Assembly (NCBI GenBank): GCA_039024915.1
Contig: JBCCPK010000007.1
Location: forward strand, 186,001 to 250,000
DNA: 64,000 nt
Source: Pseudomonadota bacterium
Lineage (GTDB): Bacteria > Pseudomonadota > Alphaproteobacteria > Rhizobiales > MH13
Reading direction: 5' to 3'
The position numbers were made by a program, and so were the translations under genes. The notes beneath the pieces are model-generated. The model was not told the origin of the DNA. It was given only the letters and a program-made list of their open reading frames with translations, and did no database searches. Positions within the stretch are counted from its first letter, which is position 1, and the number at the start of each line of letters is the position of its first letter. Shown in pieces: positions 1 to 64,000 of this stretch.

Positions 1-853
1 CATCTTCGGAGCGGACGAGAACCTGCAAAGTATTGCCTTTACGACGCCCTACCGAGCTGACTGACCAAAGCGACCCATTGAGCAGGCCCTTTTCCGAACG
101 GTTGCGCAGGCACACAAGCTTGTCGCCTTGTGCCGGCAGCAACCCCCGATAGCCCTGAAGCTCTCGCAGCCTTCGATTGTACTTACGCCGGGTGCGATTG
201 GTGCCTACAAGAACCTGGTCCGCGGCCAGTACCTCGCTTTGGTCGACGTCTGAACGTTGGATTACGCGGCTAACACCGTAATTTCCGTGGTCGAGCCGAC
301 CGCCCTGGCGCACCGTGTCGGCCATGTCGATGATCGGGTTTTCACGCGCCTGCCGGTGTATTTCGCTCAACAGCACATCTGGCTCATGGTCGGTGAAGAA
401 TCCGCCCCCAGAGACGGGAGGAAGCTGTCCCGGGTCACCTAACACCAGGATCGGCGTGCCGAACGATAGAAGATCTCGGCCAAGCTCCTCATCGACCATC
501 GAACACTCATCAATGATAACGAGATCAGCCTTTGAAACCGGACTGGAACGGTTGAGCGAAAAAAGGGGCGAACTCTCGCCCGTTTCGTCATCAGCTTCCT
601 CACCCTTGGGCCTGTAGATCAGCGAATGGATGGTGCGCGCGTTTTCCGCACCCTTGCTGCGCAGAACCTGTGCAGCCTTACCCGTAAACGCCGCAAACTG
701 GACATCGCCAGACACATCCTCCGCAATCAAACGGGCCAACGTGGTCTTGCCGGTTCCGGCAAAACCAAAGAGGCGAAAAACTGGACGGTCGGGGGCTTTG
801 AACCAGCGCCGCACATCGGCGATGGCGCGTTCTTGCTCGGCAGATAGCTTCAT
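1..853 (-). CDS. RecD-like ATP-dependent DNA helicase (C-terminal part outside window)
   Basis: This is a partial superfamily 1B helicase; 284 codons are visible and the frame is still open at base 1. The protein begins MKLSAEQERAI. It has a Walker A motif GFAGTGKT (residues 30-37), a Walker B motif DECSM (115-119) and a GDPGQLPPV motif III (about 139-147), the order seen in RecD/Pif1-like helicases that use ATP to unwind DNA. The start is the ATG at 851-853, 42 bases after the chemoreceptor stop on the same strand; no good ribosome binding site is visible. It stands alone without recB or recC here, so it is probably a RecD2-like or phage-exonuclease-V-like helicase rather than a RecBCD subunit. 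The exact cellular role is not known. Confidence 0.85.
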   Translation of the reverse strand, partial: MKLSAEQERAIADVRRWFKAPDRPVFRLFGFAGTGKTTLARLIAEDVSGDVQFAAFTGKAAQVLRSKGAENARTIHSLIYRPKGEEADDETGESSPLFSLNRSSPVSKADLVIIDECSMVDEELGRDLLSFGTPILVLGDPGQLPPVSGGGFFTDHEPDVLLSEIHRQARENPIIDMADTVRQGGRLDHGNYGVSRVIQRSDVDQSEVLAADQVLVGTNRTRRKYNRRLRELQGYRGLLPAQGDKLVCLRNRSEKGLLNGSLWSVSSVGRRKGNTLQVLVRSED

Positions 854-895
854 GCAGCGGGTTGTATACGCTGCTCACAAAGCCCGCCAGCCGGT

Positions 896-2383
896 TTAGC
901 CCAGCGCTTGCGCCGCTTCCTGGACCTTTTGGATTGACGCATCAACCAATTCGGTTGCTTCGGCAATCTCGCGAACACCTTCGTTCATCTGAGACACACC
1001 GTCAGCGGCAACCTGCATGGCACCGGACATTTCGGTAGTCGTTGCGGACTGTTCTTCGACTGCGGACGAAATGACTGTGGTGATTTCGCTGATCTTCACG
1101 ATCGTTTCCGTGATTGCACCAATGGCTTTGACCGCATCGCCGGTCGAGCTTTGCACCTTGGCAATTCGTTGTCCGATCTCTTCGGTTGCCTTGCTCGTCT
1201 GCGTAGCGAGAGACTTGACCTCGGATGCCACAACGGCGAACCCTTTGCCTGCCTCCCCGGCCCTTGCCGCCTCAATGGTCGCATTCAGCGCCAGAAGGTT
1301 GGTTTGTTCGGCGATGTCAGAGATAAGTTTGACGACGTTCTCAATCTCTCCGGCGGCCTCGGAAAGCCCTGTGACAGTTGCCGTCGTTGTTTCTGCCTCT
1401 TTTTCCGCCTGCTGAGAAATAGTGCTGGCGTCGACCACCTGGCGGTTAATCTCGTTGACGGACGCCACGAGTTCTTCAATGCCCGCTGCGATCGACTGAA
1501 CGTTTTCCGAAGCCTGCTCGGACGAGCTTGCCACGGTAGACGCTTGCATGCTTGCGGTGGATATTGCGCCGGTGATCTGACCTATATCGGCAGACATTTG
1601 CTGTTGGGCGTCCTGGCGTCGCTCGCGCGCTTCGATCTCAGAGGTCACGTCAGACGCGAACTTCACGACCTTGTAGACTTCGCCTTTGTCGTTCAGCAGA
1701 GGGCTATAACTCGCTCGAAGCCAGAGTTCTGATCCATCTTTTCGGCAGCGAACCACTTCACCAATTGATGCTTTACCAGCGGCCAGGTCAGTCCAGAACC
1801 GGCCATAGTCCGGTCCATTGGCCTCGGCGCTAGGCATGAAAATCCGATGATGCTTCCCGACGATTTCTTCCAGACGATAACCGGTTGCTGACAGAAAATT
1901 CTCGTTGGCGTCAAGGATTGTACCGTCAGGCATGAAGGAGATTACCGCTTGCGAGCGCCCAACAGCCTTGATCTGTGCTTCGTAATCGCGCCTCGCCAAG
2001 CGATTGGCAGCATCGCGCCACTCGACAACAGTGCCCAGGCGCTTGCCGCCTGACCCGATGATCGGCTGTGCGACGAGATCGAACTTCACCCCACCAACCT
2101 CGATCATGGTTTCAAACAGACCGGACATCGCGCTAATCATGCGCTTTTGGTGGCTGGGGTCCTTGTGGAAGATATCGATGTTCGCACCGACAAGACCATC
2201 CACCTTGAAGGCGGGAAGGTCCTGCTGAATAGCCTTTTCGTTCTCAGACAGGTATGCGATCAGCGCCTTGTTTATATAGACGATATTACGATCATTATCC
2301 GCCACCATCACGCTGGCGGACAGGTTTTCAAGGACAGTAAGAAGTCGGTCAGTCTGGACCGAAGAGCGAAAATTTTTAAGCAT
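896..2383 (-). CDS. Soluble PAS-domain methyl-accepting chemotaxis protein
   Basis: The 495-residue protein has two PAS-type sensor domains (about 13-125 and 145-250) followed by a chemoreceptor signalling domain (about 260-495). The highly conserved hairpin tip, with [19 protein letters not shown] and the following [12 protein letters not shown], lies at about 359-390. This is the region that binds CheA and CheW. No membrane segment is visible, so the receptor should be cytoplasmic and sense an internal signal such as redox state or a bound cofactor. No other chemotaxis gene is nearby, so it is an orphan receptor. Its ribosome binding site lies inside a hairpin (see 2384-2409). It follows ilvH on the same strand after about 130 bases and precedes the helicase. 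Confidence 0.92.
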
Positions 2384-2409
2384 AAAAGGCGCCTCCCGAA
2401 GCGAGGCGC
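2384..2409 (-). promoter_or_regulatory. Hairpin holding the chemoreceptor ribosome binding site; possible ilvBH terminator
   Basis: A perfect 7-bp stem (GCGCCTC at 2389-2395 against GAGGCGC at 2403-2409) with a 7-base loop sits just before the ATG at 2381-2383. On the minus strand the 3' arm contains the GGGAGG Shine-Dalgarno-like sequence and is followed by CTTTT and then ATG. The element could block translation of the receptor gene, end transcription from ilvBH, or do both. The function is inferred; the pairing is seen directly. Confidence 0.6.
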
Positions 2410-2512
2410 GAAATATAAAGAAAACTACTTAATAAAACTTTTCTAATATACGATCCACGTTCAGCGTCGCAGCACACCCGGCGGCGGACCAAGGGCAAGC
2501 CTCGATGGCTTG

Positions 2513-3073
2513 TTAAGCTATTCCCTGGGCGCCGCGCGTGACCGCCGCCACGCCGGTTCGCGACACTTCGACAAGGCCAATTTCCGCCATCAGATCAATG
2601 AAACGATCGATTTCACGGGTCCGCCCTGCGAGCTGGAACACAAAGCTCTCCAGTGTCGCATCTTCGGTCGTTGCGCCAAAAGCCTGAGCCAGACGCAAAG
2701 CCTCAAGCCGCGCTTCGCCGGTTCCCGCCACCTTCACAAGCGCCAGCTCGCGTTCGAGGGCGTCGCCAGCCTCAACGGTCAGGTCGGCGACCTGATGAAC
2801 CGGGACCAACCGGTCGAGCTGATGGCGAATTTGTTCGAGAATCGCTGGCAGCCCGGTAGTCACAATGGTGATGCGGGATAGGTGTTTGTCATGCTGTGTT
2901 TCGGAAACCGTTAAGGAGTCGATATTGTAACCACGGCCTGAAAACAGTCCGATGACCCGCGCGAGTACACCCGGCTCGTTTGTGACAACGATCGAAAGCG
3001 TGTGGGTCTCCACCTCGGTGCCAAGGTCAGTAAGGAAGTAAGCCGATCCGGTGGGCTGATGTTGTGCGTTCAT
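2513..3073 (-). CDS. ilvH: Acetolactate synthase small (regulatory) subunit
   Basis: IlvH/IlvN is the regulatory subunit of acetohydroxyacid synthase, the first common enzyme of valine, leucine and isoleucine synthesis. It gives the catalytic subunit feedback control by valine. The 186-residue protein has an N-terminal ACT domain starting at about residue 24 (HTLSIVVTNEPGVLARVIG, then the GRGYNIDSL segment) and the typical C-terminal domain ending in an ALESFVFQLAGR-like region; the length is slightly above the usual 160-180. It begins 17 bases after the ilvB stop, so the two are almost certainly cotranscribed from the ilvB leader. No feature is unusual. Confidence 0.95.
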   Translation of the reverse strand: MNAQHQPTGSAYFLTDLGTEVETHTLSIVVTNEPGVLARVIGLFSGRGYNIDSLTVSETQHDKHLSRITIVTTGLPAILEQIRHQLDRLVPVHQVADLTVEAGDALERELALVKVAGTGEARLEALRLAQAFGATTEDATLESFVFQLAGRTREIDRFIDLMAEIGLVEVSRTGVAAVTRGAQGIA

Positions 3074-3090
3074 GATTAAATCTCCCGGTG

Positions 3091-4869
3091 CTAGACGAGC
3101 ACTTTGCCTTCTTCTCCAATGGCGTTTTCGATCTCCTGATCGGGCACACTCTCGCCCAGAAGCATCTCGTTATGAGCCTTTCCAGAGGGGATCATCGGGA
3201 AGCAATTGGCGAGATTGGCGACGACGCAATCGAAGATCACCGGACGATCAACCGCCACCATCTCGTTGATCGCGTCATCGAGCTCATCTGGCTTTTCGGC
3301 ACGAATACCGACACAGCCATACGCTTCGGCAAGCTTTACGAAGTCAGGCAGTGCTTCGGAGTAGGAATGAGACAAACGGTTGCCATGCAACAGCTGCTGC
3401 CACTGCCGGACCATCCCCATGTAGGAATTGTTGAGGATAAAAATCTTCATCGGCAGATTGTACTGAACCGCTGTCGACATCTCCTGCATCGTCATGAGGA
3501 CCGACGCGTCTCCCGCAATGTCGATAACCAACGCATCGCGATGGGCAACCTGGACACCAAGCGCTGCTGGCAGCCCGTACCCCATAGTGCCCAATCCACC
3601 TGACGTCATCCAGCGGTTTGGCTCTTCGAATCCATAGAACTGGGCTGCCCACATTTGATGTTGGCCCACCTCGGTGGTGATGTAGGTCTCGCGGTCCTTG
3701 GTCAGCTCATACAGACGCTGGATCGCGTATTGCGGCATGATGACCTTGTCGTTCGGTTTGTAACGCAGCGAATCGCGCGACCGCCAATGGTCAATTTCGC
3801 CCCACCAGCTTTTCAGCGCAGCCTTGTCAACGTTGTGGGCCACACTTGGCCACAGGCGCACCATCTCTTCCAGAACATGCGCGACATCGCCCAGGATGGG
3901 CACGTCAACCCGCACAACCTTGTTGATTGATGAGGGGTCGATATCGACGTGAATCTTCTTTGAGTTTGGCGAGAAAGCATCGATCCGTCCGGTGATGCGA
4001 TCATCGAACCGCGCACCAATATTCACCATGACGTCGCAGTCATGCATGGCGAGGTTTGCCTCGTAGGTGCCGTGCATACCCAGCATACCCAACCATTGTG
4101 GATCGGACGCGGGAAACGCCCCAAGCCCCATCAAGGTGGAGGTGATGGGCATTCCAGTCGCGCGGACAAGTTCGCGCAGCAAGTGCGATGCCGCGGGTCC
4201 TGAGTTGATAACCCCGCCACCAGTGTAGAAGACGGGCTTCTTCGCCTTCGACAGCAGCTCGAGCGCGCTGCGAATGGCCTCGCGGTCGCCTTTAACGCGC
4301 GGCTTGTAACCTTCATAGCCGGTGCGCGCGCGCCCATTCTGCGGGCCTTCATAGGTGCCCATCGCAAATTGCACATCTTTTGGGATGTCGACCAACACGG
4401 GCCCAGGGCGACCAGTCGTAGCGATGTAGAAAGCTTCATGCAGAATGCGAGGTAGGTCGTTTACATCCTTGACCAACCAATTGTATTTGGTGGCTGGCCG
4501 CGTAATGCCGACAGTGTCGCACTCCTGGAATGCATCCGACCCGATAAGCTGCGTGGGGACCTGTCCGGTGATGCAGACCATGGGGATGGAATCCATCAGT
4601 GCATCGGTCAGCGGCGTCACCATGTTCGTCGCACCGGGACCAGACGTCACAAGCGCAACCCCGCATTTGCCAGTTGAACGGGCGTACCCCTCGGCAGCAT
4701 GCCCGGCCCCCTGTTCGTGCCGGACGAGAATGTGTTCGATATCCGACTGTTGATGGATTTCATCATAGATCGGCAGCACCGCTCCGCCAGGGTACCCGAA
4801 AATGTGTTCAACGCCCTGGTCCTTCAGAGCCTGAATAACCATCTCGGCGCCCGTCATTTGCCGTGTCAT
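3091..4869 (-). CDS. ilvB: Acetolactate synthase large (catalytic) subunit
   Basis: This is the catalytic subunit of acetohydroxyacid synthase, a thiamine-diphosphate and FAD enzyme that joins two pyruvates, or pyruvate and 2-ketobutyrate. The 592-residue protein begins MTRQMTGAEMVIQAL. The family signature GYPGGAVLPIYDEI is followed by RHEQGAGHAAEGYAR, which carries the catalytic glutamate. The C-terminal ThDP/Mg motif runs from GDASVLM to ILNN. The frame is open for 22 more codons upstream, but I chose the ATG at 4867-4869 because GGAAG lies a proper distance upstream and it matches the usual family start. The gene is preceded by a leader peptide and terminator (4954-5064), which suggests attenuation by branched-chain amino acids. 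The symbol ilvI would be equally acceptable. Confidence 0.95.
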   Translation of the reverse strand: MTRQMTGAEMVIQALKDQGVEHIFGYPGGAVLPIYDEIHQQSDIEHILVRHEQGAGHAAEGYARSTGKCGVALVTSGPGATNMVTPLTDALMDSIPMVCITGQVPTQLIGSDAFQECDTVGITRPATKYNWLVKDVNDLPRILHEAFYIATTGRPGPVLVDIPKDVQFAMGTYEGPQNGRARTGYEGYKPRVKGDREAIRSALELLSKAKKPVFYTGGGVINSGPAASHLLRELVRATGMPITSTLMGLGAFPASDPQWLGMLGMHGTYEANLAMHDCDVMVNIGARFDDRITGRIDAFSPNSKKIHVDIDPSSINKVVRVDVPILGDVAHVLEEMVRLWPSVAHNVDKAALKSWWGEIDHWRSRDSLRYKPNDKVIMPQYAIQRLYELTKDRETYITTEVGQHQMWAAQFYGFEEPNRWMTSGGLGTMGYGLPAALGVQVAHRDALVIDIAGDASVLMTMQEMSTAVQYNLPMKIFILNNSYMGMVRQWQQLLHGNRLSHSYSEALPDFVKLAEAYGCVGIRAEKPDELDDAINEMVAVDRPVIFDCVVANLANCFPMIPSGKAHNEMLLGESVPDQEIENAIGEEGKVLV

Positions 4870-4953
4870 CTCGTTCTTCCATCCCTTTCGTACCGCCCTC
4901 AGGGCCGTTTCGTTCCGCAAGATGCCCACATACATCTCGCGGATTCAGACAAT

Positions 4954-4978
4954 AAAAAAGGCCCTTCGAAGAGGGCCT
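4954..4978 (-). terminator. Attenuator-type terminator in the ilvB leader
   Basis: On the minus strand a 7-bp perfect stem (AGGCCCT/AGGGCCT, loop CTTCGA) is followed by TTTTTTATT. It lies between the leader-peptide stop at 5005 and the ilvB start at 4869, the position expected of a regulated terminator. A separate 9-bp pairing (5021-5029 with 4983-4991) lies immediately upstream and overlaps the leader-peptide codons. Confidence 0.8.
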
Positions 4979-5004
4979 GTGCGCACACCGGATTGTTTAC
5001 GGAT

Positions 5005-5064
5005 CTACAACGACCCGCACCCGGTGTGCCTACCTACAAGTACAATGTTCGAAGCATCTACCAT
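5005..5064 (-). CDS. ilvB leader peptide (Ile/Val/Leu)
   Basis: The 19-codon frame reads MVDASNIVLVGRHTGCGSL and stops with TAG. The codon run Ile-Val-Leu-Val at positions 7-10 covers exactly the three amino acids made by the downstream pathway, as in ribosome-mediated attenuators of branched-chain operons. GAGGG lies about 9 bases before the ATG. Codons 12-15 fall in the 5' arm of a 9-bp stem (5021-5029 with 4983-4991), so a ribosome stalled at the Ile/Val/Leu codons would cover that arm. The peptide itself probably has no other function. The assignment rests on codon content, position and the downstream terminator; expression was not tested. Confidence 0.75.
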   Translation of the reverse strand: MVDASNIVLVGRHTGCGSL

Positions 5065-5220
5065 AACGAAGCCCTCGTAACCGATCGCTTGCGCACCGTC
5101 AAGAACCGTAAAAGGCCGCCAATACTAGCCAAGTATGCGCCATTCTCACTGTTCAGCGCGTGCGAAAACGGTTAGGCCACGCCCACCGTCCCACGTTTTC
5201 CCAAGAGAGCTCCCTGCCGC

Positions 5221-6405
5221 ATGGCTCTTGCCTTTATGCAGCACCGTATCGCTGTTTCCTCTATGTTTGTCATGAATGGTGCTCTGGTTGGCAGCTGGGC
5301 ACCCGCGATCCCCTATTTCAAGGACAAGCAAGGCCTCTCAGAGAGCGAACTGGGTCTGAGCCTGCTGCTGATCGGGATTGGGTCGTTGGTAACAATGCCG
5401 ATCACGGGCGCGATCATCGCTCGGCGTGGCTCGACAACGATTCTTAGAGTTGCAGCGCTCGCCTGCACAGCGGTGCTTCCGCTCGTACTGCTGGCTCCAT
5501 CAACAGTGACGGCATTTGCTGCCCTGTTGGTCTTCGGTGGAGCGGTTGGTTCGATGGATGTCTCCATGAACGCCAATGCGGCGCGCATCGAACAAGTCTA
5601 CGACCGGCAAATCATGTCTTCGTGCCACGGATTTTGGTCCTTAGGTGCTCTTATCGGCTCCGGAGTGGGCGGAACCGTTTTAGGCTTCGTGGGATCGCTG
5701 GGGCTATCGGTGATGATCGCGGCCGGACTTTTGGTCGGCAGCCTGGTTTGGGGATCACGGCTTATGCACGATGAGGTCGAACGCGGAGAAGGAATCGAGA
5801 AACCATCACTTACGCTGCCACGCAGTCTTACAATCTACCTGATTGCACTGATCGCCTTGGCAGGCTTTACCGCAGAAGGTGCGGTGCTCGACTGGGCTGC
5901 ACTTTATCTGCGCGATGAACGCGACGTGCCCGCCTGGATGGCGGGATACGCCTTCGCCGCATTCGCAGCAACAATGGCCAGCGTCCGTTTTGTCGGTGAC
6001 CCAATTCGCATGCAACTGGGTGATCAGCGCACCATGACGGCCTCATCAATCCTGGCTTTTGCGGGCTTCCTTATGGCAGGTCTTGCGCCAAACCTGGCCC
6101 TCACGATCATTGGGTTCGGGGTGGCAGGTCTCGGGCTTGCGAACATAGTGCCAATTGCATTCGCTGCCGCCGACCGCACACCCGGGCTCCCGCGAGGCAT
6201 CGGTATCTCGATTGCAACCTTTTGCGGCTACGCTGGCATACTGTTCGCCCCGCCGGTCATCGGGTTCTTTGCCGAACGGTTCAGCTTTTCGGTAATTTTT
6301 GCTGCGATCTCAGTCCTTGCGCTCTTGACGCTCGCAGCAAGCCCCACGGTTCGCAGGAACGCACATCAGGGCTCCAGCACAACCACATCAACACGTGTTG
6401 GATAA
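5221..6405 (+). CDS. MFS transporter, YbjJ-like
   Basis: The 394-residue, very hydrophobic protein has about 12 predicted membrane segments and begins MALAFMQHRIAVSSMFVMNG. The GSWAPAIPYFKDKQGLSESELG stretch between the first two segments and the following GAIIARRGS loop (cytoplasmic motif A region) are typical of the YbjJ/fucose-permease-like branch of the major facilitator superfamily. Substrate is not predictable; sugars or small organic compounds are possible. It is transcribed away from ilvB. AAGAGAG lies upstream of the ATG as a likely ribosome binding site. Its last 40 bases overlap the end of the convergent gene at 6366-6749. Confidence 0.85.
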   Translation: MALAFMQHRIAVSSMFVMNGALVGSWAPAIPYFKDKQGLSESELGLSLLLIGIGSLVTMPITGAIIARRGSTTILRVAALACTAVLPLVLLAPSTVTAFAALLVFGGAVGSMDVSMNANAARIEQVYDRQIMSSCHGFWSLGALIGSGVGGTVLGFVGSLGLSVMIAAGLLVGSLVWGSRLMHDEVERGEGIEKPSLTLPRSLTIYLIALIALAGFTAEGAVLDWAALYLRDERDVPAWMAGYAFAAFAATMASVRFVGDPIRMQLGDQRTMTASSILAFAGFLMAGLAPNLALTIIGFGVAGLGLANIVPIAFAAADRTPGLPRGIGISIATFCGYAGILFAPPVIGFFAERFSFSVIFAAISVLALLTLAASPTVRRNAHQGSSTTTSTRVG

Positions 6406-6749
6406 ACCGTCACACGCACCAACGGCGTGCCGTTTACAATAGCCCGACGAACATCTGGCCGGATAAGACCGCGCGATACGAGCCGTTCAAAGCGTCCGCG
6501 CTCATGGGGGTCCGAAAACACCTCATCCACCTCGTCTTCGGGGTCCGCAGCGTCGAACCTATGCACGTTGGCGCGGTCCTGACGAAGCACGCCGGCAACA
6601 GTATCGTGGCGCACGCCTTGGGATGTCTCGTGGTCTGCTGAACTCAGCCGCGCCGTATACTCGGTGACGAGCCGACCCTGAGCTTGGCTTGCTACAGGTG
6701 CCAGCACTAGACCGAAGACCATCATGGCCCGGAAAACTCGGTTACGCAT
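6366..6749 (-). CDS. Small exported protein of unknown function
   Basis: The 127-residue protein starts MRNRVFRAMMVFGLVLAPVA and has a clear Sec signal peptide with a likely cleavage after ASQA (about residue 23). The mature part is charged and contains no motif I recognise; it ends in a short beta-like stretch, VRVTVYPTRVDVVVLEP. The ATG at 6747-6749 has AGGGA about 7 bases upstream. A GTG at 6765-6767 overlapping the miaA stop (GTGA) is an alternative start. It lies directly downstream of miaA on the same strand and probably shares its transcript. Its 3' end overlaps the MFS gene on the other strand by 40 bases. Function unknown; a periplasmic location is inferred. Confidence 0.7.
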   Translation of the reverse strand: MRNRVFRAMMVFGLVLAPVASQAQGRLVTEYTARLSSADHETSQGVRHDTVAGVLRQDRANVHRFDAADPEDEVDEVFSDPHERGRFERLVSRGLIRPDVRRAIVNGTPLVRVTVYPTRVDVVVLEP

Positions 6750-6763
6750 TCTCAGTCCCTGTC

Positions 6764-7696
6764 TCACCCTGTCCTGGGCATACTTGCAATCTCGTTGAGC
6801 ACGGCCGCTGCGAGAGCTTCATCTTGCGGATCACACCAAAGCCAATCAGCCATGTGACCGCGAAACCACGTCATCTGACGTTTGGCATACCGCCGCGTCT
6901 GCATGCTCAGATGATCGAGCGCTGTCTCATGATCCGTTCGGCCTTGCAAATAGGAACCAATGACTTCGACGCCAAGAGCCCTCATTACGGGTAAATCCTC
7001 TGCCAGCCCTCGGGCGTGAAGTCGCTGCACTTCAGCGAGGCCTTCGGCCTTGAACATCAGCGCGGCGCGCATCGAAATGCGCTGCTCAAGCCAACTCTTG
7101 TCCGGTTCCAGGACCAGCTTCACCAGCGCCGTATCGCGGATAAGACCGCCGTCCTTCGGAAGATCCTGCCAATAAGCCAGCGAACGGCCTGTCGATAGCT
7201 GCACTTCAAGCGCGCGTGAAACCCGCTGACTATCGGTTGGTCGCAAACGCGCCTGCATCTCACCGTCTAACTCATCGAAGAGCGTCGGCGCCCCGTCCAA
7301 CTCGCAACGGGCGCGAACCTGCTCGCGAACCGTTGGATCAACTTCGGGGATCGGCGATAACCCTTCGAGCAAGGCCAGAAAATACAGGCCTGTACCGCCG
7401 ACGAAGACAACCGTGGCGTCCTGCGCATCGGCCAAAACAATCCGCACCTCGTCACGCCACTTCGCCACCGAATAGGCCTGAGAGCCATCCCGATGACCAA
7501 AAAGCTGATGTGGGATGCCTGCCTGATCCTGTTTCGATGGACGCGCTGTGATGATGGACAGATCGCGATAGACCTGCATCGAGTCACAATTCACAATTAC
7601 TGGCTTGTGAACCTCACGCGCGAGCCGCAAAGCAAGCTCAGACTTGCCGCTGGCAGTCGGTCCTGCGATACACAGCGCGGCCCTCACCCCAATCAT
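6764..7696 (-). CDS. miaA: tRNA dimethylallyltransferase
   Basis: MiaA transfers a dimethylallyl group to N6 of A37 in tRNAs that read codons beginning with U, the first step to ms2i6A, which improves codon pairing. The 310-residue protein has the P-loop GPTASGKS (residues 12-19), the substrate motif CDSMQVYRDL (about 36-45), the FVGGTGLY motif (about 99-106) and the tRNA-binding C-terminal part with RRYAKRQMTWFRG. Length matches the family. The start is ATG at 7694-7696, 26 bases from the divergent serB start, so the two promoters must overlap the genes or share that gap. In many rhizobia miaA also lies close to serB and degP. Confidence 0.96.
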   Translation of the reverse strand: MIGVRAALCIAGPTASGKSELALRLAREVHKPVIVNCDSMQVYRDLSIITARPSKQDQAGIPHQLFGHRDGSQAYSVAKWRDEVRIVLADAQDATVVFVGGTGLYFLALLEGLSPIPEVDPTVREQVRARCELDGAPTLFDELDGEMQARLRPTDSQRVSRALEVQLSTGRSLAYWQDLPKDGGLIRDTALVKLVLEPDKSWLEQRISMRAALMFKAEGLAEVQRLHARGLAEDLPVMRALGVEVIGSYLQGRTDHETALDHLSMQTRRYAKRQMTWFRGHMADWLWCDPQDEALAAAVLNEIASMPRTG

Positions 7697-7722
7697 TTCC
7701 TTACAGCTTTACGACGCCCTCA

Positions 7723-8622
7723 ATGACGCACATATGCACGCTGATCGCTGCCCGCGCCAGCCAAGCCCTGACGCACGAAACGCTCACGCAGGCCTCGCAG
7801 GCTATCGGCGGCGACGTGCAGACGCAGGAGCTTGCCTCCCTGTCAGCCTACGATCTCGCCTTCACGCCGTCGGGCGATGAACACTTAGCCAACGCAAGGC
7901 AACGTGTTGGGGAAGCGCTTCGTCATCTGCCAGTCGATGTAGCGATTCAACCAGCCTCCCATCGGCGCAAGGCGCTTTTCCTCGCCGATATGGATTCAAC
8001 CATGATCGAGCAGGAATGCATCGATGAATTGGCCGCCGAGATCAATATCAAGGATCATATTGCCGGGATAACCGAACGCGCGATGCGCGGCGAGATAGCC
8101 TTCGAACCAGCGTTGCGTGAGCGCGTTGCCTTGCTCAAGGGCATCCCCGAAAGCGCCATAGACCGCGTCTTTGACGCGCGCATTCGCCTAACCCGTGGCG
8201 CGGAAACACTGATTGCCACCATGCGTGCCCATGGCACCTATTGCGTCCTTGTTTCCGGCGGCTTCACCCATTTCACCAAGAAGGTTGCAAAGGTGCTTGG
8301 CTTCGACGCGCATCACGCCAACAGTTTGATCGTGGGCGACGGCGTCCTGACCGGGGAGGTCGCTGAACCTATCCTGGGCAAGGAGGCCAAGCAGCAGACA
8401 CTCGAAGCCTATGCCGCCCAGCGGGGCGTTGACCTACAAGATACGATGGCAATTGGCGACGGGGCGAACGACCTCGCCATGATCGGCGCGTCAGGTTTGG
8501 GCGTTGCCTTTCGCGCAAAGCCCGCCGTGCGCGCCCAAGCGGATGTCGCACTCAACTACGCCGACCTCACAGGTGCGCTGTACTTGCAAGGCTATCGCGA
8601 CGCAGATTTCGTCAGCGCCTAA
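7723..8622 (+). CDS. serB: Phosphoserine phosphatase
   Basis: SerB hydrolyses O-phosphoserine to serine, the last step of serine synthesis. The 299-residue protein has an N-terminal regulatory-like region (about 1-80) and a haloacid-dehalogenase domain. The nucleophile motif DMDSTMIEQECIDELA starts at residue 89 (D89 nucleophile, D91 acid/base). Motif II is LVSGGFTHFTKK and the C-terminal metal-binding motif is GDGANDLAMI. These are all the catalytic parts of the family. It is divergent from miaA, and its stop lies 33 bases from the stop of the convergent protease gene. No oddity noted. Confidence 0.95.
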   Translation: MTHICTLIAARASQALTHETLTQASQAIGGDVQTQELASLSAYDLAFTPSGDEHLANARQRVGEALRHLPVDVAIQPASHRRKALFLADMDSTMIEQECIDELAAEINIKDHIAGITERAMRGEIAFEPALRERVALLKGIPESAIDRVFDARIRLTRGAETLIATMRAHGTYCVLVSGGFTHFTKKVAKVLGFDAHHANSLIVGDGVLTGEVAEPILGKEAKQQTLEAYAAQRGVDLQDTMAIGDGANDLAMIGASGLGVAFRAKPAVRAQADVALNYADLTGALYLQGYRDADFVSA

Positions 8623-8655
8623 GCACGTTACCCAGGCGCTGGTTGACGACCATCG

Positions 8656-10224
8656 TCACTCTGCGGGGATAGCGAAAAACCGGCTTTGGCCGTCTTCATC
8701 TTGGACCAGCATCAAAATCTGGTTGCGCCCCTCCTCGCGCAAGGCATCGACCCGCTCAACGACATCCTCGGGTGTCTCAACGATCTGCTGGCCAACCTCC
8801 ACGATGATCATGCCAGGCTCGATTTCCTTCGCGGCAGCCGGTCCATCGGAAAAAACAACGGCAACAACGGCACCGACAGCTTCATCGGGAACATCAAAGC
8901 CAAGCTCCATGGCCTCATCAATCGTCGCCAATTCCATCCCCAGCAAGGCGACCGGCTCTGGCCCCTCTTCAAGGAGCATATCGTCCGCTCCCTCACCGTC
9001 TCGAAGCGCGAGTGTGATCGACAAGCTCAATGGCTCACCACGCCGAATGACATCGACCTGGACCTCGGTACCAGGCGGCGTCTGTGCCACGCGCGCTGGA
9101 AGATCATTGTGGCTTGATATTCTGCGCCCGGCGAACCGGACAATCACATCACCGCGCTCGATACCGCCGACCTGCGCCGGCCCACCGTCCATGACGGCGG
9201 ACACAAGCGCACCACGCGGCCGGTTCAGTTGAAGGCCCTCAACAAGGTCTGGTGTCACTTCCTGGATGTTGACCCCAAGCATACCGCGGCGCGTCGCGCC
9301 GAACGTTACCAACTGCGTGACAATTGCATCAACCGTCGACGATGGAATGGCGAAGCCAACCCCAACGGAGCGGCCGTTGGGCGACAAGATCGCTGTGTTT
9401 ACACCGACCACATTGCCGTTGAGATCAAACAAGGGCCCGCCAGAGTTACCGCGGTTGATGGCTGCATCGGTTTGGATGAAAGAATCATAGGGACCCGCAC
9501 CGATATTGCGGTTCATCGCTGAGACAATGCCCAGCGACACCGAACCACCCAAGCCGAACGGATTGCCTATCGCCACGACCCAATCACCAATACGCAGCGC
9601 GTCTGAGTCGCCGAAGCTGACTGCGGGTAGCGGTTCGTCCGGTTCAATTTGCAAGACCGCAAGATCGGTCGCCTCATCACGACCGATAAGCTGTGCGGGA
9701 TAACTGCGCCCGTCCGTCAGAACAACATCGATATCGTCAGCGTCTGCAATCACGTGATTGTTGGTGACGATGATACCTTGCTCATCGATGATGAAGCCGG
9801 ATCCCAGAGAGTTTTCGCGTGATGGCCCATCCCCACCCCCATCCTGATCGAAGAACTCCTCGAAAAAGTCTTCGAACGGCGATCCCTCAGGCAAATTCGG
9901 CAATGGAAGGGCACGCCTGCCGGCAATTCTCTGGCGGGTTGAGATGTTGACCACCGATCCCAGAAGGCCTTCGGCTAGGTCAGCAACGCTAACGGGCATT
10001 TGCGGGCGAAGTTCCGGCCGCACATCGGTACTCGATTGCCCGAACGCATGGTTGGGCGCCAACACGACCGAACACGCGATAAGGAGGAACCCCAGCATCA
10101 GGAGACAGCGAGTCGCAGCGCTCGGCAGATCTACTGAGGGCGTCTCACGAAGTTGTATCGACCGGGCGGAGACGGCCACATCTGCATCAGACAACATCTT
10201 CAAGCCGCGCTCCCCTTTGCTCAT
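8656..10224 (-). CDS. degP: DegP/DegQ-type periplasmic serine protease
   Basis: This is a Do/HtrA-family protease of the cell envelope that degrades or refolds damaged exported proteins. Counting from the ATG at 10222-10224, a hydrophobic export signal lies at about 37-62, and the triad is H157 (TNNHVI), D187 (DEATDLAVL) and S261 (RGNSGGP). Two PDZ domains follow, the first with GIERGDVIVRFAGRRI and the second with EPGMIIVEVGQQI. A variable loop with DQDGGGDGPSR precedes the protease domain. The frame extends 19 codons further upstream, and an ATG 27 bases downstream is also possible, so the start is uncertain. The long N-region before the signal is unusual. It lies downstream of hflK-hflC-DUF2065, a common alphaproteobacterial arrangement. 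Confidence 0.92.
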   Translation of the reverse strand: MSKGERGLKMLSDADVAVSARSIQLRETPSVDLPSAATRCLLMLGFLLIACSVVLAPNHAFGQSSTDVRPELRPQMPVSVADLAEGLLGSVVNISTRQRIAGRRALPLPNLPEGSPFEDFFEEFFDQDGGGDGPSRENSLGSGFIIDEQGIIVTNNHVIADADDIDVVLTDGRSYPAQLIGRDEATDLAVLQIEPDEPLPAVSFGDSDALRIGDWVVAIGNPFGLGGSVSLGIVSAMNRNIGAGPYDSFIQTDAAINRGNSGGPLFDLNGNVVGVNTAILSPNGRSVGVGFAIPSSTVDAIVTQLVTFGATRRGMLGVNIQEVTPDLVEGLQLNRPRGALVSAVMDGGPAQVGGIERGDVIVRFAGRRISSHNDLPARVAQTPPGTEVQVDVIRRGEPLSLSITLALRDGEGADDMLLEEGPEPVALLGMELATIDEAMELGFDVPDEAVGAVVAVVFSDGPAAAKEIEPGMIIVEVGQQIVETPEDVVERVDALREEGRNQILMLVQDEDGQSRFFAIPAE

Positions 10225-10344
10225 GCCTGCACCACCGAAGGACGTAAATAGCGCGCAAGCGGATAGTAAAGTGGGCCGCAAGCATCAGGAGATCAAGGGA
10301 GCAAATATTCCGGCGCGACACACAAAGCCGGCAAACTCACACCT

Positions 10345-10554
10345 TTATGAGCCGAACCAGGTCCGAGCTGCGTAAAACGCGGCGACCCCCATCGCCAGAG
10401 ACACGACACCGGCGATCCGTAGCGCCTGGGGGCTCACCTGCTCGACCATGCTGAGCATCTTCCGCGCGGCATCAGGGAACAATGCGTACAAAAAGCCCTC
10501 GGCAACGAGAGCGCCGCCGAGGACCAGAAGGATGAGTTCGATTAAGCCGTCCAT
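10345..10554 (-). CDS. DUF2065 family membrane protein
   Basis: The 69-residue protein has two hydrophobic segments (about 5-27 and 44-66) and the family pattern GGALVAEGFLYALFP followed by ALRIAGVVSLAMGVAAFY, as in the E. coli YjeT family. It starts 6 bases after the hflC stop and is followed by degP, so it belongs to the hflK-hflC operon. Its function is not known. The constant neighbourhood with HflKC and DegP suggests a part in membrane protein quality control, which is an inference. Confidence 0.88.
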   Translation of the reverse strand: MDGLIELILLVLGGALVAEGFLYALFPDAARKMLSMVEQVSPQALRIAGVVSLAMGVAAFYAARTWFGS

Positions 10555-10560
10555 GCGACC

Positions 10561-11466
10561 CTATTGTGTGGGCACCGCAGCCCCTTCGGTTGGCCGCTGC
10601 GCGCCGCCTTGCTGATCGCCGAAGTAGCGGAAGAAATCCGATTCCGGGGAAATCACGAGGCTCGCACCGTCGGAGAAGCCTGCTTCGTAAGCTTGCATCG
10701 AACGGTAGAAGGAGAAGAACTCGGGATCGCGCCCAAAGGCTTCGGCAAAGATCGCGGTGCGTTCCGCATCGCCTTCACCACGAATCTGCTCGCCTTCGCG
10801 GGTCGCGTCGGCAACGATAACCGTCACCTCACGATCCGCACGGGAGCGAATACGTTGGGCCGCTTCTTCACCTTGCGCGCGAATCTCTGTGGCTTCGCGC
10901 TCACGCTCAGTCTGCATGCGCTGGAAGATTGCCTGCGAGTTCGCCTCCGGCAAATCAGCGCGGCGAATACGCACGTCAACGATTTCCATCCCAAATGATC
11001 GAGACTCTCGGTTCACCTGATCACGGATCCTGCTCATCAGGTTGCCACGATCATCACGAACGATCGTGATGTAGCTAACCTCACCAAGCACACGACGTGT
11101 CGCCGAGTTGAGAACCGTCGATAACCGCGACTGGGCCCCGGCAATGCTACCGACTGTCTGGAAGAAGGCCAGAGGATCGGTAATCCGGAAGCGGGCGAAT
11201 GTATCGACCACCAGACGCTCCTGGTCAGCGGCGATAATCTCTTGAACCGGACTGTCGAGGTCCAGCACGCGCCGGTCGAAATAGCTCACATTCTGGATGA
11301 ACGGCACCTTAAATTTCAGGCCCGGTTCATTCTCGACGCGGAGCGGTTCACCAAACTGCAGGACGAGTGCCTGTTCGGTTTCATCGACGATAAACACGGC
11401 CGAATAAACGAGTGCGGCAGCAACCGCGAGCACGATTAGGCCGGCGCCTCCAAATAAACGTTTCAT
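10561..11466 (-). CDS. hflC: FtsH modulator protein HflC
   Basis: HflC forms with HflK the large SPFH-domain ring around the FtsH membrane protease and limits its action. The 301-residue protein has an N-terminal membrane anchor (about 5-27), then the SPFH/Band 7 domain starting VDETEQALVLQFGEPL and a helical part rich in Arg/Glu (QTEREREATEIRAQGEEAAQRI over two stretches). The start codon shares a base with the hflK stop (TAATG at 11464-11468), which implies translational coupling. The C-terminal end is Gly/Gln-rich. It is a standard family member. Confidence 0.95.
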   Translation of the reverse strand: MKRLFGGAGLIVLAVAAALVYSAVFIVDETEQALVLQFGEPLRVENEPGLKFKVPFIQNVSYFDRRVLDLDSPVQEIIAADQERLVVDTFARFRITDPLAFFQTVGSIAGAQSRLSTVLNSATRRVLGEVSYITIVRDDRGNLMSRIRDQVNRESRSFGMEIVDVRIRRADLPEANSQAIFQRMQTEREREATEIRAQGEEAAQRIRSRADREVTVIVADATREGEQIRGEGDAERTAIFAEAFGRDPEFFSFYRSMQAYEAGFSDGASLVISPESDFFRYFGDQQGGAQRPTEGAAVPTQ

Positions 11467-12638
11467 TACTGGGTAGCTCCCTGACGGCGCGTGAGTTCAT
11501 TGATTGGAAGGAAGGGTATGACGCCTTGACCACCATCATCGGTATCAAGAACGATCTTTTCGTTGTCGCGGAAAATCCGTTCAAGCGTTTCGAGATAAAG
11601 GCGCTGACGTGTCACCTCCGGCGCAGAACGGTACTCATTGTATACGGCGATGAACCGATCGGCCTGACCACGCGCTTCCGCGACCGTTTGTTCGCGGTAA
11701 GCGGTGGCGGCCTCCAAAATCACGGCTGCTTCACCGCGCGCCTCGGGAATCACGCGGTTCGAGTAGGCCTGCGCCTGGTTCTGGACGCGCTCATTGTCCG
11801 CGCGCGCAGCCTGCACATCACGGAAAGCGTCGATCACCTGGCTCGGCGGGTCGACGGTCAACAGCTGAACCTGCGTGATTTCAACGCCCGCACCGTAACT
11901 GTCTAGCGCTTCCTGCATCAGTTCCTGAACGGCAGTCTCAGTAATCTGACGACCTTGGGTGAGAAGCGGCTGAATTTCAGATCGCCCAACCACTTCGCGC
12001 ATGGCTGATTCCGCAACAGCGCGAACCGATCCTTCGGGGTTCTGAATGTTGAACAGGAAAAGACGCGCATCAGCGATCCGCCAAAACACAGCGAAGTCGA
12101 TGTCGACGATGTTCCCATCCCCGGTAAGCATCAGGCTCTCCTCGGGGACATCGCGTGCGCCGGCACGGCGAGGGTCTTCAGCCCGCGTACCAACATCCGC
12201 CCGGTTGATCGTCGTCACCGACGGGGTGAAGACGGTTTCAAACGGTGGCGGAAGCCGGAAATTCAAACCCGGCTGCGCGGTGCGAGAGAATTCGCCAAAA
12301 CGCAACACGACGCCCTGCTGGTCCGGCTGCACCCGGAAGGTGAAAAAATTGTAGGTCACGAAAACCAGGGCAACCAAAGCCACAACGGCAATCAGCCCCT
12401 TGCTCGCGCCGCCAAACGGCGCTTTTCCACCACCGCCACCGCCAGCCGGCAAAATGGTTTTCAAACGATCTTGGCCCTTTCGGATCATCTCTTCAAGATC
12501 GGGCGGGCGCTGGCCACCTGGACCTTGTGGGCCCTGCGGTCCACCACCGCCATTACCGCGCTGCGGTCCGCCACCCCAAGGGCCGCCACCGCCGCCCCAT
12601 GGGCCACCGCTTCCACCAGACTGATTATTCCAGGGCAT
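11466..12638 (-). CDS. hflK: FtsH modulator protein HflK
   Basis: This is the partner of HflC in the complex that surrounds FtsH. The 390-residue protein starts MPWNNQSGGSGGPWGGG and has a Gly/Pro-rich cytoplasmic tail of about 75 residues, a membrane anchor at about 82-100 (GLIAVVALVALVFVTYNFF) and the SPFH domain. I chose the ATG at 12636-12638 because AAAGGA lies 5-8 bases upstream and the family begins with MPW; seven more codons are open upstream. It is the first gene of hflK-hflC-DUF2065-(degP). The Gly-rich N-terminus is a feature of HflK in general. Confidence 0.94.
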   Translation of the reverse strand: MPWNNQSGGSGGPWGGGGGPWGGGPQRGNGGGGPQGPQGPGGQRPPDLEEMIRKGQDRLKTILPAGGGGGGKAPFGGASKGLIAVVALVALVFVTYNFFTFRVQPDQQGVVLRFGEFSRTAQPGLNFRLPPPFETVFTPSVTTINRADVGTRAEDPRRAGARDVPEESLMLTGDGNIVDIDFAVFWRIADARLFLFNIQNPEGSVRAVAESAMREVVGRSEIQPLLTQGRQITETAVQELMQEALDSYGAGVEITQVQLLTVDPPSQVIDAFRDVQAARADNERVQNQAQAYSNRVIPEARGEAAVILEAATAYREQTVAEARGQADRFIAVYNEYRSAPEVTRQRLYLETLERIFRDNEKIVLDTDDGGQGVIPFLPINELTRRQGATQ

Positions 12639-12850
12639 CTGCATCCTTTCGAAACACACGCGACAAGATCAGTGCAAAGCTGAGCACCATCGCGCCGCAC
12701 ACGCTTTGTATGAGATTGTGCGGATGCACATGGTCCGCCTTGCAGATTCTTTCAAGCTCGCATCGGCCCGAAGAGCCTATTTTCGCACCAAAGCCGCTCT
12801 TTTCGCTGCACAGCTTGCTTAAACGGAGCCATTTGGGGACCGAAACGGCA

Positions 12851-13357
12851 TCATCTGCGGCGGTAGGTCGCGAACACCATCGGCGCCTCGTCGCGTGGAT
12901 CTGCGGCTGGACGGTCCTCAGCTACCTTGTGCCAGATTTCCGGATCGATGACTGGAAAAACCGTGTCACCATCAACCTGCGCGTCCACATGCGTGATCTC
13001 CAGCCGGTCAGCGTCCGCTAGGGTTTGGGCGTAGACCTGCCCGCCGCCAAGGATGAAGACCGCATCTTTGCGCAACCCTTCCGCCAACTGCCGCCCGCGT
13101 TCAAGCGCGGTCTCCAGATCGGGGAAAACCTCGCACCCTTCCGCGCGAAACTCCGGGTTTCCCGAGACGATGATATTGGGTCGCCCTGGAAGCGCCCGCC
13201 CGATGCTTTCATACGTCAACCGTCCCATGATCACCGGGTGCCCGGTCGTTAGCGCCTTGAAACGTTTAAGGTCACTGGGGAGACGAAAGGGAAGCGCGCC
13301 ATTCTTGCCGATAACGCCGTTGGTGGCGACCGCAGCAATCTGAACAAATTCAACCAT
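12851..13357 (-). CDS. folA: Dihydrofolate reductase
   Basis: FolA reduces dihydrofolate to tetrahydrofolate with NADPH and so regenerates the cofactor used up by ThyA. The 168-residue protein has the N-terminal strand VQIAAVATNGVIGKNG, the active-site acid D29 in LPSDLKRFK, the VIMGRLTYESIG cofactor motif and FILGGGQVYAQ. Length is normal. The residue that is usually Trp in the LPW motif is Phe here (LPFRLP). The gene starts 6 bases after the thyA stop, and the pair is surely cotranscribed. About 210 bases separate it from hflK, with nothing recognisable in them. Confidence 0.95.
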   Translation of the reverse strand: MVEFVQIAAVATNGVIGKNGALPFRLPSDLKRFKALTTGHPVIMGRLTYESIGRALPGRPNIIVSGNPEFRAEGCEVFPDLETALERGRQLAEGLRKDAVFILGGGQVYAQTLADADRLEITHVDAQVDGDTVFPVIDPEIWHKVAEDRPAADPRDEAPMVFATYRRR

Positions 13358-13363
13358 CAGCGC

Positions 13364-14158
13364 TTAAACCGCAATCGGCGCCTTGATCGTCGGATGCGGG
13401 TCGTACCCCTCAATCGCGATATGATCATAGCGGAAATCGAAAAGGTCATGGACGCTCGGATCAAGCTTCAAACTTGGTAGCGTCCGCGGGGCCCGCGACA
13501 GCTGCAATTCAGCTTGCTCAATATGATTGAGATAAAGGTGAGCGTCGCCAAACGTGTGAACGAAGTCACCCGGCTTGAGCCCTACGACCTGCGCGATCAT
13601 ATGCGTCAACAAGGCGTAGGATGCGATGTTGAAGGGAACGCCTAGGAAAATATCCGCCGAGCGCTGGTAAAGCTGGCACGATAGCCGTCCCTCGGCGACG
13701 TAAAACTGGAAAAGGCAGTGGCAGGGCGGCAGCGCCATCGCGTCGACGTCGGCAGGATTCCACGCCGACACAATGTGCCGCCGTGAATGAGGATTGCGCC
13801 TCAGGCCATCGAGTAAAAGCGTAATCTGGTCGATCGTTTCACCAGATGGCGCAGCCCAGGAGCGCCACTGCTTGCCGTAAACGGGCCCCAAATCGCCGCT
13901 CTCGTCTGCCCATTCGTCCCAAATGGAGACTTTGTTGGCCTTGAGGTAAGCGATGTTGGTGTCGCCAGACAAAAACCATAGGAGCTCATGGATGATTGAG
14001 CGCAGATGCAACTTTTTCGTCGTGACCAGCGGGAAGCCTTCCGCAAGGTCGAAACGCATCTGATAGCCAAACACCGCCCGTGTACCGGTCCCGGTGCGGT
14101 CCATGCGGGTCACACCGGTGTTGAGCACGTGGTCGAGCAGATCATGGTAGGCACGCAT
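13364..14158 (-). CDS. thyA: Thymidylate synthase
   Basis: ThyA methylates dUMP to dTMP using methylenetetrahydrofolate. From the ATG at 14156-14158 the protein is 264 residues, the same as the E. coli enzyme, with the nucleophile C146 in [12 protein letters not shown] and the phosphate-binding [11 protein letters not shown]. Other family blocks are [16 protein letters not shown] and [14 protein letters not shown]. The frame is open for 20 codons more, but the chosen start matches the family N-terminus ([12 protein letters not shown]). It is followed by folA and preceded by a terminator-like hairpin at 14193-14225. Confidence 0.96.
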
Positions 14159-14192
14159 CGAATCGCTTTCTATCGGGGGCGGGACGCGCATG

Positions 14193-14225
14193 AAAAAGGC
14201 CCGCCGCCAGAATGACAACGGGCCT
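14193..14225 (-). terminator. Intrinsic terminator between DUF2853 gene and thyA
   Basis: On the minus strand AGGCCCG (14225-14219) pairs with CGGGCCT (14203-14197) across a 15-base loop, followed by TTTTTC. It lies after the stop of the DUF2853 gene and before the thyA start, so it should end the upstream transcript. The 7-bp GC-rich stem and T run are the basis of the call. Confidence 0.75.
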
Positions 14226-14246
14226 CAAAAGTGCGCTGTGGAGCGC

Positions 14247-14573
14247 TTACTTCTTTTTGTGGAAAAGGCTGAGCTTTCCATAATGCTCCGCAAGCAAATA
14301 ATAGAACGTCACACGGGACTTGGTCCGGTCGGCCTTCATCTTTTCACAAACCGCCTGCAGCGAAGCGTCCACCGCATCATCACCGTCCGGCAAAGCCAGC
14401 TTCTTGCGGCAGAAGCCATCGCGTACCCGCGCCAGTTCGGTCGGATCAGAACACGACACCAGTGATGCATCTCTGCTGCGCAATGCGATACCGAGGTGTC
14501 GGACAACGCCAGCCACCGCCTCTTCATCGACGCTCGATGTGTAGTTTTTCACGTCTGCTACGTAGTCGGTCAT
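14247..14573 (-). CDS. DUF2853 family protein
   Basis: The 108-residue protein begins MTDYVADVKNYTSSVDEEAV and ends VTFYYLLAEHYGKLSLFHKKK. This matches my memory of the DUF2853 family, small helical proteins of alphaproteobacteria with no assigned function. It has no signal peptide or membrane segment and should be cytoplasmic. It contains three Cys residues but no clear metal motif. It is a single gene bounded by terminators on both sides (14193-14225 and the 14703-14735 hairpin of the upstream gene). Confidence 0.8.
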   Translation of the reverse strand: MTDYVADVKNYTSSVDEEAVAGVVRHLGIALRSRDASLVSCSDPTELARVRDGFCRKKLALPDGDDAVDASLQAVCEKMKADRTKSRVTFYYLLAEHYGKLSLFHKKK

Positions 14574-14702
14574 CGACCGTTCTCCCCTCAGTTTAACATG
14601 CGAGCCCGCGCGACCCCAGGTCGCAGGCCCAAAGCGCGCGCATGTTGATCAGGACGCGAGGGAAGCGTCAACCGCACCCGAGGGATGCAAAAGGCAAACT
14701 TT

Positions 14703-14735
14703 CTCGTTTCCGCGTCATCAATACGCGGAAACGAG
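14703..14735 (-). terminator. Perfect 13-bp hairpin after the YHS gene
   Basis: CTCGTTTCCGCGT (14703-14715) and ACGCGGAAACGAG (14723-14735) form a perfect 13-bp stem with a 7-base loop. The stem can be prolonged by AACT/AGTT past a small bulge. It lies 12 bases after the stop of the YHS gene. The T run on the minus strand is weak (AAAGTTTGCCTTTT), so the terminator role is likely but not certain. Confidence 0.6.
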
Positions 14736-14747
14736 AGTTGGTTTTGT

Positions 14748-15260
14748 TTACCCCTTCAGTGAGGGCCAGTTTGCATCGGCACGGGCGATGAAACCGGGCA
14801 GATCACGCAGCCAGCGACGATTGACGGACTGATTGGCGTTGAGAAAGAGGCGACCATCGATGATCCGCCAAACATTTGGGTCACCCTGCGCAAGGTAACC
14901 CTCGGCGGCGGCCCATGCGCAGTGCCCCCCATATTCCGGAGCGTAGCGAGCCGGATCGGCAGCGAAAGCGTCACGGTTGGCTTCGTTGGCAAATCGCCAG
15001 GTTGCGCCCTCATGCTCTAAGGTGATGGCTTCGCTTCCAACGATTGCTTCGCCTTCGGTGTGATAGGCAACTGCATCATAGCCGCCGACAGCCGTTCCGG
15101 CGATGAAGCCCGTATAAATAAGTGCCTGAGCATCGCGGGGGGCCAGCGCGACCGCCGCACCAGCGAGAAGACCAAGGCCGGTTAGTCGCAAGAAACCGCG
15201 CCGAGACGCGGTCGGTGCGCTGGTGTCGATGGCAGCGGCGGGCGAGTGCGTTTTGAACAT
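14748..15260 (-). CDS. Tat-exported YHS-domain protein
   Basis: The 170-residue protein starts MFKTHSPAAAID and carries a twin-arginine signal, SRRGFLRLTGLGLLAGAAV, with probable cleavage after AQA. The mature part is a YHS-type domain (GGYDAVAYHTEG, FANEANRDAFAADPARYAPEYGGHCAWA). YHS domains are small Cys/Tyr/His-containing modules found with metal-handling proteins. Tat export suggests folding, perhaps with a cofactor, before export to the periplasm. The ATG at 15258-15260 has an excellent AGGAG site; 26 upstream codons are open but are not needed. It is a single gene divergent from ssrA. The substrate is unknown. Confidence 0.85.
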   Translation of the reverse strand: MFKTHSPAAAIDTSAPTASRRGFLRLTGLGLLAGAAVALAPRDAQALIYTGFIAGTAVGGYDAVAYHTEGEAIVGSEAITLEHEGATWRFANEANRDAFAADPARYAPEYGGHCAWAAAEGYLAQGDPNVWRIIDGRLFLNANQSVNRRWLRDLPGFIARADANWPSLKG

Positions 15261-15549
15261 CGTTATCTCCTGAAAGATGAGCAGCAGCAGGTGCTGCGGG
15301 TTGCTCTTCAACTGCTCCCTGCGCTTGTTTTTGTCCAATCACTGTCACTGATTGCGCCATCACAAAGCCGTCAGCGCTGCGCGATTGCCCTATTGGGGTC
15401 GAAGTGACCGCAATGACGCGTTGCGACGTTTCACAATCTGGGAGATTTAGCCAACGACCGAGCAACCTGCGCCTTAAACGTCCGGTTGCAGCTATCCTGA
15501 ACAAGGACGCATCGCCATCATGTCGGCTTGAGGTTGCACGCCAACATCA
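15261..15549. other. Divergent region between the YHS gene and ssrA
   Basis: No gene is supported in this stretch of about 290 bases (324 to the start of the ssrA RNA). It must hold the promoter of the YHS gene on the minus strand, which I could not place. The ssrA promoter is at its right-hand border. Confidence 0.4.
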
Positions 15550-15578
15550 TTGAAAAAAGCCCGAAAGCACAGTATATT
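15550..15578 (+). promoter_or_regulatory. ssrA promoter
   Basis: TTGAAA (15550-15555) and TATATT (15573-15578) are separated by 17 bases, a near-consensus housekeeping promoter. Transcription would begin at about 15585, which gives an acceptor-piece length of about 80 bases, as expected for a two-piece tmRNA. Confidence 0.75.
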
Positions 15579-15584
15579 GGCGAT

Positions 15585-15913
15585 GCCGAGTAATCGGCTA
15601 CGGCGATAAACTGTCATCGCAATAAACCTATCGGACCCGGGGGCGGTACCCGGCGCCTCCACCATCATCCGCCGCACAACCAAATCAGGTTATGGGGCGG
15701 TTGTTGTGGGGGCGAAATAGGATCGACGAGGGTGTAAAGGGTGTGCTTTCGCTCGGCATGGTTCCGCCGTTATCGGGCCAAACTTGTAGTTGCAAATGAC
15801 AACTATGCTCCGGTTGCTCAGGCTGCGTAACGCAGTTTGAAATTCCGACCTAAACTCCCACCGGGTTAGCCCCTGGTGGTCGGGGTCCGTGAGGGACCTG
15901 GCAACAGAATCCT
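15585..15913 (+). ncRNA. ssrA: Transfer-messenger RNA, circularly permuted two-piece form
   Basis: tmRNA rescues stalled ribosomes and adds a degradation tag. The tag frame at 15792-15830 reads ANDNYAPVAQAA and stops with TAA, typical of alphaproteobacteria. The gene is permuted. The acceptor piece comes first (about 15585-15664, with the T-arm sequence GGGGGCGGTACCCGG and the encoded 3' end GCCTCCACCA). After a processed spacer (15665-15707), in which ACAACC can pair with GGTTGT, comes the coding piece starting GGGGGCGAAATAGG at 15708. Its 5' GGGGGCG pairs with CGCCTCC of the acceptor piece to form the acceptor stem. The piece ends in the GTCCGTGAGGGACCTGGCAA region. The exact 5' and 3' ends are approximate. 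Confidence 0.93.
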
Positions 15914-15918
15914 CAAAC

Positions 15919-15953
15919 GGCCCGCCAGCTTTCGCTGGTGGGCCAATTTTTTT
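15919..15953 (+). terminator. ssrA terminator
   Basis: GGCCCGCCAGC (15919-15929) pairs over 11 bp (one G-T pair) with GCTGGTGGGCC (15934-15944), with a TTTC loop, followed by AATTTTTTT. It is a strong intrinsic terminator at the end of the tmRNA gene. Confidence 0.9.
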
Positions 15954-16108
15954 GCCGATCAGTGTTGGGCAGCTGTCCCGACACATTAAGGCCACACGTT
16001 TGCCAGAAAGCCGAATATGCGAAGAAAACCACCTCAAAGTGGACATGTTTTCGCGCACCGACGGTTAGGCCTTTCCATTTACGCCAAAAGCATTGCAAAC
16101 TGCGATTC

Positions 16109-16678
16109 ATGGCAGACGATCTGATCCGATACGATGTTCTGGTAAGCGATGCGCTTCGTGGCGTCGTTCGGCAGGTTTTGACCGAGATAACGTCGACCGG
16201 TCTTCCCGGCGACCATCATTTCTACATCACCATCGACACGCGCTTGCCGGGCGTCAGGATTTCGTCGGCCCTTCGGCAGCGTTTTCCTGAAGAGATGACT
16301 GTGGTCCTTCAGCATCAATTCTGGGACCTGAAGGTAACAGACCAGGCTTTTGAGGTCGGCTTGAGCTTCTCCGGTGTTCCGGAGCGACTGTTAATTCCAT
16401 TCTCATCCATCACAGGGTTCGCTGACCCATCAGTGGACTTCGCATTGAAGTTCGAGACAATCATGGTTGACGATGAGGAGTTGGTCGGGGAAGCCGTCGA
16501 GCTCGAAACAGCAAATGAGCCCGCGCCGGAACCAACTCCGCTGAGCACGGCGAAGCCAAACGGTGCCAATTCAGACGCCGATGAAGGTGCCGAAGAGGCT
16601 GCAGACGACGATAAAGAGGCGGATGAAGCAAAGTCTGCCGAAGTGGTCTCTTTGGACGCTTTTCGCAAGAAAAGTTGA
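16109..16678 (+). CDS. sspB: ClpXP adaptor SspB (alpha type)
   Basis: SspB binds ssrA-tagged proteins and delivers them to the ClpXP protease. The 189-residue protein begins MADDLIRYDVLVSDALRGVV, has the fold-specific blocks GDHHFYITIDTR, FPEEMTVVLQHQFWDLKV and FSGVPERLLIPFSSITGFADPSV, then a long acidic, flexible linker (about 120-175). It ends in AEVVSLDAFRKKS, which fits the short C-terminal peptide that docks on ClpX. The ATG at 16109-16111 has no strong ribosome binding site, but the upstream frame is not conserved-looking. It lies about 155 bases after the ssrA terminator, so tmRNA and the adaptor for its tag are neighbours. fumC follows. Confidence 0.93.
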   Translation: MADDLIRYDVLVSDALRGVVRQVLTEITSTGLPGDHHFYITIDTRLPGVRISSALRQRFPEEMTVVLQHQFWDLKVTDQAFEVGLSFSGVPERLLIPFSSITGFADPSVDFALKFETIMVDDEELVGEAVELETANEPAPEPTPLSTAKPNGANSDADEGAEEAADDDKEADEAKSAEVVSLDAFRKKS

Positions 16679-16860
16679 TTGCTGACCGGCGCTCGGCACC
16701 CCTCCACTTTCCCAGCATCCATCCGCCCAGCGCCGCGCCCGCGGCGGACGGACAGGCGTTAGACGAAAGCGAAACGCAATCGCCCTAGGGGGCACCCTCC
16801 ACGCGTGGTACATCGCTGATCGAATTCAGTTCCACGTTTGCGCATGAGGGATGGCCCGCG

Positions 16861-18249
16861 ATGACGACCACCAGGACAGAATCTGACACTTTTGGACCGA
16901 TTGAGGTTGATTCAAGCCGCTACTGGGGTGCCCAAGCTCAACGCTCCCTCGGCAACTTCAAGATCGGCTGGGAGAAACAGCCAGCCCCCGTGGTCCGCGC
17001 CCTTGGTATCGTGAAGCGGGCCGCAGCCGAAACCAATATGGAGCTCGGCAAAATGGATGCCGACCTGGGGAACGTCATCATCAAGGCAGCGCAAGAGGTC
17101 ATCGAAGGGAAGCTGGACGAGCATTTCCCATTGGTGGTCTGGCAGACGGGCTCTGGGACGCAGTCCAATATGAACGCGAACGAGGTGATCTCCAATCGCG
17201 CAATCGAGATGATGGGCGGTGAGATGGGTTCGAAAACGCCGATCCATCCCAACGATCACTGCAACATGTCACAGTCGTCCAACGACACCTTTCCCACGGC
17301 GATGCACATCGCCTGCGCTGAAGAGGTGCACCATCGGCTGCTTCCGGCGCTCCAATATTTGCGCAACGCACTGAACGACAAAGCCGAAGCGTGGAAGAAC
17401 ATCATCAAAATTGGACGCACCCATACACAGGATGCGACACCCCTCACCCTCGGCCAGGAATTCTCCGGCTACACCCAGCAGCTTACAAATGGCATTGCGC
17501 GGATTGAAAGCACCCTGCCCGCGCTCATGGAGCTCGCTCAAGGTGGCACAGCTGTTGGCACTGGGCTCGCATCTCCGGTCGGTTTTGCCGAAAAAGTCGC
17601 TGAGAAGATCGCCGCGATCACCAAACTACCGTTCACCACTGCCCCAAACAAATTCGAGGCGCTCGCCGCCCACGATGCGATGGTGTTCACCCATGGAGCA
17701 ATCCACGCGGTTGCAATGAGCTGTTTCAAGATTGCCAATGATATCAGGTTTTTAGGGTCGGGACCTCGAGCGGGACTTGGAGAATTGGCGCTGCCCGAAA
17801 ACGAACCAGGCTCGTCCATAATGCCCGGCAAAGTGAACCCGACCCAGTGCGAAGCGATGACCCAGGTCTGTGCGCACATCCACGGTAATAACGCCGGACT
17901 CGCCTTTGCGGGGTCGCAAGGTCATTTCGAATTGAACGTCTTTAACCCGATGATGGCCTACAACTTCCTGCAGTCGGTGCGGCTGTTGTCTGACGCGGCT
18001 GTCTCGTTCACCGACAATTGCGTTGTTGGCATTGAGCCCAGGCTAGACAACATTGAGCAAGGGCTCAAAAATTCGCTGATGTTGGTGACGCCATTGAAAG
18101 AGAAGTACGGCTACGATCTTGCCGCAAAAGTCGCGAAAAACGCCCACAAGAACGGGACAACGTTGAGAGTTGAGGCGCTCGCACTTGGCATTTCCGAAGA
18201 GGACTTCGATGCTATCGTGGTACCGGCGAAAATGATTAGCCCGGCATGA
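16861..18249 (+). CDS. fumC: Class II fumarate hydratase
   Basis: FumC is the iron-independent fumarase of the citric acid cycle, interconverting fumarate and malate. The 462-residue protein has the class signature [15 protein letters not shown] at about 318-332, the substrate motif [13 protein letters not shown] and the catalytic-His motif [16 protein letters not shown]. Length is standard. GAGGGA stands about 10 bases before the ATG. It lies downstream of sspB (182-base gap without recognisable elements) and is followed after 10 bases by a DUF4169 gene, a combination common in Hyphomicrobiales. Confidence 0.97.
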
Positions 18250-18259
18250 GGCGATCTTC

Positions 18260-18454
18260 GTGACCGACAACGTCATCAATCTGCGGCAGGCTCGCAAGCG
18301 CTTGAAAAAGGCCGAAAAGGAAAAGACGGCGCGCGAAAACCGCCGGCGCTTTGGGCGAAGCAAATCACAGAAGCAGGCCGAAAACAAAGAACGGGAAAGC
18401 AGCGCTTCCCGCCTTGATGGCCACCAGCGGGACCGAGACGACGGAGCTTCGTAA
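18260..18454 (+). CDS. DUF4169 family protein
   Basis: The 64-residue, very basic protein starts MTDNVINLRQARKRLKKAEKEKTARENRRRF over two blocks, the N-terminal pattern of DUF4169. It is entirely helical and rich in Lys, Arg and Glu. The start is a GTG 10 bases after the fumC stop, and its TAA is directly followed by the GTG of the next gene. No function is known; nucleic-acid binding is possible from the charge but unproven. Confidence 0.8.
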   Translation: MTDNVINLRQARKRLKKAEKEKTARENRRRFGRSKSQKQAENKERESSASRLDGHQRDRDDGAS

Positions 18455-18697
18455 GTGCTCTTCAAACGTTCGATCAGCCTGTCGGGCCATGCGACGTCGA
18501 TTGCGCTCGAGCAACCCTTCTGGGATGAGATCGATCGGCTTGCCGCCGAAAAAGGCATGGGTAGAGCTGCACTTGTAAGGCAGATCGACGAAGCCCGGGG
18601 TTCGGGAAACCTTGCCAGCGCGCTGCGGGTGTTTGTGCTGGAGACGCTGAAGGCTGAAACGCTTAATTCGGTGTCAGATCAAGCGGTGCGCCGGTAG
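18455..18697 (+). CDS. Ribbon-helix-helix domain protein
   Basis: The 80-residue protein starts MLFKRSISLSGHATSIALEQPFWDEIDRLAAEKG and matches the RHH_4 type of ribbon-helix-helix domain: the N-terminal strand (KRSISLSGHATSIALE) would contact DNA, and two helices follow (EPFWDEIDRLA, AALVRQIDEARG-like). It may regulate its own operon. The GTG start follows the upstream TAA with no gap. Its last 35 bases overlap the 3' end of the convergent AsmA-like gene, so no separate terminator space exists between the two. Confidence 0.8.
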   Translation: MLFKRSISLSGHATSIALEQPFWDEIDRLAAEKGMGRAALVRQIDEARGSGNLASALRVFVLETLKAETLNSVSDQAVRR

Positions 18698-21600
18698 CAG
18701 GTTGTTCGCTGGCGGGGACCGCATTGCTGAACGGCAGCGCATCCACCACGATGGGCTCGCCAAGCGGAGGCAAAGAAAGGTCAAGTTGCGGACCGTCTTG
18801 CGCCGCCGCCTGCTCGGCCTCCGCGCGTGCCCGTTCCGCTGCCTCTTCAGCCTGACGGCGGGCTTCTTCCTCGGCCTCCTCGCGGACTTGCCGCTCACGC
18901 TCGATCTCGATCAACTGCCGCGCACGCGCCGCGTCAAGCGCCTCTGCACCCATAACCCTCAGCAGGCTTTCGCGCTCTAAGATCTCCGCATTAAGCGCTT
19001 CGACCCGTCGGATCTCGCTTTCCAGTTGGCGGACGTTGAGGAAGCTGGCGACTTGCGCAACATCGAGCGTCCGCTCGGGAGCTGCGAGATCTCCGGTGAA
19101 GGAAAGGCCGACATTGGGCATCGCTGCCACGTCACCGGGACCGTCGGTCGCCGCGTAGGAGAAATCTGCGTCAACCACCTGTTCGCCGAGGTCGACAGTG
19201 AACCCGCCGCGCATAGCGGTCTGGTCACCGCCCAAAAACAGATTGCTGGCTCGCGCTACACCGGCAACCACACTCACTGGCGTATCGGCGCGCTCAATGC
19301 GCATCGTTCCAGCTTGCAAGGCATCCGCGAAGGCCGCTTCCAGATCGGAACCCTCGCCCAAGAGCCCCGCATCGGCCGCCTGCAAGATCCGAGCGAAACC
19401 GTTCAGGCCCAGTCCTGATAGTGTCGCGTCTGCTAAGGCTAAAGTGCCCTCACCGGTTAGCGCTGACATCAAACTGGCAACGGAATTTCCGGCACTCTCA
19501 AAACTCAGAGACAACGCGCCTTCCCCGCGCAGAACAGGACCGCCGCCGCGCTCCCAACTAAGCTGATCCAGTTCAAAGCCCTGCCAGCCAACGCGCCCGT
19601 TGAGCAGGCCACCACGGTCCGCATCGCGAAGCACCAGGCGAGTATCAAGATCGCCCCCCAGAAGCTGCCCAGATAGCCGTTCAACCTCTAGCTCATCCGT
19701 ACTCGCCTTTAGGTCCAGCGCGCCATTGAGGACGGTCAGCCCATCCCAAAGGGCAATTCGTGGGCTGTCGAGCTTGAGATTGATTGCGATCGGCCACGGA
19801 TTGAACGCGAACGGACCCTCGGGCCAGCCGTCGGCAAAACCGACATCAAAGGCGGCCGGGCCTATGAAAGCACTGGCGAGCGTCTGCAGGTCAACACGAT
19901 CAATGCTCACATCTGCATCCAGCAGTGTGTTCAAGGGGCCGACGGTAAGGGCTGCCTCCCCAGCCACCGATATATCATCAACAAGCCCGGTCAGAGCGGA
20001 AAGATCCGCACGCCTTGAGTTGCTGTCATAGGCAATATCGAAACCCATGGACGCTGCGATCGGATCAAAAAGACCGGGCAGCGCTAACCCAGCCATCAGT
20101 CCGAGCTGCGCAATATCACCTGCAAACACCGATCCTGTCCCAGACAGGCCACTGACCGTCTCGTCCGCGCCGCGCACCAGGTCCGCATCAAGGCGGGCGG
20201 TCACATCAAGCCCATCAAACGCAAGGCGAACCGTTGGCGGCCCGTCTCCAGCGCCCGTGAAAACCGCCCGCAGACTGCCCGGTCCCTCAAGTTCGCTGGG
20301 AAGAGCGGGAACGCCCAGCTGACCGACAAGGGCAAAGCCATCTTCAGCTTCCGCATTCAACCGGATCTCCGAAGCGCGTTCGAAAAGCGCTTGAAGACTT
20401 TCTTGAACCGTCCGAGAGGCCGCAAACTGTGACCCCCCATCAGGCACAGTGCCGTTCAAATCGATGGTCGTTTCGGCAAGTGACCCCACCAAACCCAACT
20501 GCAAGCCAGCGCTCGCCGAATTGCTGTAGGTCCCGGTGAGGTTGGCAGGCTCATACAGCCCGGAATTGCGTTGAAGATCTGCAAGAAATGGGCTGTCACC
20601 AAGAACGTCGCGCGCCAGACGTACGACGCCGCCAATCCGCTCGAGCTCGCTTTGAACGGAAAACTCGCCAAGCGGCGGCACGCTTGAACGGTCGAAAAAC
20701 CCGCTTGCCGACAACCTTGCGCCCGCTGCATCGCCGATCTGCAGTCGATCAACACGCAAGCGATCAGGCGTAGCATTCACGTCAACCTCGACCCCGCCCA
20801 AATCCTCATTGCCGGCGACGAGGGCATCGATTTTCAAACTTGCATCAATCGTCCCCAGAGCCAGATTACCAGCTTCATCAGGATCACTTGTCCGCGGGGC
20901 AACCCAACGACCGAGACCCGAAAGCAGGCCGAAATCGAAGCGCCCTGCATCCAGCTCCAGGGTCAACGCAGCGCCTCCGTCGCGCCCTTTCGGGCCCAGC
21001 TGATACGCCGCTGAACCGGTCAATGCCGACCCATCGATCGATCCACGCAAACGCTCAAGGCGCAAAGACCGAGCGTCAGCGATCAACCGCCCAGCGACAT
21101 CCAAAGCGGAAAGCTGCGAGAATGCTCCCTCTTCATCCGCCCGGCCCGTTGACCACGCAATGAACAGTCCCGGTGCATTGCTGCGCAGGCTCATCCCACC
21201 ATCCAGACGCAGTCCACCGGTCTCAAGGGCGTCGATCGCACCGGAAAAGCCAAATGCGGTCTCTCCGGGAAAGGTTGCTTCAAGGCTTCTCAGATCAACC
21301 GGCTGACCGGGCCGATAGGTTGCGTCGAACCCAATCTGCCGAATGACGGCGCTGTTGATGACGATGGCGGGAATATCGAAGGTCAGGTCGCCCGGTAAAT
21401 CGAGGCGCTCTAGCGACCGCACCAGATCACCGGCTGCCGCCCAACCCGCACCAAGCGAGACTGGCTCCGTAGCGCCGCCACCCAAGGTTCGATCGAGATC
21501 AATCTGGCGCGACGATAACGCAGCCGAAAAACGCGCATCTTCTCCCAGTGTGGTGCGCGCATGACCGGTCAAGACGAAGGCCTGATCCCCGCCCTGCCCC

Positions 21601-22457
21601 AAAGTCAACTCGACGTCACGCGCCACCAACTCCGCCAGCGATGCATCGATTGTGCCTTCGAGCCGCCAATCGAGGGTAGCAACATCCATGCTTGCATCGA
21701 CAGAAACGTCGCTGGAATCCTCCGATAGATTGAGGCTGCGCGCCAAAGACTGGCCTTCAAACCGTGCCTGATCTTCGGACCAGTCGAAAAAGCCATCGAC
21801 CGTGATCTCGAGCGGTCGGTTGACCGGCATAACCGAAACCCGCGTCCTCATACGGCGATCGCCCGCATAGGTTCCAGAATTCACACGCAGCTCGACCCGC
21901 TTCCCTGCTATCACGGCAGACGCCGGGTCGACACGCCAAGGCCCGAGAATACTGGGCGCGCTAAGCCGCGCGTTAAGCTCGCTAACGAGCACCTGGACCG
22001 AGCCGTCACCGGTGAGGCGCTCAATCCGGCCATTGCTGACAACAGCCTCTTCGATGCTGATCGCCGCGAGGTCCACGGCGTCGGACCGTTCAGACGACCC
22101 AGCATCCAGCGCCGAGAGGCGTATGACCGGGCTCTCAAGGGCCAGCTCGACAATCTCCGCCTGCCCTCGCAAAAACGGCGCAAGCGACATCAGCGCCCGC
22201 ATCCGTTGCACGCGAACCTCTGGCTCCGATCCGTCCGTCTGGCTGGCGATCTCGACATCGGTGAAGGTCAGCCGAGGCATTGGCAGCAGACGCAGATCGA
22301 CTGCACCTGACACATGGACATCCCGACCCAACAACCGCGAAGCCTGTTGCTCGATGACGGCAGTGTAGTTGCTCCAGTCAATATAGCGCGGCGCGACCAA
22401 CGCTGCCGTCAGCACCACAAGCAAGAGCGTCCCCACAAAGAGGAAAAACCGGTTCAT
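18663..22457 (-). CDS. Large AsmA-like envelope protein
   Basis: The 1264-residue protein has one N-terminal membrane segment (about 3-23) followed by RYIDWSNYTAVIEQQASRLLGRDVHVSG, the AsmA family N-terminus. The bulk is a very long repetitive beta-rich periplasmic region. Near the C-terminus comes the AsmA-like 2 block (GEGTLALADATLSGLGLNGF, then GGFTVDLGEQVVDADF), followed by a highly charged helix of about 60 residues rich in Glu, Arg and Ala (about 1160-1220) and a Pro-rich tail. AsmA-like proteins are thought to move phospholipids between the membranes; the role here is inferred from the family. It is a single gene, divergent from the ClC gene, and overlaps the RHH gene by 35 bases. Confidence 0.88.
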   Translation of the reverse strand: MNRFFLFVGTLLLVVLTAALVAPRYIDWSNYTAVIEQQASRLLGRDVHVSGAVDLRLLPMPRLTFTDVEIASQTDGSEPEVRVQRMRALMSLAPFLRGQAEIVELALESPVIRLSALDAGSSERSDAVDLAAISIEEAVVSNGRIERLTGDGSVQVLVSELNARLSAPSILGPWRVDPASAVIAGKRVELRVNSGTYAGDRRMRTRVSVMPVNRPLEITVDGFFDWSEDQARFEGQSLARSLNLSEDSSDVSVDASMDVATLDWRLEGTIDASLAELVARDVELTLGQGGDQAFVLTGHARTTLGEDARFSAALSSRQIDLDRTLGGGATEPVSLGAGWAAAGDLVRSLERLDLPGDLTFDIPAIVINSAVIRQIGFDATYRPGQPVDLRSLEATFPGETAFGFSGAIDALETGGLRLDGGMSLRSNAPGLFIAWSTGRADEEGAFSQLSALDVAGRLIADARSLRLERLRGSIDGSALTGSAAYQLGPKGRDGGAALTLELDAGRFDFGLLSGLGRWVAPRTSDPDEAGNLALGTIDASLKIDALVAGNEDLGGVEVDVNATPDRLRVDRLQIGDAAGARLSASGFFDRSSVPPLGEFSVQSELERIGGVVRLARDVLGDSPFLADLQRNSGLYEPANLTGTYSNSASAGLQLGLVGSLAETTIDLNGTVPDGGSQFAASRTVQESLQALFERASEIRLNAEAEDGFALVGQLGVPALPSELEGPGSLRAVFTGAGDGPPTVRLAFDGLDVTARLDADLVRGADETVSGLSGTGSVFAGDIAQLGLMAGLALPGLFDPIAASMGFDIAYDSNSRRADLSALTGLVDDISVAGEAALTVGPLNTLLDADVSIDRVDLQTLASAFIGPAAFDVGFADGWPEGPFAFNPWPIAINLKLDSPRIALWDGLTVLNGALDLKASTDELEVERLSGQLLGGDLDTRLVLRDADRGGLLNGRVGWQGFELDQLSWERGGGPVLRGEGALSLSFESAGNSVASLMSALTGEGTLALADATLSGLGLNGFARILQAADAGLLGEGSDLEAAFADALQAGTMRIERADTPVSVVAGVARASNLFLGGDQTAMRGGFTVDLGEQVVDADFSYAATDGPGDVAAMPNVGLSFTGDLAAPERTLDVAQVASFLNVRQLESEIRRVEALNAEILERESLLRVMGAEALDAARARQLIEIERERQVREEAEEEARRQAEEAAERARAEAEQAAAQDGPQLDLSLPPLGEPIVVDALPFSNAVPASEQPATGAPLDLTPN

Positions 22458-22582
22458 TGTGCCCTTTCACCAATTGGGAAAGCCATTTTGTGACCACAGG
22501 CATGTTTGCGGTCAAGCAAAGCCGTCAAACAGCGTTTAAAGCATAGAACTTTGGCATGAAATGCGCCCAAGTGCATCGAACC

Positions 22583-22598
22583 CGCATTGCACAATGCG
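22583..22598. repeat. 16-base inverted repeat upstream of the ClC gene
   Basis: CGCATTG (22583-22589) and CAATGCG (22592-22598) form a 7-bp perfect inverted repeat with a CA centre. It lies in the 186-base gap between the divergent AsmA and ClC genes, 45 bases before the ClC ATG. It may be an operator or a short hairpin in the ClC leader. Confidence 0.4.
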
Positions 22599-22643
22599 CA
22601 AAACGCGTCCCCTATTCGCACAAAGGGCAAGTTGAGCAGACCA

Positions 22644-24281
22644 ATGGCCAGCAAACACATCGAAATGGTGGTCTCATCGGTCGTGCAATGGGCACGGCCG
22701 AACATCGCCTATGCGGTGCGCAGTCGGCTTTGGCTCGTTTGGATCCTGGCGGCGGTGATCGGCGTGGGTACGGCCTTCGGCGCGATCGCTTTTCGCGAGT
22801 TAATCGGCCTGGTCCAATGGACTTGGCTCGCGACCCGCACGGAGCAGGTCGCCAGTGCTGCACGGCTGCTGCCCTGGTACACAGTGCTCTTTGTGCCGGC
22901 GTTTGGCGGACTGCTTGTTGGGCTGTTCCTCCATTATATCCAGCCGGGCAAGCGGCACCTAGGCGTCTCGGACGTCATCGAAGGCAAACTTGATCCCGAC
23001 AGGAGTTTGCGTTTTTGGCCGGGGATCGGCTCTGCATTTGTGTCGGCCACCTCACTTGGGTTCGGTTCAAGCACCGGTCGCGAGGGACCCGTGGTGCATC
23101 TCGGAGCAGTCATCGCGGCGAGCATTGCGCGGGTATTCAGGCTGCCTGCGGCCTCCAACAAAGTCTTGCTTGCGTGCGGTGTAGCCGGCGCGGTCTCGGC
23201 GTCGTTCAACGCGCCAATCGCGGGCGTTTTGTTCGCGCACGAGGTGATCCTTGGCCACTACGCTCTAACGGCCTTCAGCGCGATCGTCATTGCTTCAGGC
23301 GCCGCAACGATCATTTCGCGCATCTACTTTGGCGACGTCGCCGCTTTTGCAATCCCGGACTACCAGATTACCTCCTACTGGGAGTTTCCGGCGTTTGCCA
23401 TTCTCGGACTTGTTTGTGCGCTTGTCGCCATCCTTTTCCAGTACGCGCTGATCGGCACAGACTATGTGGCCCGGACCGTCCGTGCGCCGGTTTTCATCCG
23501 GCCTATGGTCGGAGGTCTGGTGGTCGGCTTCATCGCCATCTGGTTTCCTCAGGTTCTGGGGGTCGGATACCAGGCCACGGACCTTGCGCTTCGCACACAG
23601 TTGCCGCTCGACCTCATGCTGATCCTTGTCGTGCTCAAGACAATCGCAACAGCGATTTGCCTCGCCTCCCGATTTGGTGGTGGGATCTTTTCTCCCTCAC
23701 TTTATCTGGGGGCGATGACAGGGGGCGCATTTGGGCTGATAGCGGCGAGCGCTTTTCCGGATATGGCGTCGTCCGAAGGCCTGTATGCCATTCTTGGCAT
23801 GGGGGCTGTAGCGGCCGCGGTCATCGGCGCGCCCCTTTCAACGACCATGATCGTTTTCGAACTGACAGGGGGCTACGCCCTTTCGATTGCACTTCTGCTG
23901 ACCGTGTCGATCGCAACCGGGATATCAATCGCCGTCCATGGCCGATCCTACTTCTACTGGCAGCTGGAAAGCCGTGGGCTTGCGGTCGCGGACGGTCCAC
24001 ATGCGCAATTGATGCGAACGGTCAAAGTTGCCGATTTCATGCAGCGCATCTCGCCCAACGTCAAAGAGCGCCCTCCACCTCTTGAAGAGGGTGCGCCGAG
24101 ACTGTTGACAACTGACACCATGGAGCGCGCCTTGCGGGTGTTCGATGAGACCGGAAGCGCGGAAATACCCGTGGTCCGGGCGGCAGCAGTTGGACAGACG
24201 GTAGGCTATGCTCTTCAAGTCGACGCACTGCGTTTCTTCAACGCGGCTCTCATCGACGCATCAATTGAAGAGCACAAATAG
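22644..24281 (+). CDS. ClC-family chloride channel/antiporter with CBS region
   Basis: The 545-residue membrane protein carries the ClC signature motifs: GREGP at 145-149 with the gating glutamate E147, and GGGIFSPSLYLGAM for the third anion-coordinating segment. The first motif is LGVSDVIEG rather than GSGIPE, a common variation. About 16-18 membrane helices are expected. The C-terminal 100 residues look like a partial CBS region (KVADFMQRI... TMERALRVFDETG). Retention of the gating Glu fits a Cl-/H+ antiporter or channel. I chose the ATG at 22644; a TTG at 22587 gives 19 more residues. It lies between AsmA (divergent) and the UvrD gene. Confidence 0.9.
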   Translation: MASKHIEMVVSSVVQWARPNIAYAVRSRLWLVWILAAVIGVGTAFGAIAFRELIGLVQWTWLATRTEQVASAARLLPWYTVLFVPAFGGLLVGLFLHYIQPGKRHLGVSDVIEGKLDPDRSLRFWPGIGSAFVSATSLGFGSSTGREGPVVHLGAVIAASIARVFRLPAASNKVLLACGVAGAVSASFNAPIAGVLFAHEVILGHYALTAFSAIVIASGAATIISRIYFGDVAAFAIPDYQITSYWEFPAFAILGLVCALVAILFQYALIGTDYVARTVRAPVFIRPMVGGLVVGFIAIWFPQVLGVGYQATDLALRTQLPLDLMLILVVLKTIATAICLASRFGGGIFSPSLYLGAMTGGAFGLIAASAFPDMASSEGLYAILGMGAVAAAVIGAPLSTTMIVFELTGGYALSIALLLTVSIATGISIAVHGRSYFYWQLESRGLAVADGPHAQLMRTVKVADFMQRISPNVKERPPPLEEGAPRLLTTDTMERALRVFDETGSAEIPVVRAAAVGQTVGYALQVDALRFFNAALIDASIEEHK

Positions 24282-24385
24282 CGCCTTATTTTGGGAAGAA
24301 CGGTCAGAGAACAAGCGACAGCCGCCCCCTGCTTGGCTACGCTCAGGGCCGTCGAATCATCATTTCTTCGGAACACCTGCCGGCC

Positions 24386-26755
24386 ATGTCAGACCCTGCC
24401 CCACTCGTGCCCAAAGAAGGCGGAATCGCAGCCCGTGCCATGGCGGCAGTACAGCCAACGAACGCGCCGTGGCTCGACGGCTTGAACCCGGAGCAGCTGC
24501 GTGCGGTTGAAACGCTTGACGGACCGGTTCTCGTATTGGCTGGCGCTGGCACCGGGAAAACAAGGGTTCTAACGACAAGGATCGCCCACATACTTGGCAC
24601 CGGGCGCGCAGCGCCAAGCCAGATCATGGCTGTGACCTTTACCAACAAGGCCGCCCGGGAGATGAAGCAACGCATTGGCGGCATGATCGGCTCAGCCGTG
24701 GAGGGCATGCCGTGGCTGGGGACCTTCCACGCCATCGGGACACGCCTGCTGCGGTACCATGCGGAGCTTGCTGGCTTGAAGTCGAGCTTCACCATCCTCG
24801 ACACCGATGACCAGATCCGCCTTCTCAAACAACTGCTTCAAGCAGAGAACATCGACGAGAAGCGCTGGCCGGCACGCCAACTGGCAGCGTATATAGATCG
24901 CTGGAAGAACCGGGGCCTTGTACCCGATAAGGTTCCCGCGTCGGACGCCGTTTTCGCAAACGGCCAAGGCATTGAGCTATACGCTGCCTATCAGGAGCGC
25001 CTGTCTGTCCTGAATGCTGTCGACTTCGGCGACCTGTTGGTCAAACCGATCAAGCTTTTTCAGGATAATCCGGACATTCTAGCTGACTACCATCGTCGCT
25101 TCCGCTTCATCCTGGTGGACGAGTACCAGGATACAAACGTGGCCCAATATCTTTGGCTGCGCCTCCTGGCCCAAGGCTCGAATGGGCAACAGCCGAACGT
25201 CTGCTGTGTCGGTGATGATGACCAGTCGATCTATGGCTGGCGCGGTGCGGAAGTTGACAACATTTTGCGGTTTGAGCGCGATTTTCCCGGTGCAACCGTC
25301 ATCCGTCTTGAGCGCAATTACCGCTCGACATCGCCGATTTTGGGCGCAGCATCTCATCTGATCGCACACAATGAAGACCGGCTTGGTAAGACCTTGTTCA
25401 CCGACCTCGAAGCCGAGCCGGGCGAAGAGAAAGTAACGGTCGCCAGTGCCTGGGATTCCGCAGAAGAGGCGCGCGCGGTCTGCGAGGACATTGAGCAACT
25501 GCAGAGGCAGGATCACCCGCTTAATGAGATGGCTATCCTGGTGCGGACCTCGGCGCAGATGCGCGAGTTCGAAGACCGTTTCTTCACCCTTGGCCTCAAT
25601 TACCGGGTCATCGGCGGCCCGCGCTTTTATGAACGGCAGGAAATTCGCGATGCCTTGGCTTACTTGCGGGTCATTGCGCAGCCGGAAGACGGGCTTGCAT
25701 TTGAACGGATCGTCAACGTTCCCAAACGGGGCCTGGGCGATACCAGCGTTCGCAAGATCAACGCACTGTCCCGCGACCAATCGATCTCACCGCTTGCAGC
25801 GGCAAGGCTTCTAACCGAGACCGAGGAGCTGCGCCCAGCTGCTCGTTCGGCGCTTCGCGCCTTGATCGACGATTTCGATCGATGGCGCGACAGCATGAAC
25901 CATTTGCCACACACGGAGCTGGCAGAGATCGTGCTTGATGAATCGGGTTACACGCGGATGTGGCAGGAGGACACCTCGCCGCAAGCACCAGGAAGGCTGG
26001 ACAATTTGAAGGAACTCGTTCGTTCGATGGAGGAGTTTGAAAACCTCGCAGGCTTCCTCGAACACATCGCGCTTGTCGCTGACGTGGACAACCAGGAGAT
26101 GGACGATGCGGTGACGTTGATGACGCTGCACGCGGCGAAGGGTCTCGAATTTGACACCGTCTTCCTGCCCGGTTGGGAAGAAGGCCTGTTCCCATCGCAG
26201 CGATCTCTCGATGAGAATGGCCGCGCTGGCCTCGAGGAAGAACGCCGCCTTGCCTATGTTGGGCTGACCCGCGCGCGCAAACGAGCAAAACTCTGGTTTT
26301 CGTCCAACCGGCGTATCCACGGGCTTTGGCAGTCATCGATGCCATCGCGCTTTCTTGATGAACTGCCCGAAGCGCATGTCGAAGTCGTCGAGCAAACCTC
26401 ATCGTATGGGGGCTATGGCGCGCGCGGTTATGGCAATTATGGTGCTAGCCGCTTCGATAAGGCAGTCGAGATGAATTCAGCCTACGAGACACCAGGCTGG
26501 AAACGCGCGCAGGCGGCGAAGGGCGCGGGCAGAAGACCCTCGTCCGGGCCGATCACGATTGATGGAGAGTTGGTCGCCCGTTCCGTCGTGGATCGGGGCT
26601 CAGCTTATGGCATCGGCGACAGAGTGTTCCACCAGAAATTCGGTTATGGGCTCGTCGCAGTCATAGAGGGCAACAAACTGACGATCGATTTCGATAAGGC
26701 AGGCCGGAAAAAGGTCGTCGACAGCTTCGTGACCCCTCACGATCAGGTGGGTTAG
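24386..26755 (+). CDS. uvrD: UvrD/PcrA-type DNA helicase
   Basis: This is a superfamily 1A 3'-5' helicase used in nucleotide excision and mismatch repair and in removing RecA filaments. The 789-residue protein has the Walker A motif GAGTGKT (53-59), the Walker B motif LVDEYQDTN, the QSIYGWRGA motif III, VTLMTLHAAKGLEFDTVF and the motif VI YVGLTRARKRAKLWF. The C-terminal part (about 670-790) contains a Gly/Tyr-rich stretch (YGGYGARGYGNYGAS) and a PcrA-like C-terminal domain (GDRVFHQKFGYGLV...), which in PcrA contacts RNA polymerase. Start ATG 24386-24388. The antiporter gene follows after 6 bases. Confidence 0.94.
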   Translation: MSDPAPLVPKEGGIAARAMAAVQPTNAPWLDGLNPEQLRAVETLDGPVLVLAGAGTGKTRVLTTRIAHILGTGRAAPSQIMAVTFTNKAAREMKQRIGGMIGSAVEGMPWLGTFHAIGTRLLRYHAELAGLKSSFTILDTDDQIRLLKQLLQAENIDEKRWPARQLAAYIDRWKNRGLVPDKVPASDAVFANGQGIELYAAYQERLSVLNAVDFGDLLVKPIKLFQDNPDILADYHRRFRFILVDEYQDTNVAQYLWLRLLAQGSNGQQPNVCCVGDDDQSIYGWRGAEVDNILRFERDFPGATVIRLERNYRSTSPILGAASHLIAHNEDRLGKTLFTDLEAEPGEEKVTVASAWDSAEEARAVCEDIEQLQRQDHPLNEMAILVRTSAQMREFEDRFFTLGLNYRVIGGPRFYERQEIRDALAYLRVIAQPEDGLAFERIVNVPKRGLGDTSVRKINALSRDQSISPLAAARLLTETEELRPAARSALRALIDDFDRWRDSMNHLPHTELAEIVLDESGYTRMWQEDTSPQAPGRLDNLKELVRSMEEFENLAGFLEHIALVADVDNQEMDDAVTLMTLHAAKGLEFDTVFLPGWEEGLFPSQRSLDENGRAGLEEERRLAYVGLTRARKRAKLWFSSNRRIHGLWQSSMPSRFLDELPEAHVEVVEQTSSYGGYGARGYGNYGASRFDKAVEMNSAYETPGWKRAQAAKGAGRRPSSGPITIDGELVARSVVDRGSAYGIGDRVFHQKFGYGLVAVIEGNKLTIDFDKAGRKKVVDSFVTPHDQVG

Positions 26756-26761
26756 CCCGCC

Positions 26762-28588
26762 TTGCCTGATCTGATCACCACCATTGCGCTGATCGGGCTT
26801 TTGGGGATCGGCGCACAGTGGATCGCATGGCGAACGCAGATCCCAGCCATCGTTCTTTTGTTGGTGGCAGGGCTGATCGCCGGACCAGCAACCGGCCTCG
26901 TCAATCCATCCGAAGACTTTGGCGATCTGCTCAAACCATTTGTCGCACTCGCGGTCGCGGTGATCCTGTTTGAAGGCGGCATGACCCTGAATTTCGCAGA
27001 GATCAGGGAGACCGCTCGAGCTGTCCGCCGAATTATTTTCGTATCGGCTCCACTGATCTGGGTCCTTGGAAGCCTCGCGGCCCACTATCTGGGCGGACTG
27101 TCTTGGCCGTCGGCCATCGTGTTTTCAGGCATAATGGTGGTGACCGGCCCAACGGTCATCATGCCTCTGTTACGACAAGCGAAACTGCCAACACGCACGG
27201 CATCGGTGTTGCGATGGGAAGCCATTGTCGTCGATCCGATCGGAGCCCTTTTTGCAGTCATCGCATTTGAAGTGGCGCTCGCGCTATCGTCGGGGGCTCC
27301 GGCGACGACGATAGCGCTCCAGGTCCTGGCCGCGCTACTGATTGGTCTGGTCGGCGGCTATGGGTTGACGCGCGCCCTCGCCATCGCGTTCGCGCGCGGG
27401 CATGTGCCCGACTTTCTCAAAGCGCCCATCCTGCTCGTTGCCGTTCTCGTAGGTTATGCGGCAACCGATGCCGTCTTGGCGGAAGCCGGACTTCTCACCG
27501 TGACCGTTATGGGCATCGTCATGGCAAACGCCAGACTGGCGAGTTACACCGAGTTGCGTCGCTTCAAGGAGGTGATGACGGTCATCTTGGTATCTGGCCT
27601 GTTCATCCTGCTGACCGCGAACATCACACCTGAAACCATAGCATCGCTCAGCATGCGCGATGTGGCCTATCTCGTTGCTCTGCTGTTCGTTATCCGGCCC
27701 GTCGCGATCCTGGTGGCAACAATCGGTACCGAATTGTCGCTGAAAGAACGGCTCCTAATCGGCTGGATCGCTCCTCGCGGTGTTGTCGCTGTCGCGGTCT
27801 CAGGTCTGTTCGCTGGAACGCTGGTGCAGATCGGTGTTGAAGACGGGGCGCAGCTTGCGCCACTTGCATTCCTCGTTGTTCTTGTAACGGTGATCCTGCA
27901 TGGGTTCTCGCTAAAACCCCTTGCACGCCGACTTGGCATAACGTCCAAAGACCCTGATGGCTTTTTGCTGGTCGGGGCCAACCGCTTCACGCTCGCGCTG
28001 GCAGAAAAGCTCAAGGATAGCGAATTGCCGACGCTAATCGCCGATCGTAATCGCTCGCGCTTGAGCGCGGCACGCCAAGCCGGCTTCCCTACCTACTTTG
28101 GCGAAATCCTGTCGGAGGCGGCGGAGCACCACCTCGATCTATCGCGCTACGGAACCCTCATCGCTGCAACCGATAATGACGCCTACAACGCGTTGGTCTG
28201 CACGGATTTCGGCCCTGAATTAGGTCGCGCGCGGGTGTTTCGGCTGGGCGCAGAGGAAAAACGAGAAGCCGAGATGTTTGCCACCACCGTAAGCGGGCAA
28301 CTGCTATTTCAGCCGTCAATCAGCGAAACCGAAGCAGAATTTCGCATGATCACCAGTGGCTGGACCGTTCAGCGCACCAAACTGACAGAGGCCTATCCCT
28401 TCGAAAAGCTCAAAGAGCAGCGCGGGGACGCCCACATTCTGTTCGCTGTTGGTCCCAAGGGTAACTTCATTTCGCCAGCACTTGGCGCGCAGTTCAAACC
28501 CGGCGCCGGTTCAACGGTTTTCACGTTTGGCTCACCCAAAAGAGCCAGCGCACAGACCCAAAAAGAGCGCAAACATGCCGACGCTTAA
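26762..28588 (+). CDS. Cation/proton antiporter (CPA family) with C-terminal Rossmann-like domain
   Basis: The 608-residue protein has about 12-13 membrane helices in residues 1-390, with the antiporter motifs FEGGMTLNFAEI, VTGPTVIMPLLRQ and VVDPIGALFAV; the last two carry the likely ion-binding Asp-type positions of CPA1 exchangers. From about residue 400 a TrkA-N-like Rossmann domain starts (GFLLVGANRFTLALAEKL), probably sensing a nucleotide. The start is a TTG 6 bases after the uvrD stop, because no ATG lies near; AGGTGG precedes it. It probably exchanges Na+ or K+ for H+. Its end overlaps prmA by 14 bases. Confidence 0.88.
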   Translation: MPDLITTIALIGLLGIGAQWIAWRTQIPAIVLLLVAGLIAGPATGLVNPSEDFGDLLKPFVALAVAVILFEGGMTLNFAEIRETARAVRRIIFVSAPLIWVLGSLAAHYLGGLSWPSAIVFSGIMVVTGPTVIMPLLRQAKLPTRTASVLRWEAIVVDPIGALFAVIAFEVALALSSGAPATTIALQVLAALLIGLVGGYGLTRALAIAFARGHVPDFLKAPILLVAVLVGYAATDAVLAEAGLLTVTVMGIVMANARLASYTELRRFKEVMTVILVSGLFILLTANITPETIASLSMRDVAYLVALLFVIRPVAILVATIGTELSLKERLLIGWIAPRGVVAVAVSGLFAGTLVQIGVEDGAQLAPLAFLVVLVTVILHGFSLKPLARRLGITSKDPDGFLLVGANRFTLALAEKLKDSELPTLIADRNRSRLSAARQAGFPTYFGEILSEAAEHHLDLSRYGTLIAATDNDAYNALVCTDFGPELGRARVFRLGAEEKREAEMFATTVSGQLLFQPSISETEAEFRMITSGWTVQRTKLTEAYPFEKLKEQRGDAHILFAVGPKGNFISPALGAQFKPGAGSTVFTFGSPKRASAQTQKERKHADA

Positions 28589-29450
28589 GGCAAGCCTCAC
28601 AGTCCCACATCGCGAGGAAGCTGAACGCATCGCTCAGCTTCTAGAAGTCTCATTTGAAGACGAGGGCCTCCCGGTCGCCCATTTTGAGGATGAGACCGCA
28701 GGTACTTGGATTGTGGACCTGTACACAGAGGGTAGCGACCGCGAGGGGTTCGCGCATGCCATCCAGGACGCACTTGGAGCGGATGCCTTTGCAGCGCCGT
28801 TGCACGTCACACAACTTGATGAGATCGATTGGGTCACGGCAAGTCTCGAAGGGCTCGAAGCAATCCGTGCGGGCCGGTTCGTTGTACATGGGGTGCACGC
28901 GCGCGAGGCTGTCGGCCCAACCGACATCGGCATTCGCGTCGAGGCGAGCCGAGCATTTGGCACCGGTCACCACGGCACGACACTTGGCTGTCTCGAACTG
29001 ATCGAATGGGTAACCGACCGGTACACGATCAGCAATGCGCTCGATCTGGGCGCTGGCACAGGGGTCCTCGCTATTGCACTGGCCAAGCGGATCAAGGCCC
29101 CTGTCCTTGCGACGGATATCGACCCGATCTCGGTTGCAATCACGGCTGAAAATGCAACGCTTAATGGCGTCCACACATTCGTGAAAAGTGTGTGGGCCGA
29201 TGGTGCCGTTGGAGCGCCGGTGGCTCATGCGCCTTATGATGCGATTGTTGCCAACATACTTGCGGGACCACTTCTGGCGTTGGCAAGACCACTCTCGCAG
29301 TTGCTTGTCCCAGGTGGCGCACTCATCCTATCGGGACTGATGCGTCACCAGGAACGCGCAATTATCGCGCGCTACCGTCAGGCCGGGACAATCCTGGCCC
29401 GACGGGTCCACCATGGTGAGTGGTCGGCGCTTTTGCTGTTTCGGCGCTAG
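28575..29450 (+). CDS. prmA: Ribosomal protein L11 methyltransferase
   Basis: PrmA methylates ribosomal protein L11 at several Lys and N-terminal positions, using S-adenosylmethionine. The 291-residue protein has the family motif AFGTGHHGTTLGCLELIEW, the SAM-binding loop LDLGAGTGVLAIALAK, DIDPISVAITAENATLN and the catalytic-site block VANILAGPLLALA. The ATG at 28575 overlaps the antiporter end by 14 bases; earlier ATG codons upstream would add non-family sequence. Its TAG stop lies in the palindrome CTAG, which is also the stop of the convergent gene. Confidence 0.95.
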   Translation: MPTLKASLTVPHREEAERIAQLLEVSFEDEGLPVAHFEDETAGTWIVDLYTEGSDREGFAHAIQDALGADAFAAPLHVTQLDEIDWVTASLEGLEAIRAGRFVVHGVHAREAVGPTDIGIRVEASRAFGTGHHGTTLGCLELIEWVTDRYTISNALDLGAGTGVLAIALAKRIKAPVLATDIDPISVAITAENATLNGVHTFVKSVWADGAVGAPVAHAPYDAIVANILAGPLLALARPLSQLLVPGGALILSGLMRHQERAIIARYRQAGTILARRVHHGEWSALLLFRR

Positions 29451-29698
29451 TACGGCCAAGCGTAGATGCCGTTTTTGCCAACGATTGCGGCATCAATGTC
29501 GTAGCGGTCTCGCTTCTCCGGCAGGCGCTGCGGATCATCTTCACGCGTGTTCGTGAACGCAAGGTATTCAGCGACTTCGGCACGCGCGCGGGCTTCGCGG
29601 GCTTGGATCATGCTGGTAAAGGCAGACTTGATGATCCGTGCAAACGCACTGTCGCGGAAAAGGCGTGGTTGTGGCTGCGAAAAAGTGAAGGCTGCCAT
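29447..29698 (-). CDS. Small conserved-looking protein of unknown function
   Basis: The 83-residue protein begins MAAFTFSQPQPRLFRDSAFA and is rich in Arg and Glu in a helical middle (AREARARAEVAEYLAFTNTRED), ending KNGIYAWPY. I do not recognise the family; no signal peptide or membrane segment is visible. The ATG at 29696-29698 has AGGAG about 8 bases upstream, which supports a real gene; 52 more codons are open upstream but are probably not translated. It is divergent from pepP, and its stop shares the CTAG palindrome with prmA. Confidence 0.65.
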   Translation of the reverse strand: MAAFTFSQPQPRLFRDSAFARIIKSAFTSMIQAREARARAEVAEYLAFTNTREDDPQRLPEKRDRYDIDAAIVGKNGIYAWPY

Positions 29699-29887
29699 TG
29701 TTTCGGCTCCTGCAGTTTTTGAACGAAAATGGTCGAGCGATTTGCCCGACCATGCCTTGGGGGAAGACGTCAGTAAGATGGCCCGCAGGCCCGCAATGAG
29801 GTAGGCCTTTGCGGTCAAGACAGCTCTGCACCAGACGCATGACGCAGTGCACAATTTATTAGGAATTGATGAGAGGACCTAAGCCTG

Positions 29888-31708
29888 ATGCAGAGTTACG
29901 AGGACTTTTCTGACCGCGAAAAAGGCCCCGAAAGACTGGCTGCACTCCGCGCCGCTTTGGCCGACGAAGGCCTCGACGGTTTACTGGTGCCGCGTACGGA
30001 CGAGCATCAGAGCGAGTGTCTGCCCGACTATGCGGAGCGGGTCGCCTGGTTGACCGGCTTCACCGGATCAAATGCCTTTGTGCTGATTTTGCCTGGCGAA
30101 GCGCGCGTCTACACCGACGGTCGCTACACACTGCAGGTGAAAAGCCAGACTGACCCGAGCGCGTTCACACCCGACGATATGACAATGATAACGCCGGCTC
30201 GGCATTTGGCGTCGCTGGAGCTGACCGGTCGCACGATTGGCTACGACCCATGGCTACACACGATATCCGGGTTCAAAAAGTTTTCTGAAGCGGCTCAAAA
30301 GTCTGGCTGCGCGCTGATGCCAACCGCCGATAACCTGATTGATCGCATTAGGACACACACACCGGGGCGACCAATGGCACCGATTGTGCCGCACCCACTG
30401 GAATTCGCCGGCCGCACACATGAAGACAAGATCGCGGCAATAGCGGAGGCGGTACGCGGGGCACGATGCGATGCGGTCGTCTTACCGCAGGCCGACGGTG
30501 CCGCCTGGACGTTCAACCTTCGCGGTTCGGATGTGCCACACAAACCGATGTTTCTGGCGTTCACGATCGTCGGTTCGGAAGGAAACGCCAGTCTCTTTAT
30601 CGATCCGGGAAAGCTGACAGACGAGGCAGCTGCCCAGCTACCCGACGTGCAAATCAAAGACATCGCGGATTTTGAGGACGCCTTGAAGGCGCTTGGCGAC
30701 TCTGGAGCGACAGTCATGGTCGATCCGGGAAACGTCAGCGTGAAAATCGCCGACACGATCACCGATGCCGGTGGCAAGCTCCATCACGCGCCAGACCCCA
30801 TGGAGCCCCTTCGGGCACGCAAAACCGAAGCGGAACGACAAGGCGCACGCGCAGCGCATGTGCGCGACGGCGCAGCGGTGACCCGTTTTCTCGCTTGGTT
30901 TGACAGGGAGGCCTCCAAAGGCGGCCTTGATGAAATCACCGCCGCTGAGAAACTTCTGTCCGAGCGTCGCGCGACCAACCAGCTGAAAGATATAAGCTTT
31001 CCGACTATCTCAGGCGCGGGGGCCAACGGCGCCATCGTCCACTACCGGGTCACCAACGAAACCTGCGCGCCGATCGAGCCCGGAACGCTCTACCTTACGG
31101 ACTCCGGCGCGCAATATCTTGACGGGACCACGGACATCACACGCACGCTCATGGTTGCCGCGGCCAATCCAGAGCATCGCCGTTGCTACACCCTTGTTTT
31201 GAAGGGGCATATCGCCGTTGCGCGGGCGCGCTTCCCGAAAGGTACCACTGGTGCCCATCTCGATGCGCTCGCCCGCCAGCATCTATGGGCCGCAGGTCTC
31301 GACTATGCCCACGGAACGGGTCATGGCGTTGGAAGTTACCTTGGGGTGCATGAGGGCGTGGCGCGCATCGCCAAGCAAGGAAACACACCGCTCGAGCCGG
31401 GCATGTTGCTATCAAACGAACCCGGTTACTACCGCGAAGGTGCTTTCGGCATCCGGCTCGAAAACCTAGTTTTAGTCACCGAACCGGAGGACCTTGGCGG
31501 GGATCAGCCGATGATGGGTTTCGAAACCATCACACGCGCGCCCTTCGATACGCGCCTGATTGACACATCGCTGATGAGCAAAGACGAACTTGTCTGGCTC
31601 GACGCTTTTCATGCCAGCGTGCTTGCGGATATCGGCCCACAACTCGAGGGTGATGCCTTGGCCTTCCTCGAACGCGCTTGTGCGCCTATCGAACGCCGGA
31701 CCGGCTAG
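29888..31708 (+). CDS. pepP: Aminopeptidase P family protein (Xaa-Pro aminopeptidase)
   Basis: The 606-residue enzyme removes an N-terminal residue that precedes proline. It has two creatinase-like N-terminal domains (about 1-310) and the pita-bread metallopeptidase domain. Metal ligands are visible in LYLTDSGAQYLDGTTDITRT (two Asp), in HGTGHGVGSYLGVHE (His), in SNEPGYYREGAFGIRLEN (two Glu). The 600-residue length fits the long eukaryote/rhizobial-type form rather than the 440-residue E. coli PepP, so the symbol is approximate. AGAGGA lies about 11 bases before the ATG. Its stop overlaps the stop of the convergent aldo/keto reductase on a CTAG palindrome. Confidence 0.92.
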   Translation: MQSYEDFSDREKGPERLAALRAALADEGLDGLLVPRTDEHQSECLPDYAERVAWLTGFTGSNAFVLILPGEARVYTDGRYTLQVKSQTDPSAFTPDDMTMITPARHLASLELTGRTIGYDPWLHTISGFKKFSEAAQKSGCALMPTADNLIDRIRTHTPGRPMAPIVPHPLEFAGRTHEDKIAAIAEAVRGARCDAVVLPQADGAAWTFNLRGSDVPHKPMFLAFTIVGSEGNASLFIDPGKLTDEAAAQLPDVQIKDIADFEDALKALGDSGATVMVDPGNVSVKIADTITDAGGKLHHAPDPMEPLRARKTEAERQGARAAHVRDGAAVTRFLAWFDREASKGGLDEITAAEKLLSERRATNQLKDISFPTISGAGANGAIVHYRVTNETCAPIEPGTLYLTDSGAQYLDGTTDITRTLMVAAANPEHRRCYTLVLKGHIAVARARFPKGTTGAHLDALARQHLWAAGLDYAHGTGHGVGSYLGVHEGVARIAKQGNTPLEPGMLLSNEPGYYREGAFGIRLENLVLVTEPEDLGGDQPMMGFETITRAPFDTRLIDTSLMSKDELVWLDAFHASVLADIGPQLEGDALAFLERACAPIERRTG

Positions 31709-32703
31709 CAGTAGCGCTCAGGCCCGAACCATTGGCTATCTGAATAACGGTCGCCGTGCGCCCATCCAACCGGCAGCGCATCTTCGATGCGCGCAATGTC
31801 TTCGGTCGATAGCGTCAGCGAAGCGCCTGCCACACACTCTTCAAACCGTTGAACGGACCGGGAACCGGGAATCGGGATGATGTGATCGTCCCGAGAAAGA
31901 AGCCAAGCAATCGCAAGAGCCGCCGAGGACGTCTCCATCTCCCGGGCCAACGCCTGAAACGCAGCCATCTGCGTGATGTTGGCGCTGTAGTTGGGCTCCA
32001 TAAAGCGCGGATTTTGCTTCAGAAAGGGAATGGAAGCGATCCGGTCGGGTGCCGCCGGATTGTCTGTGATGAGCGACCGACCAAGCGGAGAGAAAGCGAC
32101 CAGCGCAACCCCCAGTTCCTTGCAGGCCTGGACCAAACCCAGTTCCGGAGCACGTGTTGAAAGCGAATATTCGTTCTGAACGGCTGCGACCGGGAACACC
32201 GCGTGCGCCCGTCGCAAGGTTGATGGGGCGACTTCGGAAAGCCCAATGGCTTTGGCTTTTCCCTTCTTGACGAGGCGGCCAAGGTTCTCAGCTGTTTCCT
32301 CGGGAGTAAAGCGAGCATCGCGGCGGTGCGCATAGAACAAATCAACACACTCGATTCCCATCCGTTTAAGGGAGCCATCGAGTTCCGCCTCAAAATGCTC
32401 AGCGGAGTTATTGAGCGTTCGGTTGCCGTTTTCATCGCTGCCAATACTGGCTTTCGTAGCGATCACGAACGCGTCGCGGGCGCCGGGGTCGCGCGCGAGG
32501 TAAGAGCCGATGGCGCGTTCGGATTTGCCGAGGCCGTAGATGTTGGCCGTATCGATGTGGGTAACGCCCCAGTCCCGGCACGCGTTTAGGATTGCGTGAC
32601 TTTCGGCTTCATCAGTGGGACCATAAATGTCGGAAAACGACATCGCGCCGTATCCGACACAGCCAATCTCAGGGCCATCTTTGCCAAATTTTCGTTTTTG
32701 CAT
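31705..32703 (-). CDS. Aldo/keto reductase
   Basis: The 332-residue NADPH-dependent oxidoreductase has the AKR catalytic set: DTANIYGLGKSE (Asp and Tyr), IATKAS (Lys) and DLFYAHRRD (His). The C-terminal cofactor block is IIPIPGSRSVQRFEE. It resembles the AKR13/YakC group acting on small aldehydes and ketones; the substrate is unknown. It lies 9 bases after the ligA stop on the same strand and is therefore probably the last gene of the recN-ligA transcript. Confidence 0.92.
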   Translation of the reverse strand: MQKRKFGKDGPEIGCVGYGAMSFSDIYGPTDEAESHAILNACRDWGVTHIDTANIYGLGKSERAIGSYLARDPGARDAFVIATKASIGSDENGNRTLNNSAEHFEAELDGSLKRMGIECVDLFYAHRRDARFTPEETAENLGRLVKKGKAKAIGLSEVAPSTLRRAHAVFPVAAVQNEYSLSTRAPELGLVQACKELGVALVAFSPLGRSLITDNPAAPDRIASIPFLKQNPRFMEPNYSANITQMAAFQALAREMETSSAALAIAWLLSRDDHIIPIPGSRSVQRFEECVAGASLTLSTEDIARIEDALPVGWAHGDRYSDSQWFGPERYC

Positions 32704-32712
32704 TGCTCTTGC

Positions 32713-36527
<3,815 letters not shown>

Positions 36528-36606
36528 TGAGCGCGCTCACTATCAGAGAAAACTGAGTGCCCGAGTTCGCAACGTCTGGGAGCTGCGAGGAGAGATCGTC
36601 AGGCGA

Positions 36607-36628
36607 GTCGGACGATCACTCGTCCGAC
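36607..36628. repeat. Inverted repeat between bamD and recN
   Basis: GTCGGACGA (36607-36615) and TCGTCCGAC (36620-36628) form a 9-bp perfect stem with a TCAC loop. There is no T run on either side, so it is not a clear intrinsic terminator. It could protect or process the bamD-recN message. Confidence 0.55.
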
Positions 36629-36636
36629 AAGATGGT

Positions 36637-37527
36637 TCACAGGACCGCGCCAGTAAAGCCTTCAAACGCACGCGTGATCCACGATCCGGCGTTCTGCTGA
36701 GGTTCAAGCCCGCCGGACTGTAGAAGGGCAAAGGAACGCGCGTACCACTCGCTGTCGGGAAAGTTATGACCCAGGACGGCCGCTGCCGTTTGAGCTTCGG
36801 GTATAACACCCATGGTTAGGTAGCTTTCAACGAGGCGATGAAGGGCCTCTTCAACGTGCCGCGTTGTCTGGTATTCCTCCACGACCACCCTGAACCGATT
36901 GATGGCACCGATGTAGTTGCGTCGATCAAGGTAAAAGCGCCCAACGCGCATTTCTGACCCAGCAATTTGATCGTAAGCAAACCTTATCTGCGCCTGCGCT
37001 GGCTCAACATATTCCGATGTCGGGTAAAGGCGCATCAGATCTTCAAAAGCATTGATTGCGCGCAACGTCTGTTCCTGATCACGGGTAACATCCGGAATCT
37101 GATTGTAGTAGGATTGCGCGACGATGAACTGAGCGTAAGCCGCATCTTCGCCGCCGGGATGCAGGGTCGTGTACCGGCGACCGGAATTGACCGCTTCTGG
37201 GTACCGTCCAGCGGAAAAGTAGGAAAACGCTCCTAGAACAAGCGAGCGCTTTGCATACTCCGAATAGGGGTGAACCTCTTCAAGCTCATCGAAAGCTGAT
37301 GCCGCCGTCAGATAGTCGCGGGTTTCCATCAAGGCGAGAGCATCATTGAACATCACGCCGGGCGGACGGGTGTCGTCAACAAAATCAGTCGCATCGCCGA
37401 TTTCTGTCGATGCGCAGGCCGCTAGCAAGCCGCAAGCGGCGAAAGCAACACTCAATGCTCTTGCCAGATGTACAATCTGCGCCCCCGGCCAGGAAATCAT
37501 CTGCACACCCATTTCATTCGTCCACAT
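36637..37527 (-). CDS. bamD: Outer membrane protein assembly factor BamD
   Basis: BamD (ComL) is an essential lipoprotein of the BAM complex that inserts beta-barrel proteins. The protein has a lipoprotein signal with lipobox LLAAC (the Cys is near residue 38 counted from the longest start) and five TPR-like repeats, seen in MLETRDYLTAASAFDEL, KRSLVLGAFSYFSAGRYPEAV and DRRNYIGAINRFRVVVEEYQ. The start is uncertain among ATG codons at 37525, 37510 and 37498. It lies downstream of lpxC and upstream of recN, the usual order in rhizobia. Confidence 0.93.
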   Translation of the reverse strand: MWTNEMGVQMISWPGAQIVHLARALSVAFAACGLLAACASTEIGDATDFVDDTRPPGVMFNDALALMETRDYLTAASAFDELEEVHPYSEYAKRSLVLGAFSYFSAGRYPEAVNSGRRYTTLHPGGEDAAYAQFIVAQSYYNQIPDVTRDQEQTLRAINAFEDLMRLYPTSEYVEPAQAQIRFAYDQIAGSEMRVGRFYLDRRNYIGAINRFRVVVEEYQTTRHVEEALHRLVESYLTMGVIPEAQTAAAVLGHNFPDSEWYARSFALLQSGGLEPQQNAGSWITRAFEGFTGAVL

Positions 37528-37800
37528 TCATCTAATCAACTGCTACGCAACCCTACGCACGCGCCCAAGGCCGCCACCGTTAGCAGATCAGCGCCATCTC
37601 GAGCAGCCCTTGGATAGGCACAGCTGGCCCGATAAAGCAACGTTTGCATAGTGATGTGCCGAGCATCAAACACCCTGTGATCGACCAACTGATCACGGCG
37701 AAAACATGGCCAAAACCTCGGCCCACAAACGCGATTTGATCCAGTTATCTGCAGTCGGGCAGGGTTATTGCGCTCGATGGCGGGCGGACCACGTTGTGAG
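37528..37800. other. bamD-lpxC intergenic region
   Basis: The 273-base stretch carries no gene that I can support. A weak inverted repeat (GTGATC, 8 bases, GATCAC at 37677-37696) is visible. A bamD promoter is expected on the minus strand but I could not place it. Confidence 0.4.
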
Positions 37801-38781
37801 CTAGTTGGTAGACGGTCTGTGGGTCGCCGCAGCGAGGGAGACAGCGACCTCACCGACGTCGCGCGTGCGACCAGCGGTTGCGGGTAGACCCTGCGCATCA
37901 ACAATCTCAAAAGCTGAGGGATCACTGAAAAGCGCTTTGAGCATCATGAAGTTCAAACCGTGCCCACCTTTGTGGGAACGGTAGCACCCTTCAATCGACA
38001 GGCCGGCTAGCGCCAGATCACCAACCGCATCGAGCACCTTGTGCCGTGCAAACTCGTCATTCCAACGCAACCCTTCTGCGTTCATGACACCATCATCAGT
38101 CAAAACAACTGCGTTCTCCAAAGACGATCCAAGCGCAAACTTGTTGGCCCACAGCTGCTCAACGTCTTTAAGGAACCCAAAGGTACGAGCCCGCGCGATC
38201 TCGCTGCGAAAACCCTCTGCCGTCAAATCGAAGGCGACGCACTGCTGGCCGATGCATGACCCTTCATAATCAATTGAGACCTCAAACCGTGAACCGTCGT
38301 AGGGCCGCAGCTCTCCGTAGGCATCGCCCTTCTCAACCCGAACCGGCTTGAGAACGCGTATCATCTTCCGGGAAGCATTCTGGGGGGTAAGACCGACCGC
38401 ATCAATCGCGTGGACAAAAGCCGCTGAGGAACCATCCATGATGGGAACTTCGGGGCCATCAACTTCGATCAACGCGTTGTCGACACCAAGCGCCCGCAGT
38501 GCAGCCAGCAGGTGCTCGACCGTTGAGACAAACGCCCCCTTTGGATCACCAAGAACCGTGCACAGCGCGGTTGCAGAAACCTCTGACCAGCAAGCACGGA
38601 TTTCGTAGTCGCCCTGCCCGCTTAAACCCGTGCGAAGAAAAATGAGCCCGCTGTTCTCATCAGCCGGATGGATCGTCACTGTTGCAGGTGCTGCGCTGTG
38701 CACACCAATGCCCGACAATGAAACCGTATCGGCTACGGTATTTTGGTGGGTGCCAATGCCCGCGGAAGTACCACTTGCCAT
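37801..38781 (-). CDS. lpxC: UDP-3-O-acyl-N-acetylglucosamine deacetylase
   Basis: LpxC performs the committed step of lipid A synthesis. From the ATG at 38779-38781 the 326-residue protein begins MASGTSAGIGTHQNTVADTVSLSGIGVHS. The zinc ligands are H90 (STVEHLLAAL), H247 and D251 (ARHKVLDAVGD), the same set as E. coli H79, H238 and D242. The VDGPEVPIMDGSSAAF block is also typical. A 19-codon longer frame is open but does not fit the family. A CtrA-type box lies about 210 bases upstream, and ftsZ is the next gene upstream on the same strand. Confidence 0.96.
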   Translation of the reverse strand: MASGTSAGIGTHQNTVADTVSLSGIGVHSAAPATVTIHPADENSGLIFLRTGLSGQGDYEIRACWSEVSATALCTVLGDPKGAFVSTVEHLLAALRALGVDNALIEVDGPEVPIMDGSSAAFVHAIDAVGLTPQNASRKMIRVLKPVRVEKGDAYGELRPYDGSRFEVSIDYEGSCIGQQCVAFDLTAEGFRSEIARARTFGFLKDVEQLWANKFALGSSLENAVVLTDDGVMNAEGLRWNDEFARHKVLDAVGDLALAGLSIEGCYRSHKGGHGLNFMMLKALFSDPSAFEIVDAQGLPATAGRTRDVGEVAVSLAAATHRPSTN

Positions 38782-38986
38782 GCAGCGTGTCCTCAACCCG
38801 ACTTCATACTTTATAATCCCCCAGATCAGGGATCTCACAAGGACCAGACAAAGCTCTTACGAGTCAGACGCCGCTCCGAAACTGGCGGCACACTATCTGT
38901 GTGCTGGTCGCGAAAAAAGTCACGCTTTCTTACGCTGTGTTACACAATTCGCTCAAATAGTAACGAATCCAACCCTCTGAAATTAT

Positions 38987-39001
38987 TTAAGAATTTGTTA
39001 A
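38987..39001. promoter_or_regulatory. CtrA-type box TTAA-N7-TTAA
   Basis: TTAAGAATTTGTTAA is a perfect match to the full CtrA recognition pattern known from Caulobacter and related bacteria. It lies in the lpxC upstream region, about 205 bases before its start codon, and about 60 bases after the ftsZ stop. CtrA control of lpxC is an inference from this site. Confidence 0.55.
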
Positions 39002-39003
39002 TG

Positions 39004-39036
39004 GGCGCTGAGCCGTCCTGTGGACATCCCAGCGCC
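39004..39036 (-). repeat. Stem-loop after the ftsZ stop
   Basis: GGCGCTG (39004-39010) pairs with CAGCGCC (39030-39036) and, inside a symmetric 4x4 internal loop, GTCC (39015-39018) pairs with GGAC (39022-39025). It ends 24 bases from the ftsZ stop codon. No clean T run follows on the minus strand, so it may protect or process the ftsZ 3' end rather than terminate. Confidence 0.5.
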
Positions 39037-39059
39037 GCAACTACCGATCATTCAACCCT

Positions 39060-40787
39060 TCATCCGCTCTTGCGTCGGAGGAATGCGGGGATGTCCATAG
39101 CCTCATCTTCAAGCGGCTGACGGGGAGCCGGATTCGGACGACCCAAACCATCATAACCCGGCGATTGAGCAGGATCAGCGGAACGCTGCACGGCCGCCGG
39201 GCGAGCTGGGGCTGCAGGTGTAGGCGCAGGTTTGGGAGCCGCAGATGCGTCCTCCCGCTTGGGCAAACCCACGTTGGCCAGCTTCTTGAGCAAGCCAAGT
39301 GCCCCTTTGTCGCCATCACCGACTTCCTGTGAGGATGCTTTGTGCCGGATCTCGTCCTGCACAATCGCTGGGAGTTCTTCGACACGTGGCATGCGCGGCT
39401 GAACCTGCACGGGACGCGCCGCACTCGTGCGCGCGACAGCCGGAGGTGCAGGTGGCTCAGACCGCATAGGAGCCGCAGTCTCCGGTGCAGGCGCCGCCTC
39501 AATATCGCTTGGCATGTGAGGGACTGGGTTGATGGGCATGATAGACACACCGTCTTGCTCGCTTTCGTGCGCAGTCGGCACAGCCAATTCTCTTTCAATG
39601 CGCTCAATCCGCTCAACAGGCGATACTGAGCGGGCCTCGACGGCAGCAGCAGCGGCAACGGCGGCCTCGGCAGCTCGGCTGATCGCCTCAACCTCAAGGA
39701 CCTCCGCCTCCTCCTCGTGCGACGGCTCAGCTACCTCGTCCTGTGCTTGCGTACGGGTTATCATCGGCACGGCGGGTTGTGTGTTGATTGTCTGACTACG
39801 CGGCATCGCATCGACGCCTTCAAGCATATCCACTCCGGTGGCCACGACCGATACACGGATCATGCCTTCGAGGGTCTCGTCGAAGGTCGCCCCAGTGATG
39901 ATGAGTGCATCTTCATCAACTTCTTCACGAATGCGGTTGGCCGCCTCATCGACCTCAAACAGGCGCAAGTCGTTGCCGCCTGTGATGGAGATCAGCAGAC
40001 CTTTGGCACCAAGCATGGAAACGTCATCAAGCAGAGGATTGGCAATGGCCGCCTCAGCTGCCTGCAGCGCACGCTTGTCACCGGACGCTTCGCCCGTTCC
40101 CATCATCGCCTTGCCCATGCCGCGCATGATTGAGCGAACATCGGCAAAGTCGAGATTGATCAGACCATCCTTCACCATCAGATCGGTAATGCACGCCACC
40201 CCGGAAAACAGCACCTGGTCGGCCATGGCGAACGCGTCGGCAAACGTCGTTTTATCATTGGCAATCCGGAACAGGTTCTGGTTCGGGATTGAGATGAGCG
40301 TGTCGACCTCTTTTTGCAGATCATCGATGCCCTGATCGGCGATCCGCATGCGGTGGCGACCTTCAAAATGGAACGGTTTGGTGACCACGCCAACGGTCAG
40401 AATACCCATTTCTCGCGCCAAGCGAGCAACAACCGGAGCCGCTCCGGTTCCGGTACCGCCACCCATCCCAGCGGTAATGAAAGCCATATGAGCGCCCGAC
40501 AGGTGATCGGTGATCTCATCGAGGACTTCTTCAGCCGCTGCGCGGCCAATTTCCGGCTGCGCGCCGGCGCCTAAGCCCTCGGTGACGGCAACACCCATCT
40601 GAATGATGCGGCTGGCCTTTGAGTTTGTCAGCGCTTGCGCGTCGGTGTTCGCGACGATGAAGTCGACACCCTCCAAGCCAGACTCGATCATGTTGTTGAC
40701 CGCGTTTCCGCCGGCACCGCCGCAGCCAAAGACCACAATCTTCGGCTTCATTTCATGGATGTCAGGAGCTTCCAACTGAATAGGCAT
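39060..40787 (-). CDS. ftsZ: Cell division protein FtsZ
   Basis: FtsZ is the tubulin-like GTPase that forms the Z ring. The 575-residue protein has the GTP motif GGGTGTG (109-115), the T7 loop NLDFADV (211-217) and the C-terminal peptide DIPAFLRRK that binds FtsA. A Pro/Ala/Glu-rich linker of more than 200 residues separates the GTPase core from that peptide, as is common in rhizobia. I chose the ATG at 40785-40787 with GAGGG just upstream; a start five codons earlier is possible. The 200-base ftsA-ftsZ spacer holds strong hairpins (40885-40981). Confidence 0.97.
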
Positions 40788-40884
40788 GGGACCCTCTTTC
40801 ATTCTTCCTTAGACGCGGCGCACAATGGGAAGTCTTGTGGAGCCAGATGTGGTGTCACAACGTGACGGGTTGGGGATAGCCGCA

Positions 40885-40981
40885 AAGCGGTTGTGCCGAA
40901 GGCACAGAGCGTGCGGGTAGGACCGCTTGGGATCGGATCATGAACGGTCGCTCCAAAAGAACGGAGCGAATGATCCCGATC
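40885..40981 (-). promoter_or_regulatory. Structured ftsA-ftsZ spacer
   Basis: Two hairpin systems are visible. First, AAGCGGT (40885-40891) pairs with ACCGCTT (40922-40928) and encloses a TGTGCC-GAA-GGCACA stem (40892-40906). Second, GATC-GGATCAT (40931-40941) pairs with ATGATCC-C-GATC (40970-40981), and TCGCTCC (40948-40954) pairs with GGAGCGA (40963-40969), giving 18 bp with two small bulges. It lies upstream of ftsZ and could influence its translation, RNA processing or a local promoter. Pairing is seen; role is inferred. Confidence 0.5.
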
Positions 40982-40986
40982 AGCTG

Positions 40987-42321
40987 TCAAAGTGAGCTTT
41001 TTAGCCATTGGCTCACCCTTTCCAGATAGCCGCCCGTACCTGTGGCACGGACAGGAATGATGTGATCACGCGGGACCATGCGAACGCGCTGCGGATAAAT
41101 CAGCAGCCCTGCGGTCGCGGCAAATGCCGGCCCTTTGGCAGCTTCCGGCAGCCCCTCCACTCCGTAGGGTCGCGCAAGGCGAACGTTGCGAGACAGGATA
41201 CGACGAGATAGTTCCATCAACCCGTTCAACTGGCTACCACCGCCAGTCAGCACCAGCCGGCGGGCCATGAGCCCACCGAACCCGGCGGCGTTCAAACGAT
41301 CACGCACCATCTCAAGCGTTTCTTCCACGCGGGGTCGAATGATCCGTGTGAGCGAGGAACGTGGAAGCTGCTGCCCGCCCTCATGGCCGTCGCCGTTTAC
41401 CGGCGGAACTGTCAGAAGCTCCCCGTCATCAGCTGCGCTTGGAAGCGCCGAGCCATAAAGCGTCTTGAGCCTTTCGGCTTCCTCCGGCTTGGTCGACAGG
41501 CCACGCGCCAAATCCATTGTGATGTGATGGCCCCCAACCGGCAGGACATCTCCATGAACGAAGGCTCCGTCGTAGAAGACGCTGATCGCTGTTGTCCCTG
41601 CACCAAGGTCGATACAGACCGTTCCAAGCTCCATCTCGTCATCTGAGAGTACGGACAAGCCGCTGGCATGGCCCGCGCTGACATAGCCCTCGATCCCCAA
41701 ATGAGCATTGTTGATGCAATTTTCGAGATTGCGCAGCGGGCTCATATCAGCGGTCACGATGTGCATGTCGACACCAAGCTCGCCGCCATGCATGCCGCGC
41801 GGATCAAGGATCCCGCGCTCACCGTCCAAAGCGAACCCCACCGGCATTGCGTGCAAGATGGCACGGTCCGGTTCGACCGCGTGATCGCTGCCGGCCTTAA
41901 GCACCCGGGCAATGTCACCCTCAGCAACGGCATGCCCGTCCAAGGCGACCTTGGCCGCCAAAACCTGAGAACCGATCCGCCCCGCTGTGATCGATACCAA
42001 GATCGAATCCAACGTTAGGTCAGCCATCTTTTCTGCCTGGTGAACCGCTTGTCGAATTGATCGCTCGGCACGTTCGAGATCAATCACATAACCAGACTTC
42101 AGGCCCTGCGACCGGTAGTGCCCAAAACCAAGCAGTTCCACAGTGTGTGTGCGCTGCCCGCTGATCGGACCATAGCTGTCGTCCTTCGGCTTGAGCCGCG
42201 CAATCATGCAGCTGGTCTTCGCCGTTCCGACATCAAGGACCGAAACCACCACCGATTTACGCTGTGGCAACGGTGCCGGCCCGAAGAAATCACCGGGGCG
42301 CTTTGCGGGATGATAGCCCAT
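40987..42321 (-). CDS. ftsA: Cell division protein FtsA
   Basis: FtsA is the actin-like protein that links FtsZ to the membrane. The 444-residue protein shows the phosphate-1 motif LDVGTAKTSC (about 29-38), the SHS2-type insertion, IDLGAGTTAISVF and the phosphate-2 block, and ends in an amphipathic helix YLERVSQWLKSSL that serves as membrane target. The start shares a base with the ftsQ stop (TAATG). Its first 28 residues precede the fold and are longer than in E. coli, as in other rhizobia. Confidence 0.95.
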   Translation of the reverse strand: MGYHPAKRPGDFFGPAPLPQRKSVVVSVLDVGTAKTSCMIARLKPKDDSYGPISGQRTHTVELLGFGHYRSQGLKSGYVIDLERAERSIRQAVHQAEKMADLTLDSILVSITAGRIGSQVLAAKVALDGHAVAEGDIARVLKAGSDHAVEPDRAILHAMPVGFALDGERGILDPRGMHGGELGVDMHIVTADMSPLRNLENCINNAHLGIEGYVSAGHASGLSVLSDDEMELGTVCIDLGAGTTAISVFYDGAFVHGDVLPVGGHHITMDLARGLSTKPEEAERLKTLYGSALPSAADDGELLTVPPVNGDGHEGGQQLPRSSLTRIIRPRVEETLEMVRDRLNAAGFGGLMARRLVLTGGGSQLNGLMELSRRILSRNVRLARPYGVEGLPEAAKGPAFAATAGLLIYPQRVRMVPRDHIIPVRATGTGGYLERVSQWLKSSL

Positions 42322-43211
42322 TATGCTCCCCCCTCGCCCACAGAGCCTTGCAAGGCATTGAGGCCCTCATCCGTCAGCCGCACCACCAATTGCTCCGGGC
42401 GGCGCAGATCGATGCTGGCGATCGCGCGGTCAAGAATAGCATGCTGACGCATCATGGATTCGAGCTCTGACAGTGCGCGATCAACGCCCGCCTCAGGCAA
42501 GTGGACCTGGACCCGGTCACTCATGTGCAGGGTCCAGCGCCGCTCGCCAATAAGTTCGAGCGCCACGACGTCTTCGAGGACATGTGGCCGTTCTGCCAAA
42601 GCCGCGAAGAAGTGATCGGTCTTCCGCGGTGCACCCTCGCCAACCACGAGCGGCAACCGCTGGTGGACACCGGCAATTTCATCGGTGATCTCTTGCCCAT
42701 CAACTGTCACAAGATGAATGCGCCCGCCGACAAGCATCCGGGCAAACGGCTCATGCTCGGTGATGTCCACAAAGATAGCGTCCGGATAGACTTTCCGCAC
42801 CGACGCGTCCGCCACCCAAGGCAGCGCGAGGACCCGCTCCCTTGCGGCCTCAAGGTCAAACCCTAAAAGTGGGGTTTCCGGCGCAACCGCAAGGTAGTCC
42901 AGCACGTCGCCCTGGCGGGTATCGCGAAGACCTTCAATCGTGATCTGCTCAACGCCGAAGCCGAGCGCAACCGTCATCGAGGTCAGGCCCTCTCCAAATG
43001 CAGCCCGAGGCTCTGCGGTGCGCTCACCAATGGAGAAGCCAAAAACGACGGTCGGGAGCACGACCAAACTGGCCAGCAAGGCGTTGGGGTGACGCACTGA
43101 CCTTGCCCAGATGCGCATCCGATGGCCGATGCGCACGGCAGGCTGCAGGAACCTGCGGGCGCGGCCGACGACCGGAAGTGCAAGCAAATCTTCCAAGATC
43201 ACCGGCGGCAT
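42321..43211 (-). CDS. ftsQ: Cell division protein FtsQ
   Basis: FtsQ is a bitopic divisome scaffold. The 296-residue protein has a cytoplasmic N-terminus with Arg-rich stretch (about 18-41), a membrane segment at 43-62 and a POTRA domain starting at about 90 ([19 protein letters not shown], ...[21 protein letters not shown]), then a beta domain. Its start overlaps the ddl 3' end by 13 bases, and its stop overlaps ftsA by one base. Length is usual for the order. Confidence 0.93.
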
Positions 43212-44137
43212 GAGGCATCCTCCACCATCCAGCTAACAAGCTCCTCGAAGGAATGACCCGCATAAGCCGCAATCTCGGGTACCAGCGAGGTCGGCGTCAT
43301 ACCGGGCTGCGTGTTGACCTCAAGGCAGATCAACTCGCCAGTCCCCATTGGCATGTCGTCGAAGCGAAAGTCCGCGCGCGTTACGCCTCTGCAGCCAAGA
43401 GCTTGATGAGCCGCAAGCGAGTAGGCTTGTACGCGTGAGTAGATGTCAGAGGGGACCTCGGCAGGCAGAATGTGCTCGGAGCCGCCCTCCGCATATTTGG
43501 CGTCGTAATCGTAAAACTGCTGTCCCTGCGTGACGATATCGATGACACCAAGGGCAACATCGCCCATGACGGCGCACGTCAACTCGCGGCCAGCGACGTA
43601 GTGCTCGGCCATCAGATCATCGCCATAAGGCCAATCATCTCGAAACAGCTCTTGCGGGGGATGCTCCATATCAGCGGTGACAATCAAAACACCGAAACTG
43701 GACCCCTCACAGACTGGCTTGATCACATAGGGTGGGTCCATCACATGCCCGCTAGCCGCCTCGCTGCGGCTCGTCCGCTTGTGTTTGGCAACCGGAACGC
43801 CAGACGCCGCCATAACGACCTTCGCACGGTCTTTGTTCATGGCAAGCGCCGACGCCATAACCCCGGAGTGGGTGTAGGGAATTTCAAGCACTTCGAGGAT
43901 ACCCTGTATGGTCCCATCCTCGCCGTAAGGGCCATGAAGCGCGTTAAAGGCGACGTCTGGCTTCAGATCGGTTAATGTTTGTGCAATGTCGCGATCAACA
44001 TCGACCCGCGACACACGATAGCCGGCGCTCTCCAAGGCGTCGGCACACGGCTCACCGGTTGCCAGGCTGACCGGTCGTTCAGACGACCAGCCACCCATCA
44101 ACACGGCGACGTGTTTTCCCATACCTTTCAATGCCAT
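43199..44137 (-). CDS. ddl: D-alanine-D-alanine ligase
   Basis: Ddl joins two D-alanines with ATP for the peptidoglycan stem. The protein has the N-terminal motif [18 protein letters not shown], the [14 protein letters not shown] block, the [17 protein letters not shown]-grasp loop and the C-terminal [17 protein letters not shown]. The start is uncertain between ATG 44135-44137 and ATG 44120-44122; the latter fits the family N-terminus, but its ribosome site is too close. The 160-base gap to murB contains nothing recognisable. Confidence 0.94.
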
Positions 44138-44297
44138 GCCCGGTGTCGACACGATCAAGACCTGCTCGATAACCTCATACAGCCCGCAAAGAGGCGGACC
44201 GGCTCAAGGCTGGAAGCTAGGCTGGGTTTCGTAAGAAACTCTTAACCGGGTTTGGAAAGCAGCGGTTTACGTTGCGCGTTTGCGATCACGAAATATT

Positions 44298-45257
44298 TCA
44301 GGGCTCGAAATGTGAGATATGCGCCCCGTCCGCGAAGTCGCCAATGCGCTTTACCTCCCAATCGAGAAGCGTTCCGGAGTGCTCGTAAACGCGCTGGCGC
44401 ACGGTTTCTCCAAGCGTTTCAAGATCGTAGGCTGTCGCATCGCCGGTATTGATCATGAAGTTACAATGCATCGGCGACATTTGCGCACCGCCCACCTTGA
44501 ACCCACGCAGCCCAGCGGCGTCCACACATTTCCATGCTGAGCCGCCCGGAGGGTTCTTGAAGGTCGAGCCGGAGGTCCGTTCCTTGATGGGCTGGTTCGT
44601 CTCGCGGTGCTCCTGGACAGCCTTCATCGCCGCCTCGATCTCGGCTCGGGGCGCGGGTTCACCCTCGAACGTAGCCGAAACAAAGATGAGATCTTTCGCT
44701 GCTTGCGAGTTGCGGTAGCTGAAACCCATATCCGTATGGCTCAGTGTTATAAGCTCCCCGGAACGGGTCACAGCATCGACAGACACAACGCGTTCGGTGG
44801 TTTCGACCCCATTGGCTCCAGCGTTCATCCTCAGCGCACCGCCAAGGCCGCCTGGGATACCGTGATAGAAGTGAAACCCGCCAAGCCCAGCATCGAGAGC
44901 GGCCGCTGCAAGCCGTTTATCGGCCATCCCCGCTCCTGCCGTTATGCGCATCCCATCTACCGCCACCTCGTTGAAGGGCCGGGCCGTCAGCCGAACGACC
45001 GCACCGGGAATGCCTCCATCGCGTATCAGAGAGTTTGAGGCCAGCCCCATGACATGAACGGGCACATCACCTGGCAGCGCCGCCAGAAACAGCTGAAGAT
45101 CTTCAACGTCTGCGGGAACGAAATAGAGCGCCGCTGGGCCGCCCACACGAAACCAGGTGAAGGGCGCGAGAGGTTGGTTTGTGCGCAGCTTCCCTCGTAA
45201 GCGCTGCGTTGCGTCGCCGATACGTGTCAGAAGATCGTCGCCGTCCACCACCGTCAT
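44298..45257 (-). CDS. murB: UDP-N-acetylenolpyruvoylglucosamine reductase
   Basis: MurB reduces UDP-GlcNAc-enolpyruvate to UDP-MurNAc with NADPH and FAD. From the ATG at 45255-45257 the 319-residue protein shows FAD-binding [15 protein letters not shown], the [15 protein letters not shown] and [14 protein letters not shown] blocks, and the catalytic Ser motif [10 protein letters not shown]. The start overlaps the murC stop by 4 bases (ATGA), so a 23-codon longer frame is not needed. The [15 protein letters not shown] layout fits the rhizobial MurB group. Confidence 0.95.
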
Positions 45258-46660
45258 CCAGCCTGTTCGGAGAGTTGCTGGGGCAACGCATTGGCCCATT
45301 GCGTGATTGTGCCCGCACCTAGACAAATGACGCTGTCGCCCGCCTCCGCGACGCCAGAGATTGCGTTTGGTAGGTCCTCTGGCCCATCGATCGACGACAC
45401 GTAACGGTGGCCGTGCGCTCGGATCGCAGCAACCAAATCGTCGCGCGATGCTCCTTCTATGGGCTGCTCTCCGGCCGCGTAGACTGGCGCCACCACAACG
45501 CGGTCAGCATCGTTGAAACAGGCGGCAAACTGATCAAACAGACTTTGTAGACGCGTGAAACGGTGTGGCTGAACCACAGCGATGACTTTGCCTGACGTCG
45601 CATCGCGCGCTGCTTTCAACACCGCGCTGATCTCAACCGGATGATGACCATAGTCATCGTAGATGTCGACGCCCTTCCAAGTACCGGTATGCGTGAATCT
45701 CCGTTTGACCCCGGAAAAGCGTGCCAGCCCCTCACGGATCGCATCATGAGGAATTCCCAAATGATGCGCGACAGCAATACCAGCGGTCGCGTTCAGCAGG
45801 TTGTGCAGGCCAGGCATCGGCAGCGAAAGGCCGTTTATGCAGTCGATCTGATCTGAGCCTCGGGCGCGCAGCTCGATCGCAAAATGGGAGCGCGGCCCCT
45901 CCATCCGAATGTTGACTGCCCTGACATCGGCTTGCGGGTTCTGCCCATAAGTAATGACGCGCCGATCCTCGATTCTGCCGATCAGGCTTTGAACCTCGGT
46001 ATGATCGAGGCACATGACCGCAAAACCATAGAACGGCACGTTCTCGACAAATTGCTCGAACGCGGCTCGCACACCTTCGAAGTCGCCATAGTGATCGAGG
46101 TGCTCCGCATCGATATTGGTCACCACCGCGACATCGGCGGGAAGCTTGATGAAGGTACCATCGCTTTCATCGGCCTCGACGACCATCCATTCGCCCTCGC
46201 CCAGCCTGGCATTTGTCCCGTACGCGTTGATGATTCCGCCATTGATCACGGTCGGATCGAGACCACCAGCATCGAGCAGACTGGCGACGATGGATGTGGT
46301 CGTGGTTTTCCCATGCGTTCCGCCAATCGCTATCGCTGATCTGAGCCTCATCAGCTCGGCCAGCATTTCCGCACGTCTTACCACCGGGATGAAGCCTGCG
46401 CGCGCGGCCTGAAGCTCGGGGTTGTCTGGCTTGATCGCAGACGACACAACGACAACGGCAGCACCCTCGACATTTTCTGCACCGTGACCGACGGACACAG
46501 TGATTTCCATGTCACGCAGCCGTTGGACGTTCGCATTATCGGATATGTCCGAGCCCTGGACAGTATAACCGAGCGTGTTGAGCACCTCGGCGATACCCGA
46601 CATACCTATCCCTCCAATGCCAACAAAGTGGATTGGTCCGATCTCCTCAGGAAGACGCAT
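45254..46660 (-). CDS. murC: UDP-N-acetylmuramate-L-alanine ligase
   Basis: MurC adds L-Ala to UDP-MurNAc. The 468-residue protein starts [22 protein letters not shown] (nucleotide-binding Gly-rich loop), has the ATP P-loop GGTHGKTTT (113-121), DYGHHPVEI and the [11 protein letters not shown] block of the family. I chose the ATG at 46658-46660 because GAGG lies 8 bases upstream; 54 open codons further up do not fit the family. It overlaps the murG end by 14 bases. Neighbouring stop and start with murB overlap by 4. Confidence 0.96.
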
Positions 46661-47804
46661 TGTCAGACCTCGCGTTGCTGGGTGACGGCTGCGTACGGGG
46701 GATGGCTTCGGTCGCACCAGCAACGGCTTGAACTTCGTCAGCCAGCCGCTCGACAGCGTCGGGGCGCCCGGTATTCTTCGCTGCGGCTGCCATGGCAGAC
46801 AACTCGTCTGCGCCATCATCAACCAACCGCGTCAACAGTTGGGCCAAGCGCACCGGCCCAATGTTCTTCTGAAGGCTCACAATCGCCCCGCCTTCTGCCT
46901 CGATACGTTCGGCATTTTTGGCCTGATCATGGTCCAGCGCGTGTGGGTAGGGGACCAGAATGGAAGGGCGGCCAATCGCTGCCAACTCAGCCACAGTCGA
47001 AGCGCCCGATCGCGCAATGACCAGGTGGGCGGCAGCCATCCGTGCCGGCATGTCGACAAAGAAAGCACCAAGATCGTTGGGAATACCCATCACTTCATAG
47101 GCGTCGCGAACCCGAACCATATCTTCGGGGCGACACTGTTGGATGACACGAACCCGCTGGCGGACAGGCGCATCGCACTGTTCTAAAGCGGCCGGCACCA
47201 AGTCCGCGAAGACCCGTGCCCCCTGACTGCCGCCGAACACAAGAAGGTCAAACGGAGCGTCATCTTTTGGTATGCGGTAGGCGGTTTGCGATGCGGCTAG
47301 AACATCACCGCGGACGGGGTTGCCCGTGTGGATACGGTCGGCACGGACGCGTTTGGCAATACCATCGGTCTGCACAAAGCTGGTAGCAATGAGCTTAGCG
47401 TGCCGCGCCAGAGCGCCGTTTGCCCGGCCCAGAACAGCGTTTTGTTCATGAAGGACGATTGGTATTCCACGCATTCGGGCGGCAACAAGCGGTGGCAGTG
47501 TCGGATAGCCGCCAAAACCGACGATGGCGTCAGGGCGCTCTTTGCCCAAAAGCCCAAAGGCTTTTGTAAAGCCCTTACCAAGCGTGATGGCGCCACTTAG
47601 CGCCTTGAGTGGTGCACGTGGGGAGAGCGTCGCTGACGGGACAATGTGTGTTCGCCGAGCTGGGAACGAAACACCGTAACGATCAGCACGTTCGTCGGTC
47701 ATCAGATCGACTGTATGACCGCGTTTCTGTAACGCTTCGCTCAAGGCTTGCGCGGGAAACAGGTGTCCCCCTGTACCCCCAGCGCACAAAATGAAATATG
47801 CCAT
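46647..47804 (-). CDS. murG: Lipid II synthase (GlcNAc transferase)
   Basis: MurG transfers GlcNAc onto lipid I at the inner face of the membrane. The 385-residue protein begins with the Gly-rich loop [15 protein letters not shown] and has the [15 protein letters not shown] and [25 protein letters not shown] blocks that bind UDP-GlcNAc. The C-terminus is slightly extended with a Ser/Pro/Asn-rich tail. It follows ftsW with a 54-base gap and overlaps murC by 14 bases. Confidence 0.96.
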
Positions 47805-47858
47805 CCGCCGCCTATACGGTCCGCTCGTTGGCTCGGCAAGCGCCCGGCGCCGCGAGCG

Positions 47859-49097
47859 TCAAGACGAGCGACCTTGCATTGACCACCGCCATGGCGACAG
47901 CGTGTGGCCGGTTGAGGGCTGCCCGGTTCGCGTTGCAGGTGTTCGGCGCGTCAATGCGAGCAGGATCCCTGATGTGATGCCAACAGAAAACAGTGAAGAG
48001 CCGCCATAGCTCAGAAATGGCAGAGTCATACCCTTGGCCGGCAGAAGCTGTAAGTTCACGCCCATATTGATGGTGGCCTGCATGGCGAGAAGCCCAACCA
48101 GGCCGACAATCGTGAAACGACTGAACAGGTCTTCCACTGTCAGCGCGCATCGAACGGCGCGCAGGAAAACAAAAAGGTAGAGTGCGACAATCATCAGGCA
48201 CACGAGGATACCGAACTCCTCTGCGATCACCGCGAACAGAAAATCGGTGTGGCTGTCGGGAAGATGCTCTTTAACGACGCCCTCCCCAGGCCCCCGCCCG
48301 AAAAGTCCTCCCTCCACAAACGAGTCGATGGCTCGGTCTGTCTGGTGGTTGTCACCGCTTTCAGGGTTCAGGAACCGGTCAATCCGGCTCGCCACATGCG
48401 GAATGAAGACGTAGGCCGCACCAATACCCGAGAGGGCAAGCGAACCAAGCACTCCGATCCAAACCCAGCTCATGCCGGCTACGAAGAACAGCAAGCCCCA
48501 GACACCTGTAACGAGAACAGTCTGGCCAATATCCGGCTGGGCAATAAGAATGGCACCGGTCAGCACAAAAAGACCTGCCGCCATCAGATTGGCCTTCAGA
48601 TCTGGCCGCTTCGCATGCTCAGCAAAGAGCCACGCGCACACAACGACGAGCGCGGGTTTGACAAATTCCGATGGTTGCATCTGGAAGAAACCGAGATCGA
48701 CCCATCGCCGCGAGCCCTTGATCTCAGCACCGAACGCAATTGCAAGCAGCATGCCGCCAATCGCTCCGAAGAACAGCAGGAGGCTGAGCCGGACGATCAA
48801 CTGCTTGTCCATCATCGACAGGGCCACCATTAAGCCCAGTGTTGGGATGAGGAAAACCAAGTGCTTGTGGACGAAGTGAAACTCATTTGACAAGTTGAGG
48901 TCGCGAGCGATTGGCGGACTTGCGGCAAACGACATGACAATGCCGATCGTCAGCAACAGGAGCATTGTCAGCAGCGACACCTTGTCAATCGTCCACCACC
49001 AGTCGCCCAGCGGAGAGCGATCGGCGCGCGTTAGTCGATTGGAATCGCTCGCAGGGGAGGACGTGCCAACGTCAGATAACGGCTTGCCTGAAGCCAT
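47859..49097 (-). CDS. ftsW: Lipid II polymerase/flippase FtsW
   Basis: FtsW is the SEDS-family glycosyltransferase of the divisome. The 412-residue protein has ten predicted membrane segments, the QPSEFVKPALVVVCAWLFA block with catalytic Asp-containing loop residues, QPDIGQTVLVTGVWG and the conserved LPFLSYGGSSL. The N-terminal tail (about 1-37) is longer than in E. coli, and the C-terminal tail is Arg/Thr/Ser-rich. It lies 17 bases after the murD stop. Confidence 0.95.
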   Translation of the reverse strand: MASGKPLSDVGTSSPASDSNRLTRADRSPLGDWWWTIDKVSLLTMLLLLTIGIVMSFAASPPIARDLNLSNEFHFVHKHLVFLIPTLGLMVALSMMDKQLIVRLSLLLFFGAIGGMLLAIAFGAEIKGSRRWVDLGFFQMQPSEFVKPALVVVCAWLFAEHAKRPDLKANLMAAGLFVLTGAILIAQPDIGQTVLVTGVWGLLFFVAGMSWVWIGVLGSLALSGIGAAYVFIPHVASRIDRFLNPESGDNHQTDRAIDSFVEGGLFGRGPGEGVVKEHLPDSHTDFLFAVIAEEFGILVCLMIVALYLFVFLRAVRCALTVEDLFSRFTIVGLVGLLAMQATINMGVNLQLLPAKGMTLPFLSYGGSSLFSVGITSGILLALTRRTPATRTGQPSTGHTLSPWRWSMQGRSS

Positions 49098-49114
49098 AGG
49101 CGGTACTCACTACA

Positions 49115-50509
49115 CTACACGCTCGCGCTTGCTGCCTCTATCCAGGTTGCAACCGCGCGCTTAAACGCCTCACCACGCGCTTCGAAGGATGCATACTGAT
49201 CCCATGATGCGCATGCCGGAGATAGCAGGATGGTTGCAGATTGAGCGGCTGTCTCTGCCGCATCGTCCGCCGCCATTTGCACCGCCACATCAACAGTTCC
49301 GGCACGGACGAACTCAAGCTTTCCATCCAGGGTCGCCGCGAACCGTTCTTGCGCCTCCCCGACTAGATAAGCTTTGACGATTTGCGGAAACAAACCGTTA
49401 AGGGGCTCGATCCCATCACTTTTTGCCTGACCCCCAACGATCCAGTGGATCTTGTCAAAAGAGCTTAAAGCGCGGGCTGCCGCGTCTGCGTTGGTGGCTT
49501 TTGAATCGTTCACAAAGCGCATCCCACGCCATGTTGCGACTGGCTCCATTCGGTGGGCGAGCCCCGAAAAGCTGCGCAAGGCCGAAGAAAGCGCGGAAGG
49601 TTCTGTTCCAAGCGCCAGCAAACTTGCCGCAGCAGCACACGCATTTTGCGCATTGTGCGAGCCTCGCAGGCTCTCGACGCCTTCGAGGGAAAACAGGCGT
49701 TCCACCTCCCCGCTTTGACTACGCATGATTTCGCTTCCCCTGGCGCACAAACCGTCGGGCAAGGACTTCGTCACGCTGATACGGGTCACAGGCTTACCGG
49801 CCTTTACGCAACGCTCTGCGATCGCGTCGGACCAGGGATCATCGACCCCGACAATGGCATGCTGCGACGCCGTGACGAGCTTTTCCTTCACTGCCGCGTA
49901 GTTTGGCATTGTGCCGTGCCGTGCGAGATGATCCTCGGAGAGGTTAAGGTGGACGCCCACGGTCGGCGCAAGCCCGGGCGCCAGATCGATCTGATAGGAC
50001 GAACACTCGATCACATAGGTACGCCCCGGCGCGAAAGCTGGCAGCTCCAGAACTGGCACCCCGATATTGCCGCCCATGGCAGCATCAACGTCCAACTCAT
50101 GCAATGCATGAGCGATGAGGGCAGTCGTGGTCGACTTACCATTGGTGCCAGTTATGGCGATCACCGGCGCATCCGGGGCATCCGCTGCGCGCTGCGCAAA
50201 GAAAAGATCGATGTCGCCGAAAATCGGCACGCCGTGCCTATTAGCCAGTACGACGGAGACATGGGGCTCAGGGTGGGTCAGCGGGATGCCCGGCGAGAGA
50301 ACCAGGCCATCAAGTTCCGACCAACGCATCGCCTCAGGCTTGGTAAGCTCCAGCGCCTCCTGTGCAGCGCGCGAGCGCGCGCCCTCGCCATCATCCCAGC
50401 AGACAATAGTCGCTCCAACCTTCTGCAGAGCCAAAGCCGTTGGCAGGCCAGAGCCGCCAAGCCCAACGACCGCCAGCCGCTGTCCGGCGAAGACTGTTGG
50501 GGCGATCAT
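49115..50509 (-). CDS. murD: UDP-N-acetylmuramoylalanine-D-glutamate ligase
   Basis: MurD adds D-Glu to UDP-MurNAc-L-Ala. The 464-residue protein begins [21 protein letters not shown], has the ATP motif GTNGKST (121-127), [14 protein letters not shown] and the C-terminal [20 protein letters not shown] chose the ATG at 50507-50509, which overlaps the mraY stop (ATGA). The 18 extra open codons upstream begin in mraY and are not required. Confidence 0.96.
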
Positions 50510-51591
50510 CGCAACTTCAGGGTCGAAAGGCCCGCGAGTGCGAGCACAAACGCAATAATCCAAAAGCGGATGACAACCTGCGGTTCGGTCCAGCCAAGCT
50601 GCTCAAAATGGTGGTGGATCGGTGCCATACGGAACACGCGCTTACCGGTGAGCTTGAAAGAAGCGACCTGAATGATGACCGAGAGCGCTTCAAGCACGAA
50701 CAAACCGCCGACGATGGCGAGCACGATCTCATGCTTGGTCGCCACCGCGATGGCGCCCAACATGCCGCCGAGCGCCAGTGAACCTGTGTCACCCATGAAT
50801 ATCTGAGCCGGGGGGGCATTGAACCACAGAAAGCCGAGCGATGCGCCAATCACCGCGCCACAAAGGACCGCAAGTTCGCCCGTTCCCGGCGTAAAATGGA
50901 TCTGCAAATAGTCCGAGAAGATGGCGTTACCAGCAAGATAAGCGATCAGACCAAACGTTGCCGCCGCAATCATCACAGGAACAATCGCCAAACCGTCAAG
51001 CCCATCCGTCAGATTGACGGCATTACCGGCGCCGACGATGACCACAGCCCCAAAAAGGATGAAAAACCAGCCCAGATTGATCAGAAGATCCTTGAAGAAC
51101 GGGAAGGTCAGTTGATTGGCCAGATCGGGAGTGGAGACCACCGACAAAACGTAGACGGCACAAGCGGCAATGACGAACTCCACCACAAGGCGCGCCTTGC
51201 CTGAAAACCCGGCGTGCGACTGCTTGGTCACTTTCAAATAGTCATCGTAGAAGCCGATGCCGCCAAAACCCGCCGTTACAAACAAAACCGTCCAGACCAG
51301 CGGGCTCGTAAGGTCCGCCCACAGCAAGGTGGAAAACAGGATTCCGAACAGGATCATCAGACCGCCCATGGTGGGCGTTCCCTTTTTGGTCAACAGATGC
51401 CCTTCGGGTCCGTCTTCCCGGATCGGCTGGCCCCTGCCCTGCCGGACGCGCAAGGCACGAATGATGGTGGGTCCGAACAAGAAAACGAACAGCATGCCCG
51501 TCACTGTCGCCCCGCCGGTGCGAAAGGTTATGTACCGAAAGACGTTGAACAGCGGCACCTGATCGGAGAGTTGCGACAACCAGAAAAACAT
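50506..51591 (-). CDS. mraY: Phospho-N-acetylmuramoyl-pentapeptide transferase
   Basis: MraY moves phospho-MurNAc-pentapeptide to undecaprenyl phosphate, making lipid I. The 361-residue protein has ten predicted membrane segments with the Mg-site motifs FYDDYLKV (two Asp), [10 protein letters not shown] and the HHHFEQLGW His motif near the C-terminus. It is a standard-length family member. The start lies 33 bases after the murF stop and its end overlaps murD by 4 bases. Confidence 0.97.
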
Positions 51592-51624
51592 GACTTTGAA
51601 GGTCCTTCCTCGATCGCTCGACGG

Positions 51625-53049
51625 TCAGGCGCGCTCGGCACTGCTGAAGCGGTCTATGATCTTTTCTACCAGCGGCCCCATCTTGCTGCCCAGCGATCCT
51701 TTGACCATGACCGCGTCGCCAGGTGTCAGATCATCAAGCATGGGTTGGGCCAGTTCGTGCGCCGACGCGCCATAGTGACCGCGCATGTCCAAGGGTACAA
51801 CGCGCCATAACGCCCGCATCAGCGACCCACTGGCAAACACTTTATCAACCTTCGCCGCGACCAACGCCTGCGCCAACCCGGCATGCATCGCCTCCGCCTG
51901 CTCTCCAAGCTCCAGCATATCGCCAAGAACAGCGATCCGCCGACCCCGCGGGCCGACTGGCATCCTCGAGAGCACCATCAGGGCCGCTTCGACCGAGGCA
52001 GGGTTGGCGTTATAGCTCTCATCCAGAAGCGTGATGGGGTCGCCTGCGGTATCGAGTATGTGTTGCCTGCCGCGACCTTCGGGCTGCTTCATTGAAGCCA
52101 GTGCCATTCCGGCCCGGGCCAGATCGATACCAAGAGCTGAGCATGCCGCGAGCACGCCCAGAGAGTTGATCACCAGATGCTCACCTGGCGCGCCAACCTT
52201 GTAGGTCAATTCGCGTCCGGTAATGCGTGCATTGACGCTGGAACAGTGAGGTAACAGCGCAACTTGAAGCAACTCAGCATCAAGACCAGCGCCGTGTCCA
52301 AACGTCAGAACTTGATCCGCGCCACAGCCCTTCGCACGGTCGATAAGCAGTTGCGACAGGTCAAGGTCACCATGAAGAACGGCAATCCCGCCATTCTCAA
52401 AACCTTCAAAGATGTCTGACTTTTCGCGCGCGATCGCTTCCAGCGAGCCGAGGTTTTCCAGATGAACCGCCGCAACGGTTGTGATCATTGCCAGGTCGGG
52501 TCGCACCAATCGCGACAGCGGAGCTATCTCACCGCGGGCATTCATTCCGATCTCAAAGACACCAAAATCAGCGTCGCGGGGCATCCTGCACAAGGTGAGC
52601 GGCACGCCCCAATGATTGTTGAAGCTCTTGACGGGTGCGTGGGTAACGCCAAAACCCGATAAGATGAGCCGAAAGGTCTCCTTGGTAGACGTTTTTCCAA
52701 CAGAACCGGTTATCGCAAGGATACGCGCCTTGGTCCTTTCCCGTGCGGCGCGAGCCAGCGCGACCATACCATCGTAGGCGTCCGGAACGATGACCAAACC
52801 GCCACGAGGCGTTTCAATATCCGACGCTTTCTCGTCCGAGACCAATGCCGCCGACGCGCCCGCTTCAAGTGCTGCAGCCACGAAATCATGGCCATCAAAG
52901 CTGTCCCCCTTGATAGCGATGAACAAATCGCCCGGCGCAACCGTCCGGCTATCGATGGAAACACCGGAAACGTCGGATGGCTCACCTTCCAGGCAGCCAC
53001 CCGTTGCAGCAACAATTTCGTCGATCGTCCAAAGCGCTTGAACCATCAC
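51625..53049 (-). CDS. murF: UDP-MurNAc-tripeptide-D-alanyl-D-alanine ligase
   Basis: MurF adds the D-Ala-D-Ala dipeptide to complete the pentapeptide. The 474-residue protein has the N-terminal SIDSRTVAPGDLFIAIKG block, the ATP motif GSVGKTST (115-122), FNNHWGVPLTLCRMP and LDESYNANPASVEAAL. The start ATG at 53047-53049 overlaps the murE stop (ATGA). Residues and length are typical. Confidence 0.96.
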   Translation of the reverse strand: MMVQALWTIDEIVAATGGCLEGEPSDVSGVSIDSRTVAPGDLFIAIKGDSFDGHDFVAAALEAGASAALVSDEKASDIETPRGGLVIVPDAYDGMVALARAARERTKARILAITGSVGKTSTKETFRLILSGFGVTHAPVKSFNNHWGVPLTLCRMPRDADFGVFEIGMNARGEIAPLSRLVRPDLAMITTVAAVHLENLGSLEAIAREKSDIFEGFENGGIAVLHGDLDLSQLLIDRAKGCGADQVLTFGHGAGLDAELLQVALLPHCSSVNARITGRELTYKVGAPGEHLVINSLGVLAACSALGIDLARAGMALASMKQPEGRGRQHILDTAGDPITLLDESYNANPASVEAALMVLSRMPVGPRGRRIAVLGDMLELGEQAEAMHAGLAQALVAAKVDKVFASGSLMRALWRVVPLDMRGHYGASAHELAQPMLDDLTPGDAVMVKGSLGSKMGPLVEKIIDRFSSAERA

Positions 53050-54512
53050 GCGCCCTCCGCAAGCAGGCGCTCGATGACCTCATGATCGGAAAACGGGTGT
53101 TTCACCCCGTGAATTTCCTGGCCGGTTTCGTGGCCTTTTCCAGCGACCAGCAGAATATCGCCAGCATTCAACATCGCGATGCCCGCCTGGATCGCATCCC
53201 CGCGCTCGCCAATTTCAAGGGCGTCGGGAGCTCCATCAAGGACCGCCTTGCGAATGAGCGCGGGGTCCTCGGTTCTGGGATTGTCATCGGTGATGATGAC
53301 CGCGTCGGCAAAGTCGGCTGCAGCGGCCCCCATCAAAGGGCGCTTGCCACGGTCGCGATCACCACCAGCGCCCAGGACAATGGTCAGCTGGCCATCTGTG
53401 AAGGGACGCAAGGCCTTGAGCGCTTCTTCGACCGCGCCCGGCTTGTGCGCGTAATCGACAAAGACGCGGCCACCGCGCTTGCTTTCACCAACGAACTCGA
53501 GCCGTCCGCGCGCCCCCTTGAGGCCTTCCAATGCAGAAAAGACGTGAAGCGGGTCGCAACCCGCACTGATCGCAAGGCCAGCAGCAACCATTGCGTTTGC
53601 AACCTGAAACAGGCCGGGTAGCGGCAGTGTGATTGACTGTGTCGTGCCTTCAAAAGTGAAAGAAACCTCCTGCAAAGGCCCAGTCGGTTTCACCGTCTGA
53701 ACGGATAGATCACCGCGGCCCATCCCGGCCGTCAAAAGGGTCTGGCCGCGCGCTTGCGCGAGCTGCACCATGCGCTCTCCGTAGGCATCGTCCAGCCAGA
53801 CGACGGCGCGCCCATCCGCCGGCAGCAAGGGGTCAAACAACCGGGCCTTTGCGGCAAAATACTCATCCATGGTAGGATGATAATCGAGATGATCCCTGCC
53901 GAGGTTGGTAAACGCCGCCGCCTTTAAAGCGACGCCATCGAGACGCCGCTGGTCGAGGCCATGGGAGGACGCTTCCATGGCCAAATGGGTGACACCGCCA
54001 TCAGCAAGATCCTTCAACGCCTGGTGTAAGGAAACCGAGTCCGGCGTCGTCAACGCACCGGCCTGCGCCCCCTCGTTGCGGGTGATCCCCAGTGTCCCCA
54101 TCGCAGCGGCTTCGTGACCGAGAGCCTGAAATAGCTGGCGCGTGAACGCAGCTGTGGAGGTCTTTCCCGAGGTGCCGGTGACCGCGACAATTGTCTGGGG
54201 CTGCCGCGCAAAAAAACGGGAGGCAATCAACGCGAAGCTTCGCCGCGCGTCAGCGGCGCGCAATTCTGTGACCCCAGGCGGCAAATCGACTTGCACATCA
54301 CGGTCAAGCAATATGATGGCTGCGCCATCGATAACGGCTTGCTCGATAAAGTCTTTGCCATGACGCGCTGCCCCTTTGAGGGCCGCAAACAGGAAACCGG
54401 GCTGAACCCGGCGGCTGTCGAGCGCCAGACCCGCAACGGCCTGCTTGCCGGAACCTGAGACAATCTCGGTGTCTTTATCGATAAGCGCATCGAGGCGCGG
54501 GGAGCCGGTCAT
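53046..54512 (-). CDS. murE: UDP-MurNAc-L-Ala-D-Glu-meso-diaminopimelate ligase
   Basis: MurE adds the third amino acid of the peptide stem. The 487-residue protein has LDSRRVQPGFLFAALKG, the ATP motif GTSGKTST (113-120), the LEGLKGARGRLEF block and the DDNPR motif, which marks meso-diaminopimelate rather than L-lysine as substrate. I chose the ATG at 54510-54512; 21 upstream codons are open but do not resemble the family. A 134-base spacer without recognisable elements separates it from ftsI. Confidence 0.95.
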   Translation of the reverse strand: MTGSPRLDALIDKDTEIVSGSGKQAVAGLALDSRRVQPGFLFAALKGAARHGKDFIEQAVIDGAAIILLDRDVQVDLPPGVTELRAADARRSFALIASRFFARQPQTIVAVTGTSGKTSTAAFTRQLFQALGHEAAAMGTLGITRNEGAQAGALTTPDSVSLHQALKDLADGGVTHLAMEASSHGLDQRRLDGVALKAAAFTNLGRDHLDYHPTMDEYFAAKARLFDPLLPADGRAVVWLDDAYGERMVQLAQARGQTLLTAGMGRGDLSVQTVKPTGPLQEVSFTFEGTTQSITLPLPGLFQVANAMVAAGLAISAGCDPLHVFSALEGLKGARGRLEFVGESKRGGRVFVDYAHKPGAVEEALKALRPFTDGQLTIVLGAGGDRDRGKRPLMGAAAADFADAVIITDDNPRTEDPALIRKAVLDGAPDALEIGERGDAIQAGIAMLNAGDILLVAGKGHETGQEIHGVKHPFSDHEVIERLLAEGA

Positions 54513-54646
54513 GCCTTGCGAAATCTCGTGCAGCAAATGCCTGTTAGACGTCCAATGATTCTGCGCTCTGCGCACCGCTACCGCCGGGCATAAGGCATTT
54601 CCTTCCAGCCGTCACGCCACAGCTCCTTCAGCTTACCCAGCGCTGA

Positions 54647-56449
54647 TCACTGAACGCGGTCGGCCTGTGGCACCAGACCGAGCAATGGCCCGATACGCTC
54701 CACGATTTGCCGGGTCATCGGGGCGGTGTTGAGGCCTGCCGTTGCGCTGCGCTGACCCTCTGCTGGCTGGGGCTCATCAAGCACGACAATCATGGCGTAA
54801 GCGGGGTCATGCATCGGGAAGGCGGAAACGAAACTGTTCAACCGGTGATCACCTGAATAGGCACCATCAACGATCTTCTCGGCCGTCCCGGTCTTTCCCC
54901 CGACGTCGAGGCCATCCACAGCAGCACGCCGACCAGACCCATGATCAACATTCGCTCGGAACATCTGCCGCATGTGCGCGCTGGTCTGCTCCGACAAAAC
55001 CCTACGCGCCGCACTCATAGCATCGGTCTCCTCGCGCGGCAGGAAGGTCGGTTCGATGTAGATCCCACCATTTACAGTAGCGGCGACCGCCGCCAACATC
55101 TGCAGGGGTGTGGTCGTCAAACCGTGACCGAAAGATATTGTCGCTGCCGACAGCCTCGACCATTCGCCTTCGGGGTAAAAAGGCCGTGCTGCGCCGGGTA
55201 GCTCGACATCAAGGCGCGAGAGAAGCCCAAGACGGTCGTAGTACTCGCGCTGCACGGGGATACCCATGGCTTCGGCAATACGAATGGTGCCGATGTTCGA
55301 CGAAGATGTGAAAACTTCGCTGGTCGACAAAATCGCTCGGCGGGCATGGAAGTCATTGATCGTCGAATTGCCAATGCGAATTGGCCGCCGGGCGTCGTGC
55401 ATCGAATCCATGGTGATAGCGCCGGAATCAAGGCCGCCCGCAATCGTCAATACCTTGAAAACCGAACCGAGCTCGTAGACGCCACCAACCGCGCGATTAA
55501 GCGCGGCATCCTCGCCGAGACCATCACGAGTATTGGGGTCGAAATCGGGTAGCGAGGCCATGGCCACAACTTCCCCTGTGCGGACATCAAGGACTGCAGC
55601 TGTGGCACCGATAGCGCTGTAGGTATCCAACGCCTGCGCAAGCACCTCGCGCACAACATGCTGGACCCGAACATCGATCGACAAGGCTTGAGGCGCAAAT
55701 GCCACGTCCAGATCATCAAGAAACCCGAACTCTGCCAGATTGGCCAGTGGACCCTGATCGAGATACCGCTCCATGCCCGCAAGACCTTCATGGTCGACGT
55801 TTACGGCCCCCAGTACATGCGCCGCCAAACGTCCGCCCGGATAGAACCGGCGATTTTCTTCAAGGAAACCGACGCCCGGTATGCCTTGGCGCATCAGGGT
55901 ATCGCGCTGCGACGGTGTCAGATCCCGCGCGATCCATTCGAACTGGCTTTCCCTTTCAAGCCGAGCGCGTAGCGCGTCACGGGAAAGGCCTGGCATGGCC
56001 TGCGAAAGCCTATCAATGGCATCGTCCACATCAACCAGAATTGACGGATCAGCATAAACCGCGGTCGCCGGCACATCTGTGGCGAGCAGAACACCGTTCC
56101 GATCAACAATATCCGGCCGGCTGGCTCGGATTTGCTCTTGCGGCGTTGCAGCAAGCACGGGAGCAGCAGGTGAGCGGGCCGCAAGTTCCAAAAGTCGCCC
56201 GCCGATAACAGCATAGACGCAGCACAAGATGATCCCGAACCAGACAATTCTTCCGCGCGTTTCCGAAGCCAGCGTCTTTGCTTCGCCTTGAATGCGGATC
56301 GGATGATCGGAGGCGCCTTGATGACCCGGCTTATCGGACGTGCTGACGTTCTCCACCATTGCCTGTGCGTGGCGCAGTAGATGCCCCGGCCCGTTCACCG
56401 CTCCGGGCATCGGGCCGCACGTGCTACTGGCCGGGGGAACCATACTCAT
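54647..56449 (-). CDS. ftsI: Division-specific penicillin-binding protein 3
   Basis: FtsI is the septal transpeptidase. The 600-residue protein has a membrane anchor at about 68-88, a dimerisation domain, and the transpeptidase domain with the catalytic S329 in SVFK (SxxK), S383-S-N385 (SxN) and K519-T-G-T522 (KTGT). The cytoplasmic N-terminal tail is about 65 residues, long compared with E. coli. Its ATG overlaps the ftsL stop by 4 bases. No lipobox or PASTA repeat is visible. Confidence 0.95.
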   Translation of the reverse strand: MSMVPPASSTCGPMPGAVNGPGHLLRHAQAMVENVSTSDKPGHQGASDHPIRIQGEAKTLASETRGRIVWFGIILCCVYAVIGGRLLELAARSPAAPVLAATPQEQIRASRPDIVDRNGVLLATDVPATAVYADPSILVDVDDAIDRLSQAMPGLSRDALRARLERESQFEWIARDLTPSQRDTLMRQGIPGVGFLEENRRFYPGGRLAAHVLGAVNVDHEGLAGMERYLDQGPLANLAEFGFLDDLDVAFAPQALSIDVRVQHVVREVLAQALDTYSAIGATAAVLDVRTGEVVAMASLPDFDPNTRDGLGEDAALNRAVGGVYELGSVFKVLTIAGGLDSGAITMDSMHDARRPIRIGNSTINDFHARRAILSTSEVFTSSSNIGTIRIAEAMGIPVQREYYDRLGLLSRLDVELPGAARPFYPEGEWSRLSAATISFGHGLTTTPLQMLAAVAATVNGGIYIEPTFLPREETDAMSAARRVLSEQTSAHMRQMFRANVDHGSGRRAAVDGLDVGGKTGTAEKIVDGAYSGDHRLNSFVSAFPMHDPAYAMIVVLDEPQPAEGQRSATAGLNTAPMTRQIVERIGPLLGLVPQADRVQ

Positions 56450-56988
56450 TGCATACGCTCCAACAAATCACCGATACCGTCAGAAGCCGCAGGCGGTGCG
56501 ACGATGAGGGATGGCCGTTCGCCCGGTGGCATTTCCGCAGCCGCGCGCAGGGGCTCGTCGGGCGATGCAGCTTGTTCGCGCTCGAGGATGTCAGCCAGAA
56601 GACCATCAATCAGACTGGCGGGCTGACCGTCGAGATCAATCGGCGAACCATCGTCGCCCGCGTCGTCTTCGGCGCTGATCGACCCGGTGGCCTGCTCAAC
56701 CAGTTCCGAGCGAAACGGTAAATCTGACAACCGCACATAGTGTTCCGAACTGATCGGCTCCAAAGCGAAGACGTCGGGCATCGCCGAAACGATCGCAGCG
56801 ATCCTGGCAGGCTTTTCCAGAGCCGCCAGATCGGCTTCGAGCAAACTGACGTCCTCATTCAAAAGCGTAATGGACCGTTCGAGATCACGGCGGGTGTCAT
56901 GCGCCTGCTCGGCCTCATGCTTCACGTCATAAACATAGGCGGCGCCGACAATCACCAGCGCAAGGAAAAAGCCGTCAACCACGCGCAT
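56446..56988 (-). CDS. ftsL: Cell division protein FtsL
   Basis: The 180-residue protein begins MRVVDGFFLALVIVGAAYVY: a membrane segment at about 6-20 followed by a coiled coil (about 22-70, HEAEQAHDTRRDLERSITLL) in the FtsL/DivIC style. The position between rsmH and ftsI supports the call. A GGGAG site lies 7 bases before the chosen ATG (56986-56988), which overlaps the rsmH end by 14 bases. The C-terminal half (about 100-180) is an acidic, Pro-rich extension without clear structure, so the protein is clearly longer than the roughly 120-residue E. coli FtsL. Confidence 0.85.
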   Translation of the reverse strand: MRVVDGFFLALVIVGAAYVYDVKHEAEQAHDTRRDLERSITLLNEDVSLLEADLAALEKPARIAAIVSAMPDVFALEPISSEHYVRLSDLPFRSELVEQATGSISAEDDAGDDGSPIDLDGQPASLIDGLLADILEREQAASPDEPLRAAAEMPPGERPSLIVAPPAASDGIGDLLERMQ

Positions 56989-58039
56989 GCTGGTCTCCCG
57001 CAACCTTGCGAAAGGCGGGTACCTTGCGCCCACCACTCTCGATCAACTGCGGAACGCCCAATTCACGGGCGAAACTGACGAACTGTTGGTCCGTCAATTC
57101 ATCGCCGCGCGGCGTGCTAATACGGACACCCGCTCGCAGTTTGGCCGAACGTGAACGAGGGTTGGCCTCCAGTTCACCGTCTGTTGGGACGACCGGCCGC
57201 CGCGTAACAACCTTAAAGCTACCCTGTTTGTGACCGAGCTCCGGCATATGCCGTGAGCCCGCATTCGCTGGCCCGGCCAAAAAGCGCTTCACGATCCGGT
57301 CTTCAAGTGAGTGGAAGGTGACCACCACCAGGCGCCCACCGGGCTTCAGCGATCGCTCAGCGGCAAGCAGCGCGCCCACCAATTCATTCAACTCATCATT
57401 GACGGCAATGCGCAGCGCTTGAAAGGTGCGGGTTGCGGGATGGATCATTGGTCCCTGCCCTCGGGACCGTGGGGGCAGCAGTTTTTCGATAAGATTGGCA
57501 AGTGCACCGGTTGTTTCTATGCGCCAGTCCTGCCGCACCTCGCAGATCAGGCGTGCAATCGCTCGTGAGCGGCGCTCCTCGCCATAGCGGTAGAATAGGT
57601 CCGCCAGGGCCGTTTCGCTCCACTGGTTGACGATGTCAGCAGCGCTCAGTCCTTCACCGCTCATGCGCATGTCCAGCGGTCCGTCATGCCGAAATGAAAA
57701 ACCGCGTTCAGCTTGATCAAGCTGCATCGATGACACACCGATATCGAGAACCAAACCATCAACCGGCGCGAGATCATGCTCGCGCAAGGCGTGATCAATC
57801 TTGGAAAATGGGCTTTCGACCAGCGTGAACCTGTCGGGGTATCGAACTTGCAGCGCCTGCCCGGCTGCAATCGCTGCCGGATCCCGGTCAAAGCCTATGA
57901 CCTTTGCACCCGAGCTCAGCAAAGCCTTGCTATATCCGCCTGCCCCGAAGGTCCCGTCGACAATGCGGGCTTCATCAAGTGGCGCCAAGGCTTCAAGCAC
58001 CTCATTAAGAAGAACAGGAACGTGCGGGGTGGTGCTCAT
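56975..58039 (-). CDS. rsmH: 16S rRNA (cytosine-N4) methyltransferase
   Basis: RsmH (MraW) methylates C1402 of 16S rRNA. The 354-residue protein starts MSTTPHVPVLLNEVLEAL, has the SAM-binding DGTFGAGGYSKALL, the DIGVSSMQLDQAERGFSF family signature and PATRTFQALRIAVNDEL. The ATG at 58037-58039 overlaps the mraZ stop (ATGA). A longer open frame continues across mraZ in another reading frame, but it does not resemble any protein and was not used. Confidence 0.96.
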   Translation of the reverse strand: MSTTPHVPVLLNEVLEALAPLDEARIVDGTFGAGGYSKALLSSGAKVIGFDRDPAAIAAGQALQVRYPDRFTLVESPFSKIDHALREHDLAPVDGLVLDIGVSSMQLDQAERGFSFRHDGPLDMRMSGEGLSAADIVNQWSETALADLFYRYGEERRSRAIARLICEVRQDWRIETTGALANLIEKLLPPRSRGQGPMIHPATRTFQALRIAVNDELNELVGALLAAERSLKPGGRLVVVTFHSLEDRIVKRFLAGPANAGSRHMPELGHKQGSFKVVTRRPVVPTDGELEANPRSRSAKLRAGVRISTPRGDELTDQQFVSFARELGVPQLIESGGRKVPAFRKVAGDQHARG

Positions 58040-58524
58040 GAGCGATCCTCGCCCCCGCTGCCTTGAGCTGCGAGGGTTGCGCCAGACTGATCGCCCCAAA
58101 GAACCCGCCGCGCCTGCTCGATCGCTTTTTCGCGATACCGCGCATAGCGTTCGGGTGACCAAATTTGAAACTTGTACCCCTTGCCGACAAAGATCAGCTC
58201 GCGCTCGATGCCCGCCAGGGACTTTAATCGAGGCGAAAGCGAGATACGCCCCTCTTTCTCGACGGAAAGGATCTCGCTCTCGCCAAAGAAGGCGGTCGCA
58301 AGCAAGTCGTAGTCGAACGAAGTGGGGTCCAAAGCTGCGAGTTTTGCGTCCAGCATGCCCATCAGTTTCGAGCCGCCCGCATCGATCGACTGACCGTCTG
58401 GACTTGGTATGCAGTACAGCCCTTCGAAGCCGTCCGCGCGCAGAACCTCGCGGTAAGCCTTGGGTATGCTGACCCGGCCCTTGACATCCGTTCGCATCTC
58501 GAAAGTCGAAACGAAGGTCTGCAT
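58036..58524 (-). CDS. mraZ: Transcriptional regulator MraZ
   Basis: MraZ is an AbrB-like DNA-binding ring protein that controls the dcw operon. The 162-residue protein begins MQTFVSTFEMRTDVKGRVSIP and has the two SpoVT/AbrB-like repeats, the second around KEGRISLSPRLKSLAGI. The KGR of the DVKGRVS motif sits at residue 15, as in rhizobial MraZ, which supports the ATG at 58522-58524. The gene is the first of the cluster; four phased TGGGN repeats lie about 135-170 bases upstream. Confidence 0.93.
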   Translation of the reverse strand: MQTFVSTFEMRTDVKGRVSIPKAYREVLRADGFEGLYCIPSPDGQSIDAGGSKLMGMLDAKLAALDPTSFDYDLLATAFFGESEILSVEKEGRISLSPRLKSLAGIERELIFVGKGYKFQIWSPERYARYREKAIEQARRVLWGDQSGATLAAQGSGGEDRS

Positions 58525-58658
58525 CGCGCTGATACGCTCCACCAAAACCATCGAATTCCGTAAGGGCACTCGATGAACTGTCAGACATAGCTTCGCCGGT
58601 CCGCCAAACCGCTTCAGCGGGCGAGGAAGTTAGTCTGCATGACGCCCCAGAGTGATTT

Positions 58659-58693
58659 TGGGTTACCATGGGATTTGATGGGTCACAATGGGA
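58659..58693 (+). promoter_or_regulatory. Four TGGGN repeats, probable MraZ binding site
   Basis: TGGGT (58659), TGGGA (58669), TGGGT (58679) and TGGGA (58689) occur exactly every 10 bases, with 5-base spacers. This is the arrangement reported for MraZ operators in E. coli (three TGGGN repeats). They read on the strand opposite to mraZ, about 135 bases upstream of its start. Autoregulation of the cluster by MraZ is the likely meaning. Confidence 0.75.
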
Positions 58694-58753
58694 AAGGCCC
58701 CGTAAATTCATCCAATCACGGCAACAAGACACCGCTACTCACGACTAAAACAT

Positions 58754-58767
58754 CATTAAGCTTAATG
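58754..58767. repeat. 14-bp perfect palindrome upstream of mraZ
   Basis: CATTAAGCTTAATG reads the same on both strands and lies in an AT-rich part of the mraZ upstream region, 61 bases from the TGGGN repeats. It could bind a dimeric regulator. It contains TTAA half-sites, but their spacing is 2, not 7, so it is not a standard CtrA box. Confidence 0.45.
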
Positions 58768-58937
58768 GCTGGTTGCCAACTTCCAGCGTCGTGCTGACAG
58801 GAATTGTTGTGCGCGTAGAGTGGGATGGCACCAACAGCTGAGGGATCGATCAAATTGTGACAACCCCACCCACACAAATTCACAGCCGGCAAAATGATTG
58901 CGGAAAAAAATTTGCGTAGCGAGCGCTGGGTGGGGGT

Positions 58938-59322
58938 GCCAGTCGGCCTGTAAGCCGGGTTCTGTCCCTTCGCGGTGCGAATTGGGCAGCCATTCCTCTA
59001 GGACGCCTCTTGCGAAACGTCTCAAGCAACCAACCCGAACACCTCACCTGAAGATGAAGCTGACACCAAAAAGTGTCACGGTGTTCCTATTTGGTCTTGC
59101 TCCCGATGGGGTTTGCCTTGCCGTTCGCGTTGCCGCGTCCGCGGTGGGCTCTTACCCCACCCTTTCACCCTGACCCCGAGCGAAACCCGAGGCGGTCTGC
59201 TTTCTGTGGCACTTTCCCTGGGGTCGCCCCCGCCGGGTGTTACCCGGCACCGTATCTCCATGGAGCCCGGACTTTCCTCCCGCGCCGGACAAGTGGCGCC
59301 GGCGACTGCCCAGCCGACTGGC
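58938..59322 (-). ncRNA. rnpB: RNase P RNA, bacterial type A
   Basis: RNase P RNA is the catalytic part of the enzyme that trims tRNA 5' ends. On the minus strand the gene opens with GCCAGTCGGCTGGGCAG and contains the invariant GGAGGAAAGTCCGGGC (P4 5' part). It ends with ACAGAACCCGGCTTACAGG and CCGACTGGC; this last block pairs with GCCAGTCGG at the 5' end to form P1. The length of about 385 bases fits alphaproteobacterial RNAs. Ends are set at the P1 stem and are approximate by a few bases. It lies upstream of mraZ, a known position in rhizobia. Confidence 0.95.
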
Positions 59323-59354
59323 GATGCAGCACTGGCACGCCCCTCAAGCTGCGG

Positions 59355-60926
59355 TCAAGCTGCGTCGGTAGACGCCTTCGAGGGTTCGGCATCCTCAAGT
59401 CCGGCGGCAACTTCAACCGCGTCAAGCACCTGGATAGCGGCCGGGTATACAGTCATGCGGCCGCGAAGGATCGATAAAGACCGAGCCAGCGCACGCCTTT
59501 CCCGGTCGCTGACGCAGCCCTCAAGTATGTGTCGTTCCAGCGTGTCAATCGCTTCGTTCAGCGCTGGGGAGCTGGATCGCTGCCGCAGCAATCGTGCCAA
59601 AGTACGCACATTGGAACGAACCGTATCGAATGCGGCTGCAGGGATGGGCTTGAAGGGCGGATCATTATCGGTATCCGCGGCACCAACCGACGCTTCAACC
59701 TCTTCGACCTCGCCATCAGCATCGATGGGCTGCGGTTGCACGGCCTCTGGGGTGTCCGTAAGGGGGGCACCTTCGCCCGCATCTTCGGCTGATCCGCTTT
59801 CATCGTGGAGCGCTTCAATTGCGCTTGCCGCGAGGCCAGCTTCCACCGACCCATCGCTTCCCTCGGGACCAACGGCCTTATCGCTCGGACCTTCCGGCGT
59901 CTCAGGGACTATAGTTGCAGCATCTAGTGCCCGGGCCAATTCAGCAACCCGTTCGTCCTCGCTGTCCTCTGAGGGTGCGGCCGGCGCGGGCTTCTGGCCA
60001 GGATCGTTCGCTGCCTCGAGCCGCAAGGCTGAGGTAATGGCATCTGCTGCGGCCTGCGCGGGATCAACGACCGCTGTTTCATCCCGATCTTCGGCAGCTG
60101 GCGGAACCAACGCAGATGATGGGGCAGACGCCTTATCCCCGATCTCGTCTTCAGGGCCAGACGATGCGGCCTCGGCTGGCGGTTCAGACGCAACCTTGGC
60201 CTCCTCCTCGGGAAAGATCGGCAAATCGATGCCAGGAAGCAGAACTTCGCGCCTTGAGTTTGACGAAACGCCTGACGATGACGCGCTCGATGTGCGCTCG
60301 TCGTCGGCCAACGGGACCTGCACGGGAATAGGAACCGGCCCCAAGGACGAACTTACGGGCGCGGAGACCAACGGCTGCGCTGCGCTGACCCGTGGACGGT
60401 TGGCTTGCCTCGATTGCGGCCGGCTGTGGCCCGCCCCCTGGAGTGCCGGCCCGAAATCCACGGATCGATGTTCGGCGTGGATATACAGCGATGACGCGAC
60501 ACGTTCAGGATCGGTCCACAACCGCTCGAAAGCCTCCAGACACAAATCGAGGAACGCCCGGTCTTTCGATGGCATGGCCAGCACATACCCGTTCGACAGG
60601 ATCAAGCTCAGATGTTGCCGAGGCCTGAGGATAAAGCACCCTATAGCCGCCCCGATGACAGGCACGAGGCTCGCGGCGAACATGGCATAATCGGGATTGA
60701 AGAACTGGAGGGTCTGGGCGAAGGCAGCGCCAGACAGGCCCAAGGTCAGGACAAGCAGAACCAGCATCGCCAGAAATGACAAACGCACGCCCGGTGTGTC
60801 GAGGCGCGCTCCGACAATCGCGTCCCGGCGGACAACGACCCCGCCCGCCGAAAGGCGTTCGCCCTCCAGCGTGATTGACTGCACCCATTGGACCGCTTCG
60901 CTCAACACGCGATGCCGCACTCCCAC
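59355..60926 (-). CDS. Two-TM protein with long low-complexity region, DUF6232-like N-terminus
   Basis: The 523-residue protein is of unknown function. Residues 17-48 form short strands (ITLEGERLSAGGVVVRRDAIV), two membrane segments follow (about 50-70 and 80-100), and the stretch LSLILSNGYVLAMPSKDRAFLD (two blocks) resembles the end of DUF6232 domains. Residues about 150-430 are Ala/Pro/Glu/Ser-rich and probably disordered. A compact helical end (about 435-510; FDTVRSNVRTLARLL, NEAIDTLERHILEG) may be a second domain. A long open frame on the opposite strand overlaps it and also rnpB; the minus-strand reading is preferred because of the membrane segments, start context and operon position. 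It lies 41 bases after the amidase gene. Confidence 0.75.
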   Translation of the reverse strand: MGVRHRVLSEAVQWVQSITLEGERLSAGGVVVRRDAIVGARLDTPGVRLSFLAMLVLLVLTLGLSGAAFAQTLQFFNPDYAMFAASLVPVIGAAIGCFILRPRQHLSLILSNGYVLAMPSKDRAFLDLCLEAFERLWTDPERVASSLYIHAEHRSVDFGPALQGAGHSRPQSRQANRPRVSAAQPLVSAPVSSSLGPVPIPVQVPLADDERTSSASSSGVSSNSRREVLLPGIDLPIFPEEEAKVASEPPAEAASSGPEDEIGDKASAPSSALVPPAAEDRDETAVVDPAQAAADAITSALRLEAANDPGQKPAPAAPSEDSEDERVAELARALDAATIVPETPEGPSDKAVGPEGSDGSVEAGLAASAIEALHDESGSAEDAGEGAPLTDTPEAVQPQPIDADGEVEEVEASVGAADTDNDPPFKPIPAAAFDTVRSNVRTLARLLRQRSSSPALNEAIDTLERHILEGCVSDRERRALARSLSILRGRMTVYPAAIQVLDAVEVAAGLEDAEPSKASTDAA

Positions 60927-60967
60927 CAGCTGCCCCGGCCATTTGCAGACCCGGCGTCTTGCCCAGC

Positions 60968-61711
60968 TTAGGCGATAAGGGCCGAAAGCAACTGATGCAA
61001 GGTTGAAACGGTCGAGCTGTCAGCCACTCCGTCCACGCGCGCCGGGCGAAAATGCCTCTGAAAGGCGCGAACGACGGCCTGTGTCTGCGCATCGTAGTGG
61101 CCAGACGTCGCCACCTCGTACCCGTACAGTTTCAACATGCCCTGAAGCGCCGCAACCGGCTCGCCGCTATCACCGATCGCCATGAACCTCCCGTCGGCTA
61201 TGGGTGCAGCGGGAACATGATGCCCAATACCCGCAGCGGCCAAACGGTCCCACGGGAACAGTTCGCCGGGGTCTTGCTTCCGGTCGGGCGCTATATCGGA
61301 GTGCGCCAGCACATGCTCCTTCGCTATCCGGTGGCGCTCGACGATTGCTTTAGAAAGGGCGACAACCTGTTCGATCTGCTTATCGGGAAAAGCCCGGTAA
61401 CCGTGCTCGTGGCCGGGATTGCAAATCTCGATGCCAACCGACCGCGCATTGATATCGTCGAGACCTTTCCAGGTCCCACGGCCCGCGTGCCATGCCCGCT
61501 CACCCTCATCGACCATCTGAACGATGCGGCCATCTTCATGGATCACGTAATGGCAAGAGACTTTCGACTGTGGATTTGCCAACCAGCGAACCGCAGCAGC
61601 GTCGTCGCGCATTCCGGTATAGTGCAAAAGCAGGATATCGACCGGGGCGCCTTTTCGGCTGTTGAAGTTGGGCGAGGGCACCACTTCGGCAAAATCGGGA
61701 TAGGCCATCAT
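60968..61711 (-). CDS. N-acetylmuramoyl-L-alanine amidase, AmpD-like with peptidoglycan-binding domain
   Basis: The 247-residue protein has an Amidase_2 zinc domain: ligands H30 (LLLHYTG), H137 (LAHSDIAP) and D147 (KQDPGELFPW), with E95 in SVGIEICNPG as the likely catalytic residue. Residues about 175-247 form a peptidoglycan-binding domain (GEPVAALQGMLKLYGYEV). It cleaves the MurNAc-L-Ala bond; without a signal peptide it could act on recycled muropeptides in the cytosol, as AmpD does. The C-terminal domain makes it more like AmiD in layout. The start overlaps the upstream stop (TGATG). Confidence 0.9.
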   Translation of the reverse strand: MMAYPDFAEVVPSPNFNSRKGAPVDILLLHYTGMRDDAAAVRWLANPQSKVSCHYVIHEDGRIVQMVDEGERAWHAGRGTWKGLDDINARSVGIEICNPGHEHGYRAFPDKQIEQVVALSKAIVERHRIAKEHVLAHSDIAPDRKQDPGELFPWDRLAAAGIGHHVPAAPIADGRFMAIGDSGEPVAALQGMLKLYGYEVATSGHYDAQTQAVVRAFQRHFRPARVDGVADSSTVSTLHQLLSALIA

Positions 61712-62430
61712 CAGGCGCGTGCGCCCAGTTCGATCTGATCGAAGGCCGCGTTGATCGCCGCGAGCCGCTCGGTTGCAATCTTGACGAACTCGGCCGGAAC
61801 TCCGCGCGCCATCAGGCGGTCTGGATGGTTCTCCGCCACAAGCCGACGGTAGACCCGCTTGATCTCATCGAACGGCATATCCGCGTTAACGCCCAACACG
61901 ATGTAGGGATCGACTTCACCTTCGAACACGTGACGCGCGCGAATGCGGCGATAGGCACTATCATCGAGCCCAAACTCCCCTGCAACGGTTTGAAGGTAGG
62001 CCGCCTCCCGGTCGTGCAGGACACCATCAGCCATTGCGATATGAAACAGACCATCGAGGATGTCCTCAAGGATCTCGTGCTCCCCCTCGAACAGGCCACC
62101 GATCTTTCTGGCGTAGGCGTCAAAGCCCGCCACATCTTGCTTGGCCAGGTTATACAGCCGCGAAACGTTCAAGGCCTCCTCCGCGGGGAACTCGACCAAA
62201 TCGCGAAAAGCATCGATCTCGTCGTTTGTCACGACGCCATCGGCCTTGGCCATCTTCGCTGACAAGCCTATCATTGCGACCGTGAACGCAACCTGACGGC
62301 GCTCTTCTTCAGTGCTCACCAAGTTGCGGAGGCTCTCGACCACGCCGCCCAACGCGGCCCCGGTGCCATATGCGACCTTGCCGATAAGTGCGCTGAGCGA
62401 TGACCAGATCGTCGTGGGCATTGCGTTCAC
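61711..62430 (-). CDS. TerB and J-domain (DjlA-like) protein
   Basis: The 239-residue protein has a TerB-like tellurite-resistance domain (about 40-150; AFTVAMIGLSAKMAKADGVVT and HIAMADGVLHDREAAYLQ) and a C-terminal DnaJ domain (about 172-235) with the HPD motif at 202-204. This is the DjlA layout without its N-terminal membrane helix; co-chaperone for DnaK is the expected role. Its GTG start overlaps the marR stop (GTGA); an ATG three codons later is the alternative. The stop overlaps the amidase start by one base. Confidence 0.88.
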   Translation of the reverse strand: MNAMPTTIWSSLSALIGKVAYGTGAALGGVVESLRNLVSTEEERRQVAFTVAMIGLSAKMAKADGVVTNDEIDAFRDLVEFPAEEALNVSRLYNLAKQDVAGFDAYARKIGGLFEGEHEILEDILDGLFHIAMADGVLHDREAAYLQTVAGEFGLDDSAYRRIRARHVFEGEVDPYIVLGVNADMPFDEIKRVYRRLVAENHPDRLMARGVPAEFVKIATERLAAINAAFDQIELGARA

Positions 62431-62975
62431 ATCGCTGCGGCGGCGCGGGCAGCCTGATCGTACGAACCAGACAGGGTGCGCATCATCGCAGCCACCTTCG
62501 AGATGTCGCTGCCATCAAGGTTGAGCGTCTTGACAGCGTCAATGAACAGAGCTTCTCGCAACTCTCCGTATCGGGTGCACACGTCGGTTCCTTTAGGCGT
62601 AATTACGACGGTTTTTTCTTTGCCCTTGCGGCCCGTTTCGACGAGCCCACGTTCCGCGAGCTTCTTGACCGCATAAGTGACCAGATGCGTATCTTCGATG
62701 TTCAGAACGAGGCAGATATCGGCCAGTGTTTTCGGCCGATCCCTGTGATTAACGAGGTGCACGACCAGCACCTCAAGAGGTGAGAGGCCTTCCTCGCCAG
62801 CTGCCGTCATGCAACGCGTCATCCACCGGTGGAAAGCGTTGACGGTCATCGTCAGCGCAAACTCGAACTCCGATTGCGCGGGAATGGCGGAACGCGCCAG
62901 GTGTGCCGAAGACACCACTGGGCCAACGGTGGGCTTCGGGCTCAGTTGTTCGACAGCATCGTTTCGGGCAGCCAT
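62427..62975 (-). CDS. MarR-family winged-helix regulator
   Basis: The 182-residue protein has an N-terminal helical part and a winged helix-turn-helix domain (about 60-140; LSPLEVLVVHLVNHRDRPKTLADICLVLN, VTYAVKKLAERGLVETGRKGKEKTVVITPKG in blocks). It should bind DNA as a dimer. Its start lies inside the 3' end of dctM (34-base overlap), so it is made from the same message as the transporter. The ligand or target is not known; the TRAP transporter operon is the natural candidate. Confidence 0.88.
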   Translation of the reverse strand: MAARNDAVEQLSPKPTVGPVVSSAHLARSAIPAQSEFEFALTMTVNAFHRWMTRCMTAAGEEGLSPLEVLVVHLVNHRDRPKTLADICLVLNIEDTHLVTYAVKKLAERGLVETGRKGKEKTVVITPKGTDVCTRYGELREALFIDAVKTLNLDGSDISKVAAMMRTLSGSYDQAARAAAAM

Positions 62976-64000
62976 AGCGCGATCTCCGGAAAGGCCACCA
63001 GGAGCACAGTACCCAGCACAAGCAGGCCGAAGAACGGCAACGCGTACAGTGCAACCTGGAAGATGTTGCGGCCCGTCATGCCCTGAATGACAAAAAGATT
63101 GAACCCCACCGGCGGCGTGATTTGGCTCATCTCAACAACAAGCACCAGGAAGATGCCGAACCATATCAGATCGATGCCTGCTGCCTCGACCATCGGCAGG
63201 ATAATGGATGTTGTGAGGACCACAATCGAAATGCCGTCGAGAAAGCAGCCCAGAACCACGAAGAACAGGGTCAACGCAGCAAGCAGCATATAAGGTGACA
63301 GCTCCATGACGCTGATCCATGACGCCAGTTCTCTGGGAATACGCGTGTATCCCATTGCGACCGTCAGGAACGCCGCGCCAGCGAGGATGAAGGCGATCAT
63401 GCAACTGGTGCGGGTGGCGCCGAGCAACGCTTCAGTAAAACTCTCCCGTGTCAGCGTGCCGGAAAGCCACGATAGAACCAAAGCACAGAAGACACCGACG
63501 GCCGCCGCCTCCGTTGGAGAGGCAAGTCCTGCGTAGATCGAGCCAATCACAGCCACGATTAAAAGAATGACCGGCAAGAGCCGCCGAGTTGCAGCGATAC
63601 GGTCGCGCAGAGGAATGGCATCTTCCGAGGCAGGCATCTTATCCCTGTTCGTGAGCGCCCAGACGGCAGTGAAACCCATGAACAGGGTTGCAAGCATGAT
63701 GCCCGGCAACACGCCTGCAATGAAAAGCCGTGCGATCGACTGTTCGGTGGCAGCGCCATAAACGATCAAGATGATCGAGGGCGGAATGAGCAGACCCAGT
63801 GTCCCGGATCCTGCCAAGGTGCCAATTGCGATGCGCGGGTCATATCCCCTTTGCGCAAGCTCTGGCAGCGCCATGCGCCCAATCGTGGCGGTCGTGGCCG
63901 CCGACGAGCCCGAGACCGCCGCAAAGATGGTGCAGCCCAGTATGTTCACATGCAGCAACCGTCCAGGTAGCCCGCGCATCCACGGTGCAAGACCGGCGAA
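62942..64000 (-). CDS. dctM: TRAP transporter large permease DctM (5' part outside window)
   Basis: The visible 352 residues (the frame is open at the window end) form many membrane helices with the DctM signature LPGRLLHVNILGCTIFAAVSGSSAATTATIG in two blocks, TLGLLIPPSIILIVYGAATEQS and the C-terminal ITPPVGFNLFVIQGMTG. TRAP transporters take up C4-dicarboxylates, sugar acids or other carboxylates using Na+ or H+ gradients and need a binding protein (DctP) and a small permease (DctQ), which must lie beyond the window. The usual length is about 430, so roughly 75-80 residues are missing. Its stop lies 34 bases inside the marR gene. Confidence 0.93.
   Translation of the reverse strand, partial: FAGLAPWMRGLPGRLLHVNILGCTIFAAVSGSSAATTATIGRMALPELAQRGYDPRIAIGTLAGSGTLGLLIPPSIILIVYGAATEQSIARLFIAGVLPGIMLATLFMGFTAVWALTNRDKMPASEDAIPLRDRIAATRRLLPVILLIVAVIGSIYAGLASPTEAAAVGVFCALVLSWLSGTLTRESFTEALLGATRTSCMIAFILAGAAFLTVAMGYTRIPRELASWISVMELSPYMLLAALTLFFVVLGCFLDGISIVVLTTSIILPMVEAAGIDLIWFGIFLVLVVEMSQITPPVGFNLFVIQGMTGRNIFQVALYALPFFGLLVLGTVLLVAFPEIALWLPETMLSNN

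Follow-up and report, generated by a model that had tools for sequence, protein, structure and literature searches.

The analyzed window, a stretch of 64 kb, carried the ftsZ and lpxC genes on the minus strand. The gap between the ftsZ stop codon (39060) and the lpxC ATG (38781) was 278 bp. The genes and the features of the gap were as follows.

37801..38781, minus strand: lpxC, 326 aa from the ATG (TIGR00325, 299.5 bits over the listed ORF)
38890..38895, minus strand: predicted −10 hexamer, TAGTGT (conserved TANNNT columns)
38913..38918, minus strand: predicted −35 hexamer, TTTTTT, poor against the order consensus TTGGCN (column counts)
38943-38917, minus strand: lpxC element, three 10-bp repeats GTAACACAGC-GTAAGAAAGC-GTGACTT, OmpR-type by resemblance (pattern, profile)
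38965..38969, either strand: GAATC, a GANTC (CcrM-type) site between the box and the element (pattern match)
38987..39001, minus strand: perfect TTAA-N7-TTAA (CtrA-type box), TTAACAAATTCTTAA (pattern match, shuffles)
39004..39036, minus strand: hairpin after ftsZ with a GC-rich, terminator-like stem and no clear T run (folding)
39060..40802, minus strand: ftsZ (TIGR00065, 392.3 bits)

The sequence at 38987-39001 read TTAAGAATTTGTTAA on the plus strand and TTAACAAATTCTTAA on the lpxC strand, and the TTAA-N7-TTAA pattern is its own reverse complement. It agreed with the consensus exactly, spacing included, and it began 206 nt upstream of the lpxC ATG. The original prediction of a full CtrA-type box at this position was borne out, the exact 15-mer being the sole perfect match in the 64 kb, where 0.11 were expected (mean of 100 dinucleotide shuffles of the window, 11 of which held at least one perfect box). 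Its predicted placement before lpxC and just after ftsZ was also correct, as both neighbors were identified by family models. Boxes with at most one mismatch were at the chance level in the window (5 vs. 4.24 expected). When the intergenic region 38782-39059 was shuffled alone, a perfect box arose in 12 of 4000 trials, and shuffling of the AT-rich part alone (38945-39025) produced one in 22 of 4000. The lpxC box resembled known CtrA boxes in consensus, spacing, intergenic place and the presence of an encoded CtrA. It differed from the box given for Hyphomonas neptunium, TTAA-N7-TTAAC (PMC7200025), in that its lpxC-side half was TTAAA rather than TTAAC.

The CtrA protein was encoded in the genome (L117; NF045991, 429.5 bits vs. 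a cut-off of 350). The whole genome (3.9 Mb, 35 contigs) contained 28 perfect TTAA-N7-TTAA sites vs. 10 for a reversed-pattern control, which indicated that roughly a third of the perfect sites could be due to chance. The corresponding counts in the three congeners were 17 vs. 9, 17 vs. 6, and 14 vs. 12. The ORFs around 26 box loci, two of which represent one double site, were inspected, and 20 neighboring proteins were scanned against family models. The motif was over-represented, and some of its sites were located near CtrA-type targets; the scanned neighbors included a flagellar rod protein, FliX, FlgI, and a FliO-like protein. Two outer-membrane barrels, a porin, a polysaccharide-export protein, and a site-2 protease were also found among the 20, together with proteins showing no evident CtrA link (a transposase, a glycosidase, a blue-light sensor, and others). 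For 14 of the 26 loci, a perfect box was present beside a shared flanking gene in at least one of the three congeners; this count is rough, as its threshold of 40% identity over 50 aa admits paralogues (e.g., L001), and one of the three congeners is 78% complete. The lpxC locus had such a box in none of the three.

Some of the boxes elsewhere in the genome were multiple. At L165 (G000:C4:356913-356949), four TTAA half-sites with an 11-bp period formed three overlapping perfect boxes, and a box was located beside the same genes in one congener. A double overlapping box was found at L010/L011 (G000:C4:21901-21926), and each of the three congeners has a perfect box next to these genes. A single perfect box was situated 54 nt upstream of the site-2 protease gene (L168, G000:C6:198051-198065; Peptidase_M50 with PDZ domains), which is an envelope-stress gene by resemblance.

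At the position of the lpxC box, the congeners carried TAAACAAAATCTTAA (G002), TTGACAGAAAGTTAA (G003), and TTAATCAAAACCTTAA with an 8-bp spacer (G001). None of the three boxes was perfect: two had one mismatch at the same position and the third had the N8 form. The objection raised with the original prediction, that the box might be absent in close relatives, was half sustained. Identities with the window as reference were counted without gaps after alignment on the downstream element. They amounted to 13, 10, and 9 of 15 over the box stretch, to 4, 6, and 3 of the 22 bp beyond the box, and to 20, 25, and 26 of the 43 bp between the box and the element. The counts for the box and the outer flank suggested that conservation starts at the box and that it is moderate.

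Conservation across the order, which had been proposed as a check, was assessed in 137 lpxC promoters within 150 nt upstream of the element. Exact N7 boxes were found in four of them (0.42 expected from shuffles), and exact boxes with other spacers numbered six (N4), three (N5), two (N8), one (N9), and three (N10). With at most one mismatch, there were 21 N7 boxes vs. 8.4 expected, and the spacers of 4, 5, 8, and 9 gave 29, 27, 24, and 25, respectively. Because other spacers were as common as N7, the promoters showed no preference for the CtrA spacing, and the excess was attributed to AT-rich sequence. TTAA was hardly more frequent than AATT at −70 to −31 (25 vs. 22 occurrences, one sequence per genus). 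An order-wide conserved CtrA box was therefore rejected as a general rule.

The box was preceded by the ftsZ hairpin (−26.5 kcal/mol for 80 nt, z −2.75), and only 2 nt separated the end of the hairpin from the box. In scans of 38700-39100, a sigma-70 promoter was not detected; terminator-like sites were called twice, both at 38723-38739, and not at the hairpin (39004-39036). It is possible, if short of probable, that the AT-rich tail following this terminator-like hairpin produced the box as a by-product and that CtrA does not act on it. In families f20 and f42 (e.g., L104, L092, and L094), exact or near boxes began at the foot of the post-ftsZ hairpin: the two exact boxes in f42 (L092, L094) and the one-mismatch boxes in f20 started at, or a few bases from, the foot of the corresponding hairpin. 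This indicated that terminator tails can mimic CtrA boxes, and the roughly 10 of 28 perfect genome sites expected from the reversed control also agree with such an origin. However, a T run is absent from the tail in the window, the 15-bp stretch was better conserved in the genus than the outer flank, and the shuffles of the intergenic region seldom yielded a box.

A CcrM/GcrA link via the GANTC site was also considered and rejected. GANTC was found upstream of the element in 35 of 88 regions vs. 37.6 expected, which showed no enrichment in relatives, and between the element and the gene in 53 of 88 vs. 45.3 expected.

The sequence AAGAAAGCGTGA, some 70 bp downstream of the box, was invariant in all four congeners and extended to three decamers. 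A 27-bp profile of this element was trained on 88 sequences of the order, and a threshold of 15 bits was applied; the best of 200 mononucleotide shuffles, a mild null, scored 3.1. An LpxC match was present in 167 genomes of the order. Among the matches listed, 148 upstream regions were taken; G049 and G085, with matches at contig starts, and 17 genomes beyond the matches listed were omitted. The element scored above 15 bits in 137 of the 148 regions (38 families, 70 genera) and in 49 of the 58 order regions outside the profile training. The 11 regions below the threshold were L048, L102, L221, L228, L237, L252, L260, L261, L263, L264, and L265. Four of these (L102, L221, L228, and L237) belong to family f33, in which the element was located 543 and 593 nt upstream in two other members; in these four regions it may therefore lie beyond the 600-nt limit. 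In other orders of the class, 23 of 28 lpxC loci exceeded 15 bits; these 28 had the best LpxC scores of 116 such genomes with a match, and the figure thus leans to nearer relatives. Those below the threshold were L123, L135, L140, L146 (10.8), and L148 (only 135 nt upstream).

The pattern GTAAN6GTAAN6GTGA had a single exact match in this genome, at lpxC, where the third repeat departs from the usual form (GTGACTT for GTGATTT). A sequence-only profile, R1, was built from 65 of 93 sequences, the other 28, with the most divergent among them, being left out by hand. Its second match in this genome had an E-value of 0.265 and was inside an ORF. R1 gave some match with an E-value of 0.5 or below in 49 of 61 genomes of the order. 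The 34 matches with E of at most 4.4e-4 were all upstream of lpxC, including that in G051. Judged by these searches, the strong form of the element is specific to lpxC. A wider regulon was rejected, as R1 gave nothing else convincing. In the other genomes, 17 weaker matches were not at lpxC, and 14 of them were examined by ORF position and first residues; nine were inside an ORF and five were intergenic. Two of the nine (L301 and L310) were the same gene in one genus, and otherwise no shared gene was seen.

Three decamers, GTAACACTTG GTAACAAAGT GTAACAAAGC, were observed in an intergenic region of G058 (L305, near 1280-1310), a genome outside the set with an LpxC match. Of the 199 order genomes, 32 yielded no LpxC match at E up to 0.001, as did 21 of the 173 good-quality ones. 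This may reflect loss of lipid A synthesis or divergence.

Downstream of the element, TANNNT columns were fixed at +22 to +27 (T 0.72, A 0.64, last T 0.70). Given a 17-bp spacer, the predicted −35 would fall at the end of the element. We infer a transcription start near 38883. The element and the predicted −35 would have the geometry of an activator site abutting the −35, and the element most likely serves the lpxC promoter as its activator site. The direction of regulation, here taken as activation, is predicted in the same way. Relative to this inferred start, the center of the CtrA-type box would be at about −111 and not at the −35. Unlike CtrA boxes that adjoin or overlap the −35 of the promoter they control, it would be located upstream of the inferred −35, and a second promoter beside the box is possible.

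The element resembled the OmpR box in sequence. It shared the tandem GTAACA-type half-sites, the 10-bp period, and the place upstream of a promoter with the E. coli OmpR site TTTTACTTTTGTAACATAT (PMC9712742) and with the predicted OmpR boxes in A. caldus, e.g., GTAACAAGTTGTAACAGGTG (PMC9861516). It differed in having three repeats, the third being GTGATTT, and in that its high-scoring form occurred only at lpxC.

Nine proteins in the genome contained an OmpR-type DNA-binding domain, and eight were scanned, leaving out L120, which is without a receiver-like start. The E. coli OmpR model was the best NCBIfam match for L119 alone of the eight, at 206 bits, which is below the cut-off of 331. When the DNA-binding domain of L119 was searched alone, the best PDB match was E. 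coli OmpR (2.2e-17). Its segment RAIDVQMTRLRR aligned opposite RSIDVQISRLRR in E. coli OmpR, and both are presumably the recognition helix; an OmpR-like regulator with an OmpR-type helix of this kind is thus encoded in the genome. The best PDB matches of the full-length protein were MtrA and RegX3, and we assume that L119 is PetR-like.

All 20 element-bearing genomes searched had an orthologue of L119 (at least 226 bits), whereas the six f6 and two f4 genomes had none. The element was missing in all four f6 genomes assessed (G095, G128, G009, and G059), and in f4 the only matches, taken anywhere in the genome, were weak and partial. In f7, the regulator was present in two of three genomes and the element was missing in all three. 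In f18-g60, all three genomes contained the regulator, and the element was missing in G182, the one assessed of the three (the others being G067 and G102). Thus, of the four genomes without the element in these two groups (G010, G060, G096, and G182), three contained the regulator, the exception being G060 (83% complete). Since these distributions reflect few independent gain or loss events, the assignment is a lead with about an even chance of being right. On this footing, the OmpR-like regulator is the leading candidate binder of the element.

That CenR, ChvI, or NtrX binds the element instead of the OmpR-like protein seems rather unlikely. All three are envelope regulators, and in C. crescentus ChvGI activates and NtrYX represses lpxC, according to a review (PMC12444477). 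However, the ChvI motif, N-GCC-N8-GCC or TTGC-N3-GCAA (PMC9731502), differs from the element, and the account of R. sphaeroides in PMC7240162 gives lpxC without an identified upstream NtrX site. The CenR motif of Rhodobacter sphaeroides, TGA-N8-TGA (PMC9275681), is likewise an OmpR-family tandem repeat upstream of the −35 and shares the GTGA half-site, but its period is 11 bp vs. 10 bp in the element; lpx is not mentioned in the main text of that paper. A CenR orthologue was present in 19 of the 20 element-bearing genomes, being absent from G013 (84% complete), but it was also present in all six f6 genomes, where the element was missing in each of the four assessed. The three regulators were set aside as binders on the misfit of their published motifs and are kept as a rival to the OmpR-like protein.

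Two further systems invite comparison. The CpxR box of E. coli is GTAAA-N5-GTAAA. The element was similar in its 10-bp period and GTAA core and differed at the end of the half-site, which is usually C or G instead of A; CpxR was the best model for none of the eight response regulators scanned in the genome. DVU2934, a response regulator of Desulfovibrio vulgaris, has lpxC as its single target (PMC3333781). This likeness concerns the target, and the organism belongs to another class.

The original prediction also held that CtrA, if it used the box, would time the committed step of lipid A synthesis. Direct timing of lpxC in the cell cycle by CtrA as its main regulator seems quite unlikely, for although the box is perfect, CtrA is encoded, boxes are over-represented with some beside flagellar genes, and the box stretch is locally conserved in congeners, none of the three congeners has a perfect box, the 137 promoters show no N7 preference, and the box is far upstream of the inferred promoter. 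A CtrA site at the lpxC box is still plausible, and CtrA may control lpxC in this genus, though not as a conserved feature of the order. The accompanying remark that a link between CtrA and LPS is not usually stressed was partly true. In B. abortus, CtrA ChIP-seq showed hits at promoters for LPS biosynthesis, as summarized in a review that does not name lpxC in its main text (PMC10787603).

Thus, we propose that lpxC is driven by its own promoter inside the ftsZ-lpxC gap. The core would be a sigma-70 promoter with a weak −35, directly preceded by the three 10-bp repeats (38943-38917). An OmpR-type response regulator probably binds these repeats in tandem and recruits RNA polymerase, and this arrangement of repeats and promoter would be common to most Alphaproteobacteria sampled. 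In this genus, the CtrA-type box further upstream, just after the ftsZ hairpin, would most likely be lineage-specific, serving as a secondary contact for CtrA or as a minor promoter upstream, and it may add a cell-cycle input to lpxC. As a whole, we consider this explanation slightly better than even in probability. The decamer element, rather than the CtrA box, more probably sets lpxC expression.

The control of LpxC levels in alphaproteobacteria is poorly known. For lpxC transcription in the class, section 10 of the review PMC12444477 names only NtrYX and ChvGI, and turnover by Lon has been suggested for the LpxC protein (same review). The decamer element was absent from the titles and abstracts found in the open literature on lpxC regulation in Alphaproteobacteria. 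The CtrA box itself represents a modest, lineage-level hypothesis, and the decamer element is the more interesting object in the gap. Its presence at lpxC in 137 of 148 order genomes and at 23 of 28 loci of other orders (the best LpxC scores of 116) would offer a direct experimental handle on the control of LpxC levels.
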